Under the pieces are notes generated by a model. That model searched no databases, was not told the origin of the DNA, and saw only the letters and a program-made list of their open reading frames with translations. Source: an uncultured Maribacter sp. (lineage in GTDB: Bacteria; Bacteroidota; Bacteroidia; Flavobacteriales; Flavobacteriaceae). Taken from it: a stretch of 64,000 nt of DNA. Location of the stretch: contig CANNFY010000002.1 in the NCBI GenBank assembly GCA_947504045.1, positions 124,001 through 188,000 on the forward strand. The letters run 5' to 3'. The translations under genes and the position numbers were made by a program. Shown here piece after piece: positions 1-64,000 of the stretch (the stretch's first letter is position 1; each line of letters begins with the position of its first letter).

Positions 1-2
1 GT

Positions 3-410
3 GTTTCTACAGCAGTTGGTGCTTCTATATTTTACAAGAGTCCTACATTGCTGATTACAGGAGACTTAAGTTTTTTTTATGATAGTAATGGTTTATGGAA
101 TAGGTATCTAAAAAAAGATTTTAAAATTATAGTTGTAAATAATGCAGGAGGTGGAATTTTTAGAATTTTACCAGGAAAAGAAGATTCTAATACATTTTCT
201 ACTTTTTTTGAAACTCAAAATAACCTATCTGCAAAAGAAATATGTAAGATGTATAATTTAGAATTTTTACAAGCGGATAATGAAAAATCTTTAAAAATTA
301 AATTAGATACATTATTTACAAAAACAGAAAGGCCAGCACTTTTAGAAATAAAAACCCCTAGATTATTAAACAATAAAATTTTGATTGATTATTTCGATTT
401 CATATCTTAG
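3..410 (+). CDS. menD: 2-succinyl-5-enolpyruvyl-6-hydroxy-3-cyclohexene-1-carboxylate synthase (MenD), C-terminal part, truncated by window start
   Basis: Frame is open to the window edge; translation VSTAVGASIFYKSPTLLITGDLSFFYDSNGLWNRYL... matches the MenD TPP-binding segment (TGDLSFFYDSN). The listed start at 48 is internal. Confidence 0.9.
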   Translation, partial: VSTAVGASIFYKSPTLLITGDLSFFYDSNGLWNRYLKKDFKIIVVNNAGGGIFRILPGKEDSNTFSTFFETQNNLSAKEICKMYNLEFLQADNEKSLKIKLDTLFTKTERPALLEIKTPRLLNNKILIDYFDFIS

Positions 411-448
411 AGCTTTATTAACCATTAATTAATTAAACACTAAACGTT

Positions 449-787
449 ATGAGTAAAAGAGACGATCTAATTACTAAGTACGCTGCAGACATTAAAGATA
501 AATTTGGAGAAGATGCAGACATGGATTTATTAACTAAAGTTACTATAGGATTAGGACCTTCAATCTATAACATAGATGCTTCTAAAGTATCAGGTTCAGA
601 TGAAAAAGAATTAGCAACAGTAAAAAACAACTACTTAATTAAAAAATTAGGTATGGCGGATTCTGCTAAGCTAGATGAAGGAATTAAAATTGTAATGGAT
701 AAATATGGTTCTGCAAACAGAAATAAGCATAGAGCCGTTGTTTATTATATGCTTTGTAAGCATTTTGGAAAACAATCTATATACTAG
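449..787 (+). CDS. DUF2853 family protein
   Basis: 112-aa ORF, MSKRDDLITKYAADIKDKFGEDADMDLLTKVTIGLGPSIYN..., recalled as the DUF2853 family often next to men genes in Flavobacteriaceae. Confidence 0.8.
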   Translation: MSKRDDLITKYAADIKDKFGEDADMDLLTKVTIGLGPSIYNIDASKVSGSDEKELATVKNNYLIKKLGMADSAKLDEGIKIVMDKYGSANRNKHRAVVYYMLCKHFGKQSIY

Positions 788-803
788 TAGATTTATTAAA
801 ATT

Positions 804-837
804 AAAAAACTGTTCTTTTAAGAGCAGTTTTTTTTTG
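804..837 (+). terminator. rho-independent terminator after DUF2853 gene
   Basis: aactgttctt-ttaa-gagcagtt hairpin followed by a T-run. Confidence 0.75.
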
Positions 838-921
838 GTCTAATTTTAAAGTTGCAGATATTGTTTTATATATTTTACTAACACGAGTTATAATTCTTTT
901 TTAAAAATGTAATTTTGCAGC

Positions 922-1755
922 ATGATAGAATTAGGAAAATTAAATAGCTTAGAAATATTACGTACAACAAGTGTAGGGCTGTTTTTAGGAGATACAGAAG
1001 GTAATGATATTCTTTTACCAAATAAGTATGTTCCAGAGTCTTATGAAATTGGAAGTAAAATTTCTGTATTCTGCTATTTAGATTATGAAGAACGCCCAAT
1101 TTGCACAACATTAGAGCCATATATAATGGCTAATGAATTTCAGTTGCTAGAAGTGGTAGAGGTTAATGAGTTTGGAGCATTTATGCAATGGGGCTTAGAA
1201 AAGCATTTACTAGTTCCTTTTAGAGAACAACGAGTAAAAATGCAAGAAGGACAATGGTATGTTGTTTACTGCTATTTAGATGAGCGTACAAACCGTTTAG
1301 TAGCTTCTAATAAACTAGATAGGTTTTTAAGTAACGATAATATAGAGCTAAGGGTTTGGGATCAAGTAGAAATTATTATAACAAGACAAACTAATTTAGG
1401 TTGGGAAGTTATTGTAAATAATAAACATAAAGGATTAGTATATGCTAATGAGGTTTTTAAAAGAATTGCTATTGGCGATACAATGCCTGCATGTATAAAA
1501 ACCATTAGAAAAGATAATAAATTAGATATTTCTTTACAACCATTAGGTGCAAAAGTGTTGGAACCTGCAGCAACTAAAATTTTTGAAATGCTATCTAAAC
1601 AAGGTGGATTTTTACCTTTTAATGATAAATCTGACCCAGAAGAAATTAAAATTACTTTTCAAATGAGTAAAAAAACATTTAAAAAAGGAATAGGAAGTCT
1701 TTATAAAGAAAGAAAAATTGAAATAAAAGAAGATGGAATTTATGCACTAGCATAA
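922..1755 (+). CDS. S1 RNA-binding domain protein, CvfB/YitL family
   Basis: 277-aa ORF with tandem S1-like domains and a C-terminal winged helix typical of CvfB. Confidence 0.8.
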   Translation: MIELGKLNSLEILRTTSVGLFLGDTEGNDILLPNKYVPESYEIGSKISVFCYLDYEERPICTTLEPYIMANEFQLLEVVEVNEFGAFMQWGLEKHLLVPFREQRVKMQEGQWYVVYCYLDERTNRLVASNKLDRFLSNDNIELRVWDQVEIIITRQTNLGWEVIVNNKHKGLVYANEVFKRIAIGDTMPACIKTIRKDNKLDISLQPLGAKVLEPAATKIFEMLSKQGGFLPFNDKSDPEEIKITFQMSKKTFKKGIGSLYKERKIEIKEDGIYALA

Positions 1756-1910
1756 AAGAAGATTGATTTTTGTAATATGTTGATTTATAGTTAATTATAT
1801 TTTTATTATATTTAAGAAAATAATTATTTATATTCTTAAATAAAAAATACTATCATTCGGCTATTTTAATTAACTTTACCATGTTAATTTAGCCCCAAAA
1901 CTAATATTGC

Positions 1911-2519
1911 ATGCCATTTATAGAAGAAAGCGATTTATTAGAATTGCATAAAGATGTAGATAAAGCTCAGATAATTAATGAGCGCTTATTAGATCAAATA
2001 AAAATTAAAAATAAAGAACTAAAAAAGAGCAAGGTACAACGTAATGTACTTGCAGGTGTAACAGCTTTGTTTTTAGTAGGAACACTTGCAATTACTTCAT
2101 TTACAGCAGGTTTAAGTAGTTCAAATACTTTTAAAAAACAAAGTAATAATAATAACTTATTAGTTTCTATTGATAGTTTAGATGCTATTAAAAGTAGAAT
2201 AGATAACTTAAAAACACAGAACGAAGAATTAAGCTTGGTTAAAGAATTTTACTTAGCTAAACAGTTTATTGAAAAAGAAAAAATATATTCTGTACAAGTT
2301 AAATCTTTTGTAGACAATAACGTAACGTTAGCTTCTGAAGCGTTAACTAACACCTTATTTGTTAAAACAAATCCGTTTTATTCGTATTCTTTAGGTAATT
2401 TTCAAACATTAACTGAAGCTCAAAAGTTTAGAAAACAATTGGTAGATTTAGGTTTTCAAGATGCATTTGTTGCTTCGTATAAAGACGGTAAACGTATTCA
2501 AATAGAAGATCCTTATTAA
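1911..2519 (+). CDS. membrane-anchored coiled-coil protein with SPOR-like C-terminus
   Basis: 202 aa; single TM (VLAGVTALFLVGTLAITSF), coiled coil, C-terminal YSVQVKSF...YSYSLGNFQTLTEAQKFRKQLVDLGFQDAFVASYKDG resembling SPOR. Confidence 0.65.
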   Translation: MPFIEESDLLELHKDVDKAQIINERLLDQIKIKNKELKKSKVQRNVLAGVTALFLVGTLAITSFTAGLSSSNTFKKQSNNNNLLVSIDSLDAIKSRIDNLKTQNEELSLVKEFYLAKQFIEKEKIYSVQVKSFVDNNVTLASEALTNTLFVKTNPFYSYSLGNFQTLTEAQKFRKQLVDLGFQDAFVASYKDGKRIQIEDPY

Positions 2520-2521
2520 TT

Positions 2522-3430
2522 TTGAATAAATTATCCATCTGGTTAAAAGCAGCCAGGTTAAGAACACTTCCACTATCTATTTCAGGTATTTTAGTAGGTT
2601 CTGCAATTGCTAGTATGTATGGTTATAAAGATTATATCATATTTTTATTATCGCTTTGCACAACTATTGGTTTTCAGGTAATTTCTAATTTTGCAAACGA
2701 TTATGGAGACGGCGTTAAAGGAACCGATAATCAAGATCGTATTGGCCCTAAAAGAGTATTGCAAAGTGGTTTGTTAACTAGAAAACAATTAAAAAACGGA
2801 ATATATATAGCTATTGGTATAACTAGTGTTTTAGTACTAACATTAGTGTTATATAGTTTTGGTGTAAAAAACTGGATAAATATACTTTTATTTTTAGGTT
2901 TAGGAGTGCTTAGTATATGGGCGGCAATTAAATATACAGTTGGCAAATCTGCATATGGTTACCGAGGATTAGGTGATGTTTTTGTTTTTGTTTTTTTTGG
3001 TCTTTTAAGTGTTTTAGGAAGCGCTTTTTTATACACAAAACATATCACTAGTATAGCTATTTTACCTGCTATTACTGTTGGAGCACTTAGTACAGGTGTT
3101 CTTAATTTAAATAATTTAAGAGATTATTTATCTGATCAAAAGGCGCACAAAAATACACTAGTTGTAAAAATGGGATATGAAAATGGAAAATTGTATCATT
3201 ATTTTTTACTTTTTATTGCCTTTGCAAGTCTATGTATATTTACAATACTTGCATATAAAAATTGGATAAGTTTACTTCCATTACTAATTTTAATACCATT
3301 AGTTTTTCATGCTGTGGTAGTTATAAAAACTAAAGATCCAATTAAGCTAGATCCTGAACTTAAAAAATTGGCATTAGCCACTTTTTTTATGTCTGTTCTC
3401 TTTTATTTTTGTTACAATTATTTTTTGTAA
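2522..3430 (+). CDS. menA: 1,4-dihydroxy-2-naphthoate octaprenyltransferase
   Basis: UbiA family; WLKAARLRTLPLSISGILVG and NFANDYGDGVKGTDN motifs. Confidence 0.93.
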   Translation: MNKLSIWLKAARLRTLPLSISGILVGSAIASMYGYKDYIIFLLSLCTTIGFQVISNFANDYGDGVKGTDNQDRIGPKRVLQSGLLTRKQLKNGIYIAIGITSVLVLTLVLYSFGVKNWINILLFLGLGVLSIWAAIKYTVGKSAYGYRGLGDVFVFVFFGLLSVLGSAFLYTKHITSIAILPAITVGALSTGVLNLNNLRDYLSDQKAHKNTLVVKMGYENGKLYHYFLLFIAFASLCIFTILAYKNWISLLPLLILIPLVFHAVVVIKTKDPIKLDPELKKLALATFFMSVLFYFCYNYFL

Positions 3431-3462
3431 TTTTGATTAAAACCATTTAAACTAAATATACC

Positions 3463-4215
3463 TTGGAAAAACCAATCAAAATACTAATTGTAGAAGACAA
3501 TGTCATAATTGCAGATGATATGCAGTCTATGTTAGAAGAAATTGGTTACGAGATAGTAGACAATGTTATTGTATATGAACAGGCTGTTGAAGTTCTAAAA
3601 ACACAACAGGTAGACCTTGTTTTAATTGATATAATTTTAGCATCTGATAAAACAGGAATAGATCTTGGAAAACATATTCGAGATAATTACGATATTCCTT
3701 TTATTTTCGTAACCTCTAACTCGGATAGAGCAACTGTAGAAAATGCAAAAACAGTAAAACCAAATGGTTATTTAGTAAAACCTTTTGAACAGCAAGATCT
3801 TTATACTTCTATAGAAATTGCTCTTTCTAATTTTACATATGGCGCTGCGGAGAAAAATGGGAATGTAGCCTCTTCTGATGATGCTCCAACCTCTAACTCA
3901 ATACTTAAAGATTCTATTTTTGTAAAAAAACAGCACCTTTATTATAGAATACAATTTGGTGATATTCAATTTATAAAGGCCGATAATGTATATTTAGAAG
4001 TTAATACCGTAGATAAAAAGTTTTTAGTTAGGTCACCATTAAAAGATTATTTAGAAAAACTTCCTAAAAATAAATTTTATAGAGCACATAAATCATATAT
4101 AGTAAACGTTGATCATATAGATGCTATAAATTCTAAAGATATTATGATTAATAATAATTTAATACCAATATCTAAAGATTTTAAAGAGTTTATTATTTCT
4201 GCAATGAACTCTTAA
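3463..4215 (+). CDS. LytTR family response regulator (receiver + LytTR DNA-binding domain)
   Basis: N-terminal receiver (VEDN...VLIDIIL...VKPF), C-terminal LytTR (YLEVNTVDKKFLVRSPLKDYLEKLPKNKFYRAHKSYIVNVDHID). Confidence 0.92.
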   Translation: MEKPIKILIVEDNVIIADDMQSMLEEIGYEIVDNVIVYEQAVEVLKTQQVDLVLIDIILASDKTGIDLGKHIRDNYDIPFIFVTSNSDRATVENAKTVKPNGYLVKPFEQQDLYTSIEIALSNFTYGAAEKNGNVASSDDAPTSNSILKDSIFVKKQHLYYRIQFGDIQFIKADNVYLEVNTVDKKFLVRSPLKDYLEKLPKNKFYRAHKSYIVNVDHIDAINSKDIMINNNLIPISKDFKEFIISAMNS

Positions 4216-4236
4216 AACAAAATAATATAAAATAAA

Positions 4237-4265
4237 AAAAGCGTCATATTTTGACGCTTTTTTTG
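4237..4265 (+). terminator. rho-independent terminator
   Basis: aaagcgtca-tatttt-gacgctttttttg. Confidence 0.85.
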
Positions 4266-4338
4266 TTTTATAGACCTTTGGAACCATCTATGAAATACGT
4301 ATTTTATCGACGAAATACACCTATTTTTAATTAATTGA

Positions 4339-4372
4339 AGTTACACAACAAAAAACAATAGTTACACAACAA
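4339..4372. repeat. direct repeat 2 x agttacacaacaa with 21-bp period; candidate LytTR-type binding site
   Basis: agttacacaacaa at 4339-4351 and 4360-4372. Confidence 0.45.
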
Positions 4373-4505
4373 TATTTCTATAAATTTCTTCAATTAGAAT
4401 ATTTTTGATTGATAGTATAAATAGTAATAGTTTTTAAATATTTTTCCTGTTACAACTTAAAAAAAGAAAGTATAATTATGTTAGAATTTGTTGTATTGTA
4501 AAGTC

Positions 4506-6473
4506 ATGGAAAAATTACTAGATAAATTCTTACGTATTACAATTTTGTGTTTTTTTAGTTTTTCTACAATTTATGCACAAGATACAATTCCGACCGAAAC
4601 AAAAATTTTTAAAGATTTTAAGTTATTAGATACTGCAGATAGTAGATTTAAATTCTTTTTTAATACACCCAATAGGTATGTAGAAAACTCTGCTTACGAT
4701 TGGTTAGATTCTGTAAATTTATATTTAAATGAGTCTGAACAAGCTAACGATTCTACTGCAATTTTTAAATACTCAGTTGTTCAATCTCAAATACATTATG
4801 ATCTTGGAGATTATGATAAAAGTTTAGCAATTGCAAAAGAACTATATACTAAAAAGGATAACTTAGAAAAAGATTCTAAAGTAATAGTTTTAAATCTGTT
4901 AGATACTAATTATTCTAAACTAGAGCTATATGCTAAGCAGATAGAAATTAGAAAAGAAAAAAAGGATCTAGGTATAACCGAAAATGTTGCTTTTTATGAT
5001 ATTTATTCCAATTTAGGTCTTCATAGAAAGGCTATGGATGATTATTTTAAAGAGGAAAAAAGGTTTATCAAAGAAGATGATTTTTATGGGCAAGCTGTTT
5101 TTTATAATAATGTTGGAAATTATTTACGTTTAGATAAATCTACCCCAACAGCCTTAAGTACGTATAAAAAAGCAAAAGGTTTTGTAGATATTTATTTAAA
5201 TGATGTTACCAAAATTAAGACGGAAAAACAATTATCAGAGGCAAATCATTTAAAAGGTATTATAGAAGGTAATATTGGTAAATGCCATGTGTTGTTAAAA
5301 CAATATAATGATGCGCTCCCGTATTTAGAAAAAAGCGTAGCTACAATTAAAGAGTATAATGCAGGTAAATTTTCTTCAGATGCTATAGAAAATACTTTAG
5401 AAATTGCAGAATGTTATTTACAATTGGATGATATAGAAAAAACTACAGATATTCTTAGTAGTACTATTACTCCAATTAAAATTGATAATATTTTAAAAAA
5501 ATATAAACTTTATGCAGCTTATTATAATAAAACTGGAGATTATAAAAATGCTACTTCTTATTTAAATAAAGTTATACGTATTAAAGATTCTGTTAGTTTA
5601 AACCAATCTTCCTTAAAAAAACAACAGCTAGCAGCAGTTGTTGGGCAAGATTTGGAATATTCTAAAAAGATGATGGAGCAACAAAAGCAAGCTTTAGAAG
5701 ATTCTAGAAATGAAATGATTGCTAAAGATGAGCGTATTAATATTGTGTTTATATCTCTTGTATTTTTATTATTAGGTTTTGCTGGTTTAGTGTATGCATA
5801 TTTAAGAATTATAAAAAGCCAAAGGTTAATTGTTGAGCAAAAGCATATTATAGAAAAGGCATTAGTAGAAAAAGATTCGCATTTAAAAGAAATACACCAT
5901 AGGGTAAAAAATAATTTACAAATGGTTTCTAGTTTATTAAGCTTGCAAACAAAAAACACAAGAAGTAAAGCAGCTATAGCAGCATTAGAAGAAGGAAAAA
6001 GTAGGGTAAAGGCAATGGCCTTAATTCATCAAAAATTATATCAAAATGAAGATCTTTCAGTTATAGAAATGCAAGGTTATATAGAAAGTTTAATAAATAG
6101 TGTGCAATCGGTTTACAAAAAAGGAGGCCACAATATTAATATAACTATTGATGCGGAAGGTGTTGAGTTAGATATAGATAGAGCTATACCTTTTGGATTA
6201 ATGTTAAACGAACTTGTTTCAAATTCATTTAAATATGCATTTCCTGATGATAATGCTGATGGTAAAATATATATTCATTTAAGAAAAACAATGGGTAAAG
6301 AAGGCTTTTTTGAATACACAGATAATGGTGTAGGATTACCTGAAGATACAGAGGTTAGGGCAGAAGCTTCTATGGGAATTCGTTTAATGAACCGTTTAGC
6401 AAACCAGTTGCAAACTAATTTAAATACTGATAGAACTACAGAAGGAGTGCGCTTTTGGTTTAATTTCAAATAA
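4506..6473 (+). CDS. sensor histidine kinase: signal peptide, TPR repeats, TM, HisKA_2/HATPase
   Basis: ATG at 4506 preferred over TTG at 4488; H-box EIHHRVKNNLQMVSSLLSLQ, N-box LNELVSNSFKYAF, G-box DNGVGLPE. Confidence 0.9.
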   Translation: MEKLLDKFLRITILCFFSFSTIYAQDTIPTETKIFKDFKLLDTADSRFKFFFNTPNRYVENSAYDWLDSVNLYLNESEQANDSTAIFKYSVVQSQIHYDLGDYDKSLAIAKELYTKKDNLEKDSKVIVLNLLDTNYSKLELYAKQIEIRKEKKDLGITENVAFYDIYSNLGLHRKAMDDYFKEEKRFIKEDDFYGQAVFYNNVGNYLRLDKSTPTALSTYKKAKGFVDIYLNDVTKIKTEKQLSEANHLKGIIEGNIGKCHVLLKQYNDALPYLEKSVATIKEYNAGKFSSDAIENTLEIAECYLQLDDIEKTTDILSSTITPIKIDNILKKYKLYAAYYNKTGDYKNATSYLNKVIRIKDSVSLNQSSLKKQQLAAVVGQDLEYSKKMMEQQKQALEDSRNEMIAKDERINIVFISLVFLLLGFAGLVYAYLRIIKSQRLIVEQKHIIEKALVEKDSHLKEIHHRVKNNLQMVSSLLSLQTKNTRSKAAIAALEEGKSRVKAMALIHQKLYQNEDLSVIEMQGYIESLINSVQSVYKKGGHNINITIDAEGVELDIDRAIPFGLMLNELVSNSFKYAFPDDNADGKIYIHLRKTMGKEGFFEYTDNGVGLPEDTEVRAEASMGIRLMNRLANQLQTNLNTDRTTEGVRFWFNFK

Positions 6474-6477
6474 AAGA

Positions 6478-7272
6478 TTATCTGACCTTGCTTTTAAGTA
6501 CAATTTTGTGCAGTAATTTTGGAAATAATCGTTTTATATAAATTGCAAAAATTTCTTTTCTACCAACATAAATTTCAAATTTATTTTTTTCTAACGCTGT
6601 AATTATTTTTGAAGCTAATACACTTGGTAAAATACCATTTTTTGTAGCCTCATCTTCTTCATCTTGTTTATCTCCTTTTGCATTTAAAGCATTTTTAGCA
6701 ACATTAGTTTGTATAAAACCAGGGCAAATTAAAGTAACATTAATATTGTCTTTCTCATGTTCCATTCTAAGAACGTCAAAAAAGCCATGTAAGGCGTGTT
6801 TAGCCCCGCAATATCCAGAACGGTATGGAGAGCCAAATTTGCCCATTAAACTAGTTATAGTAGCAAAATGACCATTTTTTTGCTCTATAAAATAGGGGAG
6901 TATAGCCTTAGTTAGTGCTATGGTTCCTAAATAGTTAATATCCATTAGTTTTTTGTAAACTTCAAAATTTGTGTCTTTTATTAAAGAACGTTGGCTAATA
7001 CCTGCATTATTTACCAAAATATCAATTTTTCCAAAAAAGGAAATCGCTTTTTTAGTATGTAAAGCCATGTTTTCATGATCATTTAAATCTAGGGGTAAAA
7101 TTGCAACACTTTCAGGTGTAGTACATTGGCTTTTAACTTTTTCAAGTTCTTCTTTTCTTCTAGCAGATATAATTAATTTACAACCTTTAGCATTTAAAGC
7201 ATAGGCTAAAGCTTCTCCAATACCAGACGAAGCACCAGTTACCCAAACAATCTTATTATTTATCCTTTTCAT
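6478..7272 (-). CDS. SDR family oxidoreductase
   Basis: VTGASSGIGEALA, NNAGIS, YCGAKHALHGF motifs. Confidence 0.92.
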   Translation of the reverse strand: MKRINNKIVWVTGASSGIGEALAYALNAKGCKLIISARRKEELEKVKSQCTTPESVAILPLDLNDHENMALHTKKAISFFGKIDILVNNAGISQRSLIKDTNFEVYKKLMDINYLGTIALTKAILPYFIEQKNGHFATITSLMGKFGSPYRSGYCGAKHALHGFFDVLRMEHEKDNINVTLICPGFIQTNVAKNALNAKGDKQDEEDEATKNGILPSVLASKIITALEKNKFEIYVGRKEIFAIYIKRLFPKLLHKIVLKSKVR

Positions 7273-7320
7273 TTCAATACTTTTACAGCATAAAAATATA
7301 GTTAAATTTGATAGTATTAA

Positions 7321-8373
7321 ATGAAAGCAACCTATAAAAAATTTAATTTACAATTTAAACGTCCTAGTGGAACCTCTAGAGGTGTGCTTACAAATAAAGA
7401 AACCTGGTTTATTATTTTAGAAGATAATAATAAAAAAGGGATTGGGGAATGTGGTCTTTTTAGAGGATTAAGTATAGATGATGTTCCTGATTATGAGCAG
7501 AAAATAAAATGGGTAATTACTAATATTCATTTAGGTTTAGAGACTTTGTTAAAAGAATTAATTTATTTTCCAAGTATTCAGTTTGGATTAGAACAGGCTT
7601 TTTTATCTCTAAAATCTGAAAATCCTTTTTCTTTATTTCCTTCTGCTTTTACAAAAAGTAATGCGCCAATAGTAATTAATGGTTTAATTTGGATGGGTAA
7701 TGAGGATTTTATGCTAAAACAAATTCAAGAAAAACTAGCAAATGGATTTAATTGTATAAAAATTAAAATCGGAGCTTTAGATTTTAATAAAGAATTATCT
7801 TTAATAGCATCTATTAGAAAAAAATATACACCTGAACAGATAGAGTTAAGAGTAGACGCTAATGGTGCATTTGAAAGTAAAGATGCTTTGGTTAAATTAG
7901 AGCAATTAGCACAATATAATATTCATTCTATTGAACAACCCATAAAACAAGGTAATATTAAGGAAATGAGGTTGTTATGTAAAATCACACCTTTGCCAAT
8001 TGCCTTAGATGAAGAATTAATTGGGGTATGTAATGTAACAGAAAAAGAAGATTTACTACAAACTATAAAACCCCAATATATAATTTTAAAGCCAAGCTTA
8101 GTTGGTGGTTTTAAAGGGAGTTTAGAATGGATTGCATTAGCAGAAAAATATAATATAGGTTGGTGGGTTACAAGTGCTCTAGAAAGTAATATTGGTTTAA
8201 ATGCAATAGCACAATGGACGTATAGTCTATCTAATAAAATGCCTCAAGGACTCGGAACAGGAGCATTATTTACAAATAATTTTAAAAGTCCGCTGTATGT
8301 AGAGAATGGCAAATTATATTATAATAACTTTACTGCGTGGCAAGATAATTTAATACAAGATTTATGTATATAG
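7321..8373 (+). CDS. menC: o-succinylbenzoate synthase (enolase superfamily)
   Basis: GTSRGVLTNKETWFIILED..., IKIKIG, RVDANGAF, ALDEELIG motifs; located with menA and menE. Confidence 0.88.
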   Translation: MKATYKKFNLQFKRPSGTSRGVLTNKETWFIILEDNNKKGIGECGLFRGLSIDDVPDYEQKIKWVITNIHLGLETLLKELIYFPSIQFGLEQAFLSLKSENPFSLFPSAFTKSNAPIVINGLIWMGNEDFMLKQIQEKLANGFNCIKIKIGALDFNKELSLIASIRKKYTPEQIELRVDANGAFESKDALVKLEQLAQYNIHSIEQPIKQGNIKEMRLLCKITPLPIALDEELIGVCNVTEKEDLLQTIKPQYIILKPSLVGGFKGSLEWIALAEKYNIGWWVTSALESNIGLNAIAQWTYSLSNKMPQGLGTGALFTNNFKSPLYVENGKLYYNNFTAWQDNLIQDLCI

Positions 8374-9323
8374 AACAAAGTTTTAAAGGAAAAGAAGACC
8401 TTTGGAGGTATTTAATTGGAGTATTAATAATATTTGTTGGTTGGCAAATTTTAGGAATGATTCCTTTAATGATTTCGCTTGCACTAAAGGTAGATAATAT
8501 AAGCGATTTTCCTACTGATATTCCTGGAATGAGCTTATTGCTAGGTTCTAATTTATTTCTTTTGTTAATGTTGGTTTCTTTTGCCTTTGGTCTTGTAGCT
8601 ACATTTTTTACCGCTTCTGTTTTACATCAACAAAAAATAATTGCGTTAACTACTTCAAGAAAAAAAATAGACTGGGGAAGAATTTTTTTCTCATTTGCAT
8701 TATGGGGAATAATTTCTGGAATTTTAATGGGCTTAGATATTTACCTTTCTCCTGAAAACTATATTTGGAACTTTAAACTTATGCCTTTTTTAATTCTTGC
8801 TGTAATTAGTATTTTATTTATTCCGATTCAAACAAGTTTTGAAGAATATTTTTTAAGAGGGTATTTAATGCAAGGCATAGGTGTTGTGGCTAATAATAAA
8901 TGGGTTCCCTTAATAATTACGTCATTAATTTTTGGGTTATTACATTTAGCAAACCCAGAGGTAGATAAATTAGGCTATGGTATAATGGTATTTTATATTG
9001 GAACAGGTTTTTTTCTAGGCATTTTAACTTTAATGGATAATGGTTTAGAATTAGCATTAGGTTTTCATGCAGCCAATAACTTAGTAACAGCACTTCTTGT
9101 AACAGCAGATTGGACTGCTTTTCAGACAGATTCTATTTATTTAGACGTTTCGGACCCTAAATTGGGCTTAGATGTTTTTTTACCAATATTTATTATATTT
9201 CCAATATTGCTTTTTATTTTTTCTAAAAAATATAATTGGAGTAATTGGAAAGAAAATTTAACTGGAAATTTGTTGCCTAAAGAAGAGTTTTTAGAAGAAA
9301 ATGTAGATGAAATTGGAATGTAA
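8364..9323 (+). CDS. CPBP family intramembrane glutamic endopeptidase
   Basis: Multi-TM ORF with FEEYFLRGYLMQG and FGLLHLANP motifs; overlaps both menC and menE ends. Confidence 0.87.
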   Translation: MYIEQSFKGKEDLWRYLIGVLIIFVGWQILGMIPLMISLALKVDNISDFPTDIPGMSLLLGSNLFLLLMLVSFAFGLVATFFTASVLHQQKIIALTTSRKKIDWGRIFFSFALWGIISGILMGLDIYLSPENYIWNFKLMPFLILAVISILFIPIQTSFEEYFLRGYLMQGIGVVANNKWVPLIITSLIFGLLHLANPEVDKLGYGIMVFYIGTGFFLGILTLMDNGLELALGFHAANNLVTALLVTADWTAFQTDSIYLDVSDPKLGLDVFLPIFIIFPILLFIFSKKYNWSNWKENLTGNLLPKEEFLEENVDEIGM

Positions 9324-10377
9324 TAAAATACACCCAGATTTTAAATTAAATGGTGTGTCGGTTAATAATTTTGATATGCCAGAAGTGGCTTATTCATATA
9401 TTAAAGAAGGAGAAGAGTTTGAAAAAGATATTGGTGTTTTTTTGCAAGATTGGATAGACTCTAATGAAACAATTGAAGTAAAAACTTCTGGTTCTACGGG
9501 TATTCCAAAAGTAATTGTTCTACATAAAAAGCATATGGTAAATTCTGCCTTAGCTACCGGAAATTATTTTAACCTTAAGCCAAAAGACAAAGCGTTATTA
9601 TGTATGTCTGCATCCTATATTGCAGGTAAAATGATGTTGGTAAGAGCCATGGTTTTAGGATTACACATAACCGCATTAGTACCATCATCTAACCCTTTAG
9701 AAAATAGTAATGAAAATTTTGAATTTTGTGCAATGGTGCCTATGCAATTACAGAATTCTATTTTAAAATTAGATAAAATTAAAACATTACTTATTGGAGG
9801 AGCACCAATGTCTACCCTATTAAGACAAAAAATTCAAAAACTAAAAACTACTGTTTTTGAAACCTATGGAATGACAGAGACAATAACACATATTGCTTTA
9901 AAAAGAGTAAATAATAACCCTGCTAAGACTTTTTCAGTTCTTTCAGGTGTTAAAATAAGTAAAGATAATAGAGGTTGTTTAGTAATTAATGCCCCAAAAA
10001 TTGGATGTTCTAGTATAGTTACAAATGATATTGTAGAATTAGTTTCTGAAACAGAATTTAATTGGTTAGGCAGAGTAGATAATGTTATTAATTCTGGAGG
10101 TATAAAGTTACATCCAGAGCAAATTGAAAATAAATTATCAAAACTAATGGATGCCAATTTTTTTGTTACAGGAGTTCCTGATGAAAAATTGGGACAAAAA
10201 TTAATACTCATAATTGAAACGGATAAAAGCACTTCAGGCTTACTATCAAAAATTAAAAATTCTATTTTATGTAATTCGTATGAAATTCCTAAAGAAGTAT
10301 ATGCAATTTCAAAATTTGTATACACAACTACCAATAAAATTCAACGTTTTAAAACACTAAAAAAGCTTAAAAAATAG
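9307..10377 (+). CDS. menE: AMP-binding protein, o-succinylbenzoate-CoA ligase
   Basis: TSGSTGIPKVI, ETYGMTET, LGRVDNVINSGGIKLHPEQIE motifs. Confidence 0.88.
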   Translation: MKLECNKIHPDFKLNGVSVNNFDMPEVAYSYIKEGEEFEKDIGVFLQDWIDSNETIEVKTSGSTGIPKVIVLHKKHMVNSALATGNYFNLKPKDKALLCMSASYIAGKMMLVRAMVLGLHITALVPSSNPLENSNENFEFCAMVPMQLQNSILKLDKIKTLLIGGAPMSTLLRQKIQKLKTTVFETYGMTETITHIALKRVNNNPAKTFSVLSGVKISKDNRGCLVINAPKIGCSSIVTNDIVELVSETEFNWLGRVDNVINSGGIKLHPEQIENKLSKLMDANFFVTGVPDEKLGQKLILIIETDKSTSGLLSKIKNSILCNSYEIPKEVYAISKFVYTTTNKIQRFKTLKKLKK

Positions 10378-10468
10378 CTTTCCCTCATTCAAAAGAATCG
10401 TTCACTCTTTCCTCATTTTTTTATTACAATCATAAGTTTAGGTTTGTTTAAACAATAAAATCAACCTT

Positions 10469-12595
10469 ATGAAAACAATTAATTTATGTACACTATTTTT
10501 TCTTATTACGTTTTATAGTAATGCACAGAAAGTAACAATTTCTGGAAATATAACAGATTACAAAAAAACACCAATTCCTGGTGTAAATGTAATAGTTAAG
10601 GGAGAAGCTGAAGGAACTCAAACAGATTTTGATGGATATTACACCTTAAATGTAGATATAGGTAAAACATTAGTTTTTAGTTATATAGGATACAAAACTA
10701 AAGAGGTTAAGATAAATAATTCTTTAGTTTTAAATATTCAAATGGAAGAGGATACAGAAACTTTAGACGAAGTTATTGTGGTTGGTTACGGAACTCAAAA
10801 GAAAAGAAGTTTAACGGGCTCAGTTGTTAGAATTCGCGGGTATTCTTCTAGTAATTATAATAGACCAACTAAAAGAGACAGGCTTAAAAATAATATAACA
10901 CAACAATTGCAAGGTAAAGTTTCAGGTGTGTCTATTACTAAGTCTTTAGGTAATGTAGAAACCTCTCCTTTAATCAAAATAAAAGATGTTAACTCTACTA
11001 AAAATAATACTTTGCCAATGTATATTATAGATGGTGTTGTGCAAGTTGATGGAGAAAATAGTTTAAATAAAATTAAAGCATCAAAAATAAAAACAACAGA
11101 AGTATACAAAGGGGCAAAAGCTAGAGCTCTTTTTGGAGAATCTGCAATAAATGGATGTGTAGTTATTACAACTAAAAAATATAAAAATAGGATAGATTAC
11201 GAGGAGGAATATGCAAAGATATCAGAAAATAAATTCAAAAAAGTTTCTTTAAATCCATTGTCGACTTTTTCAATTGATGTAGATAAAGCAGGATATAGCA
11301 ATATACGTAGAATGATTAATAATGGAAAAAACGTACCAGTAGATGCTGTAAAAGTAGAAGAGATGATTAATTACTTTAGCTATAATTATCCACAACCTAA
11401 AAAACAACATCCTTTTTCTATACAAACAGAAGTTGGTATAACACCATGGAATAAGCAAACTAAATTGGTCCGCATTGGGCTTCAAGGAAAAAAATATAAC
11501 ACTAACGAGTTACCTGCTTCTAATCTTACTTTTTTAATAGATGTTTCTGGATCTATGAATTCTGATAATAAGTTGCCTCTGCTAAAATCCGCATTTAAGT
11601 TATTAGTAAACCAACTTAGAGAAAAAGATAACGTATCCATTGTTGTTTATGCAGGCGCTGCAGGAGTTGTTTTACCACCTACTAATGGTAATCAAAAAGA
11701 AAAAATAATAGACGCGTTAAATAACTTAAATGCTGGAGGTTCCACTGCCGGCGGAGAAGGTATAAAATTGGCTTACAAATTAGCGCAAGATAATTTTAAA
11801 AAGAAAGGCAACAATCGTGTAATACTTGCAACAGATGGCGATTTTAATGTAGGTGCATCAAGTAACAAAGCTATGGAAGAGTTAATTGAAGAAAAACGAA
11901 AGTCTGGAGTATTTTTATCTGTTCTTGGTTTTGGAATGGGTAATTACAAAGATTCTAAATTGGAAATTTTAGCTGATAAAGGGAATGGTAATCATGCTTA
12001 TATAGATACTATGCAAGAGGCTCAAAAAGTATTCGGAAAAGAATTTGGAGGCACATTATACACTATAGCTAAAGATGTAAAAATTCAGGTTGAATTTAAT
12101 CCAACTAAAGTACAAGCCTATAGATTAATAGGATATGAAAATCGTTTGTTAGCTGATGAAGACTTTGTTGATGATACTAAAGATGCTGGCGAATTAGGAA
12201 GTGGCCATACGGTTACAGCTCTTTATGAAGTTATTCCGGTAGGAGTAGAATCAAAATTTATTAAAGATGTAATTCCATTAAAATATACGGATACAGTATA
12301 TAAAAATACATTTTCAGAAGAATTGTTTACCGTAAAGTTTAGATACAAGCAACCTAATAAAGAAGATAGTGTAGAAATGGTTCATATACAACCAGATACA
12401 GTGTCAACATTATCTTCTGATTTTAATTTTGCTTCTGCTGTAGCTTTATTTGGGTTAAAGCTTCGAAGATCTCAATATACCAATGGAGCAACAAAACATA
12501 AAATAATTGAGCTTGCAGAAAAGGGTAGAGGTGCAGATAAACAAGGTTATAGAGCTGAGTTTATTAGAATGGTTAATGCTAGCCTAAGTTTGTAA
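10469..12595 (+). CDS. VWA domain protein with carboxypeptidase-D-regulatory-like and TonB-plug-like N-terminus, YfbK-like C-terminus
   Basis: Signal peptide; VTISGNITDYKKTPIPGVNVIVKGEAEGTQTDFDGYYTL; KRSLTGSVVRI...MYIIDGV plug-like; FLIDVSGSMNSDNKLPLLKSAFKLLV VWA MIDAS; C-terminal YfbK-like region. Confidence 0.85.
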   Translation: MKTINLCTLFFLITFYSNAQKVTISGNITDYKKTPIPGVNVIVKGEAEGTQTDFDGYYTLNVDIGKTLVFSYIGYKTKEVKINNSLVLNIQMEEDTETLDEVIVVGYGTQKKRSLTGSVVRIRGYSSSNYNRPTKRDRLKNNITQQLQGKVSGVSITKSLGNVETSPLIKIKDVNSTKNNTLPMYIIDGVVQVDGENSLNKIKASKIKTTEVYKGAKARALFGESAINGCVVITTKKYKNRIDYEEEYAKISENKFKKVSLNPLSTFSIDVDKAGYSNIRRMINNGKNVPVDAVKVEEMINYFSYNYPQPKKQHPFSIQTEVGITPWNKQTKLVRIGLQGKKYNTNELPASNLTFLIDVSGSMNSDNKLPLLKSAFKLLVNQLREKDNVSIVVYAGAAGVVLPPTNGNQKEKIIDALNNLNAGGSTAGGEGIKLAYKLAQDNFKKKGNNRVILATDGDFNVGASSNKAMEELIEEKRKSGVFLSVLGFGMGNYKDSKLEILADKGNGNHAYIDTMQEAQKVFGKEFGGTLYTIAKDVKIQVEFNPTKVQAYRLIGYENRLLADEDFVDDTKDAGELGSGHTVTALYEVIPVGVESKFIKDVIPLKYTDTVYKNTFSEELFTVKFRYKQPNKEDSVEMVHIQPDTVSTLSSDFNFASAVALFGLKLRRSQYTNGATKHKIIELAEKGRGADKQGYRAEFIRMVNASLSL

Positions 12596-12611
12596 AAGTG
12601 TATTTAAACTA

Positions 12612-12650
12612 TAAAAAAAGAGCAACCCAATTAGGGTTGCTCTTTTTTAG
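12612..12650. terminator. bidirectional rho-independent terminator
   Basis: aaaaaaagagcaaccc-aatta-gggttgctctttttt between convergent genes. Confidence 0.9.
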
Positions 12651-12674
12651 TTTACTATATATAAAATACTTTTT

Positions 12675-14303
12675 TTAAACCTGTAAAACCCCCATATTAA
12701 AAGGGTTTTCTATAGGGGCGTGGTTTGCCGCCTCAATACCCATAGAAATCCATTTTCTAGTATCAAGAGGATCTATAATGGCATCTGTCCAAAGGCGAGA
12801 GGCTGCATAATAAGGAGAAACCTGATTATCATATTTGTCTTTAATTTTAGAGAATAATTCTGCTTCTTTTTCAGGAGTTATTTCTTCTCCTTTTTTCTTT
12901 AAAGATGATTTTTCTATTTGTAAAAGTACTTTAGCAGCAGAGTTTCCACTCATTACAGCTAGTTCTGCACTTGGCCAAGCAGCAATTAACCTTGGGTCAT
13001 AGGCTTTTCCGCACATGGCATAATTACCAGCACCATAACTATTACCAATTACTATAGTAAATTTTGGTACTACAGAGTTACTTACGGCATTTACCATTTT
13101 AGCACCGTCTTTAATAATACCACCATGTTCACTTTTGCTGCCTACCATAAAACCAGTAACATCTTGAAGAAAAACAAGAGGAATTTTCTTTTGGTTGCAA
13201 TTGGCAATAAAACGGGTTGCTTTGTCTGCAGAGTCGGAATATATAACCCCTCCAAATTGCATTTCACCTTTTGTGGTTTTTACCACTTTACGTTGGTTAG
13301 CAACAATACCTACAGCCCAACCATCTATTCTTGCATAGCCTGTTAAAATTGTTTTTCCATAGCCTTCTTTATATTGTTCAAAATCAGAGTTATCTACTAA
13401 CCTTTTAATTATTTCTACCATATCATATTGCTCGTGGCGAGCTGCTGGTAGTAAACCATATATATCTTCAGGGTTTTCTTTTGGTTCTATTGTTTTGCTT
13501 CTATTGTAGCCAGCTTTTTCAAAATCCCCAATTTTATCCATAATACTTTTTATAGTATCTAAAGCTGAAGCATCGTTTTTTTCTTTATAATCTGTAACGC
13601 CACTAATTTCGCAATGTGTAGACGCACCACCTAGTGTTTCGTTATCAATTTGTTCTCCAATAGCAGCCTTAACTAGGTAACTACCCGCAAGAAAAATACT
13701 TGCAGTTTTATCTACAATTAAAGCTTCATCACTCATAATTGGTAAATAAGCACCACCAGCAACACAACTACCCATAACAGCAGATATTTGTGTAATACCC
13801 ATACTGCTCATTTTGGCATTATTTCTGAAAATACGTCCAAAATGCTCTTTATCAGGAAAAATTTCATCTTGTAATGGCAGATACACCCCAGCACTATCTA
13901 CAAGGTAAATAATTGGTAATCTATTTTCAATAGCAATTTCTTGTGCTCTTAAATTCTTTTTTGCTGTAATAGGAAACCATGCTCCTGCTTTTACAGTAGC
14001 ATCATTTGCTACAACAATGCATTGCTTGCCAGAAACATACCCTAGTTTAATAATAACACCACCAGAAGGGCAACCGCCATGCTCTTTATACATGTCTTCT
14101 CCTACAACAGCGCCAATTTCAATACTATTTTTTTTATCATCTAACAAATAGTTTATGCGTTCTCTTGCGGTCATTTTACCAAGAGCATGTTGTTTTTCTA
14201 TTCTAGATTTACCGCCACCTAATTTTATTTTTGCAAGTCTTTTTCTTAGCTGCGATAAAAGTAATTTATTGTGGTCTTCGTTTTTGTTGAAGGTTAAATC
14301 CAT
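12675..14303 (-). CDS. acyl-CoA carboxylase subunit beta (carboxyltransferase, MCC/PCC-like)
   Basis: 542-aa ORF with carboxyltransferase motifs: KMTARERINYLLD, VDSAGVYLPLQ, GNSYGAGNYAMCGKAYDPRL. Confidence 0.92.
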   Translation of the reverse strand: MDLTFNKNEDHNKLLLSQLRKRLAKIKLGGGKSRIEKQHALGKMTARERINYLLDDKKNSIEIGAVVGEDMYKEHGGCPSGGVIIKLGYVSGKQCIVVANDATVKAGAWFPITAKKNLRAQEIAIENRLPIIYLVDSAGVYLPLQDEIFPDKEHFGRIFRNNAKMSSMGITQISAVMGSCVAGGAYLPIMSDEALIVDKTASIFLAGSYLVKAAIGEQIDNETLGGASTHCEISGVTDYKEKNDASALDTIKSIMDKIGDFEKAGYNRSKTIEPKENPEDIYGLLPAARHEQYDMVEIIKRLVDNSDFEQYKEGYGKTILTGYARIDGWAVGIVANQRKVVKTTKGEMQFGGVIYSDSADKATRFIANCNQKKIPLVFLQDVTGFMVGSKSEHGGIIKDGAKMVNAVSNSVVPKFTIVIGNSYGAGNYAMCGKAYDPRLIAAWPSAELAVMSGNSAAKVLLQIEKSSLKKKGEEITPEKEAELFSKIKDKYDNQVSPYYAASRLWTDAIIDPLDTRKWISMGIEAANHAPIENPFNMGVLQV

Positions 14304-14389
14304 TCGCTAATATTTGTTAATTTGTAAGCATAAAGATAAGGAGTAAAATTGATTACATTTGATAAAATTAAAAAACAGAAAATAGAATT

Positions 14390-15364
14390 ATGGTACAATG
14401 GGGTATTGTTGGTTGTGGAAATATTGCAAATAAATTTGCATCAGATTTAAAACTTGTACCTAATGCAAATATACAAGCTGTAGCATCTAGAAATTTAGAT
14501 AAAGCTAAAATTTTTGCTGATAATGTTAATGCGGCACACGCATACGGTAGTTATGAAGAGTTATTTAAAGATAAAAATGTAACTGTAGTTTATATAGCAA
14601 CTCCTCATAATAATCATGCCGATTTAAGCATACAAGCCATGAAAAATGGTAAGCATGTTTTATGTGAAAAGCCTTTAGGAATTAATGAGACTCAAGTAAA
14701 GGCAATGGTAAATATGTCAAAAAAAAATAATGTTTTTTTAATGGAAGGCTTATGGTCTAGATTTAACCCTACTATAAAAAAAGTTAAACATTTAATACAA
14801 GAAGGAGAGATTGGAGACCTACATTATTTAAAAGCCGATTTTGCATTTTATGGATTACATAAAGATAAAAACGGACGATTATTAAATATAGACTTAGCAG
14901 GTGGCTCTTTATTAGATATTGGACTTTATCCTGTTTTTTTAGCTTATTTATTTTTAGGTAAACCAAAAAAAATAATGGCCACGTCTAATTTTTATAGTAC
15001 AGGAATAGAAGTGCAAACTTCTATAATTTTTCATTATAAAAATGCACAAGCAATATTATATTCTGGCTTAAACTCTACTACAGAAACCTCTGCAGAATTT
15101 TCAGGATCAAAAGGGTCTATTAAAATACCAACCAGATGGCATGAAGCACAATCTTATATATTAAATTCATCTGAAAAAACTACTTCTGTTTCTATGCCTA
15201 CAAAAGGCAATGGTTTTACATATGAAATAGAGGAAGTGCAAAATTGTATTTTAGAAAATAAAATAGAAAGTAAACTGTGGAGTCATCAAAATAGTATAGA
15301 TTTAGCATATCTATTAGACACTATTCGTAAAGAAGCTGGCGTAATCTTTCCTTTTGAAGAATAA
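14390..15364 (+). CDS. Gfo/Idh/MocA family oxidoreductase
   Basis: GIVGCGNIANKFASDL and HVLCEKPLGIN. Confidence 0.92.
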   Translation: MVQWGIVGCGNIANKFASDLKLVPNANIQAVASRNLDKAKIFADNVNAAHAYGSYEELFKDKNVTVVYIATPHNNHADLSIQAMKNGKHVLCEKPLGINETQVKAMVNMSKKNNVFLMEGLWSRFNPTIKKVKHLIQEGEIGDLHYLKADFAFYGLHKDKNGRLLNIDLAGGSLLDIGLYPVFLAYLFLGKPKKIMATSNFYSTGIEVQTSIIFHYKNAQAILYSGLNSTTETSAEFSGSKGSIKIPTRWHEAQSYILNSSEKTTSVSMPTKGNGFTYEIEEVQNCILENKIESKLWSHQNSIDLAYLLDTIRKEAGVIFPFEE

Positions 15365-15436
15365 AATGAGTGTTTCATATATAAATATTGGAATTTTTCC
15401 GATATTTGAAGTTACCAAAAACTAAACCAAAAAACT

Positions 15437-15619
15437 ATGGAAATGAATAAGAATACCGTACTTGCGTGGGCAACATTTATTATGATATTTGTAGGATTAG
15501 CACTTATTGCACTTGGTGCCTTTAAATATAGAGAAGTATCAGGAATAGGATTTGCATCTGTAGGTATTGGTTTTTTTGCTATTGCATGGGTTTTTAATGC
15601 TTTAAAAGGTAGAGTTTAA
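15437..15619 (+). CDS. small two-TM membrane protein (CAL67264-like family, from memory)
   Basis: 60 aa MEMNKNTVLAWATFIMIFVGLALIALGAFKYREVSGIGFASVGIGFFAIAWVFNALKGRV; immediately upstream of ettA. Confidence 0.75.
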   Translation: MEMNKNTVLAWATFIMIFVGLALIALGAFKYREVSGIGFASVGIGFFAIAWVFNALKGRV

Positions 15620-15655
15620 TAATTTTTCACTTTTCATTTACGATAAATAGATAAT

Positions 15656-17347
15656 ATGTCTGACGATAAGAAAGTAATTTTCTCCATGTCTGGGGTTTCA
15701 AAAACTTTTAAAACAGCAAATACTCCAGTATTAAAAAATATATATTTAAGCTTTTTCTACGGAGCCAAAATAGGAATATTAGGTCTTAATGGTTCTGGTA
15801 AATCTACCTTGTTAAAAATTATTGCAGGTGTAGATAAAAATTTTCAAGGAGATGTAGTTTTTTCTCCTGGTTATAATGTTGGTTATTTAGAGCAAGAACC
15901 ACAACTAGACGAAAATAAAACTGTACTAGAGGTTGTAAAAGAAGGTGTAGCAGAAACCGTAGCTATATTAGATGAATACAATAGTATTAATGACCAATTT
16001 GGTTTAGAAGAAGTATATTCTGATGCGGATAAGATGGATAAGTTAATGGCAAGACAAGCTGTTTTACAAGACCAAATTGACGCTTCTAATGCTTGGGAAC
16101 TAGATACCAAATTAGAAATTGCAATGGATGCCTTACGTACACCAGACTCAGATAAAAAAATAGGAGTACTTTCTGGAGGAGAAAGAAGGCGTGTAGCTTT
16201 GTGTAGATTGTTATTGCAAGAACCTGAAATATTATTACTAGATGAACCAACTAACCACTTAGATGCAGAATCTGTACATTGGTTAGAACACCATTTAGCT
16301 CAGTATAAAGGTACGGTTATAGCAGTAACGCACGATAGATACTTTTTGGATAATGTTGCCGGATGGATTTTAGAATTAGATAGAGGAGAAGGTATTCCTT
16401 GGAAAGGAAACTATTCTTCATGGTTAGATCAAAAATCTAAACGTTTAGCACAAGAGAGCAAAACAGCATCTAAAAGACAGAAAACATTAGAACGAGAGTT
16501 GGAATGGGTGCGCCAAGGAGCTAAAGGAAGACAAACAAAGCAAAAAGCGCGTTTAAAAAATTACGATAAATTAATGAGTCAAGATCAAAAACAACTTGAC
16601 GAAAAATTAGAAATATATATTCCTAATGGTCCAAGATTAGGAACCAATGTAATTGAAGCCACAGGTGTAAGTAAAGCTTATGGCGATAAATTACTTTATG
16701 AAGATTTAAAATTTAATCTTCCTCAGGCTGGTATTGTTGGTATTATTGGCCCCAACGGTGCTGGTAAAACTACTATTTTTAGAATGATTATGGGAGAGGA
16801 AACTCCTGATAAAGGAGAGTTTGTTGTTGGAGAAACAGCAAAGATTGCCTATGTGGATCAGAGCCATTCTAATATAGATCCAGAAAAAACAATTTGGCAA
16901 AATTTTAGTGATGAGCAAGAGTTGGTAATGATGGGGGGCAGACAAGTAAACTCTAGAGCTTATTTAAGTAGATTTAATTTTTCTGGTAGCGAGCAAAATA
17001 AGAAAGTAAGTATGCTTTCTGGTGGAGAGCGTAACCGTTTGCATTTAGCTATGACACTTAAAGAAGAAGGTAATGTTTTGCTATTAGATGAACCTACCAA
17101 CGATTTAGATGTTAATACTTTAAGAGCTTTAGAAGAGGGTCTAGAAAATTTTGCTGGTTGTGCAGTAGTTATTTCGCATGACCGTTGGTTTTTAGATCGT
17201 ATTTGTACGCATATATTAGCTTTTGAAGGAGACTCTCAGGTGTACTTTTTTGAAGGTTCTTTTTCTGATTATGAAGAAAATAAGAAATCTCGTTTAGGTG
17301 GCGATTTAATGCCTAAACGTATTAAGTATAAAAAACTTATTCGATAA
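15656..17347 (+). CDS. ettA: energy-dependent translational throttle protein EttA (ABC-F)
   Basis: Two ABC domains (GLNGSGKSTLL, LSGGERRRVALCRLL; GPNGAGKTT, LSGGERNRLHLA) plus arm/linker. Confidence 0.95.
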   Translation: MSDDKKVIFSMSGVSKTFKTANTPVLKNIYLSFFYGAKIGILGLNGSGKSTLLKIIAGVDKNFQGDVVFSPGYNVGYLEQEPQLDENKTVLEVVKEGVAETVAILDEYNSINDQFGLEEVYSDADKMDKLMARQAVLQDQIDASNAWELDTKLEIAMDALRTPDSDKKIGVLSGGERRRVALCRLLLQEPEILLLDEPTNHLDAESVHWLEHHLAQYKGTVIAVTHDRYFLDNVAGWILELDRGEGIPWKGNYSSWLDQKSKRLAQESKTASKRQKTLERELEWVRQGAKGRQTKQKARLKNYDKLMSQDQKQLDEKLEIYIPNGPRLGTNVIEATGVSKAYGDKLLYEDLKFNLPQAGIVGIIGPNGAGKTTIFRMIMGEETPDKGEFVVGETAKIAYVDQSHSNIDPEKTIWQNFSDEQELVMMGGRQVNSRAYLSRFNFSGSEQNKKVSMLSGGERNRLHLAMTLKEEGNVLLLDEPTNDLDVNTLRALEEGLENFAGCAVVISHDRWFLDRICTHILAFEGDSQVYFFEGSFSDYEENKKSRLGGDLMPKRIKYKKLIR

Positions 17348-17377
17348 AAAAAAAGCCCGCATTTGCGGGCTTTTTAT
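17345..17377. terminator. bidirectional rho-independent terminator
   Basis: aaaaaaaagcccgc-att-tgcgggctttttatt between convergent genes. Confidence 0.9.
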
Positions 17378-17378
17378 T

Positions 17379-18155
17379 CTAATAGTCATTATTAGGGTAC
17401 CAATCTAATTGTATAACTTCTATTTTTGAGTTATTCTTTTGTACTATTTTTTTAAATTTAGCAACATCACTTACATTAGGTTTGCCTCGGTAATGATATG
17501 GGTAAACTTGTTTTGGCTTAAACTCTAATACTGCAGAGGCAGCACTTTCCTCTGTCATTGTATACGGTAGGTTCATGCAAATAAATGCTTTGTCTATATT
17601 TTGTAAAGCTCGCATTTCTGGAATATCTTCTGTATCTCCAGAAAAATAAATACGCTCTTTATTTATGGTAAGAAGATAGCCGTTGCCGCGTCCTTTTTGA
17701 TGAAATTTTAATGCTTCTTCTCTAAGATTATACATTGGAATAGCTTTAATATTTATTCCTTTAAAATCTTTAGACTCTCCATTGTTTACTATGTTAGTTA
17801 TTCCTTTTAATTTTTCTGGTAATTTATCGGCTACTGCCTTTGGGGCAATAATTATTGCTTTATTAAGAGGAAGACTTTCTAAGGTTTCAATATTTAAATG
17901 GTCTCCATGAATATCTGTTATTAAAATTATATCAGGGTCTTTTTGGTTTATAAAAGCTTTTGCACCTCCAACGGGATCTATGTATAATGTAGTGTTATCA
18001 GTTTCTAATACAGCACTAGCATGTTCAATAGGAATTATATTTATATTATTTTTTGTAGTTTTTGGTATTTCTTCTTTTTTTAAAGAATTGTTTTTAGGTT
18101 TTTCTTTACAAGCAATAACAAAAAAACATAAGGCAATTGAGAATACTGTTTTCAT
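17379..18155 (-). CDS. MBL-fold metal-dependent hydrolase, lipoprotein (UlaG-like)
   Basis: Lipoprotein signal MKTVFSIALCFFVIAC; ITDIHGDHLN and FSGDTED motifs. Confidence 0.85.
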   Translation of the reverse strand: MKTVFSIALCFFVIACKEKPKNNSLKKEEIPKTTKNNINIIPIEHASAVLETDNTTLYIDPVGGAKAFINQKDPDIILITDIHGDHLNIETLESLPLNKAIIIAPKAVADKLPEKLKGITNIVNNGESKDFKGINIKAIPMYNLREEALKFHQKGRGNGYLLTINKERIYFSGDTEDIPEMRALQNIDKAFICMNLPYTMTEESAASAVLEFKPKQVYPYHYRGKPNVSDVAKFKKIVQKNNSKIEVIQLDWYPNNDY

Positions 18156-18156
18156 C

Positions 18157-18657
18157 TTATTTAGTTTTATTAAGTTGTTTTGGGGTATTTACTACTAATT
18201 CCATTTTTACATCACTCCTTACATAGGGTAAATCTTTTTCTAATGCTACATGTTTAAAACCATATTTTTTATAAATATGAAGCGCACTATCTAATTTTGT
18301 ACTAGAGTATAGTATTATTTTTGTCCAGTTGTTTTTTTGCGCAAAATTTATAGCAAACTCTATAAGTTTTTGCCCAATTTTTAGGCCTTGGTAATTAGGA
18401 GCAACCGCCATTTTTCCTAATTCATAATTAGAATTGTCTAATTTAATAAACGAAAAACAACCAACAATATTAGTCTGGTATTTTGCCATAAAAATATAAC
18501 CCCCAGGCTTAATAATAGCTTCTTCGCAATTATCTAATAGTTTAGAGTCTTTATCTTCTACATGAAAATATTTATTTAACCAGGTTATATTTAAATCTTT
18601 AAACGCTTTAGCATACTCAGGTTTATATGGTATAATTTGTAAGCTCATTTTATGCAA
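18157..18657 (-). CDS. GNAT family N-acetyltransferase
   Basis: ELGKMAVAPNYQGLKIGQKLIEFAINFAQKN acetyl-CoA binding motif. Confidence 0.9.
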   Translation of the reverse strand: MHKMSLQIIPYKPEYAKAFKDLNITWLNKYFHVEDKDSKLLDNCEEAIIKPGGYIFMAKYQTNIVGCFSFIKLDNSNYELGKMAVAPNYQGLKIGQKLIEFAINFAQKNNWTKIILYSSTKLDSALHIYKKYGFKHVALEKDLPYVRSDVKMELVVNTPKQLNKTK

Positions 18658-18812
18658 TTACTGTATTTTATTAAAGGTATAGAATTCATGTAAATAAAAA
18701 TAATTACAATTTTTTTTAACAAAAAAAATCTAAAACTGGTTTTCCTGCGTATATTTAAAAAACAAAACAACCAAAATTAAGAATTAAACAAGGTTAATTA
18801 ATTTTTTACATT

Positions 18813-19700
18813 ATGAGTGAATCTAAAAATAACAACGGTTTAAAAGTATTAGCAGGATTATTAGGAGTAATTCTTTTAGGAACTATTATTTATACTGTTA
18901 GTCTTTACCAAGAAAAGAAAAAGACAGAAACAGTTTTAACTAAAGAAAAAGAACTAGTAGTTGAAGATTTAAATAGTTTAAAGTCTGAATATGATAAAGC
19001 TATTTTAGAAAGCAATGCAACTAATGAGGAATTAGTAACTGCAAGAGATAATATTGCAAAATATATAGATTCTGTAAAATCTATGAAAGGGGATATAGCT
19101 TCTTTATCTAGATACAGAAGACAAGTAGGGGTTTTAAAAGCTGAAAGAGCTAAGTTATTAAAACAAGTAGATTCTCTTACACGTTCTAATACGCTAATTG
19201 CTATGCAAAGAGACAGTACGTATGTTGAGTTAGAAAAGCAAACTGTTTTTAATGATTCTTTAGTAGTACAAAACACACAATTAGCAGATGTAGTTGAAAA
19301 AGGTTCTGCATTAAACTTATCTAAGTTTTCTGTTGATGCTGTTAAAGAACGTAATAGTGGTAAATTAGTTTCTACATCAAGAGCAGGAAGAACAGATAAA
19401 TTTAAAATATGTTTTACAGTTGCAGATAATGTAATTGCTGGAGCTGGTGATAGAGAGTTTTTCTTAGAAGTGTTAGACCCACAGGGTAATGTTTTAGGAG
19501 AAAGTTATTCTAAAACTAATGAGTCTGGAGCATCCGTTACATATAGTAAATCTACTAGTTTTTATTATGAAAATAAATCTCTAGATGTTTGCGATTATAT
19601 TAACAAACCAGCGGGAGATTTCCAAAAAGGAAATCATATGGTAAATGTTTATGATGATAAATTGAAATTATTAGGAACTTCTAAGTTCACTTTAAAGTAA
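18813..19700 (+). CDS. hypothetical membrane-anchored coiled-coil protein
   Basis: 295-aa ORF; N-terminal TM, long coiled coil, C-terminal globular domain. Confidence 0.8.
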   Translation: MSESKNNNGLKVLAGLLGVILLGTIIYTVSLYQEKKKTETVLTKEKELVVEDLNSLKSEYDKAILESNATNEELVTARDNIAKYIDSVKSMKGDIASLSRYRRQVGVLKAERAKLLKQVDSLTRSNTLIAMQRDSTYVELEKQTVFNDSLVVQNTQLADVVEKGSALNLSKFSVDAVKERNSGKLVSTSRAGRTDKFKICFTVADNVIAGAGDREFFLEVLDPQGNVLGESYSKTNESGASVTYSKSTSFYYENKSLDVCDYINKPAGDFQKGNHMVNVYDDKLKLLGTSKFTLK

Positions 19701-19731
19701 TAAGAAGATAACACACTATCCATTAATATTT

Positions 19732-19765
19732 AAGAGCCAATCATTAATTTGATTGGCTCTTTTAT
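19732..19765. terminator. rho-independent terminator
   Basis: aagagccaatca-ttaatt-tgattggctctttta. Confidence 0.85.
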
Positions 19766-19794
19766 TATATATGCTATGTGTAAAAAACTATAGT

Positions 19795-21192
19795 TTATTT
19801 TAAACTACCTACCATATTTTCTGGTTTAACCCAAGCATCATAATCTTCTGCAGATACATAGCCTAAGTTTATAGCTTCTTCTTTTAATGTAGTTCCATTT
19901 TTATGAGCAGTATTTGCAATTTCAGCAGCCTTGTAATAACCAATTTTAGTGTTTAAAGCTGTAACAAGCATTAAAGAGTTATTAAGTAGCTCTTTAATAA
20001 CTCCATGGTTTGGTTCTATACCAGATGCGCAATTAACATCAAAACTAACACATGCATCTCCTATAAGTTGTGCAGATTGTAAAATATTAGCCGCCATCAT
20101 TGGTTTAAAAACATTCAATTCATAATGTCCTTGTGTACCACCAATTGTAACAGCAACATCATTACCCATTACTTGCGCACAAACCATTGTAAGGGCTTCG
20201 CACTGTGTTGGGTTTACTTTTCCAGGCATAATAGAACTACCAGGTTCATTTGCAGGTATAATTATTTCACCAATACCAGATCGTGGGCCAGATGCCATCA
20301 TTCTAATATCATTAGCAATTTTATTTAATGAAACAGCTAATTGTTTAAGTGCTCCGTGGCTTTCTACAATTGCATCATGTGCAGCAAGTGCTTCAAATTT
20401 ATTTTCTGCAGTTATAAAAGGTAATTTAGAAAATTCTGCAATGTATTTTGCAACTAAAACGTCATATCCTTTTGGAGTATTTAAACCTGTACCAACAGCT
20501 GTACCACCTAAAGCAAGTTCACTTAAGTGAGCAAGTGTATTTTTTAAAGCTTTTAAACCGTGATCAAGTTGTGATACGTATCCAGAAAACTCTTGCCCAA
20601 GGGTAAGGGGAGTAGCATCCATTAAATGGGTTCTACCAATTTTTACAACATTGTTAAATTCTTTTGCTTTTTTTGCAAAAGTATCTCTTAATTGTGTTAC
20701 ACCTGGAATAGTATTTTCTACTATTTTTTTATAGGCAGCAATATGCATTCCTGTCGGAAAAGTATCGTTAGAAGATTGCGATTTGTTTACATCATCATTA
20801 GGTTGTATAGTTTTTTCACCTTCTCCTATTTTTTTTCCAGAAATTTCATGAGCACGATTTGCAATAACCTCGTTAACATTCATATTACTTTGCGTGCCAG
20901 AACCAGTTTGCCATATAACTAATGGAAATTGATTATCATGTTTGCCTTCTAAAATTTCATCGCAAACCGTTGCAATTAAATCTCTTTTTTCAACAGAAAG
21001 AACTCCTAAATCATGATTAGTGTATGCAGCAGCTTTTTTTAAATATGCAAAACCATATACTACATCTAATGGCATAGATGCTGCAGCACCTATTTTAAAA
21101 TTGTTTCTGGAGCGTTCTGTTTGTGCTCCCCAATATTTATCACTAGGAACTTTTACTTCGCCCATAGTGTCTTTTTCTATCCTAAAGCTCAT
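19795..21192 (-). CDS. fumC: class II fumarate hydratase
   Basis: [16 protein letters not shown] signature, [19 protein letters not shown]. Confidence 0.96.
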
Positions 21193-21314
21193 TTTTAATA
21201 ATGTTTTATTTGTATCAAAGGTAGGGGTTTATAGATTTATTTCCATTTTTTTTAAATTTGATTTGCACTATTAGTGTATTTAAAAGTATCTTTGTAATGT
21301 TAATATTATATATC

Positions 21315-21491
21315 ATGTTTGACTTTGACCAATATTTAGGATTTTTATCATTTTTAACCATATTAACCATAGGTTTTTGGTTAATGATTTTTTTACTAAC
21401 ATTTGTTATACCTTACTGGTTATTTGGTAATATTAAAGAATTATTAAAAGAAAAGAGAGACGCCAAAAAAGCAGCTCGTAATAACGCATAA
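21315..21491 (+). CDS. small membrane protein
   Basis: 58 aa from ATG at 21315 (listed start 21258 is an upstream TTG): MFDFDQYLGFLSFLTILTIGFWLMIFLLTFVIPYWLFGNIKELLKEKRDAKKAARNNA; followed by terminator. Confidence 0.7.
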   Translation: MFDFDQYLGFLSFLTILTIGFWLMIFLLTFVIPYWLFGNIKELLKEKRDAKKAARNNA

Positions 21492-21493
21492 AT

Positions 21494-21530
21494 AAAAAAA
21501 GGAAGTCTTTAAAGACTTCCTTTTTTTATT
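21494..21530. terminator. bidirectional rho-independent terminator
   Basis: aaaaaaaggaagtcttt-aaagacttccttttttt. Confidence 0.88.
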
Positions 21531-21545
21531 ATAATTAAATTGGTG

Positions 21546-22205
21546 TTACCAATTATGTAGTGTGTTTTGAAAGTTTTTAAAGCATTTTTCTAAATTATTG
21601 GTAGAAAGTTTTCTGTTTATAATTTCTGACCAAGAATATTTTTTATAAATATCTTCTTCTTCTCTAGGAAGCTCTTCTACAGCAAATTCTTTTTCGTTTT
21701 TAATTTTTTGTTTTTGTTTAAGAATTTTTAATTCTTTTTCCATAGCCTCTATATCTATGCCATGAACATATCTGTCATATAGTTTAATACGTATAAAATA
21801 TACAATAGGGATTACTACCATACAAATTGGTATTACCCACCAAATATTTTCTGTGTCTACAATATCATCGGAATCAACTAAAACTTCTACTAATTGAAAT
21901 GTATACATAGCTATAGGTATAATTAGTATGTGATACCACCAATTTTTAGAAGTCATAAACCATATAATTAATAGATATAATGGAATAACTTTGTTCATAA
22001 TAAACCAAACATAAGTTGATACATCTGGAAAGCCGTTATTTCCTATTTTTACACCTAAAATTGTTATTACAGCATTAGGGTCTTCAGGTAAATAGTCATA
22101 AATTTTAAATAAAAATGGTGATATAGCTATGAAAAACACAAAAAAGGACTCTAGAATAATCCTTGTCTTTGCTTTTTTACTTGAAGTTGTATTATTATTA
22201 ATCAT
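21546..22205 (-). CDS. hypothetical membrane protein
   Basis: 219-aa ORF with several TM segments and a charged C-terminus. Confidence 0.75.
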   Translation of the reverse strand: MINNNTTSSKKAKTRIILESFFVFFIAISPFLFKIYDYLPEDPNAVITILGVKIGNNGFPDVSTYVWFIMNKVIPLYLLIIWFMTSKNWWYHILIIPIAMYTFQLVEVLVDSDDIVDTENIWWVIPICMVVIPIVYFIRIKLYDRYVHGIDIEAMEKELKILKQKQKIKNEKEFAVEELPREEEDIYKKYSWSEIINRKLSTNNLEKCFKNFQNTLHNW

Positions 22206-22253
22206 TATGTTAGAAGTTCTTATCTCCTAACGACTAATATTCAAAAAAATTAT

Positions 22254-22286
22254 AAAAAAAAAGACAATTTAACATTGTCTTTTTAT
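22254..22286. terminator. rho-independent terminator
   Basis: aaaaaaaaagacaat-ttaac-attgtctttttatt. Confidence 0.8.
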
Positions 22287-22289
22287 TGA

Positions 22290-22424
22290 TTAACTTTTCT
22301 TTTTAAATTTACTTTTATCTATACCTTGTTCGTACAGTTGATCATCTTCTGATGCGTTGTTTGGGGAACAAGAAAAAGCCATTAATGTAACCAGTGCAGC
22401 AAAGGCAAAAATAATTTTTTTCAT
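22290..22424 (-). CDS. small lipoprotein-like peptide (44 aa), not in the supplied ORF track
   Basis: Hand translation of minus strand: MKKIIFAFAALVTLMAFSCSPNNASEDDQLYEQGIDKSKFKKKS*; lipobox-like LMAFSC; terminator directly downstream. Confidence 0.7.
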   Translation of the reverse strand: MKKIIFAFAALVTLMAFSCSPNNASEDDQLYEQGIDKSKFKKKS

Positions 22425-22594
22425 TTTGATAAGTATTTTAGTTAGACATGGAGTTATTCTAAAAGCGAAAGTAACTAAAAAAATAATTAAAATTACATTT
22501 AAACGTTAAAATTTAGCACTTTATCGGTAAAAAATGCTTTTTGTCGAAGTTGTAGAACGCTAATTACTAAGGTGAATTTTAAGATTAATAGATT

Positions 22595-23002
22595 CTATAT
22601 TAGCAGTTGACGGTTGGTATTATTTATAATTTCTATGGTAATTTTGGTAGTATCTTCAGGTAAATAAGAAGGTATTTTTTCTGGCCATTCCATAAATATC
22701 CAGGCTTTAGAGTTTAAATAATCTTCTAAACCAAAATCTAAGGCTTCATTTTCATCATTTAGTCTGTAAAAGTCAAAATGATAAGCAGTTAACTCTCCAT
22801 TCGTATTTTCATATTCATTTACAATGCCAAAAGTAGGACTATTGGTAGTATCATTAACGCCAAGTTGTTTTACTATTTCTTTAATTAAAGTTGTTTTACC
22901 AGCTCCCATTTCGCCATAAAATGCTATCCTTTTTGAAGGAACATTTCTTAAAATTTCTTCTGCAACTTCTTTTAATTGATTTTCTGAATATATTATGTTC
23001 AT
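22595..23002 (-). CDS. tsaE: tRNA (adenosine(37)-N6)-threonylcarbamoyltransferase complex ATPase subunit TsaE
   Basis: FYGEMGAGKTTLIKEIVKQLGV, TNSPTFGIVNEY, FDFYRL, FMEWPEKI. Confidence 0.95.
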   Translation of the reverse strand: MNIIYSENQLKEVAEEILRNVPSKRIAFYGEMGAGKTTLIKEIVKQLGVNDTTNSPTFGIVNEYENTNGELTAYHFDFYRLNDENEALDFGLEDYLNSKAWIFMEWPEKIPSYLPEDTTKITIEIINNTNRQLLI

Positions 23003-23009
23003 TTATAAT

Positions 23010-24554
23010 TTATTTTGGCTCTAATACAACAAAAGGTATAATCATTTCTTCTAACGAAACACCACCATGTTGATAGGTATTTCTATAATATTTTACGTAG
23101 TGATTATAATTGTTTGGATAAGCAAAAAACATATCATTTTTTGCAAAAATAAAAGAACTACTCATATTTATACTTGGTAATTGTATGTTTTTTGGACTAG
23201 TTGCCGCAAAAACTTCTTTGTTTTCATAGCTTAAACTTCTTCCAGTTTTATATCTTAAATTTAAGCTAGTGTCTTTATCACCAATAACTTTTGATGGTTG
23301 CTTAACATTTATTGTTCCGTGATCTGTAGTGATAATAAGTTTCATTCCCATAACTTGGGCTTGCTGAATTATTTCTAATAGAGGGGAATTTTTAAACCAA
23401 CTTTGTGTTAGAGATCTATATGCTTTATCATTAGAAGCAAGTTCTTTAATTACTTCCATTTCTGTTTTGGAGTGCGAAAGCATGTCTACAAAGTTGTAAA
23501 CAATGGCAGTAAGGTCATTTTCTTTTTGCGATTTAAAATTTTGAGAAAGCTGTTTTCCTTGTTTTAAACTACTTATTTTATGGTATTCCCACTTTATATC
23601 TAACCCTAAACGTTTTATTTGGTTTTCAAGAAATTTATCTTCATAAAGGTTTTTACCACCTTCATCAGTATCGTTTTTCCACCAATCAGGATGTCTTTTT
23701 TCCATTTCTAAAGGTGTAAGTCCAGAAAAAATAGAATTTCTTGCATATTGTGTGGCAGTTGGTAGTATACTAAAATAACAGTTTTCTTTAGTTTTTTTAT
23801 AGAATGAGTTTACAGTATCTTCAAAAGCACACCATTGGTCTAGCCTTAAATTATCTATAACAACTAAAAGTGTTTTGTTATTTTTAAGTTCTGGTACAAC
23901 CCATTTTTTAAACAACGTATGCGATAAAACAGGTGCTTCGGTATTTGTAAACCAATCTTCATACTCTTTATCAATAAATTTAGCAAATTGGTTATTAGCT
24001 TCTATTTTTTGAGACTCTAAAATTTCGAACATACTGCTATCCTCAATTTCTTCTAATTGCAATTCCCAATAAATAAGTTTTTTATACAACTCTATCCATT
24101 CTTCTTTAGAGTTTACCATGGCTAAATCTGTGGCAATTTTTCTAAATTCTTGTTGGTAATTAGAAGTAGTTTTTTCCGAAACTAAACGCGAATGGTCTAA
24201 ATTCTTTTTTAAAGACAGTAAAATCTGATTTGGATTTACTGGTTTTATAAGATAATCTGCAATTTTTGAACCTATAGCTTCTTCCATAATAAGTTCTTCT
24301 TCACTTTTAGTAATCATTACAACAGGTAAAGAGGAGTTTGCTATTTTTAGTTCGTTTAGAGTTTCTAGACCAGAAATTCCCGGCATATTTTCATCTAAAA
24401 AAACTATATCTACAGGTGTTTCTTTAAGTTCGTCTAAAGCTTCTTGACCGCTTTTGCAGGTAATAACAGTGTAATTCTTGGCTTCTAAAAATAGAATATG
24501 GGGTTTTAATAAATCTATCTCATCATCTACCCAAAGTATTGTTATCTTGTTCAT
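23010..24554 (-). CDS. porX: T9SS response regulator PorX (receiver + PglZ domain)
   Basis: N-terminal receiver ILWVDDEIDLLKPH...LDENMPGISGLE; C-terminal PglZ-like region (LLVVIDNLRLDQW, ITTDHGTINVKQPSKVIGD). Confidence 0.93.
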   Translation of the reverse strand: MNKITILWVDDEIDLLKPHILFLEAKNYTVITCKSGQEALDELKETPVDIVFLDENMPGISGLETLNELKIANSSLPVVMITKSEEELIMEEAIGSKIADYLIKPVNPNQILLSLKKNLDHSRLVSEKTTSNYQQEFRKIATDLAMVNSKEEWIELYKKLIYWELQLEEIEDSSMFEILESQKIEANNQFAKFIDKEYEDWFTNTEAPVLSHTLFKKWVVPELKNNKTLLVVIDNLRLDQWCAFEDTVNSFYKKTKENCYFSILPTATQYARNSIFSGLTPLEMEKRHPDWWKNDTDEGGKNLYEDKFLENQIKRLGLDIKWEYHKISSLKQGKQLSQNFKSQKENDLTAIVYNFVDMLSHSKTEMEVIKELASNDKAYRSLTQSWFKNSPLLEIIQQAQVMGMKLIITTDHGTINVKQPSKVIGDKDTSLNLRYKTGRSLSYENKEVFAATSPKNIQLPSINMSSSFIFAKNDMFFAYPNNYNHYVKYYRNTYQHGGVSLEEMIIPFVVLEPK

Positions 24555-24590
24555 TTAGTACTTATATTTGCGTGGTAAATTATACCTGTT

Positions 24591-25814
24591 TTGATAAAAT
24601 CTAACAAGCTTAAAATATTTAATGATCCAATTTACGGATTTATTAGAATTCCTAACACTTTAATTTTTGATCTTATTGCAGATCCTTTTTTTCAACGCTT
24701 GCGTAGAATTTCTCAAATGGGACTTTCTTACCTTGTATATCCAGGCGCACATCATACTCGTTTTCATCATGCATTAGGTTGTATGCATTTAATGAAAAAA
24801 GCAATACAAGTACTTCGTTTTAAACAAGTAGAGCTTACCAAAGAGGAAGAAGAAGGTCTTTTAATTGCTATATTATTACATGATATTGGTCATGGGCCTT
24901 TTTCACATGCTATGGAGCATAGTATTGTAGAAGGTGTACATCATGAGCATATTTCTTTGTGTTTTATGCAAGAACTTAATAAAAAGTTTGAAGGCAAATT
25001 AACTTTGGCAATTGAAATTTTTAATGGCAAATACCCTAAAAAGTTTTTAAATCAATTAGTATCCAGTCAATTAGATATGGATAGATTAGATTATTTAAAA
25101 AGAGATAGCTTTTATACCGGTGTAGCAGAAGGTAACACCAATGCAGAAAGGTTAATTACTATGCTTAATGTAATAGATGGAGAGTTAGTAATTGAAGAAA
25201 AAGGCATTTATTCTATAGAAAAATTTATAATGGCACGCCGGTTTATGTATTGGCAAGTATATTTACATAAAACAGGAGTTGCTGCAGAGCAATTGTTAAT
25301 GCGTATATTAAAACGTTCTAAAGAGTTAATTTTAAATGGTGAAAATTTAGAATGCAGTAAAAATTTAAAGTTCTTTTTAGAAAATAAGATTGATTTACAT
25401 AATTTTAATTTAGATACGCTTGTTAAGTTTTCTAAATTAGATGATATAGATATTTTATCTGCAATTAAGAATTGGCAAGAAAGTTCCGATTTTGTATTAT
25501 CTAGGTTATGCCAAATGGTTATAAATAGAAGGCTTTTACATGTAAAAGTTAAAACAGAACCAATTTCTCCAATTAAATTGGAAAAACATTTTACAAAATT
25601 TAAAGAAGATAATAATTTATCTAATGAAGAAACTAGCTATTTTGTTTTTACAGGAGAAATAAAAAATAAAGCTTATGATAGAGAATATCAGGCAATTAAT
25701 ATTTTAAAAAAGAACGGAAGAGTAATGGATATTGCTAAAATGTCGGATTATTTAAAAATAAAAGCTCTTTCTAAGACGGTTACTAAATATTATATATGTT
25801 ACCCTAAAGATTAA
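24591..25814 (+). CDS. HD domain phosphohydrolase
   Basis: FQRLRRISQMGLSYLVYPGAHHTRFHHALG and LLHDIGHGPFSHAME. Confidence 0.93.
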   Translation: MIKSNKLKIFNDPIYGFIRIPNTLIFDLIADPFFQRLRRISQMGLSYLVYPGAHHTRFHHALGCMHLMKKAIQVLRFKQVELTKEEEEGLLIAILLHDIGHGPFSHAMEHSIVEGVHHEHISLCFMQELNKKFEGKLTLAIEIFNGKYPKKFLNQLVSSQLDMDRLDYLKRDSFYTGVAEGNTNAERLITMLNVIDGELVIEEKGIYSIEKFIMARRFMYWQVYLHKTGVAAEQLLMRILKRSKELILNGENLECSKNLKFFLENKIDLHNFNLDTLVKFSKLDDIDILSAIKNWQESSDFVLSRLCQMVINRRLLHVKVKTEPISPIKLEKHFTKFKEDNNLSNEETSYFVFTGEIKNKAYDREYQAINILKKNGRVMDIAKMSDYLKIKALSKTVTKYYICYPKD

Positions 25815-25837
25815 TTTTAACTATTTTTCTTACTTTT

Positions 25838-26860
25838 GTGCTCATGGTATTTACAGCGAGTCAAATTGCAGGCATTTTAGAAGGGGAAATAGAAGGAGAC
25901 CCTGAAATTGCAGTTCATAAATTAGCCAAAATTGAAGAAGGTGAAAAAGGCTCTCTTACATTTTTAGCTAATCCAAAATATACTTCTCATATATATTCTA
26001 CTAAAGCTTCTGTTACAATAGTAAATAAAGATTTTATTCCTGAGCAAACAATTTCTACTACCTTAATTAAGGTAGAGGATGCTTATGATTCTTTCTCTAA
26101 GTTATTAGAGTATTACAATGAAGTAAAAAATAATAAGCAAGGTATAGAGAATCCTGTTTATATTTCGGACACTGCAAAATATGAAGATGATGTTTATATA
26201 GGTGCTTTTGCATATATAGGAGCTAATGTAATATTGGGTAAAAACGTTAAGATTTACCCTAATGTTTTTATAGGGGACAATGTAACTATTGGCGATAATA
26301 GTTCAATCTTTGCAGGAGCAAAAGTATGTTCAGAATCTATTGTAGGAGAAAATTGTACTATACATAATGGAGCAATTATAGGAGCAGATGGTTTTGGTTT
26401 TGCCCCAAATAAAGATGGCTCTTATAAAAAAATACCACAAACAGGTAATGTTATTTTAGAAAGTAATATTGATGTAGGTGCTGGTACTACTATAGATAGA
26501 GCAACATTAGGTTCTACTATATTACGTAAAGGAGTAAAGTTAGATAACCAAATACAAATTGCACATAATGTGGAAATTGGAGAAAATACAGTAATTGCTG
26601 CCCAAACTGGTGTTGCAGGATCTACAAAAATTGGAAAAAACTGTATGATCGGAGGACAAGTAGGTATTGTTGGGCACATTACTATTGGTGATAATGTAAA
26701 AATACAAGCACAATCTGGTATAGGTAGAAATGTAAAAGATAATGAGGTTTTACAAGGCTCTCCGGCATTAAACTACGGAGATTATAATAAATCTTATGTG
26801 CATTTTAAAAACTTACCAAAAATTGTAAATAGAATAAATCAATTGGAAAAAAAAGAATAG
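25838..26860 (+). CDS. lpxD: UDP-3-O-(3-hydroxymyristoyl)glucosamine N-acyltransferase
   Basis: LpxD N-terminal domain plus left-handed beta-helix hexapeptides; DGFGFAPNKDGSYKKIPQTGNVILE. Start is probably the ATG at 25844 (MVFTASQIAGIL). Confidence 0.95.
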   Translation: MLMVFTASQIAGILEGEIEGDPEIAVHKLAKIEEGEKGSLTFLANPKYTSHIYSTKASVTIVNKDFIPEQTISTTLIKVEDAYDSFSKLLEYYNEVKNNKQGIENPVYISDTAKYEDDVYIGAFAYIGANVILGKNVKIYPNVFIGDNVTIGDNSSIFAGAKVCSESIVGENCTIHNGAIIGADGFGFAPNKDGSYKKIPQTGNVILESNIDVGAGTTIDRATLGSTILRKGVKLDNQIQIAHNVEIGENTVIAAQTGVAGSTKIGKNCMIGGQVGIVGHITIGDNVKIQAQSGIGRNVKDNEVLQGSPALNYGDYNKSYVHFKNLPKIVNRINQLEKKE

Positions 26861-26862
26861 TT

Positions 26863-28263
26863 GTGAATATGGAACCACAAAAACAAAGAACAATTGGAAA
26901 AGAAGTATCTTTAACTGGAGTAGGTTTACATACTGGTGAAAATGTAACCATTAAATTTATACCTGCAGCCGAAAATCATGGCTATGCTTTTAAACGTGTA
27001 GATTTAGAAGGAGAACCAATAATAGAGGCGGATGCTAATTATGTTGTAAATACACAACGAGGCACAAATTTAGAAAAACACGGAGTAAAAATACAAACCT
27101 CAGAACATGTTTTGGCTGCTTTTGTAGGTCTTGAAATTGATAATGTATTAGTAGAATTAAATGCTCCAGAACCTCCTATAATGGATGGTTCTTCTAAGTT
27201 TTTTGTAGAAGCATTAGAAAAAGCTGGTATTGTAGAACAAGAAGCTCCTCGTGAAGAATACATTGTTAAAGATGTTATTTCTTATAAAGATGAAGCTACA
27301 GGTAGCGAAATTACTATTATACCATCTGATACCTATATGGTAACTACAATGGTAGATTTTGGAACTAAAGTTTTAGGAACACAAAATGCTACTTTAGAAA
27401 AATTAAGCGATTTTAAATCTGAAATAGCAGATGCAAGAACGTTTAGTTTTTTACACGAGTTAGAGGCTTTATTAGAGCACGGGCTAATTAAAGGTGGAGA
27501 CTTAAATAATGCCATAGTTTATGTAGATAAAGAAATATCTGAAGCTACAATGAAAAAATTGCAGAAAGCATTTAATAAAGAAAAGCTTTCAGTAAAACCC
27601 AATGGTATATTAGATAACCTTACTTTACACCAACCAAATGAAGCTGCGAGACATAAATTATTAGATGTTGTAGGAGATTTGGCTTTAGCTGGAACACGAA
27701 TAAGAGGTAAGGTAATTGCAAATAAACCTGGGCATTATGTAAATACACAATTTGCAAAGAAGATTGCAAAAATTATAAAATTAGAAAAGAGGAATAAAGT
27801 TCCTAGTTACGATTTAAATTTACCTCCTTTAATGGATATCCACCAGATAATGGATATGCTACCTCATAGACCTCCTTTCTTGTTAATAGATAGAATATTG
27901 GAGCTTTCTGATACACATGTTGTAGGTATGAAAAATGTTACTATGAACGAACCCTTTTTTGTAGGACATTTTCCTGGAGCTCCTGTAATGCCAGGAGTAT
28001 TACAAGTAGAAGCAATGGCACAAACTGGTGGAATTTTAGTACTAAGTACAGTTCCTGATCCAGAAAATTATCTTACATTTTTTATGAAAATGGATAATGT
28101 AAAATTTAAGCAAAAAGTACTTCCTGGAGACACACTTGTTTTTCATTGTAGTTTAATAACACCAATTAGAAGAGGAATATGCCATATGCAAGCTTATGCT
28201 TATGCTAATAATAAATTGGTTTGTGAAGCAGAATTAATGGCACAAATAGCTAAAAAGAAATAA
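26863..28263 (+). CDS. lpxC-fabZ: bifunctional UDP-3-O-acyl-N-acetylglucosamine deacetylase / 3-hydroxyacyl-ACP dehydratase (LpxC-FabZ fusion)
   Basis: LpxC (KEVSLTGVGLHTGENV, MDGSSKFF) fused to FabZ (MDIHQIMDMLPHRPPFLLIDRI, GHFPGAPVMPGVLQVEAMAQ). Confidence 0.96.
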   Translation: MNMEPQKQRTIGKEVSLTGVGLHTGENVTIKFIPAAENHGYAFKRVDLEGEPIIEADANYVVNTQRGTNLEKHGVKIQTSEHVLAAFVGLEIDNVLVELNAPEPPIMDGSSKFFVEALEKAGIVEQEAPREEYIVKDVISYKDEATGSEITIIPSDTYMVTTMVDFGTKVLGTQNATLEKLSDFKSEIADARTFSFLHELEALLEHGLIKGGDLNNAIVYVDKEISEATMKKLQKAFNKEKLSVKPNGILDNLTLHQPNEAARHKLLDVVGDLALAGTRIRGKVIANKPGHYVNTQFAKKIAKIIKLEKRNKVPSYDLNLPPLMDIHQIMDMLPHRPPFLLIDRILELSDTHVVGMKNVTMNEPFFVGHFPGAPVMPGVLQVEAMAQTGGILVLSTVPDPENYLTFFMKMDNVKFKQKVLPGDTLVFHCSLITPIRRGICHMQAYAYANNKLVCEAELMAQIAKKK

Positions 28264-28266
28264 AAA

Positions 28267-29052
28267 ATGAATCAGCCTTTAGCTTATATACATCCTGGAG
28301 CAAAAATTGCTAAAAATGTAGTAGTAGAGCCTTTTACAACAATTCATAATAATGTTACTATTGGTGATGGTACATGGATAGGTTCTAACGTTACCATTAT
28401 GGAAGGAGCAAGAATTGGTAAAAATTGCAATATTTTTCCTGGTGCAGTAATATCAGCTCCACCTCAAGATTTAAAATATGAAGGAGAAGAAACTACAGTT
28501 GTAATAGGAGATAACACTACAATTAGAGAATGTGCTACAATACATAAAGGTACTGCTGACAGAATGAAAACTGTTATTGGTAAAAACTGTTTAATAATGG
28601 CATATTGCCATGTTGCTCATGATTGTTTAGTAGGTAATAATTGTATTTTTTCTAATAATTCAACTCTAGCTGGGCATGTAACTATTGGCGATAATGTAAT
28701 TTTAGCAGGTTTGGTTGCGGTACATCAATTTGTATCAGTTGGGCAACATGCTTTTGTAACTGGTGGTTCTTTAGTACGTAAAGATGTACCTCCTTTTGTA
28801 AAAGCAGCACGTGAGCCACTTTCATATGTAGGAATAAATTCTGTAGGATTAAGAAGAAGAGGAATACCTTCAGAAAAAATTAGAGAAATTCAAAATATAT
28901 ATAGAATATTATATCAGAAGAATTACAATAATACACAAGCAGTTCAAATTCTTGAAGCAGAAATGGAAGCAACTCCAGAACGCGATGAAATTCTTCAATT
29001 TATTAGAGATTCTCAACGTGGAATAATGAAAGGATATTTTAGTAATAATTAA
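28267..29052 (+). CDS. lpxA: acyl-ACP--UDP-N-acetylglucosamine O-acyltransferase
   Basis: IHPGAKIAKNVVVEPFTTI, hexapeptide repeats, CHVAHDCLVGNNCIFSNNSTLAGHV. Confidence 0.96.
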   Translation: MNQPLAYIHPGAKIAKNVVVEPFTTIHNNVTIGDGTWIGSNVTIMEGARIGKNCNIFPGAVISAPPQDLKYEGEETTVVIGDNTTIRECATIHKGTADRMKTVIGKNCLIMAYCHVAHDCLVGNNCIFSNNSTLAGHVTIGDNVILAGLVAVHQFVSVGQHAFVTGGSLVRKDVPPFVKAAREPLSYVGINSVGLRRRGIPSEKIREIQNIYRILYQKNYNNTQAVQILEAEMEATPERDEILQFIRDSQRGIMKGYFSNN

Positions 29053-29126
29053 TTATAAAACAAAAATAAAGTTAATAGATAAGTATTTACAAAAATGTCT
29101 ATTCAACATTAAACAACAATTATAAA

Positions 29127-29693
29127 ATGGCATCTACATCAGATATTAGAAAAGGATTATGTATTAGATATAATAATGATATATATAAAATTATTGAATT
29201 TTTACATGTAAAGCCAGGAAAAGGTCCTGCTTTTGTTAGAACAAAATTAAAAAGTGTTACTACAGGAAAAGTTTTAGATAACACTTTTTCGGCAGGCCAT
29301 AAAATAGAAGACGTTCGTGTAGAAACACGTTCGTACCAATTTTTATATGCAGAAGGAGAAACATTTCATTTTATGAATACAGATGATTATAATCAAATTA
29401 CCCTTCAAGAAAGCTCTTTAGATGCTCCAGGTTTATTAAAAGAAGGTGAGGTTGTAAAAATTATGTTTAATACAGAAGATAGTATGCCTTTATCTGTAGA
29501 AATGCCCGCAAGTGTAATTTTAGAAGTTACCTATACAGAACCTGGTGTAAAAGGAAATACAGCTACAAATGCAACAAAACCTGCAAAAGTAGAAACAGGA
29601 GCAGAGGTAAACGTTCCATTATTTATTAATGAAGGAGACAAAATTAAAGTAGATACTGAGAAAGGTAGTTACATGGAAAGAGTAAAAGAATAG
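29127..29693 (+). CDS. efp: elongation factor P
   Basis: KPGKGPAFVRTKLKSVTTGKVLDNTF, TEPGVKGNTATNATKPAKVETG. Confidence 0.96.
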   Translation: MASTSDIRKGLCIRYNNDIYKIIEFLHVKPGKGPAFVRTKLKSVTTGKVLDNTFSAGHKIEDVRVETRSYQFLYAEGETFHFMNTDDYNQITLQESSLDAPGLLKEGEVVKIMFNTEDSMPLSVEMPASVILEVTYTEPGVKGNTATNATKPAKVETGAEVNVPLFINEGDKIKVDTEKGSYMERVKE

Positions 29694-29703
29694 TTTTTTT
29701 ACA

Positions 29704-30636
29704 ATGAAATTTCCTAAATCGTATACTTTAAAAGAAATCTCTCAAATTATTCAGTCAGAATATATTGGGGAAGCTAATTTTTCTATAACTGGTATGAATG
29801 AAATTCATGTTGTAGAAGAAGGAGATATTGTATTTGTAGATCACCCAAAATATTATGATAAAGCATTAAACTCTAAGGCAACTACTATTTTAATAAATAA
29901 GAAAGTTGATTGCCCAGAGGGGAAAGCCTTGTTAATATCAGAAGACCCTTTTCGCGATTTTAATAAACTCACAAAATATTTTAAACCATTTGTACCTGTA
30001 AGTTCTACTATTTCAGAAACTGCAAAAATAGGAGAAGGTACTATTATACAACCTAATACTTTTGTTGGTAATAATGTTGTTATTGGTAAAGATTGTATAA
30101 TACATTCTAATGTTGCTATATATGATAATTGTGTTATAGGTAATAATGTTACCATACATGCAGGTACGGTATTAGGCGCAGATGCTTTTTATTATAAAAA
30201 AAGAGAAGAAGGTTTTGATAAATTACTTTCTGGAGGCAGAGTTGTTTTAGAAGATAACGTGGATATTGGAGCGCTTTGTACTATAGATAAAGGAGTAACA
30301 GGAGATACTACTATAGGAAAAGGAAGCAAATTAGATAACCAAGTACATGTTGGTCATGATACTGTTATTGGCAAAAAATGTTTAATAGCTTCACAAACAG
30401 GAATTGCTGGTTGTGTTATAATAGAAGATGAAGTTACATTATGGGGTCAAGTTGGTACTAATAGTGGTATTACTATTGGTAAAAAAGCAGTTATTATGGG
30501 GCAAACTGGGGTAACAAAATCTGTTTCTGGAGGTAAAAGTTACTTTGGAACTCCAATAGAAGAATCTAGAGAAAAATTAAAACAATTGGCGTACATAAAA
30601 AAGATTCCAGATATAATTAAGAAAATAGATAAATAA
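29704..30636 (+). CDS. second LpxD-like acyltransferase
   Basis: 310-aa LpxD-like N-terminal domain and hexapeptide repeats; paralogous to 25838-26860. Confidence 0.88.
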   Translation: MKFPKSYTLKEISQIIQSEYIGEANFSITGMNEIHVVEEGDIVFVDHPKYYDKALNSKATTILINKKVDCPEGKALLISEDPFRDFNKLTKYFKPFVPVSSTISETAKIGEGTIIQPNTFVGNNVVIGKDCIIHSNVAIYDNCVIGNNVTIHAGTVLGADAFYYKKREEGFDKLLSGGRVVLEDNVDIGALCTIDKGVTGDTTIGKGSKLDNQVHVGHDTVIGKKCLIASQTGIAGCVIIEDEVTLWGQVGTNSGITIGKKAVIMGQTGVTKSVSGGKSYFGTPIEESREKLKQLAYIKKIPDIIKKIDK

Positions 30637-30706
30637 AAAGAAGATTACTTTATAATTAATTTACAAACACATATTTTTGTGTAATTCAAAAAAAAGATAA
30701 ATTCAT

Positions 30707-31579
30707 ATGAGTGTTCTAGTTAACAAAGATTCTAAAATAATAGTACAAGGATTTACAGGAAGTGAAGGAACTTTCCATGCCGGACAAATGATTGATTATG
30801 GTACTAACGTTGTTGGTGGTGTAACACCAGGTAAAGGAGGTCAAGAGCACTTAGGTAAGCCAGTTTTTAATACAGTTGTAGAAGCTGTTGAAAAAGTAGG
30901 AGCAGATACTACTATTATTTTTGTGCCGCCAGCTTTTGCTGCTGATGCAATTATGGAAGCTGCAGATGCAGGTATTAAAGTTATTATTACAATTACAGAA
31001 GGTATACCTGTTGCAGACATGGTAAAAGCTTCTAATTATATAAAAAGTAAAGATTGTAGATTAGTTGGTCCTAACTGTCCAGGCGTTATTACTCCAGGAG
31101 AAGCAAAAGTAGGTATTATGCCAGGTTTTGTTTTTAAAGAAGGTAATGTTGGTATTGTTTCTAAATCAGGAACATTAACCTACGAAGCTGCGGATCAAGT
31201 TGTTCGTCAAGGATTAGGAATTACTACTGCAATTGGTATTGGTGGTGATCCAATTATTGGAACAACTACAAAAGAAGCTGTAGAGTTATTAATTAATGAT
31301 GCTGATACAGAGTGTGTAGTAATGATTGGTGAAATTGGAGGACAATTAGAAGCTGATGCTGCACAATGGTATAAAGCAAGCGGAAGTAAAAAGCCAATTG
31401 TTGGTTTTATAGCTGGTGAAACTGCACCTGCAGGAAGAACAATGGGGCACGCTGGTGCTATTGTTGGTGGTAGTGATGATACTGCGCAAGCAAAAAAACG
31501 TATTATGGCAGAATGTGGAATTCATGTAGTTGATTCTCCTGCTGAAATAGGTGTTAAAGTAAAAGAAGTTATGGGTTAG
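30707..31579 (+). CDS. sucD: succinate--CoA ligase subunit alpha
   Basis: [60 protein letters not shown]. Confidence 0.96.
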
Positions 31580-31607
31580 TATTAAAACCTTATAAATAAT
31601 TTATTAT

Positions 31608-31638
31608 TAAAATCCCCAATTTTGGGGATTTTTTTTAT
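31608..31638 (+). terminator. rho-independent terminator after sucD
   Basis: aaaatcccca-atttt-ggggatttttttta. Confidence 0.85.
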
Positions 31639-31664
31639 TTTTAATAGAATTTAAAAAGAATACT

Positions 31665-32189
31665 ATGAAATTTAAATTGTTCTTATTATCGTTTTATTCC
31701 CTTTTTTTATTTAATTGTTCGCAAATAGAAGAACTATTAGAAGAGGAGGAGGAAGTTAATCAGCAAATTGAAGGTTTAGAAGGTGAATGGCAATTAGTTT
31801 CTGTAACAAATAATGAACTTGGACAAGCATTATTTATTGATGAAGACTATAAAATAAATGATTGTGAAGAACCTATGGTTTGTGAGTTTATATCCTCTAG
31901 CAATACTATTAGCGGAAGTTATACAGGTAATGTTATTTTTTGGCCAGAAGAACTTGATTCTTGTAACCCTGAAACATTTGAAGGTTCTTGGAGATGGAAT
32001 AATGATACCGAATTATTGTTTTTAGATATAAATAGTACCTCTTCTGATGAAGGTTATTCTAATAATTTTGCTTTAAGATATTTTCTTGATGTTGATGATG
32101 ATAATTTTGATACAGATATTATAACTTTTACTTTTACTAACGAAAATGAAGGCTCTCAAACCACATATATTTTTGAAAAGATGAATTAA
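31665..32189 (+). CDS. lipocalin-like lipoprotein
   Basis: Lipobox LFNCSQ, EGEWQLVSVTNNELG, followed by beta-rich sequence. Confidence 0.7.
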   Translation: MKFKLFLLSFYSLFLFNCSQIEELLEEEEEVNQQIEGLEGEWQLVSVTNNELGQALFIDEDYKINDCEEPMVCEFISSSNTISGSYTGNVIFWPEELDSCNPETFEGSWRWNNDTELLFLDINSTSSDEGYSNNFALRYFLDVDDDNFDTDIITFTFTNENEGSQTTYIFEKMN

Positions 32190-32277
32190 TACTCCGTGTA
32201 TTCATATAATTGCTTTATGTATTACCAAAGTATTTTACATATTTTGTGTTAAAAGTTTCAAAATAATTCTTACATTA

Positions 32278-32317
32278 AATCCATCATTCTTACTTTAGAA
32301 TGATGGATTTTTTTTAC
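32278..32317 (+). terminator. rho-independent terminator
   Basis: aaatccatcattct-tacttt-agaatgatggatttttttt. Confidence 0.85.
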
Positions 32318-32381
32318 AGTCTATTCTTTGTTATATATTTAAGTAAATTTCTGAATGCTAATTCTTTAACATCTTCTCAAA

Positions 32382-35345
32382 ATGAAAAAAATATTATTTA
32401 GTTCTGCTGTTGCTTTTTTGTTTTTAATATCCTGTAAAACCAATACTAAAGAGCAATATGCCTCTACAATTACAAAAGATGCAAATGGTTTTAGTTATGA
32501 ATCTTTTAAAGACGACCCAACAGGTTTACGTTTATACACCTTAGATAATGGTCTTAAAGTGTATTTAGGTAAAAACTCTGAGGAACCTAAAATACAAACT
32601 CTAATTGCTGTAAGAGCAGGTTCTAAATATGATCCTGAAGATAATACAGGTTTAGCACATTATTTAGAGCACATGGTTTTTAAAGGAACCCATAAAATTG
32701 GAACACAAGATTATGAAAAAGAAAAAGTTTTTTTAAAACAAATTTCAGATTTATATGAAATACATAAAGCAGAAAAAGATTCCATAAAGAAAAAAGAAAT
32801 TTATAAAAAAATAGATTCTATTTCTGTTATAGCTTCTAATGTAACTATTGCCAACGAGTATGATAAAATGGTAGGTTCTTTAGGGGCAGAAGGCACTAAT
32901 GCTTTTACATCTAATGAGCAAACCGTTTACGTTAATAAAATACCTTCTAACGAGGTGGATAAATGGTTAAAAGTAGAAAGTGAGCGTTTTAAAACCTTAG
33001 TGTTGCGTCTTTTTCATACAGAATTGGAAGCTGTTTACGAAGAGTTTAATAGAGGACAAGATAGTGATGGAAGAAAGCAATATTATGCAGTTTTAGAAGG
33101 TCTATACCCTAATCATCCATACGGAACACAAACTACTATTGGTAAGTCTGAGCATTTAAAAAATCCATCTATGGAGGCTATTCATAAGTATTTTAACACC
33201 TATTATGTGCCTAATAATATGGCTGTTATTATGGTTGGCGATATAGATTATGAGGTAACAATTAAAAAAATAAACAACTCTTTTGGTGCTTATGAAAATA
33301 AAGAAGTGGTGCATCCAACTTTTCCAGAAGAGGCTCCAATAGCATCCCCAATAAAAAAAGAAGTTTACGGTCCAACAGCAGAATCTATTTATGTAGCTTT
33401 TAGAACCAAAGGAAAAGGGGATAAGGAAGAGGTAATGGTTACTCTTATAGATTATATGTTGGCTAACTCTAATGCGGGTTTAATAGATTTAAACTTAAAT
33501 CAAAAACAATTGGTACAAAGGGCTTCTTCTTATACTAATTTTTATAATGATTACGGATTTCATTTATTATATGGATCCCCTAAACAAGGGCAAACTTTAG
33601 ATGAAGTAAGAGATTTGTTATTAGAACAAATAGAAAAAATTAAAAAAGGTGAATTTGAAGATTGGTTGTTAGATGCAGTAGTTAATGATCTGCGTTTATC
33701 AAAAATTAAATCTTACGAAAAATCTTCTTCCACAGCTTATGAATATCTAGATGCATTTATTGGTTTTCAAGATTGGAGTAGTAGATTAGGAATGCTAGAT
33801 GAAATGAAAAAAATTACAAAAGAAGAAGTGGTCTCTTTTGCGAATAAAGTTTATGCAAATAATTATGTAGAAGTACATAAAATTAAAGGCGAAGATGCAC
33901 ATATTGTAAAAGTAGATAACCCTGGCATAACTCCTATAAATTTAAATAGAGATAAAGAATCCGATTTTTTAAAAGAATTTAATGCGATAGCTTCCCCAGA
34001 TTTAAAACCTCAATTTATAGATTACAAATCTGCAATAAAAAAAACACAAACAAATAGTGGTTTAGAGGTTGCTTATATAGAAAACCCTAATAATGATATT
34101 TTTAGTCTTAATATTATTTTTGATATGGGTAAAGATAACGACCCAATGGTTTCTTTAGCAGCAGGATATTTAGATTATTTAGGAACAAATACCTACTCTC
34201 CAGAAGAACTAAAGCAAGAATTTTATAAAATAGGCATTTCATATTTTGTTAATACAGCAAACGACAAAACATATGTAGGTATATCTGGGCTTAAAGAAAA
34301 TTTAAATGCCGGGTTAGAGTTATTAGAACATTTATGGACCAATGCAAGTCCGGATCAGGAAACTTATGATAAGTATGTAGATAAAATTTTAAAAGAGAGA
34401 CAAGATTCTAAAACGCAAAAAGGAAATATTTTTTGGAACGGATTAATGAACTATAGCAAATATGGTGAAGACTCTCGTTTACGTGATATATATACTATGT
34501 CTGAGTTACGAGCAATTAGCCCAATTAAATTAGTTGAAAAAATAAAATCACTTAAAGAATATAAACAACGAATATTCTATTATGGTAAGGATCTAGATAA
34601 TGCTATAGCATCTTTAGATAAAAATCATTCTGTAAATGTTAGCGCATTAAAAGATTATCCAGAAAGAAAAGAATATATAGAAAAAAACACTGGAGGTAAT
34701 GTATACTTTGTAGATTATGATATGGTACAAAGTGAGATTCTATTACTTGCTAAAGGAGCGGAGTTTGATGCAAAAAAAATGGCTGTTTCTAGGTTGTTTA
34801 ATACTTATTTCGGAAGTGGTTTATCTTCTATTGTTTTTCAAGAAATTAGAGAGTCTAAATCTTTAGCATATTCTGCATTTTCTAGTTATAGTACCGCAAG
34901 AGAAAAAGGAAATTCTGACTATGTTATGGCATATGTAGGTACACAAGCAAATAAATTACCAGAAGCAGTAGATGCCATGATGGAACTTATGACAAATATG
35001 CCAGAAGCTGAAGAACAATTTAATCAGGCAAAAAAAGCAACTTTAAAAAAGATTGCTGCGCAAAGAATAACTAAGTCTAACATTTTTTGGACTTATGAGT
35101 CTTTAAAAAAAATAGGGTTCGAAAATGATAATAGAGAAGCGCTTTATAATACTATAAAAAGCATGACATTAAACGATTTAAAAACATTTTTTAACACCAA
35201 TATTAAAGGGCAAAATTATAATGTTATGGTAATTGGTAATAAAAAAGATATAGATTTTAATGCGTTAAAAAAACTAGGAGATATAAAAGAAATGGACATT
35301 GATGAAATTTTTAATTTTGAAAAATCATCACCAGTTAAAGGCTAG
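32382..35345 (+). CDS. M16 family metallopeptidase, lipoprotein
   Basis: Lipoprotein signal FLISCKTN; HYLEHMVFKG (HxxEH) and second M16-like half. Confidence 0.93.
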   Translation: MKKILFSSAVAFLFLISCKTNTKEQYASTITKDANGFSYESFKDDPTGLRLYTLDNGLKVYLGKNSEEPKIQTLIAVRAGSKYDPEDNTGLAHYLEHMVFKGTHKIGTQDYEKEKVFLKQISDLYEIHKAEKDSIKKKEIYKKIDSISVIASNVTIANEYDKMVGSLGAEGTNAFTSNEQTVYVNKIPSNEVDKWLKVESERFKTLVLRLFHTELEAVYEEFNRGQDSDGRKQYYAVLEGLYPNHPYGTQTTIGKSEHLKNPSMEAIHKYFNTYYVPNNMAVIMVGDIDYEVTIKKINNSFGAYENKEVVHPTFPEEAPIASPIKKEVYGPTAESIYVAFRTKGKGDKEEVMVTLIDYMLANSNAGLIDLNLNQKQLVQRASSYTNFYNDYGFHLLYGSPKQGQTLDEVRDLLLEQIEKIKKGEFEDWLLDAVVNDLRLSKIKSYEKSSSTAYEYLDAFIGFQDWSSRLGMLDEMKKITKEEVVSFANKVYANNYVEVHKIKGEDAHIVKVDNPGITPINLNRDKESDFLKEFNAIASPDLKPQFIDYKSAIKKTQTNSGLEVAYIENPNNDIFSLNIIFDMGKDNDPMVSLAAGYLDYLGTNTYSPEELKQEFYKIGISYFVNTANDKTYVGISGLKENLNAGLELLEHLWTNASPDQETYDKYVDKILKERQDSKTQKGNIFWNGLMNYSKYGEDSRLRDIYTMSELRAISPIKLVEKIKSLKEYKQRIFYYGKDLDNAIASLDKNHSVNVSALKDYPERKEYIEKNTGGNVYFVDYDMVQSEILLLAKGAEFDAKKMAVSRLFNTYFGSGLSSIVFQEIRESKSLAYSAFSSYSTAREKGNSDYVMAYVGTQANKLPEAVDAMMELMTNMPEAEEQFNQAKKATLKKIAAQRITKSNIFWTYESLKKIGFENDNREALYNTIKSMTLNDLKTFFNTNIKGQNYNVMVIGNKKDIDFNALKKLGDIKEMDIDEIFNFEKSSPVKG

Positions 35346-35441
35346 TATAATATTTGGTACAAAAGGCTTTTATAATTTATGAAGAGCATTTATAATTGGT
35401 ATATTTGTTTTACCAACTTTAAAATAATAAATTAAGCTAGT

Positions 35442-36188
35442 ATGAAATTATTAGAGGGAAAAAATGTTATTATCACAGGTGCAAGTAGAGGAATAGGAAC
35501 AGGAATTGCACAAGTATTTGCAGAAAACGGAGCTAATGTAGCATTTACATATAGTTCTAGTGAAGCACCTGCATTAGCATTAGAAAAAGAATTAATAAAT
35601 AAAGGCGTTAAATCAAAAGCATATAAAAGTAATGCAGGAAGTTTTAGCGATTCTGAAGCATTAGTTGCTAAAGTATTAGAAGATTTTGGAGGAATAGATG
35701 TATTAATTAATAATGCAGGTATTACAAAAGATAATTTATTAATGCGTATGGCTGAGGATGATTTTGATACCGTTATCGAAATAAACCTTAAATCGGTTTT
35801 TAATATGACAAAGGCTGTGCAACGTACCATGCTTAAACAACGCAAAGGCTCTATAATTAATATGAGTAGCGTAGTTGGTGTAAAAGGTAATGCAGGACAA
35901 GCAAATTATGCAGCTTCTAAAGCAGGTATGATTGGTTTTACAAAATCTATTGCATTAGAATTAGGGTCTAGAAATATACGTTGTAATGCTATAGCTCCTG
36001 GGTTTATTGAAACTGAAATGACTGCTAAGTTAGATGATAAAGTTGTACAAGGTTGGAGAGACGGAATTCCTCTAAAAAGGGGAGGATCTACAGAAGATAT
36101 TGCAAATGCATGTTTGTTTTTTGCATCTGATTTATCTGCATACGTTACTGGTCAAGTTCTTAATGTAGATGGCGGAATGCTTACATAA
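35442..36188 (+). CDS. fabG: 3-oxoacyl-[acyl-carrier-protein] reductase
   Basis: ITGASRGIGTGIAQVFAENGANVAFTY, NNAGITKDNLLMRM, YAASKAGMIGFTKSIALELGSRNIRCNAIAPGFIETEMT. Confidence 0.95.
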   Translation: MKLLEGKNVIITGASRGIGTGIAQVFAENGANVAFTYSSSEAPALALEKELINKGVKSKAYKSNAGSFSDSEALVAKVLEDFGGIDVLINNAGITKDNLLMRMAEDDFDTVIEINLKSVFNMTKAVQRTMLKQRKGSIINMSSVVGVKGNAGQANYAASKAGMIGFTKSIALELGSRNIRCNAIAPGFIETEMTAKLDDKVVQGWRDGIPLKRGGSTEDIANACLFFASDLSAYVTGQVLNVDGGMLT

Positions 36189-36205
36189 TATAGAAATTTA
36201 AAACT

Positions 36206-36520
36206 ATGATATACGTAACTACAGAAACTGTTGGAGGTAAAGATATAGAGTCTTCTATTGGAACAGTTAGAGGTAGCACTGTTAGAGCAAGAAATATAGG
36301 TAGAGATATTTTTGCTGGTCTTAAAAATATTGTTGGAGGAGAAATTTCTGAATACACAAAGTTATTGGCAGATGCTAGAGAACAAGCTATAAAACGTATG
36401 TTAGAAGATGCTGAGAGTTTAGGCGCAGATGCAGTTGTAAATGTTCGTTTTACTACATCGCAAGTTATGCAAGGTGCTGCAGAAATGCTAGCTTATGGTA
36501 CTGCAGTAAAATTTAAGTAG
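36206..36520 (+). CDS. YbjQ family protein (heavy-metal-binding domain)
   Basis: GTVRGSTVRARNIGRDIFAGLKNIVGGEISEYTKLLADAREQAIKRM. Confidence 0.92.
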   Translation: MIYVTTETVGGKDIESSIGTVRGSTVRARNIGRDIFAGLKNIVGGEISEYTKLLADAREQAIKRMLEDAESLGADAVVNVRFTTSQVMQGAAEMLAYGTAVKFK

Positions 36521-36526
36521 TCTAAA

Positions 36527-36652
36527 ATGGAGTTTTTTCCTGTTGTTTTTATGCTCTTAATTTATGGTGGTTTTTTTGCTATTATAATTTACTTAATAGG
36601 TAAGAGGATAAAAGATAAGAAAAAGGAAAATTTTGAGAAGAGAGATAATTAA
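36527..36652 (+). CDS. small membrane protein (41 aa), not in the supplied ORF track
   Basis: Hand translation MEFFPVVFMLLIYGGFFAIIIYLIGKRIKDKKKENFEKRDN*; fills the gap between ybjQ-like gene and the 674-aa ORF on the same strand. Confidence 0.7.
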   Translation: MEFFPVVFMLLIYGGFFAIIIYLIGKRIKDKKKENFEKRDN

Positions 36653-36655
36653 TAC

Positions 36656-38680
36656 ATGCAAACCAACACAGTACTATTTATTGTTTTAGCTGCAATTGTA
36701 GCCTTAGTTTTAGTACTTTTTCAGTATTATTATAAAAGTAAAGTAAAAGGAAAGACAATTATTGTTCTTTCCTTTTTGCGTTTTATTTCCATATTTGGAA
36801 TATTATTACTTCTTATTAATCCAAAATTTACAAAGAAAAATTACGAGATAATTAAAACAAATTTGATTTTTTTATTAGATAATTCATCTTCTGTAAAAAA
36901 CGAAAAAACTATAATTAAAAACCTTGTAGATGAATTAACAACTAATGAAATAAAAGATAAATTTACAGTTCATAAATACGCTTTTGGAAAAGATTTTGAA
37001 GCTTTAGATTCTCTATCATTCGCTGAAAAAAACACAAACATAGCAAAAGCATTAGTAACTACAGATGCTATTTATGCTCGTGCAAATTCTGCTATTGTTT
37101 TACTAACAGATGGTAATCAAACTATTGGGCAAGATTATGAATATTTAAATTTGAAAAAAGATATTTCCATTTTTCCAATATGTTTAGGAGACACTACTAG
37201 GTATGATGATATTAGGATAGAACAAGTAAATAGTAATCCTTATTCCTTTTTAAAAAATAAATTTCCCTTAGAGGTAGTTGTTAACTACGATGGCAATTTA
37301 CAGGTAAATAAAACAGTAACTGTAACGGTAGATGGTAAAAAAGAATATCAAGAAAATATTTCTTTATCTAAAAATAATAACACCAAAACCATAAACGTAA
37401 ATCTAAATGCTTTAACTGTGGGTGTAAAACCTATTAAAGTATCTGTTGCAAGTTTAAATAAAGAGAAAAACACTTTTAACAACCACAAAACAACTTATAT
37501 AGAAGTAATAGATGAAACTACAAAAATAGCAATAGTATCGTCTATACTTCATCCAGATATAGGAGCTTTAAAAAAATCTATCGAAATTAATAAACAAAGA
37601 GAAGTAGTTATTTTAGAGCCATCTGCAGCTCTTTCTACATTAGAAAATATTGATTTATTTATATTGTATCAACCCAATGTTTCTTTTTCTTCAATATATA
37701 ATTTCATCCAAAAAAAACAAGCAAATACATTTACTTTTACAGGAACTAATACCGATTGGAGATTCTTAAATACTATTCAAAAAAGTATCCAAATTCAAAC
37801 TAATTATCCAGTACAAGAAGTAATACCGAAAGTAAATAAAACATTTTCAAAATTTGATGTATCAGAATTTAATACTTTAGATTATCCACCCTTAGAAACT
37901 AACGCCGGACCAATTAGGTTTACAGATAGTATGGAGCCTTTATTAAATATGACTATTAAAGGTGTAGAAGTAAATAATCCAATGTTATTTTTTATTGAAA
38001 ATAATACCAGTAAAAATGGGTATTGGTTTGGTCAAAATATTTGGAAATGGAGAATTCAGGAATATAGAAACACAAAAAGCTTTTTAAATTTTGATGATTT
38101 TATAGGTAAATTAATGTTCTACCTAACAAGTTCTAAAACTAAAAATAGATTAAATGTAGATTATAAGTCCATTTATGAGGGAAACACAAATGCAAAAATT
38201 ACAGCAACCTATTTTGATGAATCTTTTACGTTTGATCCCAATGCCAATATTATAATTGCTTTGCAAAATAAAAAAGGGGATAAAAAAGTTGAAATTCCTT
38301 TACTGTTAAAACAAGATTTTTTTGAAGTTGATTTATCTAATTTACCACCAGACGATTATGATTTTAAAATTATAGTAGCAGAAAAAGGGGTTTCAAAATC
38401 AGGTAGTTTTTTAATTAAAGATTTTAATGTAGAACAGCAATTTTTATCTTCTAATGCTCAAAAATTACAGTCTTTGGCAAACAAATCAGGTGCTAACCTT
38501 TTATTTCCAAATCAAATACAAGAGCTAAAAAAATCTTTATTAAATACAAAGCAATTTTTACCGGTACAGAAAAAGATTGAAAATATTGTACCTTTGGTCG
38601 ATTTTAAAATTCTATTAGCTCTAATTATATCATCTTTAACAATAGAGTGGTTTATTAGAAAGTATAAAGGTTTAATGTAA
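36656..38680 (+). CDS. VWA-like membrane protein
   Basis: 674 aa; N-terminal TMs, NLIFLLDNSSSVKN VWA-like start, C-terminal TM. Confidence 0.8.
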   Translation: MQTNTVLFIVLAAIVALVLVLFQYYYKSKVKGKTIIVLSFLRFISIFGILLLLINPKFTKKNYEIIKTNLIFLLDNSSSVKNEKTIIKNLVDELTTNEIKDKFTVHKYAFGKDFEALDSLSFAEKNTNIAKALVTTDAIYARANSAIVLLTDGNQTIGQDYEYLNLKKDISIFPICLGDTTRYDDIRIEQVNSNPYSFLKNKFPLEVVVNYDGNLQVNKTVTVTVDGKKEYQENISLSKNNNTKTINVNLNALTVGVKPIKVSVASLNKEKNTFNNHKTTYIEVIDETTKIAIVSSILHPDIGALKKSIEINKQREVVILEPSAALSTLENIDLFILYQPNVSFSSIYNFIQKKQANTFTFTGTNTDWRFLNTIQKSIQIQTNYPVQEVIPKVNKTFSKFDVSEFNTLDYPPLETNAGPIRFTDSMEPLLNMTIKGVEVNNPMLFFIENNTSKNGYWFGQNIWKWRIQEYRNTKSFLNFDDFIGKLMFYLTSSKTKNRLNVDYKSIYEGNTNAKITATYFDESFTFDPNANIIIALQNKKGDKKVEIPLLLKQDFFEVDLSNLPPDDYDFKIIVAEKGVSKSGSFLIKDFNVEQQFLSSNAQKLQSLANKSGANLLFPNQIQELKKSLLNTKQFLPVQKKIENIVPLVDFKILLALIISSLTIEWFIRKYKGLM

Positions 38681-38690
38681 ATAAATAATT

Positions 38691-39503
38691 ATGGATAAAT
38701 TACCAAAAATTGCAGTACCAGTAGCATTTGTAATAATAGTACTGGCAATATTAATTTCTAAATCGGCAGTAACTATTGGGCCAGGAGAAGGAGGTGTAAT
38801 TTTTGAAACTTTTGGAGATGGTATTAATACCGAAAGAACATATGGAGAAGGTTTTCAGATTGTTGCTCCTTGGAATGATATGATTGTACAAAAAGTTCGT
38901 CAACAATCTATATCGGATAACATGAATGTACTTTCTGTAAACGGTTTAGATATTACTGTTAGTGGAACAATTTGGTTTGAACCTGAATTTAAAAGCCTAG
39001 GATTACTTATAAAAACAAAAGGAGAAGATTATATAAACGAATTATTAAGTCCTGCGGTAAATGCAGCTACAAAAAGTGTAGTAGGTAGGTATACTCCAGA
39101 GCAACTATATTCTAGTAAAAGAGATATTATAGAATTAGAAATTTTAGACGAAGTTAGAAAAGAGTTAGAAGGTCAATACGTAAACGTAAAACGTGTATTG
39201 GTAGAAAATGTAAAACTTCCGAATACGATAAAAGATGCTATTGAGCGTAAACTTAAACAAGAGCAAGAATCGTTAGAATACGAATTTAGGCTAGTTACAG
39301 CAAAAAAAGAAGCTGAAAAAGTAACTATTGAAGCGCAAGGTAAAGCAGATGCAAACCGTATTTTAAGTGCCTCTTTAACCGATAAAATTTTACAAGATAA
39401 AGGTATAGATGCAACTATAAAATTATCAGAGTCGCCAAATTCAAAAGTAATTGTAGTTGGTGGAGGAGATGCTGGTTTGCCTTTAATTTTAGGAAACAAA
39501 TAA
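38691..39503 (+). CDS. SPFH/prohibitin family protein
   Basis: Single N-terminal TM followed by SPFH domain (GPGEGGVIFETFG...GFQIVAPWNDMIVQKVRQQ). Confidence 0.92.
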   Translation: MDKLPKIAVPVAFVIIVLAILISKSAVTIGPGEGGVIFETFGDGINTERTYGEGFQIVAPWNDMIVQKVRQQSISDNMNVLSVNGLDITVSGTIWFEPEFKSLGLLIKTKGEDYINELLSPAVNAATKSVVGRYTPEQLYSSKRDIIELEILDEVRKELEGQYVNVKRVLVENVKLPNTIKDAIERKLKQEQESLEYEFRLVTAKKEAEKVTIEAQGKADANRILSASLTDKILQDKGIDATIKLSESPNSKVIVVGGGDAGLPLILGNK

Positions 39504-39598
39504 AGTAACTGTTAGTTTTAGTAGTAAAACAGTAATAGTTGTTAAAAAAACAGTTTTTGCTTTTATACAATTAAAATATATTTTACTTTTACAATATA

Positions 39599-39652
39599 AT
39601 GAGAAATAAAACAACACATCATCATTTTCATACTGGCTATCAAGCGAGGTGA
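39599..39652 (+). CDS. hisL: histidine operon leader peptide (17 aa, MRNKTTHHHFHTGYQAR)
   Basis: atg aga aat aaa aca aca cat cat cat ttt cat act ggc tat caa gcg agg tga; four His codons in five, 99 nt before hisG ATG, followed by a terminator. Confidence 0.9.
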   Translation: MRNKTTHHHFHTGYQAR

Positions 39653-39714
39653 TAATGTATTGTGTAAACTAAATATATATAACCCGTTTGAGAAATCAAG
39701 CGGGTTTTATTTTT
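39641..39714 (+). promoter_or_regulatory. his attenuator: alternative antiterminator/terminator pairing
   Basis: 39641-39650 caagcgaggt can pair (one bulged A) with 39682-39690 acccgtttg; the same arm pairs with 39697-39706 caagcgggtt to form the terminator. Confidence 0.8.
39681..39714 (+). terminator. rho-independent terminator inside the his leader
   Basis: aacccgtttg-agaaat-caagcgggttttatttt: 10-bp stem with one G-U, 6-nt loop, U-rich tail. Confidence 0.9.
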
Positions 39715-39751
39715 AAAACTATTTGATTTCCAAACAAAATTAAACTAAGGA

Positions 39752-40609
39752 ATGACAAAAATTAGAATTGCAATTCAGAAATCTGGGCGTTTAAATGAAG
39801 ACTCTATAGAAATACTTAAAAACTGTGGTATATCTATAGATAATGGTAAAGACCAATTAAAAGCATCGGCCCGAAATTTTCCAATGGAAGTATTTTATTT
39901 ACGTAATGGAGATATTCCACAATATTTAAAAGATGGTGTTGTAGATATTGCAATTATTGGAGAAAATGTATTAATTGAAAAAGGAGAAGGTATAGGTTTT
40001 GACGTAAGATTAGGTTTTTCTAAATGTAAAGTATCATTAGCAGTACCTAAAGATGTTGAATACCCTTCAGTAAAATATTTTGAAGGTAAGCGTATTGCTA
40101 CATCTTACCCAAATACAGTAAAAGAATACTTAAAAGAAAAAGGCATAACTGCAGATATTCATATAATTAATGGTTCTGTAGAAATTGCTCCTAATATAGG
40201 TTTAGCAGATGGTATTTGCGACATTGTTTCTAGTGGAAGTACATTATTTAAAAATGGACTAAAAGAAGTAGAAGTAATGTTAAAAAGTGAAGCTGTTTTA
40301 GCTGTGTCACCAAAAATATCTAAAGAGCGTAAAGAAATACTTAAAAAATTAGAATTTAGAATAAAGGCAGTTTTAACAGCAAGGCAGTCTAAATATGTAC
40401 TTTTAAATGCTCCAAACGATAAATTAAACCAAATTATATCTTTATTACCAGGTATGCGAAGCCCTACAGTTTTACCTTTAGCAGAAGAAGGTTGGAGCTC
40501 TGTACATACAGTAATAAACAAGCACAAATTTTGGGAAGTTATAGATGAATTAAAATTAGCTGGCGCAGAAGGTATATTAGTTTGCCCTATAGAAAAAATG
40601 GTATTGTAA
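39752..40609 (+). CDS. hisG: ATP phosphoribosyltransferase
   Basis: IRIAIQKSGRLNEDSIEIL; DGICDIVSSGSTLFKNGL. Confidence 0.96.
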   Translation: MTKIRIAIQKSGRLNEDSIEILKNCGISIDNGKDQLKASARNFPMEVFYLRNGDIPQYLKDGVVDIAIIGENVLIEKGEGIGFDVRLGFSKCKVSLAVPKDVEYPSVKYFEGKRIATSYPNTVKEYLKEKGITADIHIINGSVEIAPNIGLADGICDIVSSGSTLFKNGLKEVEVMLKSEAVLAVSPKISKERKEILKKLEFRIKAVLTARQSKYVLLNAPNDKLNQIISLLPGMRSPTVLPLAEEGWSSVHTVINKHKFWEVIDELKLAGAEGILVCPIEKMVL

Positions 40610-40619
40610 TTTTTTTAAG

Positions 40620-41066
40620 ATGAAAAATGATTTAAAAATTATTTTAATTCCGGAAGAAAAATTAGAAACTATATTGCCTTTAGTATATGACTTAAACAAC
40701 AAGAAAATAGATTTAGCTATACTAAAAAACCGTTTGGTTGAAATGAAAAAAATGAATTTTCAATGTATAGGGGTTTATGATACTAATAAATTAATTGGTA
40801 TTTGTGGCTTCTGGATTTTATATAAATTTTATATTGGGAAACATATAGAACCAGATAATGTTTTTATTTCTAAAGAATACAGAAGTAAAGGTGTAGGTAA
40901 ATTAATGTTAGATTGGATTTACAATTATGCTAAAGAAAATAATTGTAATAGTTCTGAGATTAATTGTTATGTAAAAAATACCAGAGGAGTACAATTTTGG
41001 GAAGAACAAGGGTATCTTCCAGAAGGTTACCATATGAGAAACGTTTTTGACAGGAATAATGAATAA
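40620..41066 (+). CDS. GNAT family N-acetyltransferase
   Basis: PDNVFISKEYRSKGVGKLMLDWIYNYAKEN; stop overlaps hisD start. Confidence 0.9.
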   Translation: MKNDLKIILIPEEKLETILPLVYDLNNKKIDLAILKNRLVEMKKMNFQCIGVYDTNKLIGICGFWILYKFYIGKHIEPDNVFISKEYRSKGVGKLMLDWIYNYAKENNCNSSEINCYVKNTRGVQFWEEQGYLPEGYHMRNVFDRNNE

Positions 41067-42348
41067 AATATACAATCCAAATAAAAAAGACTGGAAAACT
41101 ATTTTAAAACGACCAACACAAACGGTTGCAGATATAGAAGGTACAGTAACTAACATTTTTAAAGAAGTACAAGAAGGAGGTGATGCTGTTTTAGCAAAGT
41201 ATACTCAAAAGTTTGATGGTGTTGTATTAAATTCTATTACAGTTACTCCAAAAGAAATTTCTATTGCTGCCACGCTTATTTCTGAAGAATTAAAAAATGC
41301 TATTAAGTTAGCTAAAAATAATATTGAAGTTTTTCATGCGGCTCAAAAAACAACAAAAGTAGAAGTTGAAACTGCTAAAGGGGTACAATGTTGGCAAGAA
41401 AAACGCCCTATTCAAAAAGTTGGTTTATACATTCCGGGCGGTACAGCACCTTTGTTTTCTACCATTTTAATGCTTGCGGTACCCGCAAATATTGCAGGAT
41501 GTGAAGAAATTATTTTGTGTACACCACCAGATAAAGAAGGTAATGTAAACCCTGCTATTTTATATGCTGCAGACCTTTGTGGTGTAACTAAAATATTTAA
41601 AGTAGGAGGTATACAAGCCATTGCAGGAATGACATTTGGAACAGAAACCATGCCAGAGGTTTATAAAATTTTTGGACCAGGAAATCAGTTTGTTACTGTA
41701 GCTAAACAAATAGCCACAAAATACGGCGTAGCAATAGATATGCCTGCTGGACCTAGCGAACTTTTAGTAATGGCAGACGATTCTGCAAATGCAGCTTTTG
41801 TTGCTTCCGATTTATTAAGCCAAGCGGAACATGGTGTAGATAGTCAAGTAATTTTAGTATCTACTTCAAAAAATATGATAGTTGCTGTAGAGCAAGAAGT
41901 TGCCTTGCAACTAGAAAATTTACCAAGAAAAGCTATAGCAGAAAAAGCAATTGCAAATAGTAAACTTATTTATGTAGAGGAAGAACAAATTGCAATAGAT
42001 CTAATAAATGAGTACGGACCAGAACACTATATTTTGTGTGTTGGTAATGAAACACCTTTTATTTCTCAAATAAAAAATGCAGGTTCTGTATTTATTGGTA
42101 ATTACACTCCTGAAAGTGCCGGCGATTATGCTTCAGGTACCAACCATACATTACCAACAAACGGTTATGCAAAACAGTATAGCGGTGTAAATTTAGATAG
42201 TTTTATGAAGAGCATGACTTTTCAAAAAATATCAAGTAATGGAATTCAAGAAATAGGAAAAGCAATAGAATTAATGGCAGAAGCAGAAGGTTTATATGCA
42301 CATAAAAATGCTGTAACTCTACGTTTAAAAAGTTTAAAGAATGGATAA
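41059..42348 (+). CDS. hisD: histidinol dehydrogenase
   Basis: QKVGLYIPGGTAPLFSTILMLAVPA; IDMPAGPSELLV; start ATG 41059 preferred over upstream 41047. Confidence 0.96.
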   Translation: MNKIYNPNKKDWKTILKRPTQTVADIEGTVTNIFKEVQEGGDAVLAKYTQKFDGVVLNSITVTPKEISIAATLISEELKNAIKLAKNNIEVFHAAQKTTKVEVETAKGVQCWQEKRPIQKVGLYIPGGTAPLFSTILMLAVPANIAGCEEIILCTPPDKEGNVNPAILYAADLCGVTKIFKVGGIQAIAGMTFGTETMPEVYKIFGPGNQFVTVAKQIATKYGVAIDMPAGPSELLVMADDSANAAFVASDLLSQAEHGVDSQVILVSTSKNMIVAVEQEVALQLENLPRKAIAEKAIANSKLIYVEEEQIAIDLINEYGPEHYILCVGNETPFISQIKNAGSVFIGNYTPESAGDYASGTNHTLPTNGYAKQYSGVNLDSFMKSMTFQKISSNGIQEIGKAIELMAEAEGLYAHKNAVTLRLKSLKNG

Positions 42349-43387
42349 TTTTAATTTAGATAGTCTAGTAAGACCTAACATACAAAAATTAAAAGCATAT
42401 TCTTCTGCAAGAGGAGAATTTCAGAGTAATGGTAACCCAATGATGCTGTTAGATGCTAATGAGAGTCCATACGAAAACGGTCTTAATAGATATCCGGATC
42501 CGCAGCATATAGAATTAAGAACTAGATTATCGCAAATAAAAGAAGTTCCTGTAGAAAATATTCTTTTGGGTAATGGTAGCGATGAAATTATTAGTTTGCT
42601 TTTTAATGCCTTTTGTCAACCAAGAGAGGATAATGTAATTGTTTTGCCTCCAACATTTGGAATGTATGAGGTGCAAGCCAATATTAGTGATATACAATTA
42701 CAAAAGGTAGAACTTACTAAAGAATTTCAACCCAATGTAGAAGCCATATTAAATACAGCAAACGCAAATACTAAAATTCTTTTTCTGTGTAGTCCTAATA
42801 ATCCAACAGGAAATTCAATTCAGCCAAAAATAATAGAAGAGTTACTTACTAATTTTAAAGGTTTAATTGTATTAGATGAAGCATATATAGATTTTAGTGC
42901 GGAAGGTAGTTGGTTAAAAAAATTAAACAAATTTCCTAATTTAATTATAATTCAGACTTTATCTAAAGCATATGGTATGGCAGGTATTCGTTTGGGAATG
43001 TGTTATGCATCACAAGAAATAATAGAAGTTTTAAACAGACTAAAATTGCCTTATAATTTAAATGTATTAACTCAAAAAAAGGCATTAGATAAATTAAGTA
43101 ATCTACCATTAATACAAGAAAAAATTGGGAGACTTTTAGAGAGTAGAGAATTTGTTTTAAGTCAATTACATAAAATAAAGTGCATTACTAAAGTATATTC
43201 TACAGATGCTAATTTTATTTTAGTAAAATTTGATGATGCAACTAAAAGATATAAAGAATTAATAGCAAAAGGTATTGTAGTTCGTAATAGAAGTACACAA
43301 CCTTTATGCGATAGTACACTGCGTTTAACAATAGGAACCAGAGAAGAAAATATATTACTGCTTAAAGCATTAAAAGAATTAGTATAA
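42341..43387 (+). CDS. hisC: histidinol-phosphate aminotransferase
   Basis: [48 protein letters not shown]. Confidence 0.96.
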
Positions 43388-43388
43388 A

Positions 43389-44528
43389 ATGAAAAAAGTA
43401 CTTTTTATAGACCGTGATGGAACTTTGGTTTTAGAACCACCAGTAGATTATCAATTAGATAGTTTAGAAAAGCTTGAATATTATCCAAAAGTTTTTCAAT
43501 ACATGGCAAAAATAGCTTCTGAATTAGATTATGAATTGGTAATGGTTACAAATCAAGATGGTTTAGGAACAGACTCTTTTCCAGAAGATACTTTTTGGCC
43601 AGCTCAAAATAAAATTATTTCAGCTTTTGAAAAAGAAGGTGTTGTTTTTTCAGAAGTTTGTATTGATAAAACATTTCCGCATGAAAATGCAGAAACACGT
43701 AAACCAAGAACAGGTTTGCTTACCAAATATTTTAATAAACAAGAATATGATTTAGAAAATTCTTTTGTTTTAGGAGACCGTATTACAGATATGGAATTAG
43801 CTAAAAATCTTGGTACTAAAGGAATATTTTTATCCGAAGATCCTGAACTGGGAGCAGATGAAATAGAATCTGAAAAACAAACTATTTTAAATGCCATTGC
43901 ATTAACTTCTACCGATTGGGAAAAGATATACGAATTTTTAAAATTACAAGACAGAGTAGCAGAAATTACACGTAACACCAATGAAACTAAAATTTATATT
44001 AAATTAAATTTAGACGGTTCTGGTAAAAATGATATTTCTACTGGGTTAGATTTCTTTGATCATATGTTAGATCAAATTGGTCGCCATGGCTCTATGGATT
44101 TAACTGTAAAAGTAGATGGAGATTTACATGTAGATGAGCACCATACCATAGAGGATACTATGATTGCTCTAGGAGAATTATTCCATAAAGCTTTAGGAAA
44201 CAAACTTGGTATAGAACGTTATGGTTTTTGTTTGCCTATGGATGATTGTTTGGCTCAAGTTGCTGTAGATTTTGGCGGTCGTAATTGGCTAGAGTGGGAT
44301 GCAGAGTTTAAAAGAGAAATGATAGGAAAAATGCCAACAGAAATGTTTTTTCACCTTTTTAAATCCTTTACAGATGGTGCAAAATGTAATTTAAATATTA
44401 AAGCAGAAGGCGTAAATGAGCATCATAAAATAGAAGGTATTTTTAAAGCTTTTGCAAAGGCAATGAAAATGGCTGTTAAAAGAGATGTAAATAAAATGTT
44501 TTTACCAAGCACAAAAGGAATGCTATAA
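43389..44528 (+). CDS. hisB: bifunctional histidinol-phosphatase / imidazoleglycerol-phosphate dehydratase
   Basis: HAD phosphatase [13 protein letters not shown] fused to [26 protein letters not shown]. Confidence 0.96.
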
Positions 44529-44530
44529 TT

Positions 44531-44585
44531 AGTTGTTAGTTTTTGGTTGTTAGTAATTTGTTGCAACAACCAAAAAACGAGCAAC
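44531..44585 (+). repeat. inverted repeat/hairpin in hisB-hisH intercistronic gap
   Basis: Perfect 12-bp core tttttggttgtt (44540-44551) / aacaaccaaaaa (44565-44576), plus outer gttg/caac pairing; no U-tract. Confidence 0.7.
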
Positions 44586-44599
44586 GAACAACCAACAGA

Positions 44600-45181
44600 A
44601 TGAAAATTGTAATAATAAATTACGGAGCAGGAAATATACAGAGTATTAAATTTGCTATTAAACGCTTAGGATATGAGGCTGTTTTAACGGATAATGTTGA
44701 AGAAATAAAAGCAGCAGATAAAGTTATTTTCCCTGGAGTAGGAGAGGCTAGTAGCGCAATGTCTAAACTTATAGATAGTGGTCTAGATACTCTTGTGCCA
44801 ACTTTAAAACAACCAGTTTTAGGTATTTGTTTAGGTATGCAATTAATGTGTAATGCAACCGAAGAAGGTAATACAAAAGGTTTGGGGATTTTTGATGTTA
44901 ATGTTGTAAAATTTTCTACCAATGTAAAAGTTCCACAAATTGGATGGAATCAAATTTTAGACTTAAAAACACCTTTGTTTTCTAAGGTAGAAGATAATGC
45001 TCATATATATTTAGTGCATAGTTTTTATGCTCCTATTTGTAAGGAAACTATTGCTGTAGCGGATTATGGCATTAAATATTCCGCAGCATTAAATAAAGGA
45101 AATTTTTACGGCACCCAATTTCACCCAGAAAAGAGTAGTATAATTGGCGAACAGATATTGCGTAATTTCTTAGAAATGTAA
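44600..45181 (+). CDS. hisH: imidazole glycerol phosphate synthase subunit HisH
   Basis: MKIVIINYGAGNIQSIKFAIKRLG; PVLGICLGMQLM; FYGTQFHPEKS. ATG at 44600 preferred; ORF-track start 44543 lies in the hairpin. Confidence 0.95.
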   Translation: MKIVIINYGAGNIQSIKFAIKRLGYEAVLTDNVEEIKAADKVIFPGVGEASSAMSKLIDSGLDTLVPTLKQPVLGICLGMQLMCNATEEGNTKGLGIFDVNVVKFSTNVKVPQIGWNQILDLKTPLFSKVEDNAHIYLVHSFYAPICKETIAVADYGIKYSAALNKGNFYGTQFHPEKSSIIGEQILRNFLEM

Positions 45182-45609
45182 TGGCTTTACCTTCCTATTA
45201 TATATCAACAGATAAAAAACTATTGGATGTAAATTTTATTCATAGTTATATTAGTACTATTTCTTATTGGGGTAAAGGTAGAAGTGTTGAACAAATAGAA
45301 AGTACCATAAAAAACTCGTTATGTTTTGGTGTATATACCAAAGATAATAGTCAGATTGGTTTTGCAAGGGTAGTTACAGATTGTACTTTTTTTGGTTATA
45401 TAATGGATGTTATTATTCATGAAGATTATCAAAATAAAGGAATAGGAAAGCAACTGGTTGCCTTTATACTTAATAATAAAACAATTAAAAAGTTAAGTAC
45501 CATAGCTCTTAAAACAAAAGATGCGCACGGACTTTATGAAAAATATGGATTTAAAGTAGTAGGAAACTCTACTTTATGGATGTCCTTAGACAAACAAAAA
45601 TTAGAATGA
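45181..45609 (+). CDS. GNAT family N-acetyltransferase
   Basis: [28 protein letters not shown] overlap with hisH and ATGA overlap with hisA. Confidence 0.9.
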
Positions 45610-46334
45610 GAATTATACCAGCAATAGATATTATAGAAGGACAATGTGTTAGATTATCTAAAGGAGATTATACTACAAAAAAAGTATATAATGAGGACCC
45701 TTTAGAAGTGGCTAAAGAATTTCAAGATCATGGTATAGAATATTTGCATTTAGTAGATTTAGATGGTGCAAAATCTAAACATATTGTAAACCATAAAATA
45801 TTAGAGCAAATAGCTAGTAAAACTAATTTAAAGATAGATTTTGGTGGTGGATTAAAAACAGATGACGATTTAAGAATTGCTTTTGAAAGTGGTGCAAACC
45901 AAATAACAGGAGGTAGTATTGCAGTAAAAGACAGAGAAACTTTTACACAGTGGATTTCAACGTATGGTCCTAATAAAATTATACTTGGTGCTGATGCTAT
46001 GGATGAAAAAGTTGCAGTTTCGGGTTGGTTAGAAGAATCTAAAGAAGAGTTAGTTCCTTTTATTCAGGGCTACCAAAAAAAAGGAGTAAACTATGTTATT
46101 TGTACCGATATTAGTAAAGATGGTATGTTAGAAGGTCCTTCTTTTGCTTTATATGAAAAAATATTAAAGCAATCAGAATCCGGATTAAAACTTATTGCAA
46201 GTGGTGGTATTTCTACTTTTGATGAATTACCAAAACTAGCCGATCTAGGTTGTGAAGGAACCATTATAGGAAAAGCTATTTATGAAAACAGAATCAGTTT
46301 AAAACAACTTGAAAAATTTATTCTAAATGTCTAG
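45606..46334 (+). CDS. hisA: phosphoribosylformimino-5-aminoimidazole carboxamide ribotide isomerase
   Basis: [40 protein letters not shown]; start ATG 45606. Confidence 0.96.
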
Positions 46335-46845
46335 TAATTATTCACAATTACAAGAAGAAATATGTAAAAATGCTATTTTCAGAATGGATGAAAGTAGCCG
46401 TATGATTCATATAGCTCTAAGTAATTTAGAAGAAAAATATATCTGGATGCGCCCTAATAATAATTCTAATAGCATAGGAAATCAAATATTACATTTATGT
46501 GGTAATATTTCTCAGTATGCCATATGTTCCTTAGGAAATATAGAAGACTTTAGAGAGCGAGAGTTAGAATTTACAACTAAAGAAGGGTACACAAAAAAAG
46601 AGTTACTATATAAATTAAATTCCGTTGTGAATACCGCTAAAGAAACAATAAATAATTGTACTACAGCCAATTTAATTAAGAAAAGAGAAGTGCAAGGCTT
46701 TGTATTTTCCGGAATTGGAATCATACTTCATGTTGTAGAGCATTATTCATATCATACCGGACAAATTGCCTTTTGGGTAAAACAATTAAAAGATAAACCA
46801 TTAGGTTTTTATGATGGAATCGATTTAACAGTTAAAAATAAATAA
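46327..46845 (+). CDS. DinB family protein
   Basis: [16 protein letters not shown] and [19 protein letters not shown]. Confidence 0.85.
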
Positions 46846-47600
46846 TGTTAACAAAAAGAATAATACCCTGTTTAGATATTAAAAACGGAAGAACTGTAAA
46901 AGGTGTAAATTTTGTTGATTTAAGAGACGCAGGTGATCCTGTAGAATTAGCAGAAATTTATGCTGCCTCTGGGGCAGATGAATTAGTTTTTTTAGATATA
47001 TCTGCAACAGAAGAAAGAAGAAAAACTTTAGCAGATTTAGTGTATAGAGTTGGTGAAAAGGTTAATATTCCTTTTACTGTTGGTGGTGGTATATCTTCTA
47101 TAGAAGATGTAGATATACTTTTGCAAAATGGAGCAGACAAAGTGTCTATAAATTCATCCGCTGTTAAAAACCCACAGTTAATAAACGATTTATCTGCTAA
47201 ATTTGGGGCACAATGTATTGTTGTTGCAATAGATGCAAAACAAATAGATGGAGAATGGATTGTACATTTAGTTGGAGGCAAAGTGCCTACAGAATTAAAT
47301 TTATTTGATTGGGCAAAAGAAGTAGAAAAAAGAGGTGCAGGAGAAATACTTTTTACCTCAATGAATAATGATGGTACAAAAGACGGATTTGCAAATGAGG
47401 CTTTAAATAAATTGTCTACAGAATTAAATATTCCTATAATTGCTTCTGGCGGTGCAGGAAGTATACAGCATTTTACAGATACTTTTATAAAAGGAAAAGC
47501 GGATGCAGCATTAGCAGCAAGTGTCTTTCATTTTAAAGAAATAGAAATTGTAGATTTAAAGCGTCAGTTAAAAAAAGAAAATATACCTGTAAGACTATAA
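46845..47600 (+). CDS. hisF: imidazole glycerol phosphate synthase subunit HisF
   Basis: [42 protein letters not shown]. Confidence 0.97.
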
Positions 47601-47603
47601 GTT

Positions 47604-48185
47604 TTGATTAAGGCAACAAAAGAAGATAAAGATTTAGTAGTTCGTATTTTGGTTTCTGCATTTAAAGATTTAGAAGAAGATAATTCTATAAATTTTATTG
47701 TACAAAATGGAAAAGATAGAATTGCAAGAATGGAAGCTCTGATGGGATATTTATTTGAAAAGTCTATGCTTTTTGGGGAAATATATTTATCAAAAAATAA
47801 GAATGCATGTTTACTATTATCTTTTTCAGAAAAGGAAAAAGTTACTTTAAAAACTATTTTTTTAGATATACAATTACTTTTTAAATGTATTGGTTTTAAA
47901 AATGTTTTTAATGTTTTAAAAAGACAAAAAATTATTAAAGATTTTTATCCGTCAGAACCACATATAAAACCTGTTATTATGGGAGCTCTAAAAGAAGCTT
48001 ATGGTAGCGGTTCTGCAGCAAGATTAGTGCTTAGAGTAATGAGTCAATATAAAAAAAATAAAAAACCAGTGGTTCTAGATACAGTTTCTGAATATAATAT
48101 AAAGTTGTATCAAAAATTTGGGTTTAAAATAATAAGAGAAGAAAAAACCTTAGGTTTTCCTATGAGTTTATTACGATTAAATTAA
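47604..48185 (+). CDS. GNAT family N-acetyltransferase
   Basis: 193-aa GNAT-like ORF (MGALKEAYGSGSAARLVLRVMSQYKKN, YNIKLYQKFGFKIIREEKT); TTG start adjoining hisF. Confidence 0.8.
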   Translation: MIKATKEDKDLVVRILVSAFKDLEEDNSINFIVQNGKDRIARMEALMGYLFEKSMLFGEIYLSKNKNACLLLSFSEKEKVTLKTIFLDIQLLFKCIGFKNVFNVLKRQKIIKDFYPSEPHIKPVIMGALKEAYGSGSAARLVLRVMSQYKKNKKPVVLDTVSEYNIKLYQKFGFKIIREEKTLGFPMSLLRLN

Positions 48186-48193
48186 TAGAAATA

Positions 48194-48793
48194 ATGAAAA
48201 TAGATTTCGATAAAAATAACGATGGCTTAGTACCTGCAATTATTCAAGATGCTACAACTAAAAATGTACTTATGCTTGGGTATTTAAACCAAGAGGCATA
48301 TGATAAGACCGTAGAAACTAAAAAGGTTACTTTCTACAGTAGATCAAAAAATAGATTGTGGACAAAAGGAGAAGAAAGTGGTAATTTCTTAAATTTAGTA
48401 TCTATAAAAAATGATTGTGATCACGATACTTTGCTAATTTCTGTGTCTCCAGTAGGACCAACTTGTCATACAGGAACAGATACGTGTTGGAGTGAAACAA
48501 ACGATTCTAATTTTGGATTTCTTTCTAAGCTAGAAAAAACAATAGAAGAACGTAGAACATCTTCAGATGGTTCAAAATCTTATGTAGCATCGTTATTTGA
48601 AAAAGGAATTAATAAAATAGCACAAAAAGTAGGAGAGGAAGCTGTAGAGGTTGTTATTGAAGCTAAAGACAATGATGATAATTTGTTTTTAAATGAAAGT
48701 GCCGATTTACTTTTTCATTATTTAATGTTATTACAAGCAAAAGGATTTACACTAAAAGATGTTGAGGAAGTTTTAAAAGGAAGAGAAAAATAA
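48194..48793 (+). CDS. hisIE: bifunctional phosphoribosyl-AMP cyclohydrolase / phosphoribosyl-ATP diphosphatase
   Basis: VLMLGYLNQEAYDKTVETKKVTFYSRSKNRLWTKGEESGN; KVGEEAVEVVIEAK. Confidence 0.97.
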   Translation: MKIDFDKNNDGLVPAIIQDATTKNVLMLGYLNQEAYDKTVETKKVTFYSRSKNRLWTKGEESGNFLNLVSIKNDCDHDTLLISVSPVGPTCHTGTDTCWSETNDSNFGFLSKLEKTIEERRTSSDGSKSYVASLFEKGINKIAQKVGEEAVEVVIEAKDNDDNLFLNESADLLFHYLMLLQAKGFTLKDVEEVLKGREK

Positions 48794-48844
48794 TTTTTTA
48801 ACTTTCAATTTTAAAAAGTGTTTACTATTTAAATACCTTAATTC

Positions 48845-49228
48845 ATGACTAATTTTTACTTTAATCATTTAGCACTTTCTGTAAAAGATGTAAATGAGTC
48901 TGTTACTTTTTACCAAAAAGTATTTAAGTTTAAAGAAATTGAGAATACTGCCTCTGACTCTATTACAAGATGGCTTTTGCTAGATAATGGTTTACAACTT
49001 CATTTAATACCCCGACCAAAAGAAAAAATAGTAACAAATAAAGCGGTTCATTTTGCTTTTGCAACACCTAATATAGAATCTTTTATAACATATTTAGAAG
49101 AACTAAATATAGAATATTCTGATTGGAAAAATACACCAACCAAAGAGTATATTAGAAAAGATGGTATTAAACAATTTTATTTTCAAGACCCTAACGGGTA
49201 TTGGATAGAGGTAAATAACGATGTTTAA
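48845..49228 (+). CDS. VOC family protein (glyoxalase/bleomycin resistance fold)
   Basis: FNHLALSVKDVNESVTFYQKVFKF; FYFQDPNGYWIEVNND. Confidence 0.92.
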   Translation: MTNFYFNHLALSVKDVNESVTFYQKVFKFKEIENTASDSITRWLLLDNGLQLHLIPRPKEKIVTNKAVHFAFATPNIESFITYLEELNIEYSDWKNTPTKEYIRKDGIKQFYFQDPNGYWIEVNNDV

Positions 49229-49276
49229 AAGTATACATTATAAAACTACATTCTTAATATTTTAAATTTTTAAAAA

Positions 49277-49825
49277 ATGAAAAAAATATATTTTACATTA
49301 TTGCTTTTTTTTATTTCTTGTACGGTAATTTTTGCACAAAAAACGTTTACGTTATCTAGTAATGATTTAGGCGGACAGACTACAAAAAATCAAGAATTTA
49401 ATGGTTTTGGTTGTTCAGGAGATAATATATCGCCTCAACTATCATGGGAAAATGCCCCTGAAGGAACCAAAAGTTTTGCAGTAACAATGTATGATCCAGA
49501 TGCGCCAACTGGCAGTGGTTTTTGGCATTGGGTGGTTTTTGATATTCCTTCAAATGTAAATGAGTTAGTTACAAATGCAGGAAATGTAGAACTTAATATA
49601 GCTCCTAAAGGAGCAATACAAAGTATTACAGATTATGGAATTAAAGGTTTTGGAGGACCATGCCCACCAGAAGGTCATGGGTTTCATCAATATATAATAA
49701 CGGTTTATGCTTTAAAAACAGATAAATTAGGTACCCAAGAAAATACAAATCCTGCTGTAGTAGGTTTTAATCTTTGGAACCAAACTATTGCAAAGGCAAG
49801 TATTGTGGCGTATTATAAAAGGTAA
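49277..49825 (+). CDS. YbhB/YbcL family Raf kinase inhibitor-like (PEBP) protein, secreted
   Basis: Signal peptide; GDNISPQLSWENAPEGTKSFAVTMYDPDAPTGSGFWHWVVFDIP. Confidence 0.94.
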   Translation: MKKIYFTLLLFFISCTVIFAQKTFTLSSNDLGGQTTKNQEFNGFGCSGDNISPQLSWENAPEGTKSFAVTMYDPDAPTGSGFWHWVVFDIPSNVNELVTNAGNVELNIAPKGAIQSITDYGIKGFGGPCPPEGHGFHQYIITVYALKTDKLGTQENTNPAVVGFNLWNQTIAKASIVAYYKR

Positions 49826-49864
49826 CTATAGTTGAAATTAATAGTGGTTTAAAAACGTATTTAA

Positions 49865-50509
49865 ATGTATTTTAAGAGAATCTTATTAAATTTATTAGCC
49901 TTTTTTTCTTTTAGTTGTCAAACAAAAGAGCTAGAAGATACTACGGTAGATTATTATTTAAATCAATTAGAAGAAATAAAGTTAAAAGAATTTATAACTC
50001 AAAATTTATATGTTGATAAGAAAACTATAGCTCCAGAATATAAAGATGTTTCCACAAATACATTTAATAAAGAAGGTCTAAAAAAGTCTAAGGAAATCGA
50101 AAATAAGTTATTTAAAAAATATTTTTATAATTATTATTTTCTACAGAAAACAAGATTTAATGAAACTATTTATTCTTTATATTTTACAATGAATGATAAG
50201 GATAATATAAATTGGTTTCTTTCTAAAACTAACAAAGAAAATTGGTATAACATAAGAGAAATAAATAGAGAAGAAGTTTTAAAAAGTTCTAGATTAAATA
50301 AAATACTTTGGAGTTATAATTCACAAGAAAAAAATAAAGAACACCCTAGTATATTTATTAATAATAAGTATTTGATAGTACAACAAGGAAACTTAAATAC
50401 GATACTTTTTGATTTGATAACAGAAAAAGCTGTAATCTCAGAAGAAATTAATAAAGATATATCCAAAGAAAACGTACATATTAAGATACAGGAATACTTA
50501 AAAAAATAA
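49865..50509 (+). CDS. hypothetical lipoprotein
   Basis: Lipobox-like FFSFSCQTKE at the N-terminus; no family recognised. Confidence 0.7.
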   Translation: MYFKRILLNLLAFFSFSCQTKELEDTTVDYYLNQLEEIKLKEFITQNLYVDKKTIAPEYKDVSTNTFNKEGLKKSKEIENKLFKKYFYNYYFLQKTRFNETIYSLYFTMNDKDNINWFLSKTNKENWYNIREINREEVLKSSRLNKILWSYNSQEKNKEHPSIFINNKYLIVQQGNLNTILFDLITEKAVISEEINKDISKENVHIKIQEYLKK

Positions 50510-50522
50510 TACTATTGTTTTA

Positions 50523-51209
50523 ATGACAAATTTAGAAGAACAATTAAAAAACCCTGTATGGTATTCTTTAGAAGAGACACATAAAAAATTTGCTATAGAA
50601 TATAATGGCGTAAAATTTTATGAACCAGAAGTGTGTACATTTGGTTCTTTTTTTGAGGAAGCTAAAACTAAAAAAGCATCAAACGAATATATAGATAAGA
50701 CAAATAAATTTTTCTTTGTTTCTGAAAATAAAGTCCCAATAATTGATGATGACAAAGTTGTTTTAGAAAAAAAAATTGAAGGTTGTCAAATGGTTCTTAA
50801 TCAACTAATAGATGTTGATATTACAGAAGACATTGTACCGTTAGATAATAGTTATTTAGATGAAATTTATAATTTAATTTGGTTAGTAATGCCAGGTTAT
50901 TACCAAAAAAGAAGCTTTGAAATGGGCGAATATTTTGGTATTTTTAAAGATAATAAATTAGTGTCTATAACAGGTCAACGTTTGCAAACTAATCTTTTTA
51001 TAGAAGTTAGCGGTGTTGTTACACACCCAGATTATACAAAAAGAGGCCTAGCAAGACAATTAATTGTACATACCACTAAAGAAATTTTAAAGACTAATAA
51101 AAAACCTATACTACATACCACTAAAAAAAATTTAGCTATTCCACTATATAAAAAATTAGGGTTTGAATTAACTAGAGATATGAATTGGTGGTTATTTTCT
51201 AAAAAATAG
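50523..51209 (+). CDS. GNAT family N-acetyltransferase
   Basis: VSGVVTHPDYTKRGLARQLIVHTTKEILKTNKKPILHTT. Confidence 0.9.
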   Translation: MTNLEEQLKNPVWYSLEETHKKFAIEYNGVKFYEPEVCTFGSFFEEAKTKKASNEYIDKTNKFFFVSENKVPIIDDDKVVLEKKIEGCQMVLNQLIDVDITEDIVPLDNSYLDEIYNLIWLVMPGYYQKRSFEMGEYFGIFKDNKLVSITGQRLQTNLFIEVSGVVTHPDYTKRGLARQLIVHTTKEILKTNKKPILHTTKKNLAIPLYKKLGFELTRDMNWWLFSKK

Positions 51210-51228
51210 CATGTTTTAAATTAATCGT

Positions 51229-51681
51229 ATGAAAAATATTTTTGATAAAACAGTTTCAGAAGAAGTTATAGAAAGAATAAATAAGTTAACCCCAAGTACT
51301 GCACCAAATTGGGGTAAAATGTCTGTAGATCAAATGTTAGCACATTGTAATGTTACTTATGAACTTGTTTATGATAATATTCATCCAAAACCAAAAGGTT
51401 TTACAAAATGGATGCTAAAAACATTTGTAAAAAATACGGTGGTAAATGAAAAACCTTATAAAAAAAATAGTAGAACAGCAGCTGTGTTTCTAATACAAGA
51501 TAAAAAGGATTTTGCTACAGAAAAAAAACGCTTAGAAGATTATATAGTAAAAACTCAAGAATTAGGTGCTACTCATTTTGATAATAAAGAAAGCCATTCT
51601 TTTGGAAACTTAACTAAAACCGAATGGAATAATATGTTTTACAAACATTTAGATCATCATTTAACTCAATTTGGAGTCTAA
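51229..51681 (+). CDS. DUF1569 domain protein
   Basis: TPSTAPNWGKMSVDQMLAHCNVTYELV; KHLDHHLTQFGV. Confidence 0.8.
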   Translation: MKNIFDKTVSEEVIERINKLTPSTAPNWGKMSVDQMLAHCNVTYELVYDNIHPKPKGFTKWMLKTFVKNTVVNEKPYKKNSRTAAVFLIQDKKDFATEKKRLEDYIVKTQELGATHFDNKESHSFGNLTKTEWNNMFYKHLDHHLTQFGV

Positions 51682-51689
51682 TTTTAAGA

Positions 51690-52355
51690 TTATAATTTTT
51701 TCTTATAGCGGTTTCTGCCCATATTAAACACACCTACTTTTATTCCTATACCAGCAGAAAAACCGTTTATACGTTTTAAATTGGTAGGTTGAAGATCTAA
51801 ATCACTAGAAAACCTATATTTTACACCAGCTTCAAATTGTAAAAATCTAGATACATTAAAAAGAAGGTTAATACCAGGTTCTATTATAGCAAATGCATCT
51901 GCCTCATCAAAATCATTTTCATCAAATTCTTCATTTTCATGGTCAAAATTAGAATCTATTACTGCAAGACCACCACCACCAATTAAAACCGGAAAAGAAA
52001 TATTAACAATAGATTTGCTAAAGAGAATAGGTTCTATATGTAACCCTCCATAACCACCAACAATATCTTCATTTATTTGGTTAGTTGTATTGTAATAGTT
52101 TTGTTGGGAATAAAAAAAGGTGCCAACAAAGCCAACTTCCACTTTTCTATTTGCTACATAGGCAACTTTAAAACTGGGAAAATAAGTATCTTTATTATTC
52201 ATTTTCCCATAATGCATAGTTAGTCCTAAATACACCCCGTGCACTACATTTTTGCGATCATTAAATTCTATATATTCCTCTGAATCTTGGGCATTACCAA
52301 TAAAGCCAAAAGCTACTATTAGTGCAAGTATTAATCTATTTTGATTGTTTTTCAT
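51690..52355 (-). CDS. outer-membrane beta-barrel-like protein
   Basis: Signal peptide and amphipathic beta strands with GAGI/FRSS-type barrel ends. Confidence 0.7.
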   Translation of the reverse strand: MKNNQNRLILALIVAFGFIGNAQDSEEYIEFNDRKNVVHGVYLGLTMHYGKMNNKDTYFPSFKVAYVANRKVEVGFVGTFFYSQQNYYNTTNQINEDIVGGYGGLHIEPILFSKSIVNISFPVLIGGGGLAVIDSNFDHENEEFDENDFDEADAFAIIEPGINLLFNVSRFLQFEAGVKYRFSSDLDLQPTNLKRINGFSAGIGIKVGVFNMGRNRYKKKL

Positions 52356-52377
52356 AATTGTTGTTTTTGATTGTTTT

Positions 52378-53475
52378 TTAGTTATCCTTTATAAGAATAA
52401 GTCCCTTTTTACCATGAATAGTAATGCTTCCGGATTGTTCTTTACCGTAACTAGCTTTAATTTTCCGAATTCTATCTCCTTTATTTATAACATCTGAAGT
52501 AACGTTATTAAAAGTTTTAGGTAATCTTAATAAACCTTCTTGTAGGGTGGCATTAAACTTTATAGAAGTGTCTTCAACATTTATATTTATCTCCGAGGAT
52601 TCTTGATTTAATTTTATAAAAGGAGCTTCTGTTGTTATTTCTTTAATTGCTAAATCGGATATTTTAAGGTCTAAAATGGTTTCCTTTTTTAAAGTATTAA
52701 TATCTAGAGTTGTAAATTTTAACGAGCCTTTTATTTTATTTATTTGATCAATTATAATTTCATCTTTATTAGAATAAAGTTCTAAAGCAGAAATAGTTTC
52801 TATTGTTAAGGTTGATCCAGAACTATTTATTCTTAAATCTTCTGAGTTTTCTACAATAAATTTTCCGTTTTTAACACGAATGTTTCCATAGTTTATGGTT
52901 TCTGCCTTAATTTTTCCGTACTTCATATGTATATCTACAAAGTTTAATCTGCCATTTAACCATAAATCGCCATGTTGTATATCGGTTTTAAACTTACCTG
53001 TCCAATCTTCAATAATTATATCGCCAAACTTATTTGTAATATCTAACTCTGCATTTTTTGGCAAAAACACTTTATAATTAATTTTTAAATTGCTTTTGTC
53101 ATAATCAAAAGGAGTTGCCTTATTCCAGTATTTAGCAAAGAAACCAGTACTTTTTTCGGCTATTGCAGTTTTAAAAATGATATAATCTTTGTTTTCATCT
53201 ATAGATGTTCCTATTCTTTCTAAAAGACTTTGTGCATTTTCTTTTTTTCTATGAATAACCTCTATTTCCATTTTTATAACCAAACGGTCTTTATTCCACC
53301 CTTGTACTGTAATATCGCCATAGGTGTTTTCTAGATATAATTTTCCAGAATTACTCATATGAAAAGCCTTCTCTATTGTTTTAGAAACTTTTGATTGTGC
53401 ATGTAGGCTAAAGTTTAAAACAATAGCCATTATAAACAGCAGTAGTTTTTTATAGTGTATAACCATAATCATCAT
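52378..53475 (-). CDS. secreted DUF4097/adhesin-like beta-helical protein
   Basis: Signal peptide; SKTIEKAFHMSNSGKLYLENTYGDITVQGWNKDRLVIKMEIEV followed by repetitive beta segments. Confidence 0.75.
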   Translation of the reverse strand: MMIMVIHYKKLLLFIMAIVLNFSLHAQSKVSKTIEKAFHMSNSGKLYLENTYGDITVQGWNKDRLVIKMEIEVIHRKKENAQSLLERIGTSIDENKDYIIFKTAIAEKSTGFFAKYWNKATPFDYDKSNLKINYKVFLPKNAELDITNKFGDIIIEDWTGKFKTDIQHGDLWLNGRLNFVDIHMKYGKIKAETINYGNIRVKNGKFIVENSEDLRINSSGSTLTIETISALELYSNKDEIIIDQINKIKGSLKFTTLDINTLKKETILDLKISDLAIKEITTEAPFIKLNQESSEININVEDTSIKFNATLQEGLLRLPKTFNNVTSDVINKGDRIRKIKASYGKEQSGSITIHGKKGLILIKDN

Positions 53476-54001
53476 TTATTTTTTTAGAAGAATTTATCTG
53501 TTTTAGTAAATTCTCTATTAATTCAATTCTTTTCTTATAATTGCCAATTAGCGCTTCTAGTACTCTTTCGTTGTCTAGATTTTTCTTCATTTCTATCTTT
53601 AACCCATCATATTCATGGTCTAAATCATCCATAAAGGATAAAAACTCTTTTTTGTCTTCTGTAGATAAAGCAGGATGGTCTTGTACTAATTTTACTTGAT
53701 GTTCTACAATACTTTTATAGTGCATTTCTATATCTAACACTTCTTTGGTTACATAACTGGTTTCTAAAGTGTCTGTATTTGATTTTAATAAAACTGGTCC
53801 TGCAATTGTTAATAGTCCAAGAATTATGATAATGCTAGCAGCTATTTTAAATCCTGTAGATTTCCATAACGGAATTACTTTTGTTGGTTCAGCAGCATCT
53901 AACTCTTTAGAAATGGCATCCCACATTTTATTTTTATCGGCTTTTTTAGTATTAAAAAAGTCTTGGTTATCATGTATGTATTTTTCAAAATTATCCATCA
54001 T
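53450..54001 (-). CDS. putative anti-sigma factor, single TM
   Basis: 183 aa, TM IAASIIIILGLLTIAGPVLL; overlaps the sigma gene upstream. Confidence 0.7.
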   Translation of the reverse strand: MMDNFEKYIHDNQDFFNTKKADKNKMWDAISKELDAAEPTKVIPLWKSTGFKIAASIIIILGLLTIAGPVLLKSNTDTLETSYVTKEVLDIEMHYKSIVEHQVKLVQDHPALSTEDKKEFLSFMDDLDHEYDGLKIEMKKNLDNERVLEALIGNYKKRIELIENLLKQINSSKKINDDYGYTL

Positions 54002-54537
54002 TATTCTTTAATAATTTCAATTAATTTCTTTTTTGCTCTATGGTATTGCGATTTAGAAGTAGAAACACTTATGTTTAAAATTTCTCCAATTTCATTGTGA
54101 TCATAACCTTCTAATAAATACAAACAAATAATTTGCTTATACCCATTTGGTAGTTGATCAATTCCTAATTTCACTTTATCTAAATCAATTTTTTCTTTAA
54201 ACTCAGTAGCTTCTTCTTTTAAATTATATTCATGGTTTTCTAAAGGAGAAAATGTAATACGTTTTAACTTTAAATGGTTAATACTTTTATTAATTACTAT
54301 TCTTTTTAGCCATGCACCAAATGTACTTTCGTATTTAAAAAAGTGTAGCTTTTTAAAAGCATCTACAAAACTGTCTTGTACAACATCTTCTGCATCTTCT
54401 TTAACACCAACCATTCGCATACTTATATTATACATAGCATCTACATATAACTCATACAATTTATATTGTGAGTTTCTATCGCCAAGCTTACTTTTTTCAA
54501 TAAACTCTTTATGTATATTTTGGATTTTAGTTTCCAA
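54001..54537 (-). CDS. RNA polymerase sigma-70 factor, ECF subfamily
   Basis: AEDVVQDSFVDAFKKLHFFKYESTFGAWLKRIVINKSINHL; DHNEIGEILNISVSTSKSQYHRAKKKL. Confidence 0.94.
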   Translation of the reverse strand: METKIQNIHKEFIEKSKLGDRNSQYKLYELYVDAMYNISMRMVGVKEDAEDVVQDSFVDAFKKLHFFKYESTFGAWLKRIVINKSINHLKLKRITFSPLENHEYNLKEEATEFKEKIDLDKVKLGIDQLPNGYKQIICLYLLEGYDHNEIGEILNISVSTSKSQYHRAKKKLIEIIKE

Positions 54538-54717
54538 TTAAATAGTAGCGCTTCTTTGGTTATTTTCTAAATTCTTAGTTACGTTCTTTTATCAAAGACA
54601 AGGATAAAAGTAAAAGGTTGCATCAATTAGTAATTAATTTAGAAATTAGTTACAAAACAAATAGTTAAGTTTTCTTAAAAACTGCATTTTAATTTGTTTA
54701 TGTGTTATTTTTATAGA

Positions 54718-55875
54718 ATGGCATTACAAACAAGAAAAGGCTTTCGTTTTTCCAATTATGAGGCTCCAGAGCAGAGCCCTTTTGATAAGTTATTTGAAAT
54801 ATTTCAAGAACTTATAACACATACTTCTGGCGATTTTGATGAGGCAATAGATTGGTTACGAGAACTAGATAAAGAATACCAACTTACAGACGAAGCATAT
54901 ACTATTGATGATTTTATAGAAGAACTAAAACAAAAAGGGTATATACGCGAGGAATTTGAAGATGGAGGAGGAGACCCAAATAATAATGGTGAAGGTACTG
55001 AAGACCCTAAAGGAACTGTTTCTATTACCGCTAAAATGGAGCGTATTATTAGAAAACGTGCGTTAGACCAAATTTTTGGTAAACTTAAGCGTAGCGGTTC
55101 TGGAAATCATAAAACAGGAAAGTCGGGTAGTGGAGACGAGCATACCGGAAATTTAAGAGCCTATAAATATGGTGATGGTCTAGATAATATATCTATGACA
55201 GAGAGTATTAAAAATGCGCAAGTAAATAATGGCATTGGAAACTTTACATTAAATGAAGAAGATTTAGTTGTAGAAGATACCGAACATAAATCGCAAATGA
55301 GTACCGTGCTTATGATTGATATTAGCCATAGTATGATTTTGTATGGAGAAGATAGAATAACACCTGCAAAAAAAGTGGCCATGGCACTGGCAGAGCTTAT
55401 TACTACCAGATACCCAAAAGATACGTTAGATATTCTAGTTTTTGGTAATGATGCTTGGCCTATACCAATTAAAGACTTACCATACTTAAAAGTGGGGCCA
55501 TACCATACCAATACAGTTGCAGGTTTACAATTAGCTATGGATATGCTAAGAAGAAAAAGAAATACGAATAAACAAATATTTATGATTACAGATGGTAAAC
55601 CAAGTTGTTTGCGTTTACCCGATGGTACCTATTATAAAAATAGTGTTGGTTTAGATGAATATATTGTAGAAAAATGCTACAATATGGCTAGCCAAGCCAG
55701 AAAATTACATATTCCTATTACCACTTTTATGATAGCCCAAGACCCTTATTTAATGAAATTTATTAGACAATTTACAGAGGCTAATAAAGGAAAAGCATTT
55801 TTTACAGGCTTAAAAGGTTTAGGAGAAATGATTTTTGAAGATTATGAAACAAACAGAAGAAAAAGATTAAAATAA
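54718..55875 (+). CDS. VWA domain protein (chelatase-type, ChlD-like)
   Basis: STVLMIDISHSMILYGEDRITPAKKVAMALAELI MIDAS motif; start ATG 54718 preferred. Confidence 0.9.
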   Translation: MALQTRKGFRFSNYEAPEQSPFDKLFEIFQELITHTSGDFDEAIDWLRELDKEYQLTDEAYTIDDFIEELKQKGYIREEFEDGGGDPNNNGEGTEDPKGTVSITAKMERIIRKRALDQIFGKLKRSGSGNHKTGKSGSGDEHTGNLRAYKYGDGLDNISMTESIKNAQVNNGIGNFTLNEEDLVVEDTEHKSQMSTVLMIDISHSMILYGEDRITPAKKVAMALAELITTRYPKDTLDILVFGNDAWPIPIKDLPYLKVGPYHTNTVAGLQLAMDMLRRKRNTNKQIFMITDGKPSCLRLPDGTYYKNSVGLDEYIVEKCYNMASQARKLHIPITTFMIAQDPYLMKFIRQFTEANKGKAFFTGLKGLGEMIFEDYETNRRKRLK

Positions 55876-55955
55876 AAGATTTTGGCTATACCTAATTAAC
55901 GTATACATATGTTAAACAGTATGCTGTAGAAGTAGGCTTAAAAACGGAGAATTAT

Positions 55956-57425
55956 ATGAAATTAAATTATAAAGAAATATCCACTTTAGGAGAATTAAAA
56001 AAAGCAGGATATATACGTAAAAGTGTAAAAGATGAACTTAGAGATAACCTAAGAGAAAAAATAAAAAATGGAGAGACCACTTTTGAAGGGGTTTGGGGAT
56101 ATGAAAATACGGTTGTTCCAGAACTAGAAAGAGCAATACTTTCTAGACATAATATTAATTTGTTAGGCCTACGTGGACAAGCTAAAACACGTTTAGCAAG
56201 ACTAATGGTAAATTTACTTGACGAATGGATTCCTGTTGTAGAAGGTTCCGAAATTAATGATGACCCCCTTAAACCTATGTCTCGTTATGCTATAGAATTA
56301 ATTAAAGAAAAAGGCGAAAAAACCCCTATTTCTTGGATGCATAAAGACGACCGTTTTTATGAAAAATTAGCAACGCCAGATGTTACTGTAGCTGATCTAA
56401 TTGGAGATGTGGATCCAATTAAAGCTGCAAATCTAAAATTATCTTATGCAGATGAAAGAGTATTGCATTTTGGTATGATCCCAAGAGCAAATCGATGCAT
56501 ATTTGTTATTAATGAATTGCCAGATTTACAAGCAAGAATACAAGTATCTTTATTTAATATTCTACAAGAAGGCGATATACAAATTAGAGGGTTTAAACTA
56601 CGATTACCTTTAGATTTACAATTTGTTTTTACAGCAAACCCTGAAGATTATACTAATAGAGGAAGTATAGTTACTCCTTTAAAAGATAGAATTGGTTCTC
56701 AAATTTTAACACATTATCCAGAGACTATAGAAATTGCTCGTAAAATTACAGAACAAGAATCTAAATTAGATTCTAGACAACAAGTTGGTATTTATGTGCC
56801 AAGTATAGCTAAAGATATTTTAGAGCAAATAAGTTTTGAAGCCCGTAAGAGTGAGTATGTAGATGTTAAGAGTGGAGTTAGTGCACGTACCAGTATAACA
56901 GCTTTTGAAAATTTATTGAGTACAGCAGAAAGAAGGTTACTAGTAAGTGGCGCAGAAAAAACAACGGTTAGATTAAGTGATTTTGTTGGGGTTATACCGG
57001 CTATAACAGGTAAAATAGAATTAGTGTATGAAGGTGAGCAAGAAGGTGCAGGTGGTGTTGCATCTTTATTAATTGATGAGGCTGTAAAGTCAACTTTTTC
57101 AAAGTATTTTCCTGAAATTAAGAAGTTACAACGTAAAGACGAAGAAACACCATATGATGAAATAATACATTGGTTTTATGAAGGAGAAGGTTTTGAATTA
57201 GAAGATGAATACACAGATCAAGAATATAGTAGAGCATTAAATGATATAACACCATTAACGCAATTAATTAAAGAATATCAACCAGATTTTGAAGAGAAAG
57301 ACATAAACTTTTTAAAAGAAGTGCTGCTTTGGGGCTTAGTTGCATATAAAAAATTAAGTAAACAAAGATTTTCTGAAGGATACCAATTTAAAGATCTTTA
57401 CGGAAGTTATATAAGTGGGTTATAA
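55956..57425 (+). CDS. AAA+ ATPase, magnesium chelatase/MoxR-like
   Basis: INLLGLRGQAKTRLARLM; FVINELPDLQARIQVSLFNILQEGDIQIRG; FTANPEDYTNRGSIVTPLKDR. Confidence 0.92.
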   Translation: MKLNYKEISTLGELKKAGYIRKSVKDELRDNLREKIKNGETTFEGVWGYENTVVPELERAILSRHNINLLGLRGQAKTRLARLMVNLLDEWIPVVEGSEINDDPLKPMSRYAIELIKEKGEKTPISWMHKDDRFYEKLATPDVTVADLIGDVDPIKAANLKLSYADERVLHFGMIPRANRCIFVINELPDLQARIQVSLFNILQEGDIQIRGFKLRLPLDLQFVFTANPEDYTNRGSIVTPLKDRIGSQILTHYPETIEIARKITEQESKLDSRQQVGIYVPSIAKDILEQISFEARKSEYVDVKSGVSARTSITAFENLLSTAERRLLVSGAEKTTVRLSDFVGVIPAITGKIELVYEGEQEGAGGVASLLIDEAVKSTFSKYFPEIKKLQRKDEETPYDEIIHWFYEGEGFELEDEYTDQEYSRALNDITPLTQLIKEYQPDFEEKDINFLKEVLLWGLVAYKKLSKQRFSEGYQFKDLYGSYISGL

Positions 57426-57430
57426 AAATT

Positions 57431-57471
57431 AAAAAAGCGCCTTAATGTAATTATTAAGGCGCTTTTTTTAC
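57431..57471. terminator. bidirectional rho-independent terminator
   Basis: aaaaaagcgccttaat-gtaatt-attaaggcgcttttttta between convergent genes. Confidence 0.9.
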
Positions 57472-57481
57472 ATAGCAATTT

Positions 57482-58978
57482 TTACTGTATTTGGTACTCT
57501 GGAAGGTTAAAAACAAAAGAACTTCCTTCTTTTGGTTTACTTAAAACTGTAATAGTAGTATCATGTAAATCCATAATCTTTTTTACAATTGCTAAACCTA
57601 AACCATACCCTTGTTTTTTTGCACTTTTATTTACTTGTTTGTATCTATCAAAAATAAAAGGCTGTTCATTTAATGGAATACCTGCACCATTGTCTGTAAG
57701 GTTAATTTCTATATTACTTCCAATTTTATTTAAGGTTAAAGTTATTAACCCATGCGGATTTGTGTATTTTATTGCATTTTCTATTAGATTTTGAAGAGCT
57801 CTTTCTACAAGGCTAACATCCGCAAAAACCATACAGTTTTCTTTAGGATTTTCTAATTGTAATTTTATCTCTTTTTGCTGTGCAATAACATTAAACTTTG
57901 CAATTAAATCATGAGATAATTCTGTAATAGAAAAAGGTTCTTTAACAGGCACAACTTGTTCTGCTTCTAGTTTAGAATATTCAAAAAGTTGATTAATTAA
58001 TTTAGACAGTTTGTCTACATTATCGTGTGTAATTTGTAAATACTCTTCTTTTTGCTCTTCAGATAAAGAATCTTTTTTTATTTGCATTGTTTCAATATAC
58101 CCTTTTAAAATGGCTAAAGGTGTTCGTAAATCATGCGAAACATTTGCTATAAGTTCTCTACGCAATAAATCTACAGATTTCATTTTTTCCATATTGTCTA
58201 CAATAGTATCTGCCATTGCGTTAAAAGAATGTGCAAAAACTTCAATATCAGAATTTTCTGGATTTTCTATTCTTGCCTCTAGATCCCCTTCCTGAAAACG
58301 TCTTACTGTTTTAGTAATTAGTCTTAGGTTTTTTGTTAAAAACCAGATACTTAAAAGGCCTATAATTAAAGTAAAAATCATGGTTAATAAAGTAGCTCCA
58401 AATCCTAATTTTTTAAAATAGGAACCCAATAAGCTATTACTTATGTTCTGAAATTCAGCACCAGCCAATATTACATATACGTATCCTTTTCTAGAACCAA
58501 CTTCGTAAGGGGCTGCAGAAAATATTTTTTGTTGTCCTGGGTTTCTGGGGTCATCACCCTTTATATAAGTGTTTCCTTTGGTTACTATAAACTCTTTTAT
58601 AGGTGCTAAAGTAACAGATTTTGAAGGAGCATTATCACTATGGTCTAGTACTACAGAATATAAGATTTCTCCAGCATCGTCTAACAAATAAACCTCTATA
58701 CTACGGTTTACCGCCATCATATCATGCATTAAATCTCCAAATAAAGGCTTGTTTACGGTGCCATCATCTAAAAAAGGAGATGCATTAGTAAATTTTTCTT
58801 GTATAACATGGTTAGCTACATTAGCATTTACTTGTTGTATGGTTGCTTGGTTATATTTATTAGCATAGTAACCTGTTATTAAAATATAAGAAGTTCCCAT
58901 TAATAAAATTAGTAATATAAAAGCTATCCAAAGTTTTTTTACCAGCTTAGGAGTAAGTGTTTTGTCTTTATTTTTCAT
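57482..58978 (-). CDS. sensor histidine kinase (HAMP, HisKA, HATPase)
   Basis: LIANVSHDLRTPLAILKGYIETM; NLIENAIKYTNPHG; GYGLGLAIVKKIMDLH. Confidence 0.95.
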   Translation of the reverse strand: MKNKDKTLTPKLVKKLWIAFILLILLMGTSYILITGYYANKYNQATIQQVNANVANHVIQEKFTNASPFLDDGTVNKPLFGDLMHDMMAVNRSIEVYLLDDAGEILYSVVLDHSDNAPSKSVTLAPIKEFIVTKGNTYIKGDDPRNPGQQKIFSAAPYEVGSRKGYVYVILAGAEFQNISNSLLGSYFKKLGFGATLLTMIFTLIIGLLSIWFLTKNLRLITKTVRRFQEGDLEARIENPENSDIEVFAHSFNAMADTIVDNMEKMKSVDLLRRELIANVSHDLRTPLAILKGYIETMQIKKDSLSEEQKEEYLQITHDNVDKLSKLINQLFEYSKLEAEQVVPVKEPFSITELSHDLIAKFNVIAQQKEIKLQLENPKENCMVFADVSLVERALQNLIENAIKYTNPHGLITLTLNKIGSNIEINLTDNGAGIPLNEQPFIFDRYKQVNKSAKKQGYGLGLAIVKKIMDLHDTTITVLSKPKEGSSFVFNLPEYQIQ

Positions 58979-59679
58979 TAGTCTATTTCTTCATTAAATT
59001 TATAACCAACTCCCCATGTGGTTAATATATACAAGGGTTTTGTCATATCCGATTCAATTTTAGCTCGTAATCTATTAATATGAGAATTTACGGTATGTTC
59101 ATACCCTTCAAAATTATAGCCCCAAATTATATTCAATAATTCGGTTCTAGAATAATTTCTACCTGGGTTAGAGGCCATTAAAACTAATAGTTCAAATTCT
59201 TTTGGGGATAAGTCTATTTTTTTATTGTCAATTAATACTTTTCTTTTATCAATATCTATTTGCATAGCATTTACAACAATAATAGAAGTATCTTCCTTTT
59301 CCTTTTCGGTAGTAGAAATTACTGTTCTTCGCATTACAGCCTTTACTCTTGCAAGAAGTTCTCTTATACTAAATGGTTTTGTTATATAATCATCTGCACC
59401 AATTTCTAAACCTAATACTCTATCTATTTCTTCAGATTTTGCTGTTAACATAATAACAGGGGTATCTTTTACGGCTCTAAGTTTTTTACAAACTTCTACA
59501 CCATCCATGCTAGGTAAAGTAAGGTCTAAGAGAATTAGGTCATAATTATTCTCTAATGCCATTTGTAAACCTAAAGCACCATCTGTAGCTTTAGATGTTT
59601 CATAAATTAAGTCTGTAAGATGAATTTCTAGTAATTTAATAATTTCTAAATCATCTTCTATTATTAATATTTTCTTCAT
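58978..59679 (-). CDS. OmpR/PhoB-type response regulator
   Basis: MKKILIIEDDLEIIKLLE...LLDLTLPSMDGVEVCKKL; C-terminal winged helix; start ATG at 59679 preferred over 59715. Confidence 0.95.
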   Translation of the reverse strand: MKKILIIEDDLEIIKLLEIHLTDLIYETSKATDGALGLQMALENNYDLILLDLTLPSMDGVEVCKKLRAVKDTPVIMLTAKSEEIDRVLGLEIGADDYITKPFSIRELLARVKAVMRRTVISTTEKEKEDTSIIVVNAMQIDIDKRKVLIDNKKIDLSPKEFELLVLMASNPGRNYSRTELLNIIWGYNFEGYEHTVNSHINRLRAKIESDMTKPLYILTTWGVGYKFNEEID

Positions 59680-59903
59680 AATTAGATAGTTACGAAATAA
59701 CTTAAAAAGTATCACACAAGTATCACAAACTTTAAAAAATGGTGTAATACCCTGTTTAGTTTAGCTTATTTTTTAATTAACACTGCTTTTAAGCCGAAAT
59801 ATATTCTTAAAGCTTACATATTATCACTAAAAGTTTATACTTCTGTGATATCTCTGTTATGTTATGGTAGTTAATTTGCATTGTAATCATAAAACAATTA
59901 AAC

Positions 59904-60785
59904 ATGAAAAATTTTAAATTAACAAACTTAATGTTACTTGCATTAGTAGTACTAGTTTCTGCATGTAGTAGCGACGATTTAGATGATGCTCCAAAAACAA
60001 GCGCTTTAACTTTAGACCTAAATGGTTTAGAAGATTTAGGTTCAGACTACCTATACGAAGGTTGGATTATTGTAGATGGTGCTCCAGTTTCTACAGGTAC
60101 TTTTTCTGTAGATGCAAATAACAACTTATCACAAACAAGTTTTACTTTAGATGAAGAAACTTTAGAAAGCGCAACAGATTTTGTTCTTACTATTGAGCCA
60201 AATCCAGACCCATCTACTGCACCTGCAGACACAAAAATATTTATTGGTAGTTTTAATGGCGATTCAGCTTCATTAAATACTTCAACAGTTGCTTCTTCTT
60301 TTGATGCAATTGATGGTAAATTTATTATTGCAGCTCCTACAGGAACTGGTGCAGCGGAAGAAATGTACAGTGGTATTTGGTTTTTAGATAACAGTTCTGG
60401 AAGTGCAGTTGCTGGTTTACAGTTACCTACTTTAGAAGCTGGTTGGAAATATGAAGGATGGGTTGTTGTAGATGGTGTTCCTTTATCTACTGGTACTTTT
60501 TCTTCTGTAGAAGGTGCTGATGACGCTAGTCCTTTTAGTGGTAGTAATCCTGGTCCTGCATACCCTGGAGAAGATTTCTTAGTAAATGCTCCTGATGGTG
60601 TAACTTTCCCTACAGATGTTAGAGGTAAAGCAGCTGTAATTAGTATAGAGCCTTACCCAGATAATAGTGCTGCTCCTTTTACTCTTAAGCCATTATTTGG
60701 AATGGTTCCTTCTGATGCTATGGGAGTACAACAAATAACAGATTATGTTGCCGAGAGTTTCCCAACTGGTACAGTTACTAGATAA
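59904..60785 (+). CDS. lipoprotein with duplicated anti-sigma-K-like domain
   Basis: Lipobox VLVSACSSDD; repeated YEGWIIVDGAPVSTGTFS / YEGWVVVDGVPLSTGTFS. Confidence 0.75.
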   Translation: MKNFKLTNLMLLALVVLVSACSSDDLDDAPKTSALTLDLNGLEDLGSDYLYEGWIIVDGAPVSTGTFSVDANNNLSQTSFTLDEETLESATDFVLTIEPNPDPSTAPADTKIFIGSFNGDSASLNTSTVASSFDAIDGKFIIAAPTGTGAAEEMYSGIWFLDNSSGSAVAGLQLPTLEAGWKYEGWVVVDGVPLSTGTFSSVEGADDASPFSGSNPGPAYPGEDFLVNAPDGVTFPTDVRGKAAVISIEPYPDNSAAPFTLKPLFGMVPSDAMGVQQITDYVAESFPTGTVTR

Positions 60786-60805
60786 TTTTCAAGTTCATAT
60801 TATAA

Positions 60806-60845
60806 TAAAAAAGCCTTTGATACTGTATCAAAGGCTTTTTTATTA
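60806..60845. terminator. bidirectional rho-independent terminator
   Basis: aaaaaagcctttgatac-tg-tatcaaaggctttttta. Confidence 0.9.
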
Positions 60846-60860
60846 TATAAATAGTATTCT

Positions 60861-61343
60861 CTATTCCCAGGAATCTATTTGTTCGTTTAAAATATCAACA
60901 TTATACGGTCCTACATGTATTTTTCTATACATAAAATTTAAAATGGTTAATCCTATAAGAGCAATGTATAAAATAATCATAAATACTCCCATTGGAAAAA
61001 ACGTTCCAGGTATTTGATGATCGTCAAACTCTGTATATCCTGATATTGTATATGCTACATCAAATAATTTAAATAAATAAACTATTATTAATATATATAA
61101 AGAGTATTCTATATTCCGCATTGGAGAATCGCTAATTTCTTCTTCTTTTATTTTAAACCATAAAACATATAAGAATATAAAATGAATTATAGAAAATATT
61201 GGAAGAATGTAATTATCAATCTTAAAAAAGTAAAATTTATTGGTGTATAAGCCATAAAAACTTAGTATAATTAATACACTTAAGATTATACTAGATATAA
61301 TAATACTTCTCTTCCAAGGAAGAAATTTAGTTAGTTGTCGCAT
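60861..61343 (-). CDS. hypothetical four-TM membrane protein
   Basis: 160 aa, multiple TM segments, downstream bidirectional terminator. Confidence 0.7.
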   Translation of the reverse strand: MRQLTKFLPWKRSIIISSIILSVLIILSFYGLYTNKFYFFKIDNYILPIFSIIHFIFLYVLWFKIKEEEISDSPMRNIEYSLYILIIVYLFKLFDVAYTISGYTEFDDHQIPGTFFPMGVFMIILYIALIGLTILNFMYRKIHVGPYNVDILNEQIDSWE

Positions 61344-61469
61344 ATAAGTAGTTTTTGAGTTTTGGGGAACTCATATTAAAATTTTAAAACGGACGTACTT
61401 TTTGTTTATTTTAAAAATTCGATGAACCGCATTTTATGTTGAGAACTAGCAAAAAACTGTGGTAAAAAT

Positions 61470-61904
61470 TTAAGTAATCCATTTTTTGTCTGCAGATATT
61501 CTTGCAAAAAAAACTAATAAAACAGAAATTAATATAACAAAAATTGGCATTATTAAAGCGCTAGGGCCATATACATTATATGCGTTAGAAATAAAGAAAG
61601 AATGTGCCATTTGTATAAGTACCGCTATTAAAGAAACTAGGAGTACAAATTTTGCCCATTTTTTTCGTAGTAAAAGTGCAATACACCCTAAAGTGCCTCC
61701 CCATACAGCTATTGCAAAAGCTGCTGTAACCCATGAGGGTTGTGTTTCATATAATAATCTTTCTGCTTGGGGTAATTTTTCTATATCTTCTATGCTCATA
61801 TATGCATGTTGTAAATATGCTCCAACACCTGCAATATTCCATAATAAAGCTAATACACTAACAATCCAAAACCATATTGGCGCTTTTTCTTTAATTGTAG
61901 ACAT
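61470..61904 (-). CDS. hypothetical four-TM membrane protein
   Basis: MSTIKEKAPIWFWIVSVLALLWNIAGVGAYLQHAYMS...; internal ATG at 61904 preferred over 61937. Confidence 0.75.
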   Translation of the reverse strand: MSTIKEKAPIWFWIVSVLALLWNIAGVGAYLQHAYMSIEDIEKLPQAERLLYETQPSWVTAAFAIAVWGGTLGCIALLLRKKWAKFVLLVSLIAVLIQMAHSFFISNAYNVYGPSALIMPIFVILISVLLVFFARISADKKWIT

Positions 61905-61983
61905 AATAATTGTTTTTAGTTGGTTAAAGTTCTTCATAAATTACAAAAAATAAATAAGTTTATATTTTTTAGGAATTAAATTA

Positions 61984-62766
61984 ATGAAGAAGAAATATTA
62001 TTATTTAATACGAGTACAATATTTAGGTTTCCGTTTTAGTGGCTGGCAAAAACAACCGGGTTTTAAAACTATTGAAGGAATGTTGACCAAAACATTAAAA
62101 TATATTTTGCCAGACATACCATTTAAAATTTTAGGAGCAGGTAGAACAGATGCTAAAGTTTCTGCTTTAGATGCTGCTTTCGAATTATTTTTAACTAACT
62201 CTCCTTTAGAAAATATAGACGATTTTATTATTCTATTTAATAAAAACTTACCTTCTGATATTCGAATATTAGCTATTGAAGAAACAACTGCAGATTTTAA
62301 TATTATACAACATAGTAAGTTAAAAGAATATGTATATCTATTTTCTTTTGGCGAAAAAAATCATCCTTTTTGTGCTCCATATTTAACCAATATTCAGGAA
62401 AATTTAGATATAGATGTAATGCAAGAAGCTGCAAGTTGCTTTGTTGGAGAGCATAATTTTTCTAGCTTTACTGCTAGGTTACAAGAAAACACCAAAGTTA
62501 CTAGAGAAATTAATTCTGCATATATTACTGAAAACACCTTACTTTTTGCCAATTTTTTTCCAAAAAAATCATACGCTTTTCATGTTAAAGGAAAAGGGTT
62601 TATACGTTATCAAATTAGAATGATGATGGGAGCTTTATTTCAGGTTGGTAAAGGAGAATTTTCTATAGAGGAATTAAAAGCTAGTTTAACTTCAGAAAAT
62701 ACTACACTGTTAAAACATGTAGCTCCTGGCTCTGGTTTATTATTAAATAATTTAGAATTTGATTAA
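61984..62766 (+). CDS. truA: tRNA pseudouridine(38-40) synthase
   Basis: YLGFRFSGWQKQPGFKTIEGML; LGAGRTDAKVSALDA; FIRYQIRMMMGALFQVGKG. Confidence 0.94.
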   Translation: MKKKYYYLIRVQYLGFRFSGWQKQPGFKTIEGMLTKTLKYILPDIPFKILGAGRTDAKVSALDAAFELFLTNSPLENIDDFIILFNKNLPSDIRILAIEETTADFNIIQHSKLKEYVYLFSFGEKNHPFCAPYLTNIQENLDIDVMQEAASCFVGEHNFSSFTARLQENTKVTREINSAYITENTLLFANFFPKKSYAFHVKGKGFIRYQIRMMMGALFQVGKGEFSIEELKASLTSENTTLLKHVAPGSGLLLNNLEFD

Positions 62767-62774
62767 AATACATA

Positions 62775-63572
62775 ATGAAAAGATTAAAAAAAATACTTCT
62801 ACTAATTGGAATATTGTATATAGGAATAGCAGCATTGGCTTATTTTAATCAAGAAAAATTAGTTTTTATGCCTTCAAAAATGCCAATGAATCATGTTTAT
62901 GATTTTTGTCAACCTTTTGAAGAATTTTGGTTAAATGCCCCAGATGGTGGTAAAATAAATGCAATTCATATTAAAAATAATTCTACTAAAGGTGTAGTGC
63001 TTTATTTTCATGGTAATGCTGGTAATTTATCGCACTTAGGACATGTTGCTAATATGATTTCTAAAAAAGAATATGATATTATTATGATAGATTATAGAAC
63101 TTTTGGAAAGAGTAGTGGTACTTTAACAGAAGAAGCTATTTATGCCGATTCTGATTTGGTGTATACATACGCATTAGACAATTATTCTGAAGATAAAATT
63201 GTAGTATATGGTAGGTCTTTTGGCACTGGTGTAGCAAGTGCATTAGCGTCTAAAAATAAACCATGTAAACTTATTTTAGAATCTCCATTTTATAGTGCAG
63301 TAAGTTTAGGAAAACATAGGTTCCCTTTTTTGCCAATAGATTGGTTATCTAAATTTAGATTTCCTTCTAACGAGTATGTGAAGAATTTAAGTTGCCCTGT
63401 ATATATTTTTCATGGCAAAGAAGATCGTGTTATCCCTTTTTCTTCAAGTAAAAAACTATATGAAGAAATAAACGGAACTAACAAAATGTTTTTTGCTATA
63501 GAAAATGCAGGGCATAATTATTTACAAGACTATGAAACCTTTAAGCAAGGGTTGTCTAATGCTTTACCTTAA
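62775..63572 (+). CDS. alpha/beta hydrolase (BEM46-like)
   Basis: YFHGNAGNLSHLG; VYGRSFGTGVASALA; FHGKEDRVIPF. Confidence 0.92.
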   Translation: MKRLKKILLLIGILYIGIAALAYFNQEKLVFMPSKMPMNHVYDFCQPFEEFWLNAPDGGKINAIHIKNNSTKGVVLYFHGNAGNLSHLGHVANMISKKEYDIIMIDYRTFGKSSGTLTEEAIYADSDLVYTYALDNYSEDKIVVYGRSFGTGVASALASKNKPCKLILESPFYSAVSLGKHRFPFLPIDWLSKFRFPSNEYVKNLSCPVYIFHGKEDRVIPFSSSKKLYEEINGTNKMFFAIENAGHNYLQDYETFKQGLSNALP

Positions 63573-63575
63573 AAT

Positions 63576-64000
63576 TTAATCAAAAATATTAGAAGATAAA
63601 TACCTGTCTCCGCGATCACAAACAATAGATACAATTACGCCTTTGTCTAAGGTAGAGGCTAGTTGTAAAGCGGCATAAGCTGCACCTCCGCTACTAACAC
63701 CACAAAATACACCTTCGGTTTTTGCTAAACTAATGCTTGTTTGTGTAGCTTGTTCTTGGTTTACTTCCATAACCTTATCTACTTTTGATGCATCAAAAAT
63801 TTTAGGTAAATATTCTTTTGGCCATTTACGAATTCCTGGAATTTTTGCGCCATCCATTGGTTGTACACCTACAATTTGTATATCAGAATTTTGCTCTTTT
63901 AAAAAAGTAGAAGTACCCATAATAGTTCCTGTTGTTCCCATGGCAGAAACAAAATGTGTTATTTTACCATCGGTATCTTTCCAAATTTCTGGGCCAGTGG
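63576..64000 (-). CDS. PLP-dependent cysteine synthase family protein, C-terminal part, truncated by window end
   Basis: ...TGPEIWKDTDGKITHFVSAMGTTGTIMGTSTFLKEQNSDIQIVGVQP; GVFCGVSSGGAAYAALQLA; frame open to window edge. Confidence 0.9.
   Translation of the reverse strand, partial: TGPEIWKDTDGKITHFVSAMGTTGTIMGTSTFLKEQNSDIQIVGVQPMDGAKIPGIRKWPKEYLPKIFDASKVDKVMEVNQEQATQTSISLAKTEGVFCGVSSGGAAYAALQLASTLDKGVIVSIVCDRGDRYLSSNIFD

Follow-up and report, generated by a model that had tools for sequence, protein, structure and literature searches.

A leader-peptide attenuator upstream of hisG in Flavobacteriaceae with a downstream pairing arm and a possible second level of regulation

In the enterobacterial his leader (hisL; Rfam RF00514, His_leader), a leader peptide contains a run of His residues, a protector hairpin covers the His codons, a terminator lies before hisG, and switching is mediated by the ribosome. 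These features are shared by the locus described here. Its attenuator region occupies positions 39599-39714 of the window (the whole stretch of 64,000 nucleotides that was analysed) and lies directly 5' of hisG in the complete his operon of a Maribacter-like genome. Over its full length, the RF00514 model aligned to the window with a score of 33 bits (E 5e-4). This is below the gathering score of 49 bits, which none of 20 relatives reached either. Compared with the enterobacterial leader, the middle stem in the window is reduced to almost nothing. Moreover, the antiterminator strand of Flavobacteriaceae (segment B) is located inside the leader ORF, where it repeats the terminator arm, and a downstream arm (segment D') is present in addition.

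A described element closer to this locus comes from Flavobacterium psychrophilum (PMC9723704). Main-text passages of that study report hints that amino-acid operons are attenuated through leader peptides, as well as structured 5' elements, that of hisG included, which are conserved in other Flavobacteriaceae genera and have no Rfam matches; a pheA 5' element is also named. The hisG element belongs to the same gene in the same family and likewise lacks an Rfam match. Based on the gene and family named in the main text, it is probably the same element as the attenuator in our window, although those passages give no peptide, helices or downstream arm. The attenuator is therefore of a known kind, and D' is the new part. 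In a search of the open literature, neither the peptide nor the helices nor the downstream arm were found described for the his operon of Bacteroidota. Vitreschak and colleagues reportedly predicted attenuators of amino-acid operons by comparative genomics in 2004, including ones in Bacteroidetes/Chlorobi, which are said to be of the same mechanism class and from the same phylum as the one in the window. The downstream D' arm is a previously unremarked addition to this attenuator, and it may provide a second control layer.

The features of the locus are collected in Table 1. HisG is 93% identical to its closest named relative, from Maribacter, and its identity is backed by two Pfam domains. 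Pfam also supports hisD, hisC (as an aminotransferase), hisB and hisF, and we assigned hisH, hisA and hisIE by reading their translations only. The operon runs on through hisIE. Non-his genes within it (40620-41066, 45181-45609, 46327-46845 and 47604-48185) encode two GNAT acetyltransferases, a member of the DUF1572/DinB family and an acetyltransferase-like protein that has no Pfam match.

Table 1. Features of the his attenuator and operon, in window coordinates
Feature	Coordinates	Strand	Basis or remark
Putative -7 promoter box, TACTTTTA (consensus in Bacteroidota, TAnnTTTG)	39584..39591	+	sequence reading, weak
Leader peptide ORF MRNKTTHHHFHTGYQAR, TGA stop	39599..39652	+	sequence and family-wide leaders
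Regulatory His codons CAT CAT CAT TTT CAT	39617..39631	+	sequence
Protector (1:2) hairpin	39623..39657	+	fold -10.8 kcal/mol in window; family-wide pairing
Segment B, antiterminator strand within the leader ORF end (TCAAGCG-a-GGT)	39640..39650	+	-12.7 kcal/mol with C
Segment C, terminator 5' arm, shared strand	39681..39691	+	fold and family alignment
Part of C and terminator loop (GTTTGAGAAATC), pairs with D'	39686..39697	+	fold and covariation
Segment D, terminator 3' arm	39696..39706	+	99.4% of cells paired, 125 loci
U-tract of intrinsic terminator	39705..39714	+	sequence, fold
Segment D' (GATTTCCAAAC), third partner of terminator arm and loop	39725..39735	+	ends 16 nt before hisG
hisG (ATP phosphoribosyltransferase), his operon gene 1	39752..40609	+	Pfam PF01634 4e-49, PF08029 6e-30
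Remaining his operon: hisD, hisC, hisB, hisH, hisA, hisF, hisIE, non-his genes interspersed	41059..48793	+	

To determine how widespread the leader is, 151 Flavobacteriaceae genomes were sampled, one per genus, and the DNA upstream of hisG was read in the 126 that contain this gene. Nearly all of these genera have a His-run leader peptide 5' of hisG. A leader was assigned in 125 of the loci, and the remaining one ends at a contig edge. An ATG ORF with at least three His in five residues or fewer was found in 94% of the 125 upstream regions, all from different genera, versus 0.2% of dinucleotide-shuffled upstream regions, so chance does not explain the spread. Among named close relatives, 74 of 80 contain the strict leader pattern. 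The leaders are 17-19 codons long across the family. The first His is codon 7 in 108 of them, CAT is used 471 times and CAC 44 times, and four leaders have two His codons only. Most end in QAR, QAS, QAK or QAN. The original prediction, which had proposed a 17-codon His-rich ORF with His codons at 39617-39631, was correct in all coordinates (its TGA is at 39650-39652). It had also suggested aligning the regions 5' of hisG across Flavobacteriaceae, and in this alignment the His run and both helices that it had named are conserved. An exact TAnnTTTG occurs no more than 60 nt from the leader ATG in 46 of the 125 loci; given the putative -7 box in the window, the transcript possibly starts only a few nt 5' of the leader ATG.

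The region 39590-39716 folds with a z-score of -5.9 relative to shuffles. An intrinsic terminator lies between the leader ORF and the first structural gene, with a GAAA loop (39692-39695), a predicted energy of -15.7 kcal/mol and a T-rich tail. Its presence had been predicted, but with a stem of 10 bp and a loop of 6 nt instead of the 11 bp and 4 nt found here, and the stem ends about 45 nt before hisG, not about 40 nt. On a structure-blind alignment of the 125 loci, 99.4% of the terminator cells are paired, with double changes. The same 5' arm has a second, mutually exclusive partner in segment B. As originally proposed, caagcgaggt (39641-39650) pairs with this arm; the helix has 7 + 3 bp and contains a bulged A and a single G-U. 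On the structure-blind alignment, 90.9% of B:C cells are paired versus 23-53% in slid controls, and the B:C covariation score exceeds all shuffles (0/500). The whole 177-column alignment was also tested against a tree-simulated null, where a single terminator pair passed and nothing more.

Segment B takes part in a further helix. His codons 3-4 and the codons that follow pair with the 3' half of the antiterminator strand, the stop codon and AATG, forming a protector hairpin in the position of the 1:2 hairpin of the classical layout. Across the family, 83% of its pair cells are paired, with 100 double-change cells, versus 35-50% when slid. In a count over 30 sequences, six of its pairs changed on both sides. 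None of 500 shuffles equalled the two-helix structure on any measure of the covariation count. The locus had been thought to need only two alternative helices and thus to be simpler than the enterobacterial leader. This view is contradicted by the protector, a third helix conserved with compensatory changes, and it also overlooks a fourth pairing, which joins the terminator arm and loop to a segment 5' of hisG. Since the protector is equivalent to the 1:2 hairpin known from classical attenuators, the element is more than a reduced switch of two helices. Another pairing was considered, between the 5' half of the leader (39611-39619) and the region after the stop codon (39655-39665). It is possible from the sequences, with own pairing better than swapped pairing in 111 of 125 loci. 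We do not claim it, given its weak counts in the alignment (65%) and its weak form in the window.

In an equilibrium fold of the full leader, the terminator always beats the antiterminator, even with a stalled ribosome. The switch must therefore be kinetic, as in other attenuators, and because an equilibrium fold is unable to show switching, we folded the transcripts of the 125 loci only up to the terminator loop, with the ribosome footprint masked out. With the ribosome on the His codons, B:C formed in nearly all loci and its mean probability was 0.82 (0.98 in the window), versus 0.03 (0.00 in the window) with the ribosome at the stop codon. Thus, in this model, a ribosome on the His codons frees the antiterminator and one at the stop codon covers it. 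Without a ribosome the value was intermediate, with a mean of 0.39. It was 0.77 in the window, indicating that the protector is not tight there.

These values are consistent with the following order of events. When His-tRNA is scarce, the ribosome would stall on the four His codons and the protector hairpin would open. B could then pair with C, and RNA polymerase would continue into hisG. With ample His-tRNA, the ribosome would reach the stop codon and cover B, C:D would form, and transcription would end at about 39714. If the leader is not translated, the protector hairpin would partly hold B, which would favour termination. The originally proposed His-responsive, ribosome-mediated transcription attenuator, with its antiterminator strand at the end of the leader ORF, is supported by conservation and by the ribosome-footprint folding. 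We consider it very likely that transcription of the his operon is attenuated by this element in a histidine-dependent, ribosome-mediated way and that its layout is the classical one. The evidence consists of the sequence, its family-wide conservation and compensatory change, from which we infer the response to histidine and the co-transcriptional order.

Two other explanations of the leader region were weighed. Short His-rich peptides are able to bind metals, and the ORF could accordingly encode a small protein (for example, a metal-binding one) without a regulatory role, next to a constitutive terminator. Several observations make this extremely unlikely. The ORF is always directly 5' of hisG, with a single strong copy of the element in the window's genome, and it is tied to a terminator that has a conserved alternative partner. 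The same genome has a Trp-rich ORF before trpE and a Phe-rich ORF before pheA, each with a terminator. Across the family, the length and the C-terminus of the peptide drift while the RNA stays. In three loci (L084, L089 and L098) the peptide even stops 5' of segment B, yet the B sequence is kept, which points to selection on the RNA and not on the end of the peptide. The second explanation is that a tRNA-sensing T-box or a protein-bound terminator controls the operon instead. Passages of PMC9413887 describe T-box control of his genes in some Firmicutes. However, there is no Rfam T-box match: T-box covariance models gave none at gathering in the window, and none with E up to 10 in 39500-39800. 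In addition, neither mechanism needs the conserved His run of the predicted leader peptide, and the chance that either operates here is practically negligible.

Unlike B and the terminator, segment D' is found between the U-tract and hisG, where it is complementary to the upper terminator arm and loop. In the window the two strands form 11 bp with one bulged A (-10.9 kcal/mol over the paired core and -13.4 kcal/mol with flanks). Across the family, the mean energy of a locus's own D' pairing is -10.75 versus -7.24 for swapped partners. With a permutation standard deviation of 0.19, this places the own mean about 17 standard deviations from the permutation mean. Own pairing was better than swapped pairing in 102 of 125 loci. 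Most of the terminator-loop bases lack a further partner in the leader and nonetheless vary in step with D'. The first variable loop pair occurs as T-A in 30 loci, A-T in 29, C-G in 14 and T-G in 10. Among the close relatives of the window, most substitutions in D' preserve the pairing. Here, D' segments of loci with a GAAA loop prefer their own loop over GCAA in 30 of 36 cases, and the converse is true in 28 of 31.

Compensatory change in D' was also assessed on the hisG tree. Compensatory double changes fell on 15 branches versus 0-6 for slid controls, and the two loop pairs had 10 such branches versus 0-1 when slid. In a pairing-blind test against a tree-simulated null, run with three aligners, the D' loop pairs take second and third place among all column pairs. 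They are level with accepted terminator pairs in this test but do not pass alone (E 0.1-1.1). An E of 0.0014 was obtained on loci preselected for pairing, and this preselection biases the value. Although each of these tests has its limits, together they leave us in little doubt that the pairing of C and the loop with D' is real. The helices are defined well enough for testing, and D' is kept by compensatory change in most genera. About one genus in three lacks D' or has a weak form of it; these are mostly genera with short spacers between terminator and hisG, and D' is thus dispensable for attenuation. In other families of Bacteroidia, strong D' segments were found only at loci with a terminator of the Flavobacteriaceae type (L229, L231, L235 and L257). 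One further locus, L238, had a low score as well, although it has no convincing terminator. Several small genomes (1.3-2.2 Mb) keep the attenuator without D' and the spacer (e.g. L007, L008, L063, L103, L108 and L120).

What could D' do? Being 3' of the termination point, it cannot influence the decision to terminate. In read-through RNA, it would be a further possible partner of C and the terminator loop, and this pairing would lower initiation at hisG whenever B is not holding C. During starvation B would hold C and leave D' free; otherwise, C could pair with D' in mRNA that has already been made. The position of D' bears on this proposal. Its end is 16 nt from the hisG ATG in the window, and in 78% of loci this distance departs from the median by at most 3 nt. 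The distance to the terminator is looser (within 3 nt in 49% of loci). Messages of Flavobacterium johnsoniae avoid structure between -20 and +20 of the start codon, where it tunes initiation (PMC6847099), and passages of PMC9976891 describe Flavobacterium ribosomes as not using Shine-Dalgarno pairing. The tie of D' to the start codon, together with these two properties, favours an effect on hisG initiation. Tentatively, then, we take the most likely role of D' to be that of a translational second layer that works through the same shared strand.

A related mechanism is known from the cat and erm leaders, where translational attenuation sequesters the start site itself. If our reading of D' is true, a stalled leader ribosome would likewise free the region before a downstream start. 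It differs in that the D' helix ends about 16 nt upstream of the start and is combined with a transcription terminator.

Alternatively, D' could govern the fate of the read-through mRNA, through its stability, its processing or an opened terminator hairpin, rather than initiation. Helices in 5' regions often determine mRNA decay. C:D' (-14.5 kcal/mol) is not clearly stronger than C:D (-15.4 kcal/mol), but the two are similar enough that D' could stop the 5' region from becoming trapped in the terminator fold. Conversely, the spacing of D' is set from the hisG start and not from the terminator, and no processing signal was seen, which makes this role rather unlikely. Less likely again is that D' acts in trans, with the terminated leader RNA, which would be abundant at high histidine, binding D' of the full-length his mRNA through its loop and repressing hisG. 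The terminator-loop positions that co-vary with D', most of them without another partner in the leader, would fit such a role, and in Sinorhizobium the attenuator RNA rnTrpL and its leader peptide both act in trans (PMC7298713). However, the same strand is available in cis at a far higher local concentration, D' also matches positions of the C arm that are buried in the terminated hairpin, and no precedent for such autoregulation was found in Bacteroidota. We consider action in trans improbable.

With D' as a translational layer, the terminator 5' arm would be a strand shared three ways: with the leader for read-through, with its own 3' arm for termination and with D' for translational damping. 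We propose this with the same reserve as the role of D' itself. If true, one leader ribosome would set both the transcription and the translation of the his operon, and existing his mRNA could be shut off once histidine returns. D' thus suggests joint control of transcription and translation by one leader ribosome in bacteria without Shine-Dalgarno pairing.

Beyond Flavobacteriaceae, a class-level sample showed that most hisG genes in other Bacteroidia families are preceded by a His-run ORF, usually with a terminator. The helix sequences differ (GGCTTACC.../GGTAAGCC), and a near-copy of the terminator 3' arm is often found close to the leader stop. Judging from these loci (L207-L260), where the helix sequences are unrelated and the plan is the same, the switch seems to have kept its plan through a replacement of its sequences. 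In Flavobacteriaceae, and probably in most Bacteroidia, histidine synthesis is by default under leader-peptide attenuation, and no Rfam family captures it. Six loci (L223, L224, L238, L239, L246 and L255) have a His-rich leader ORF and no clear intrinsic terminator 5' of hisG, and such loci may use another read-out.

Genomes without hisG were also searched with the model, and nothing convincing was found apart from one relic. In this genome (G027; L266, contig C11 near 14401-14521), which has no intact hisG, the His leader (MNNSFLHHHHILFHALAR) and the terminator survive. The first hisG codons are fused in frame to what appear to be the last hisIE codons, as if the entire operon between the hisG start and the hisIE end had been deleted.

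Finally, the genome of the window contains other candidate attenuators, with no ilvD leader found. In front of trpE (L261, contig C7) there is an ORF for a Trp leader peptide (MKNLKLNTWWWNNLRKTS) and, after it, a terminator, which by its sequence is a second leader-peptide attenuator of this genome. On contig C5 (L264), pheA lies downstream of a Phe-rich ORF (MTKKYFFNGFTFYFFFKRSTGLF) and of a strong terminator, an arrangement fitting a Phe attenuator.
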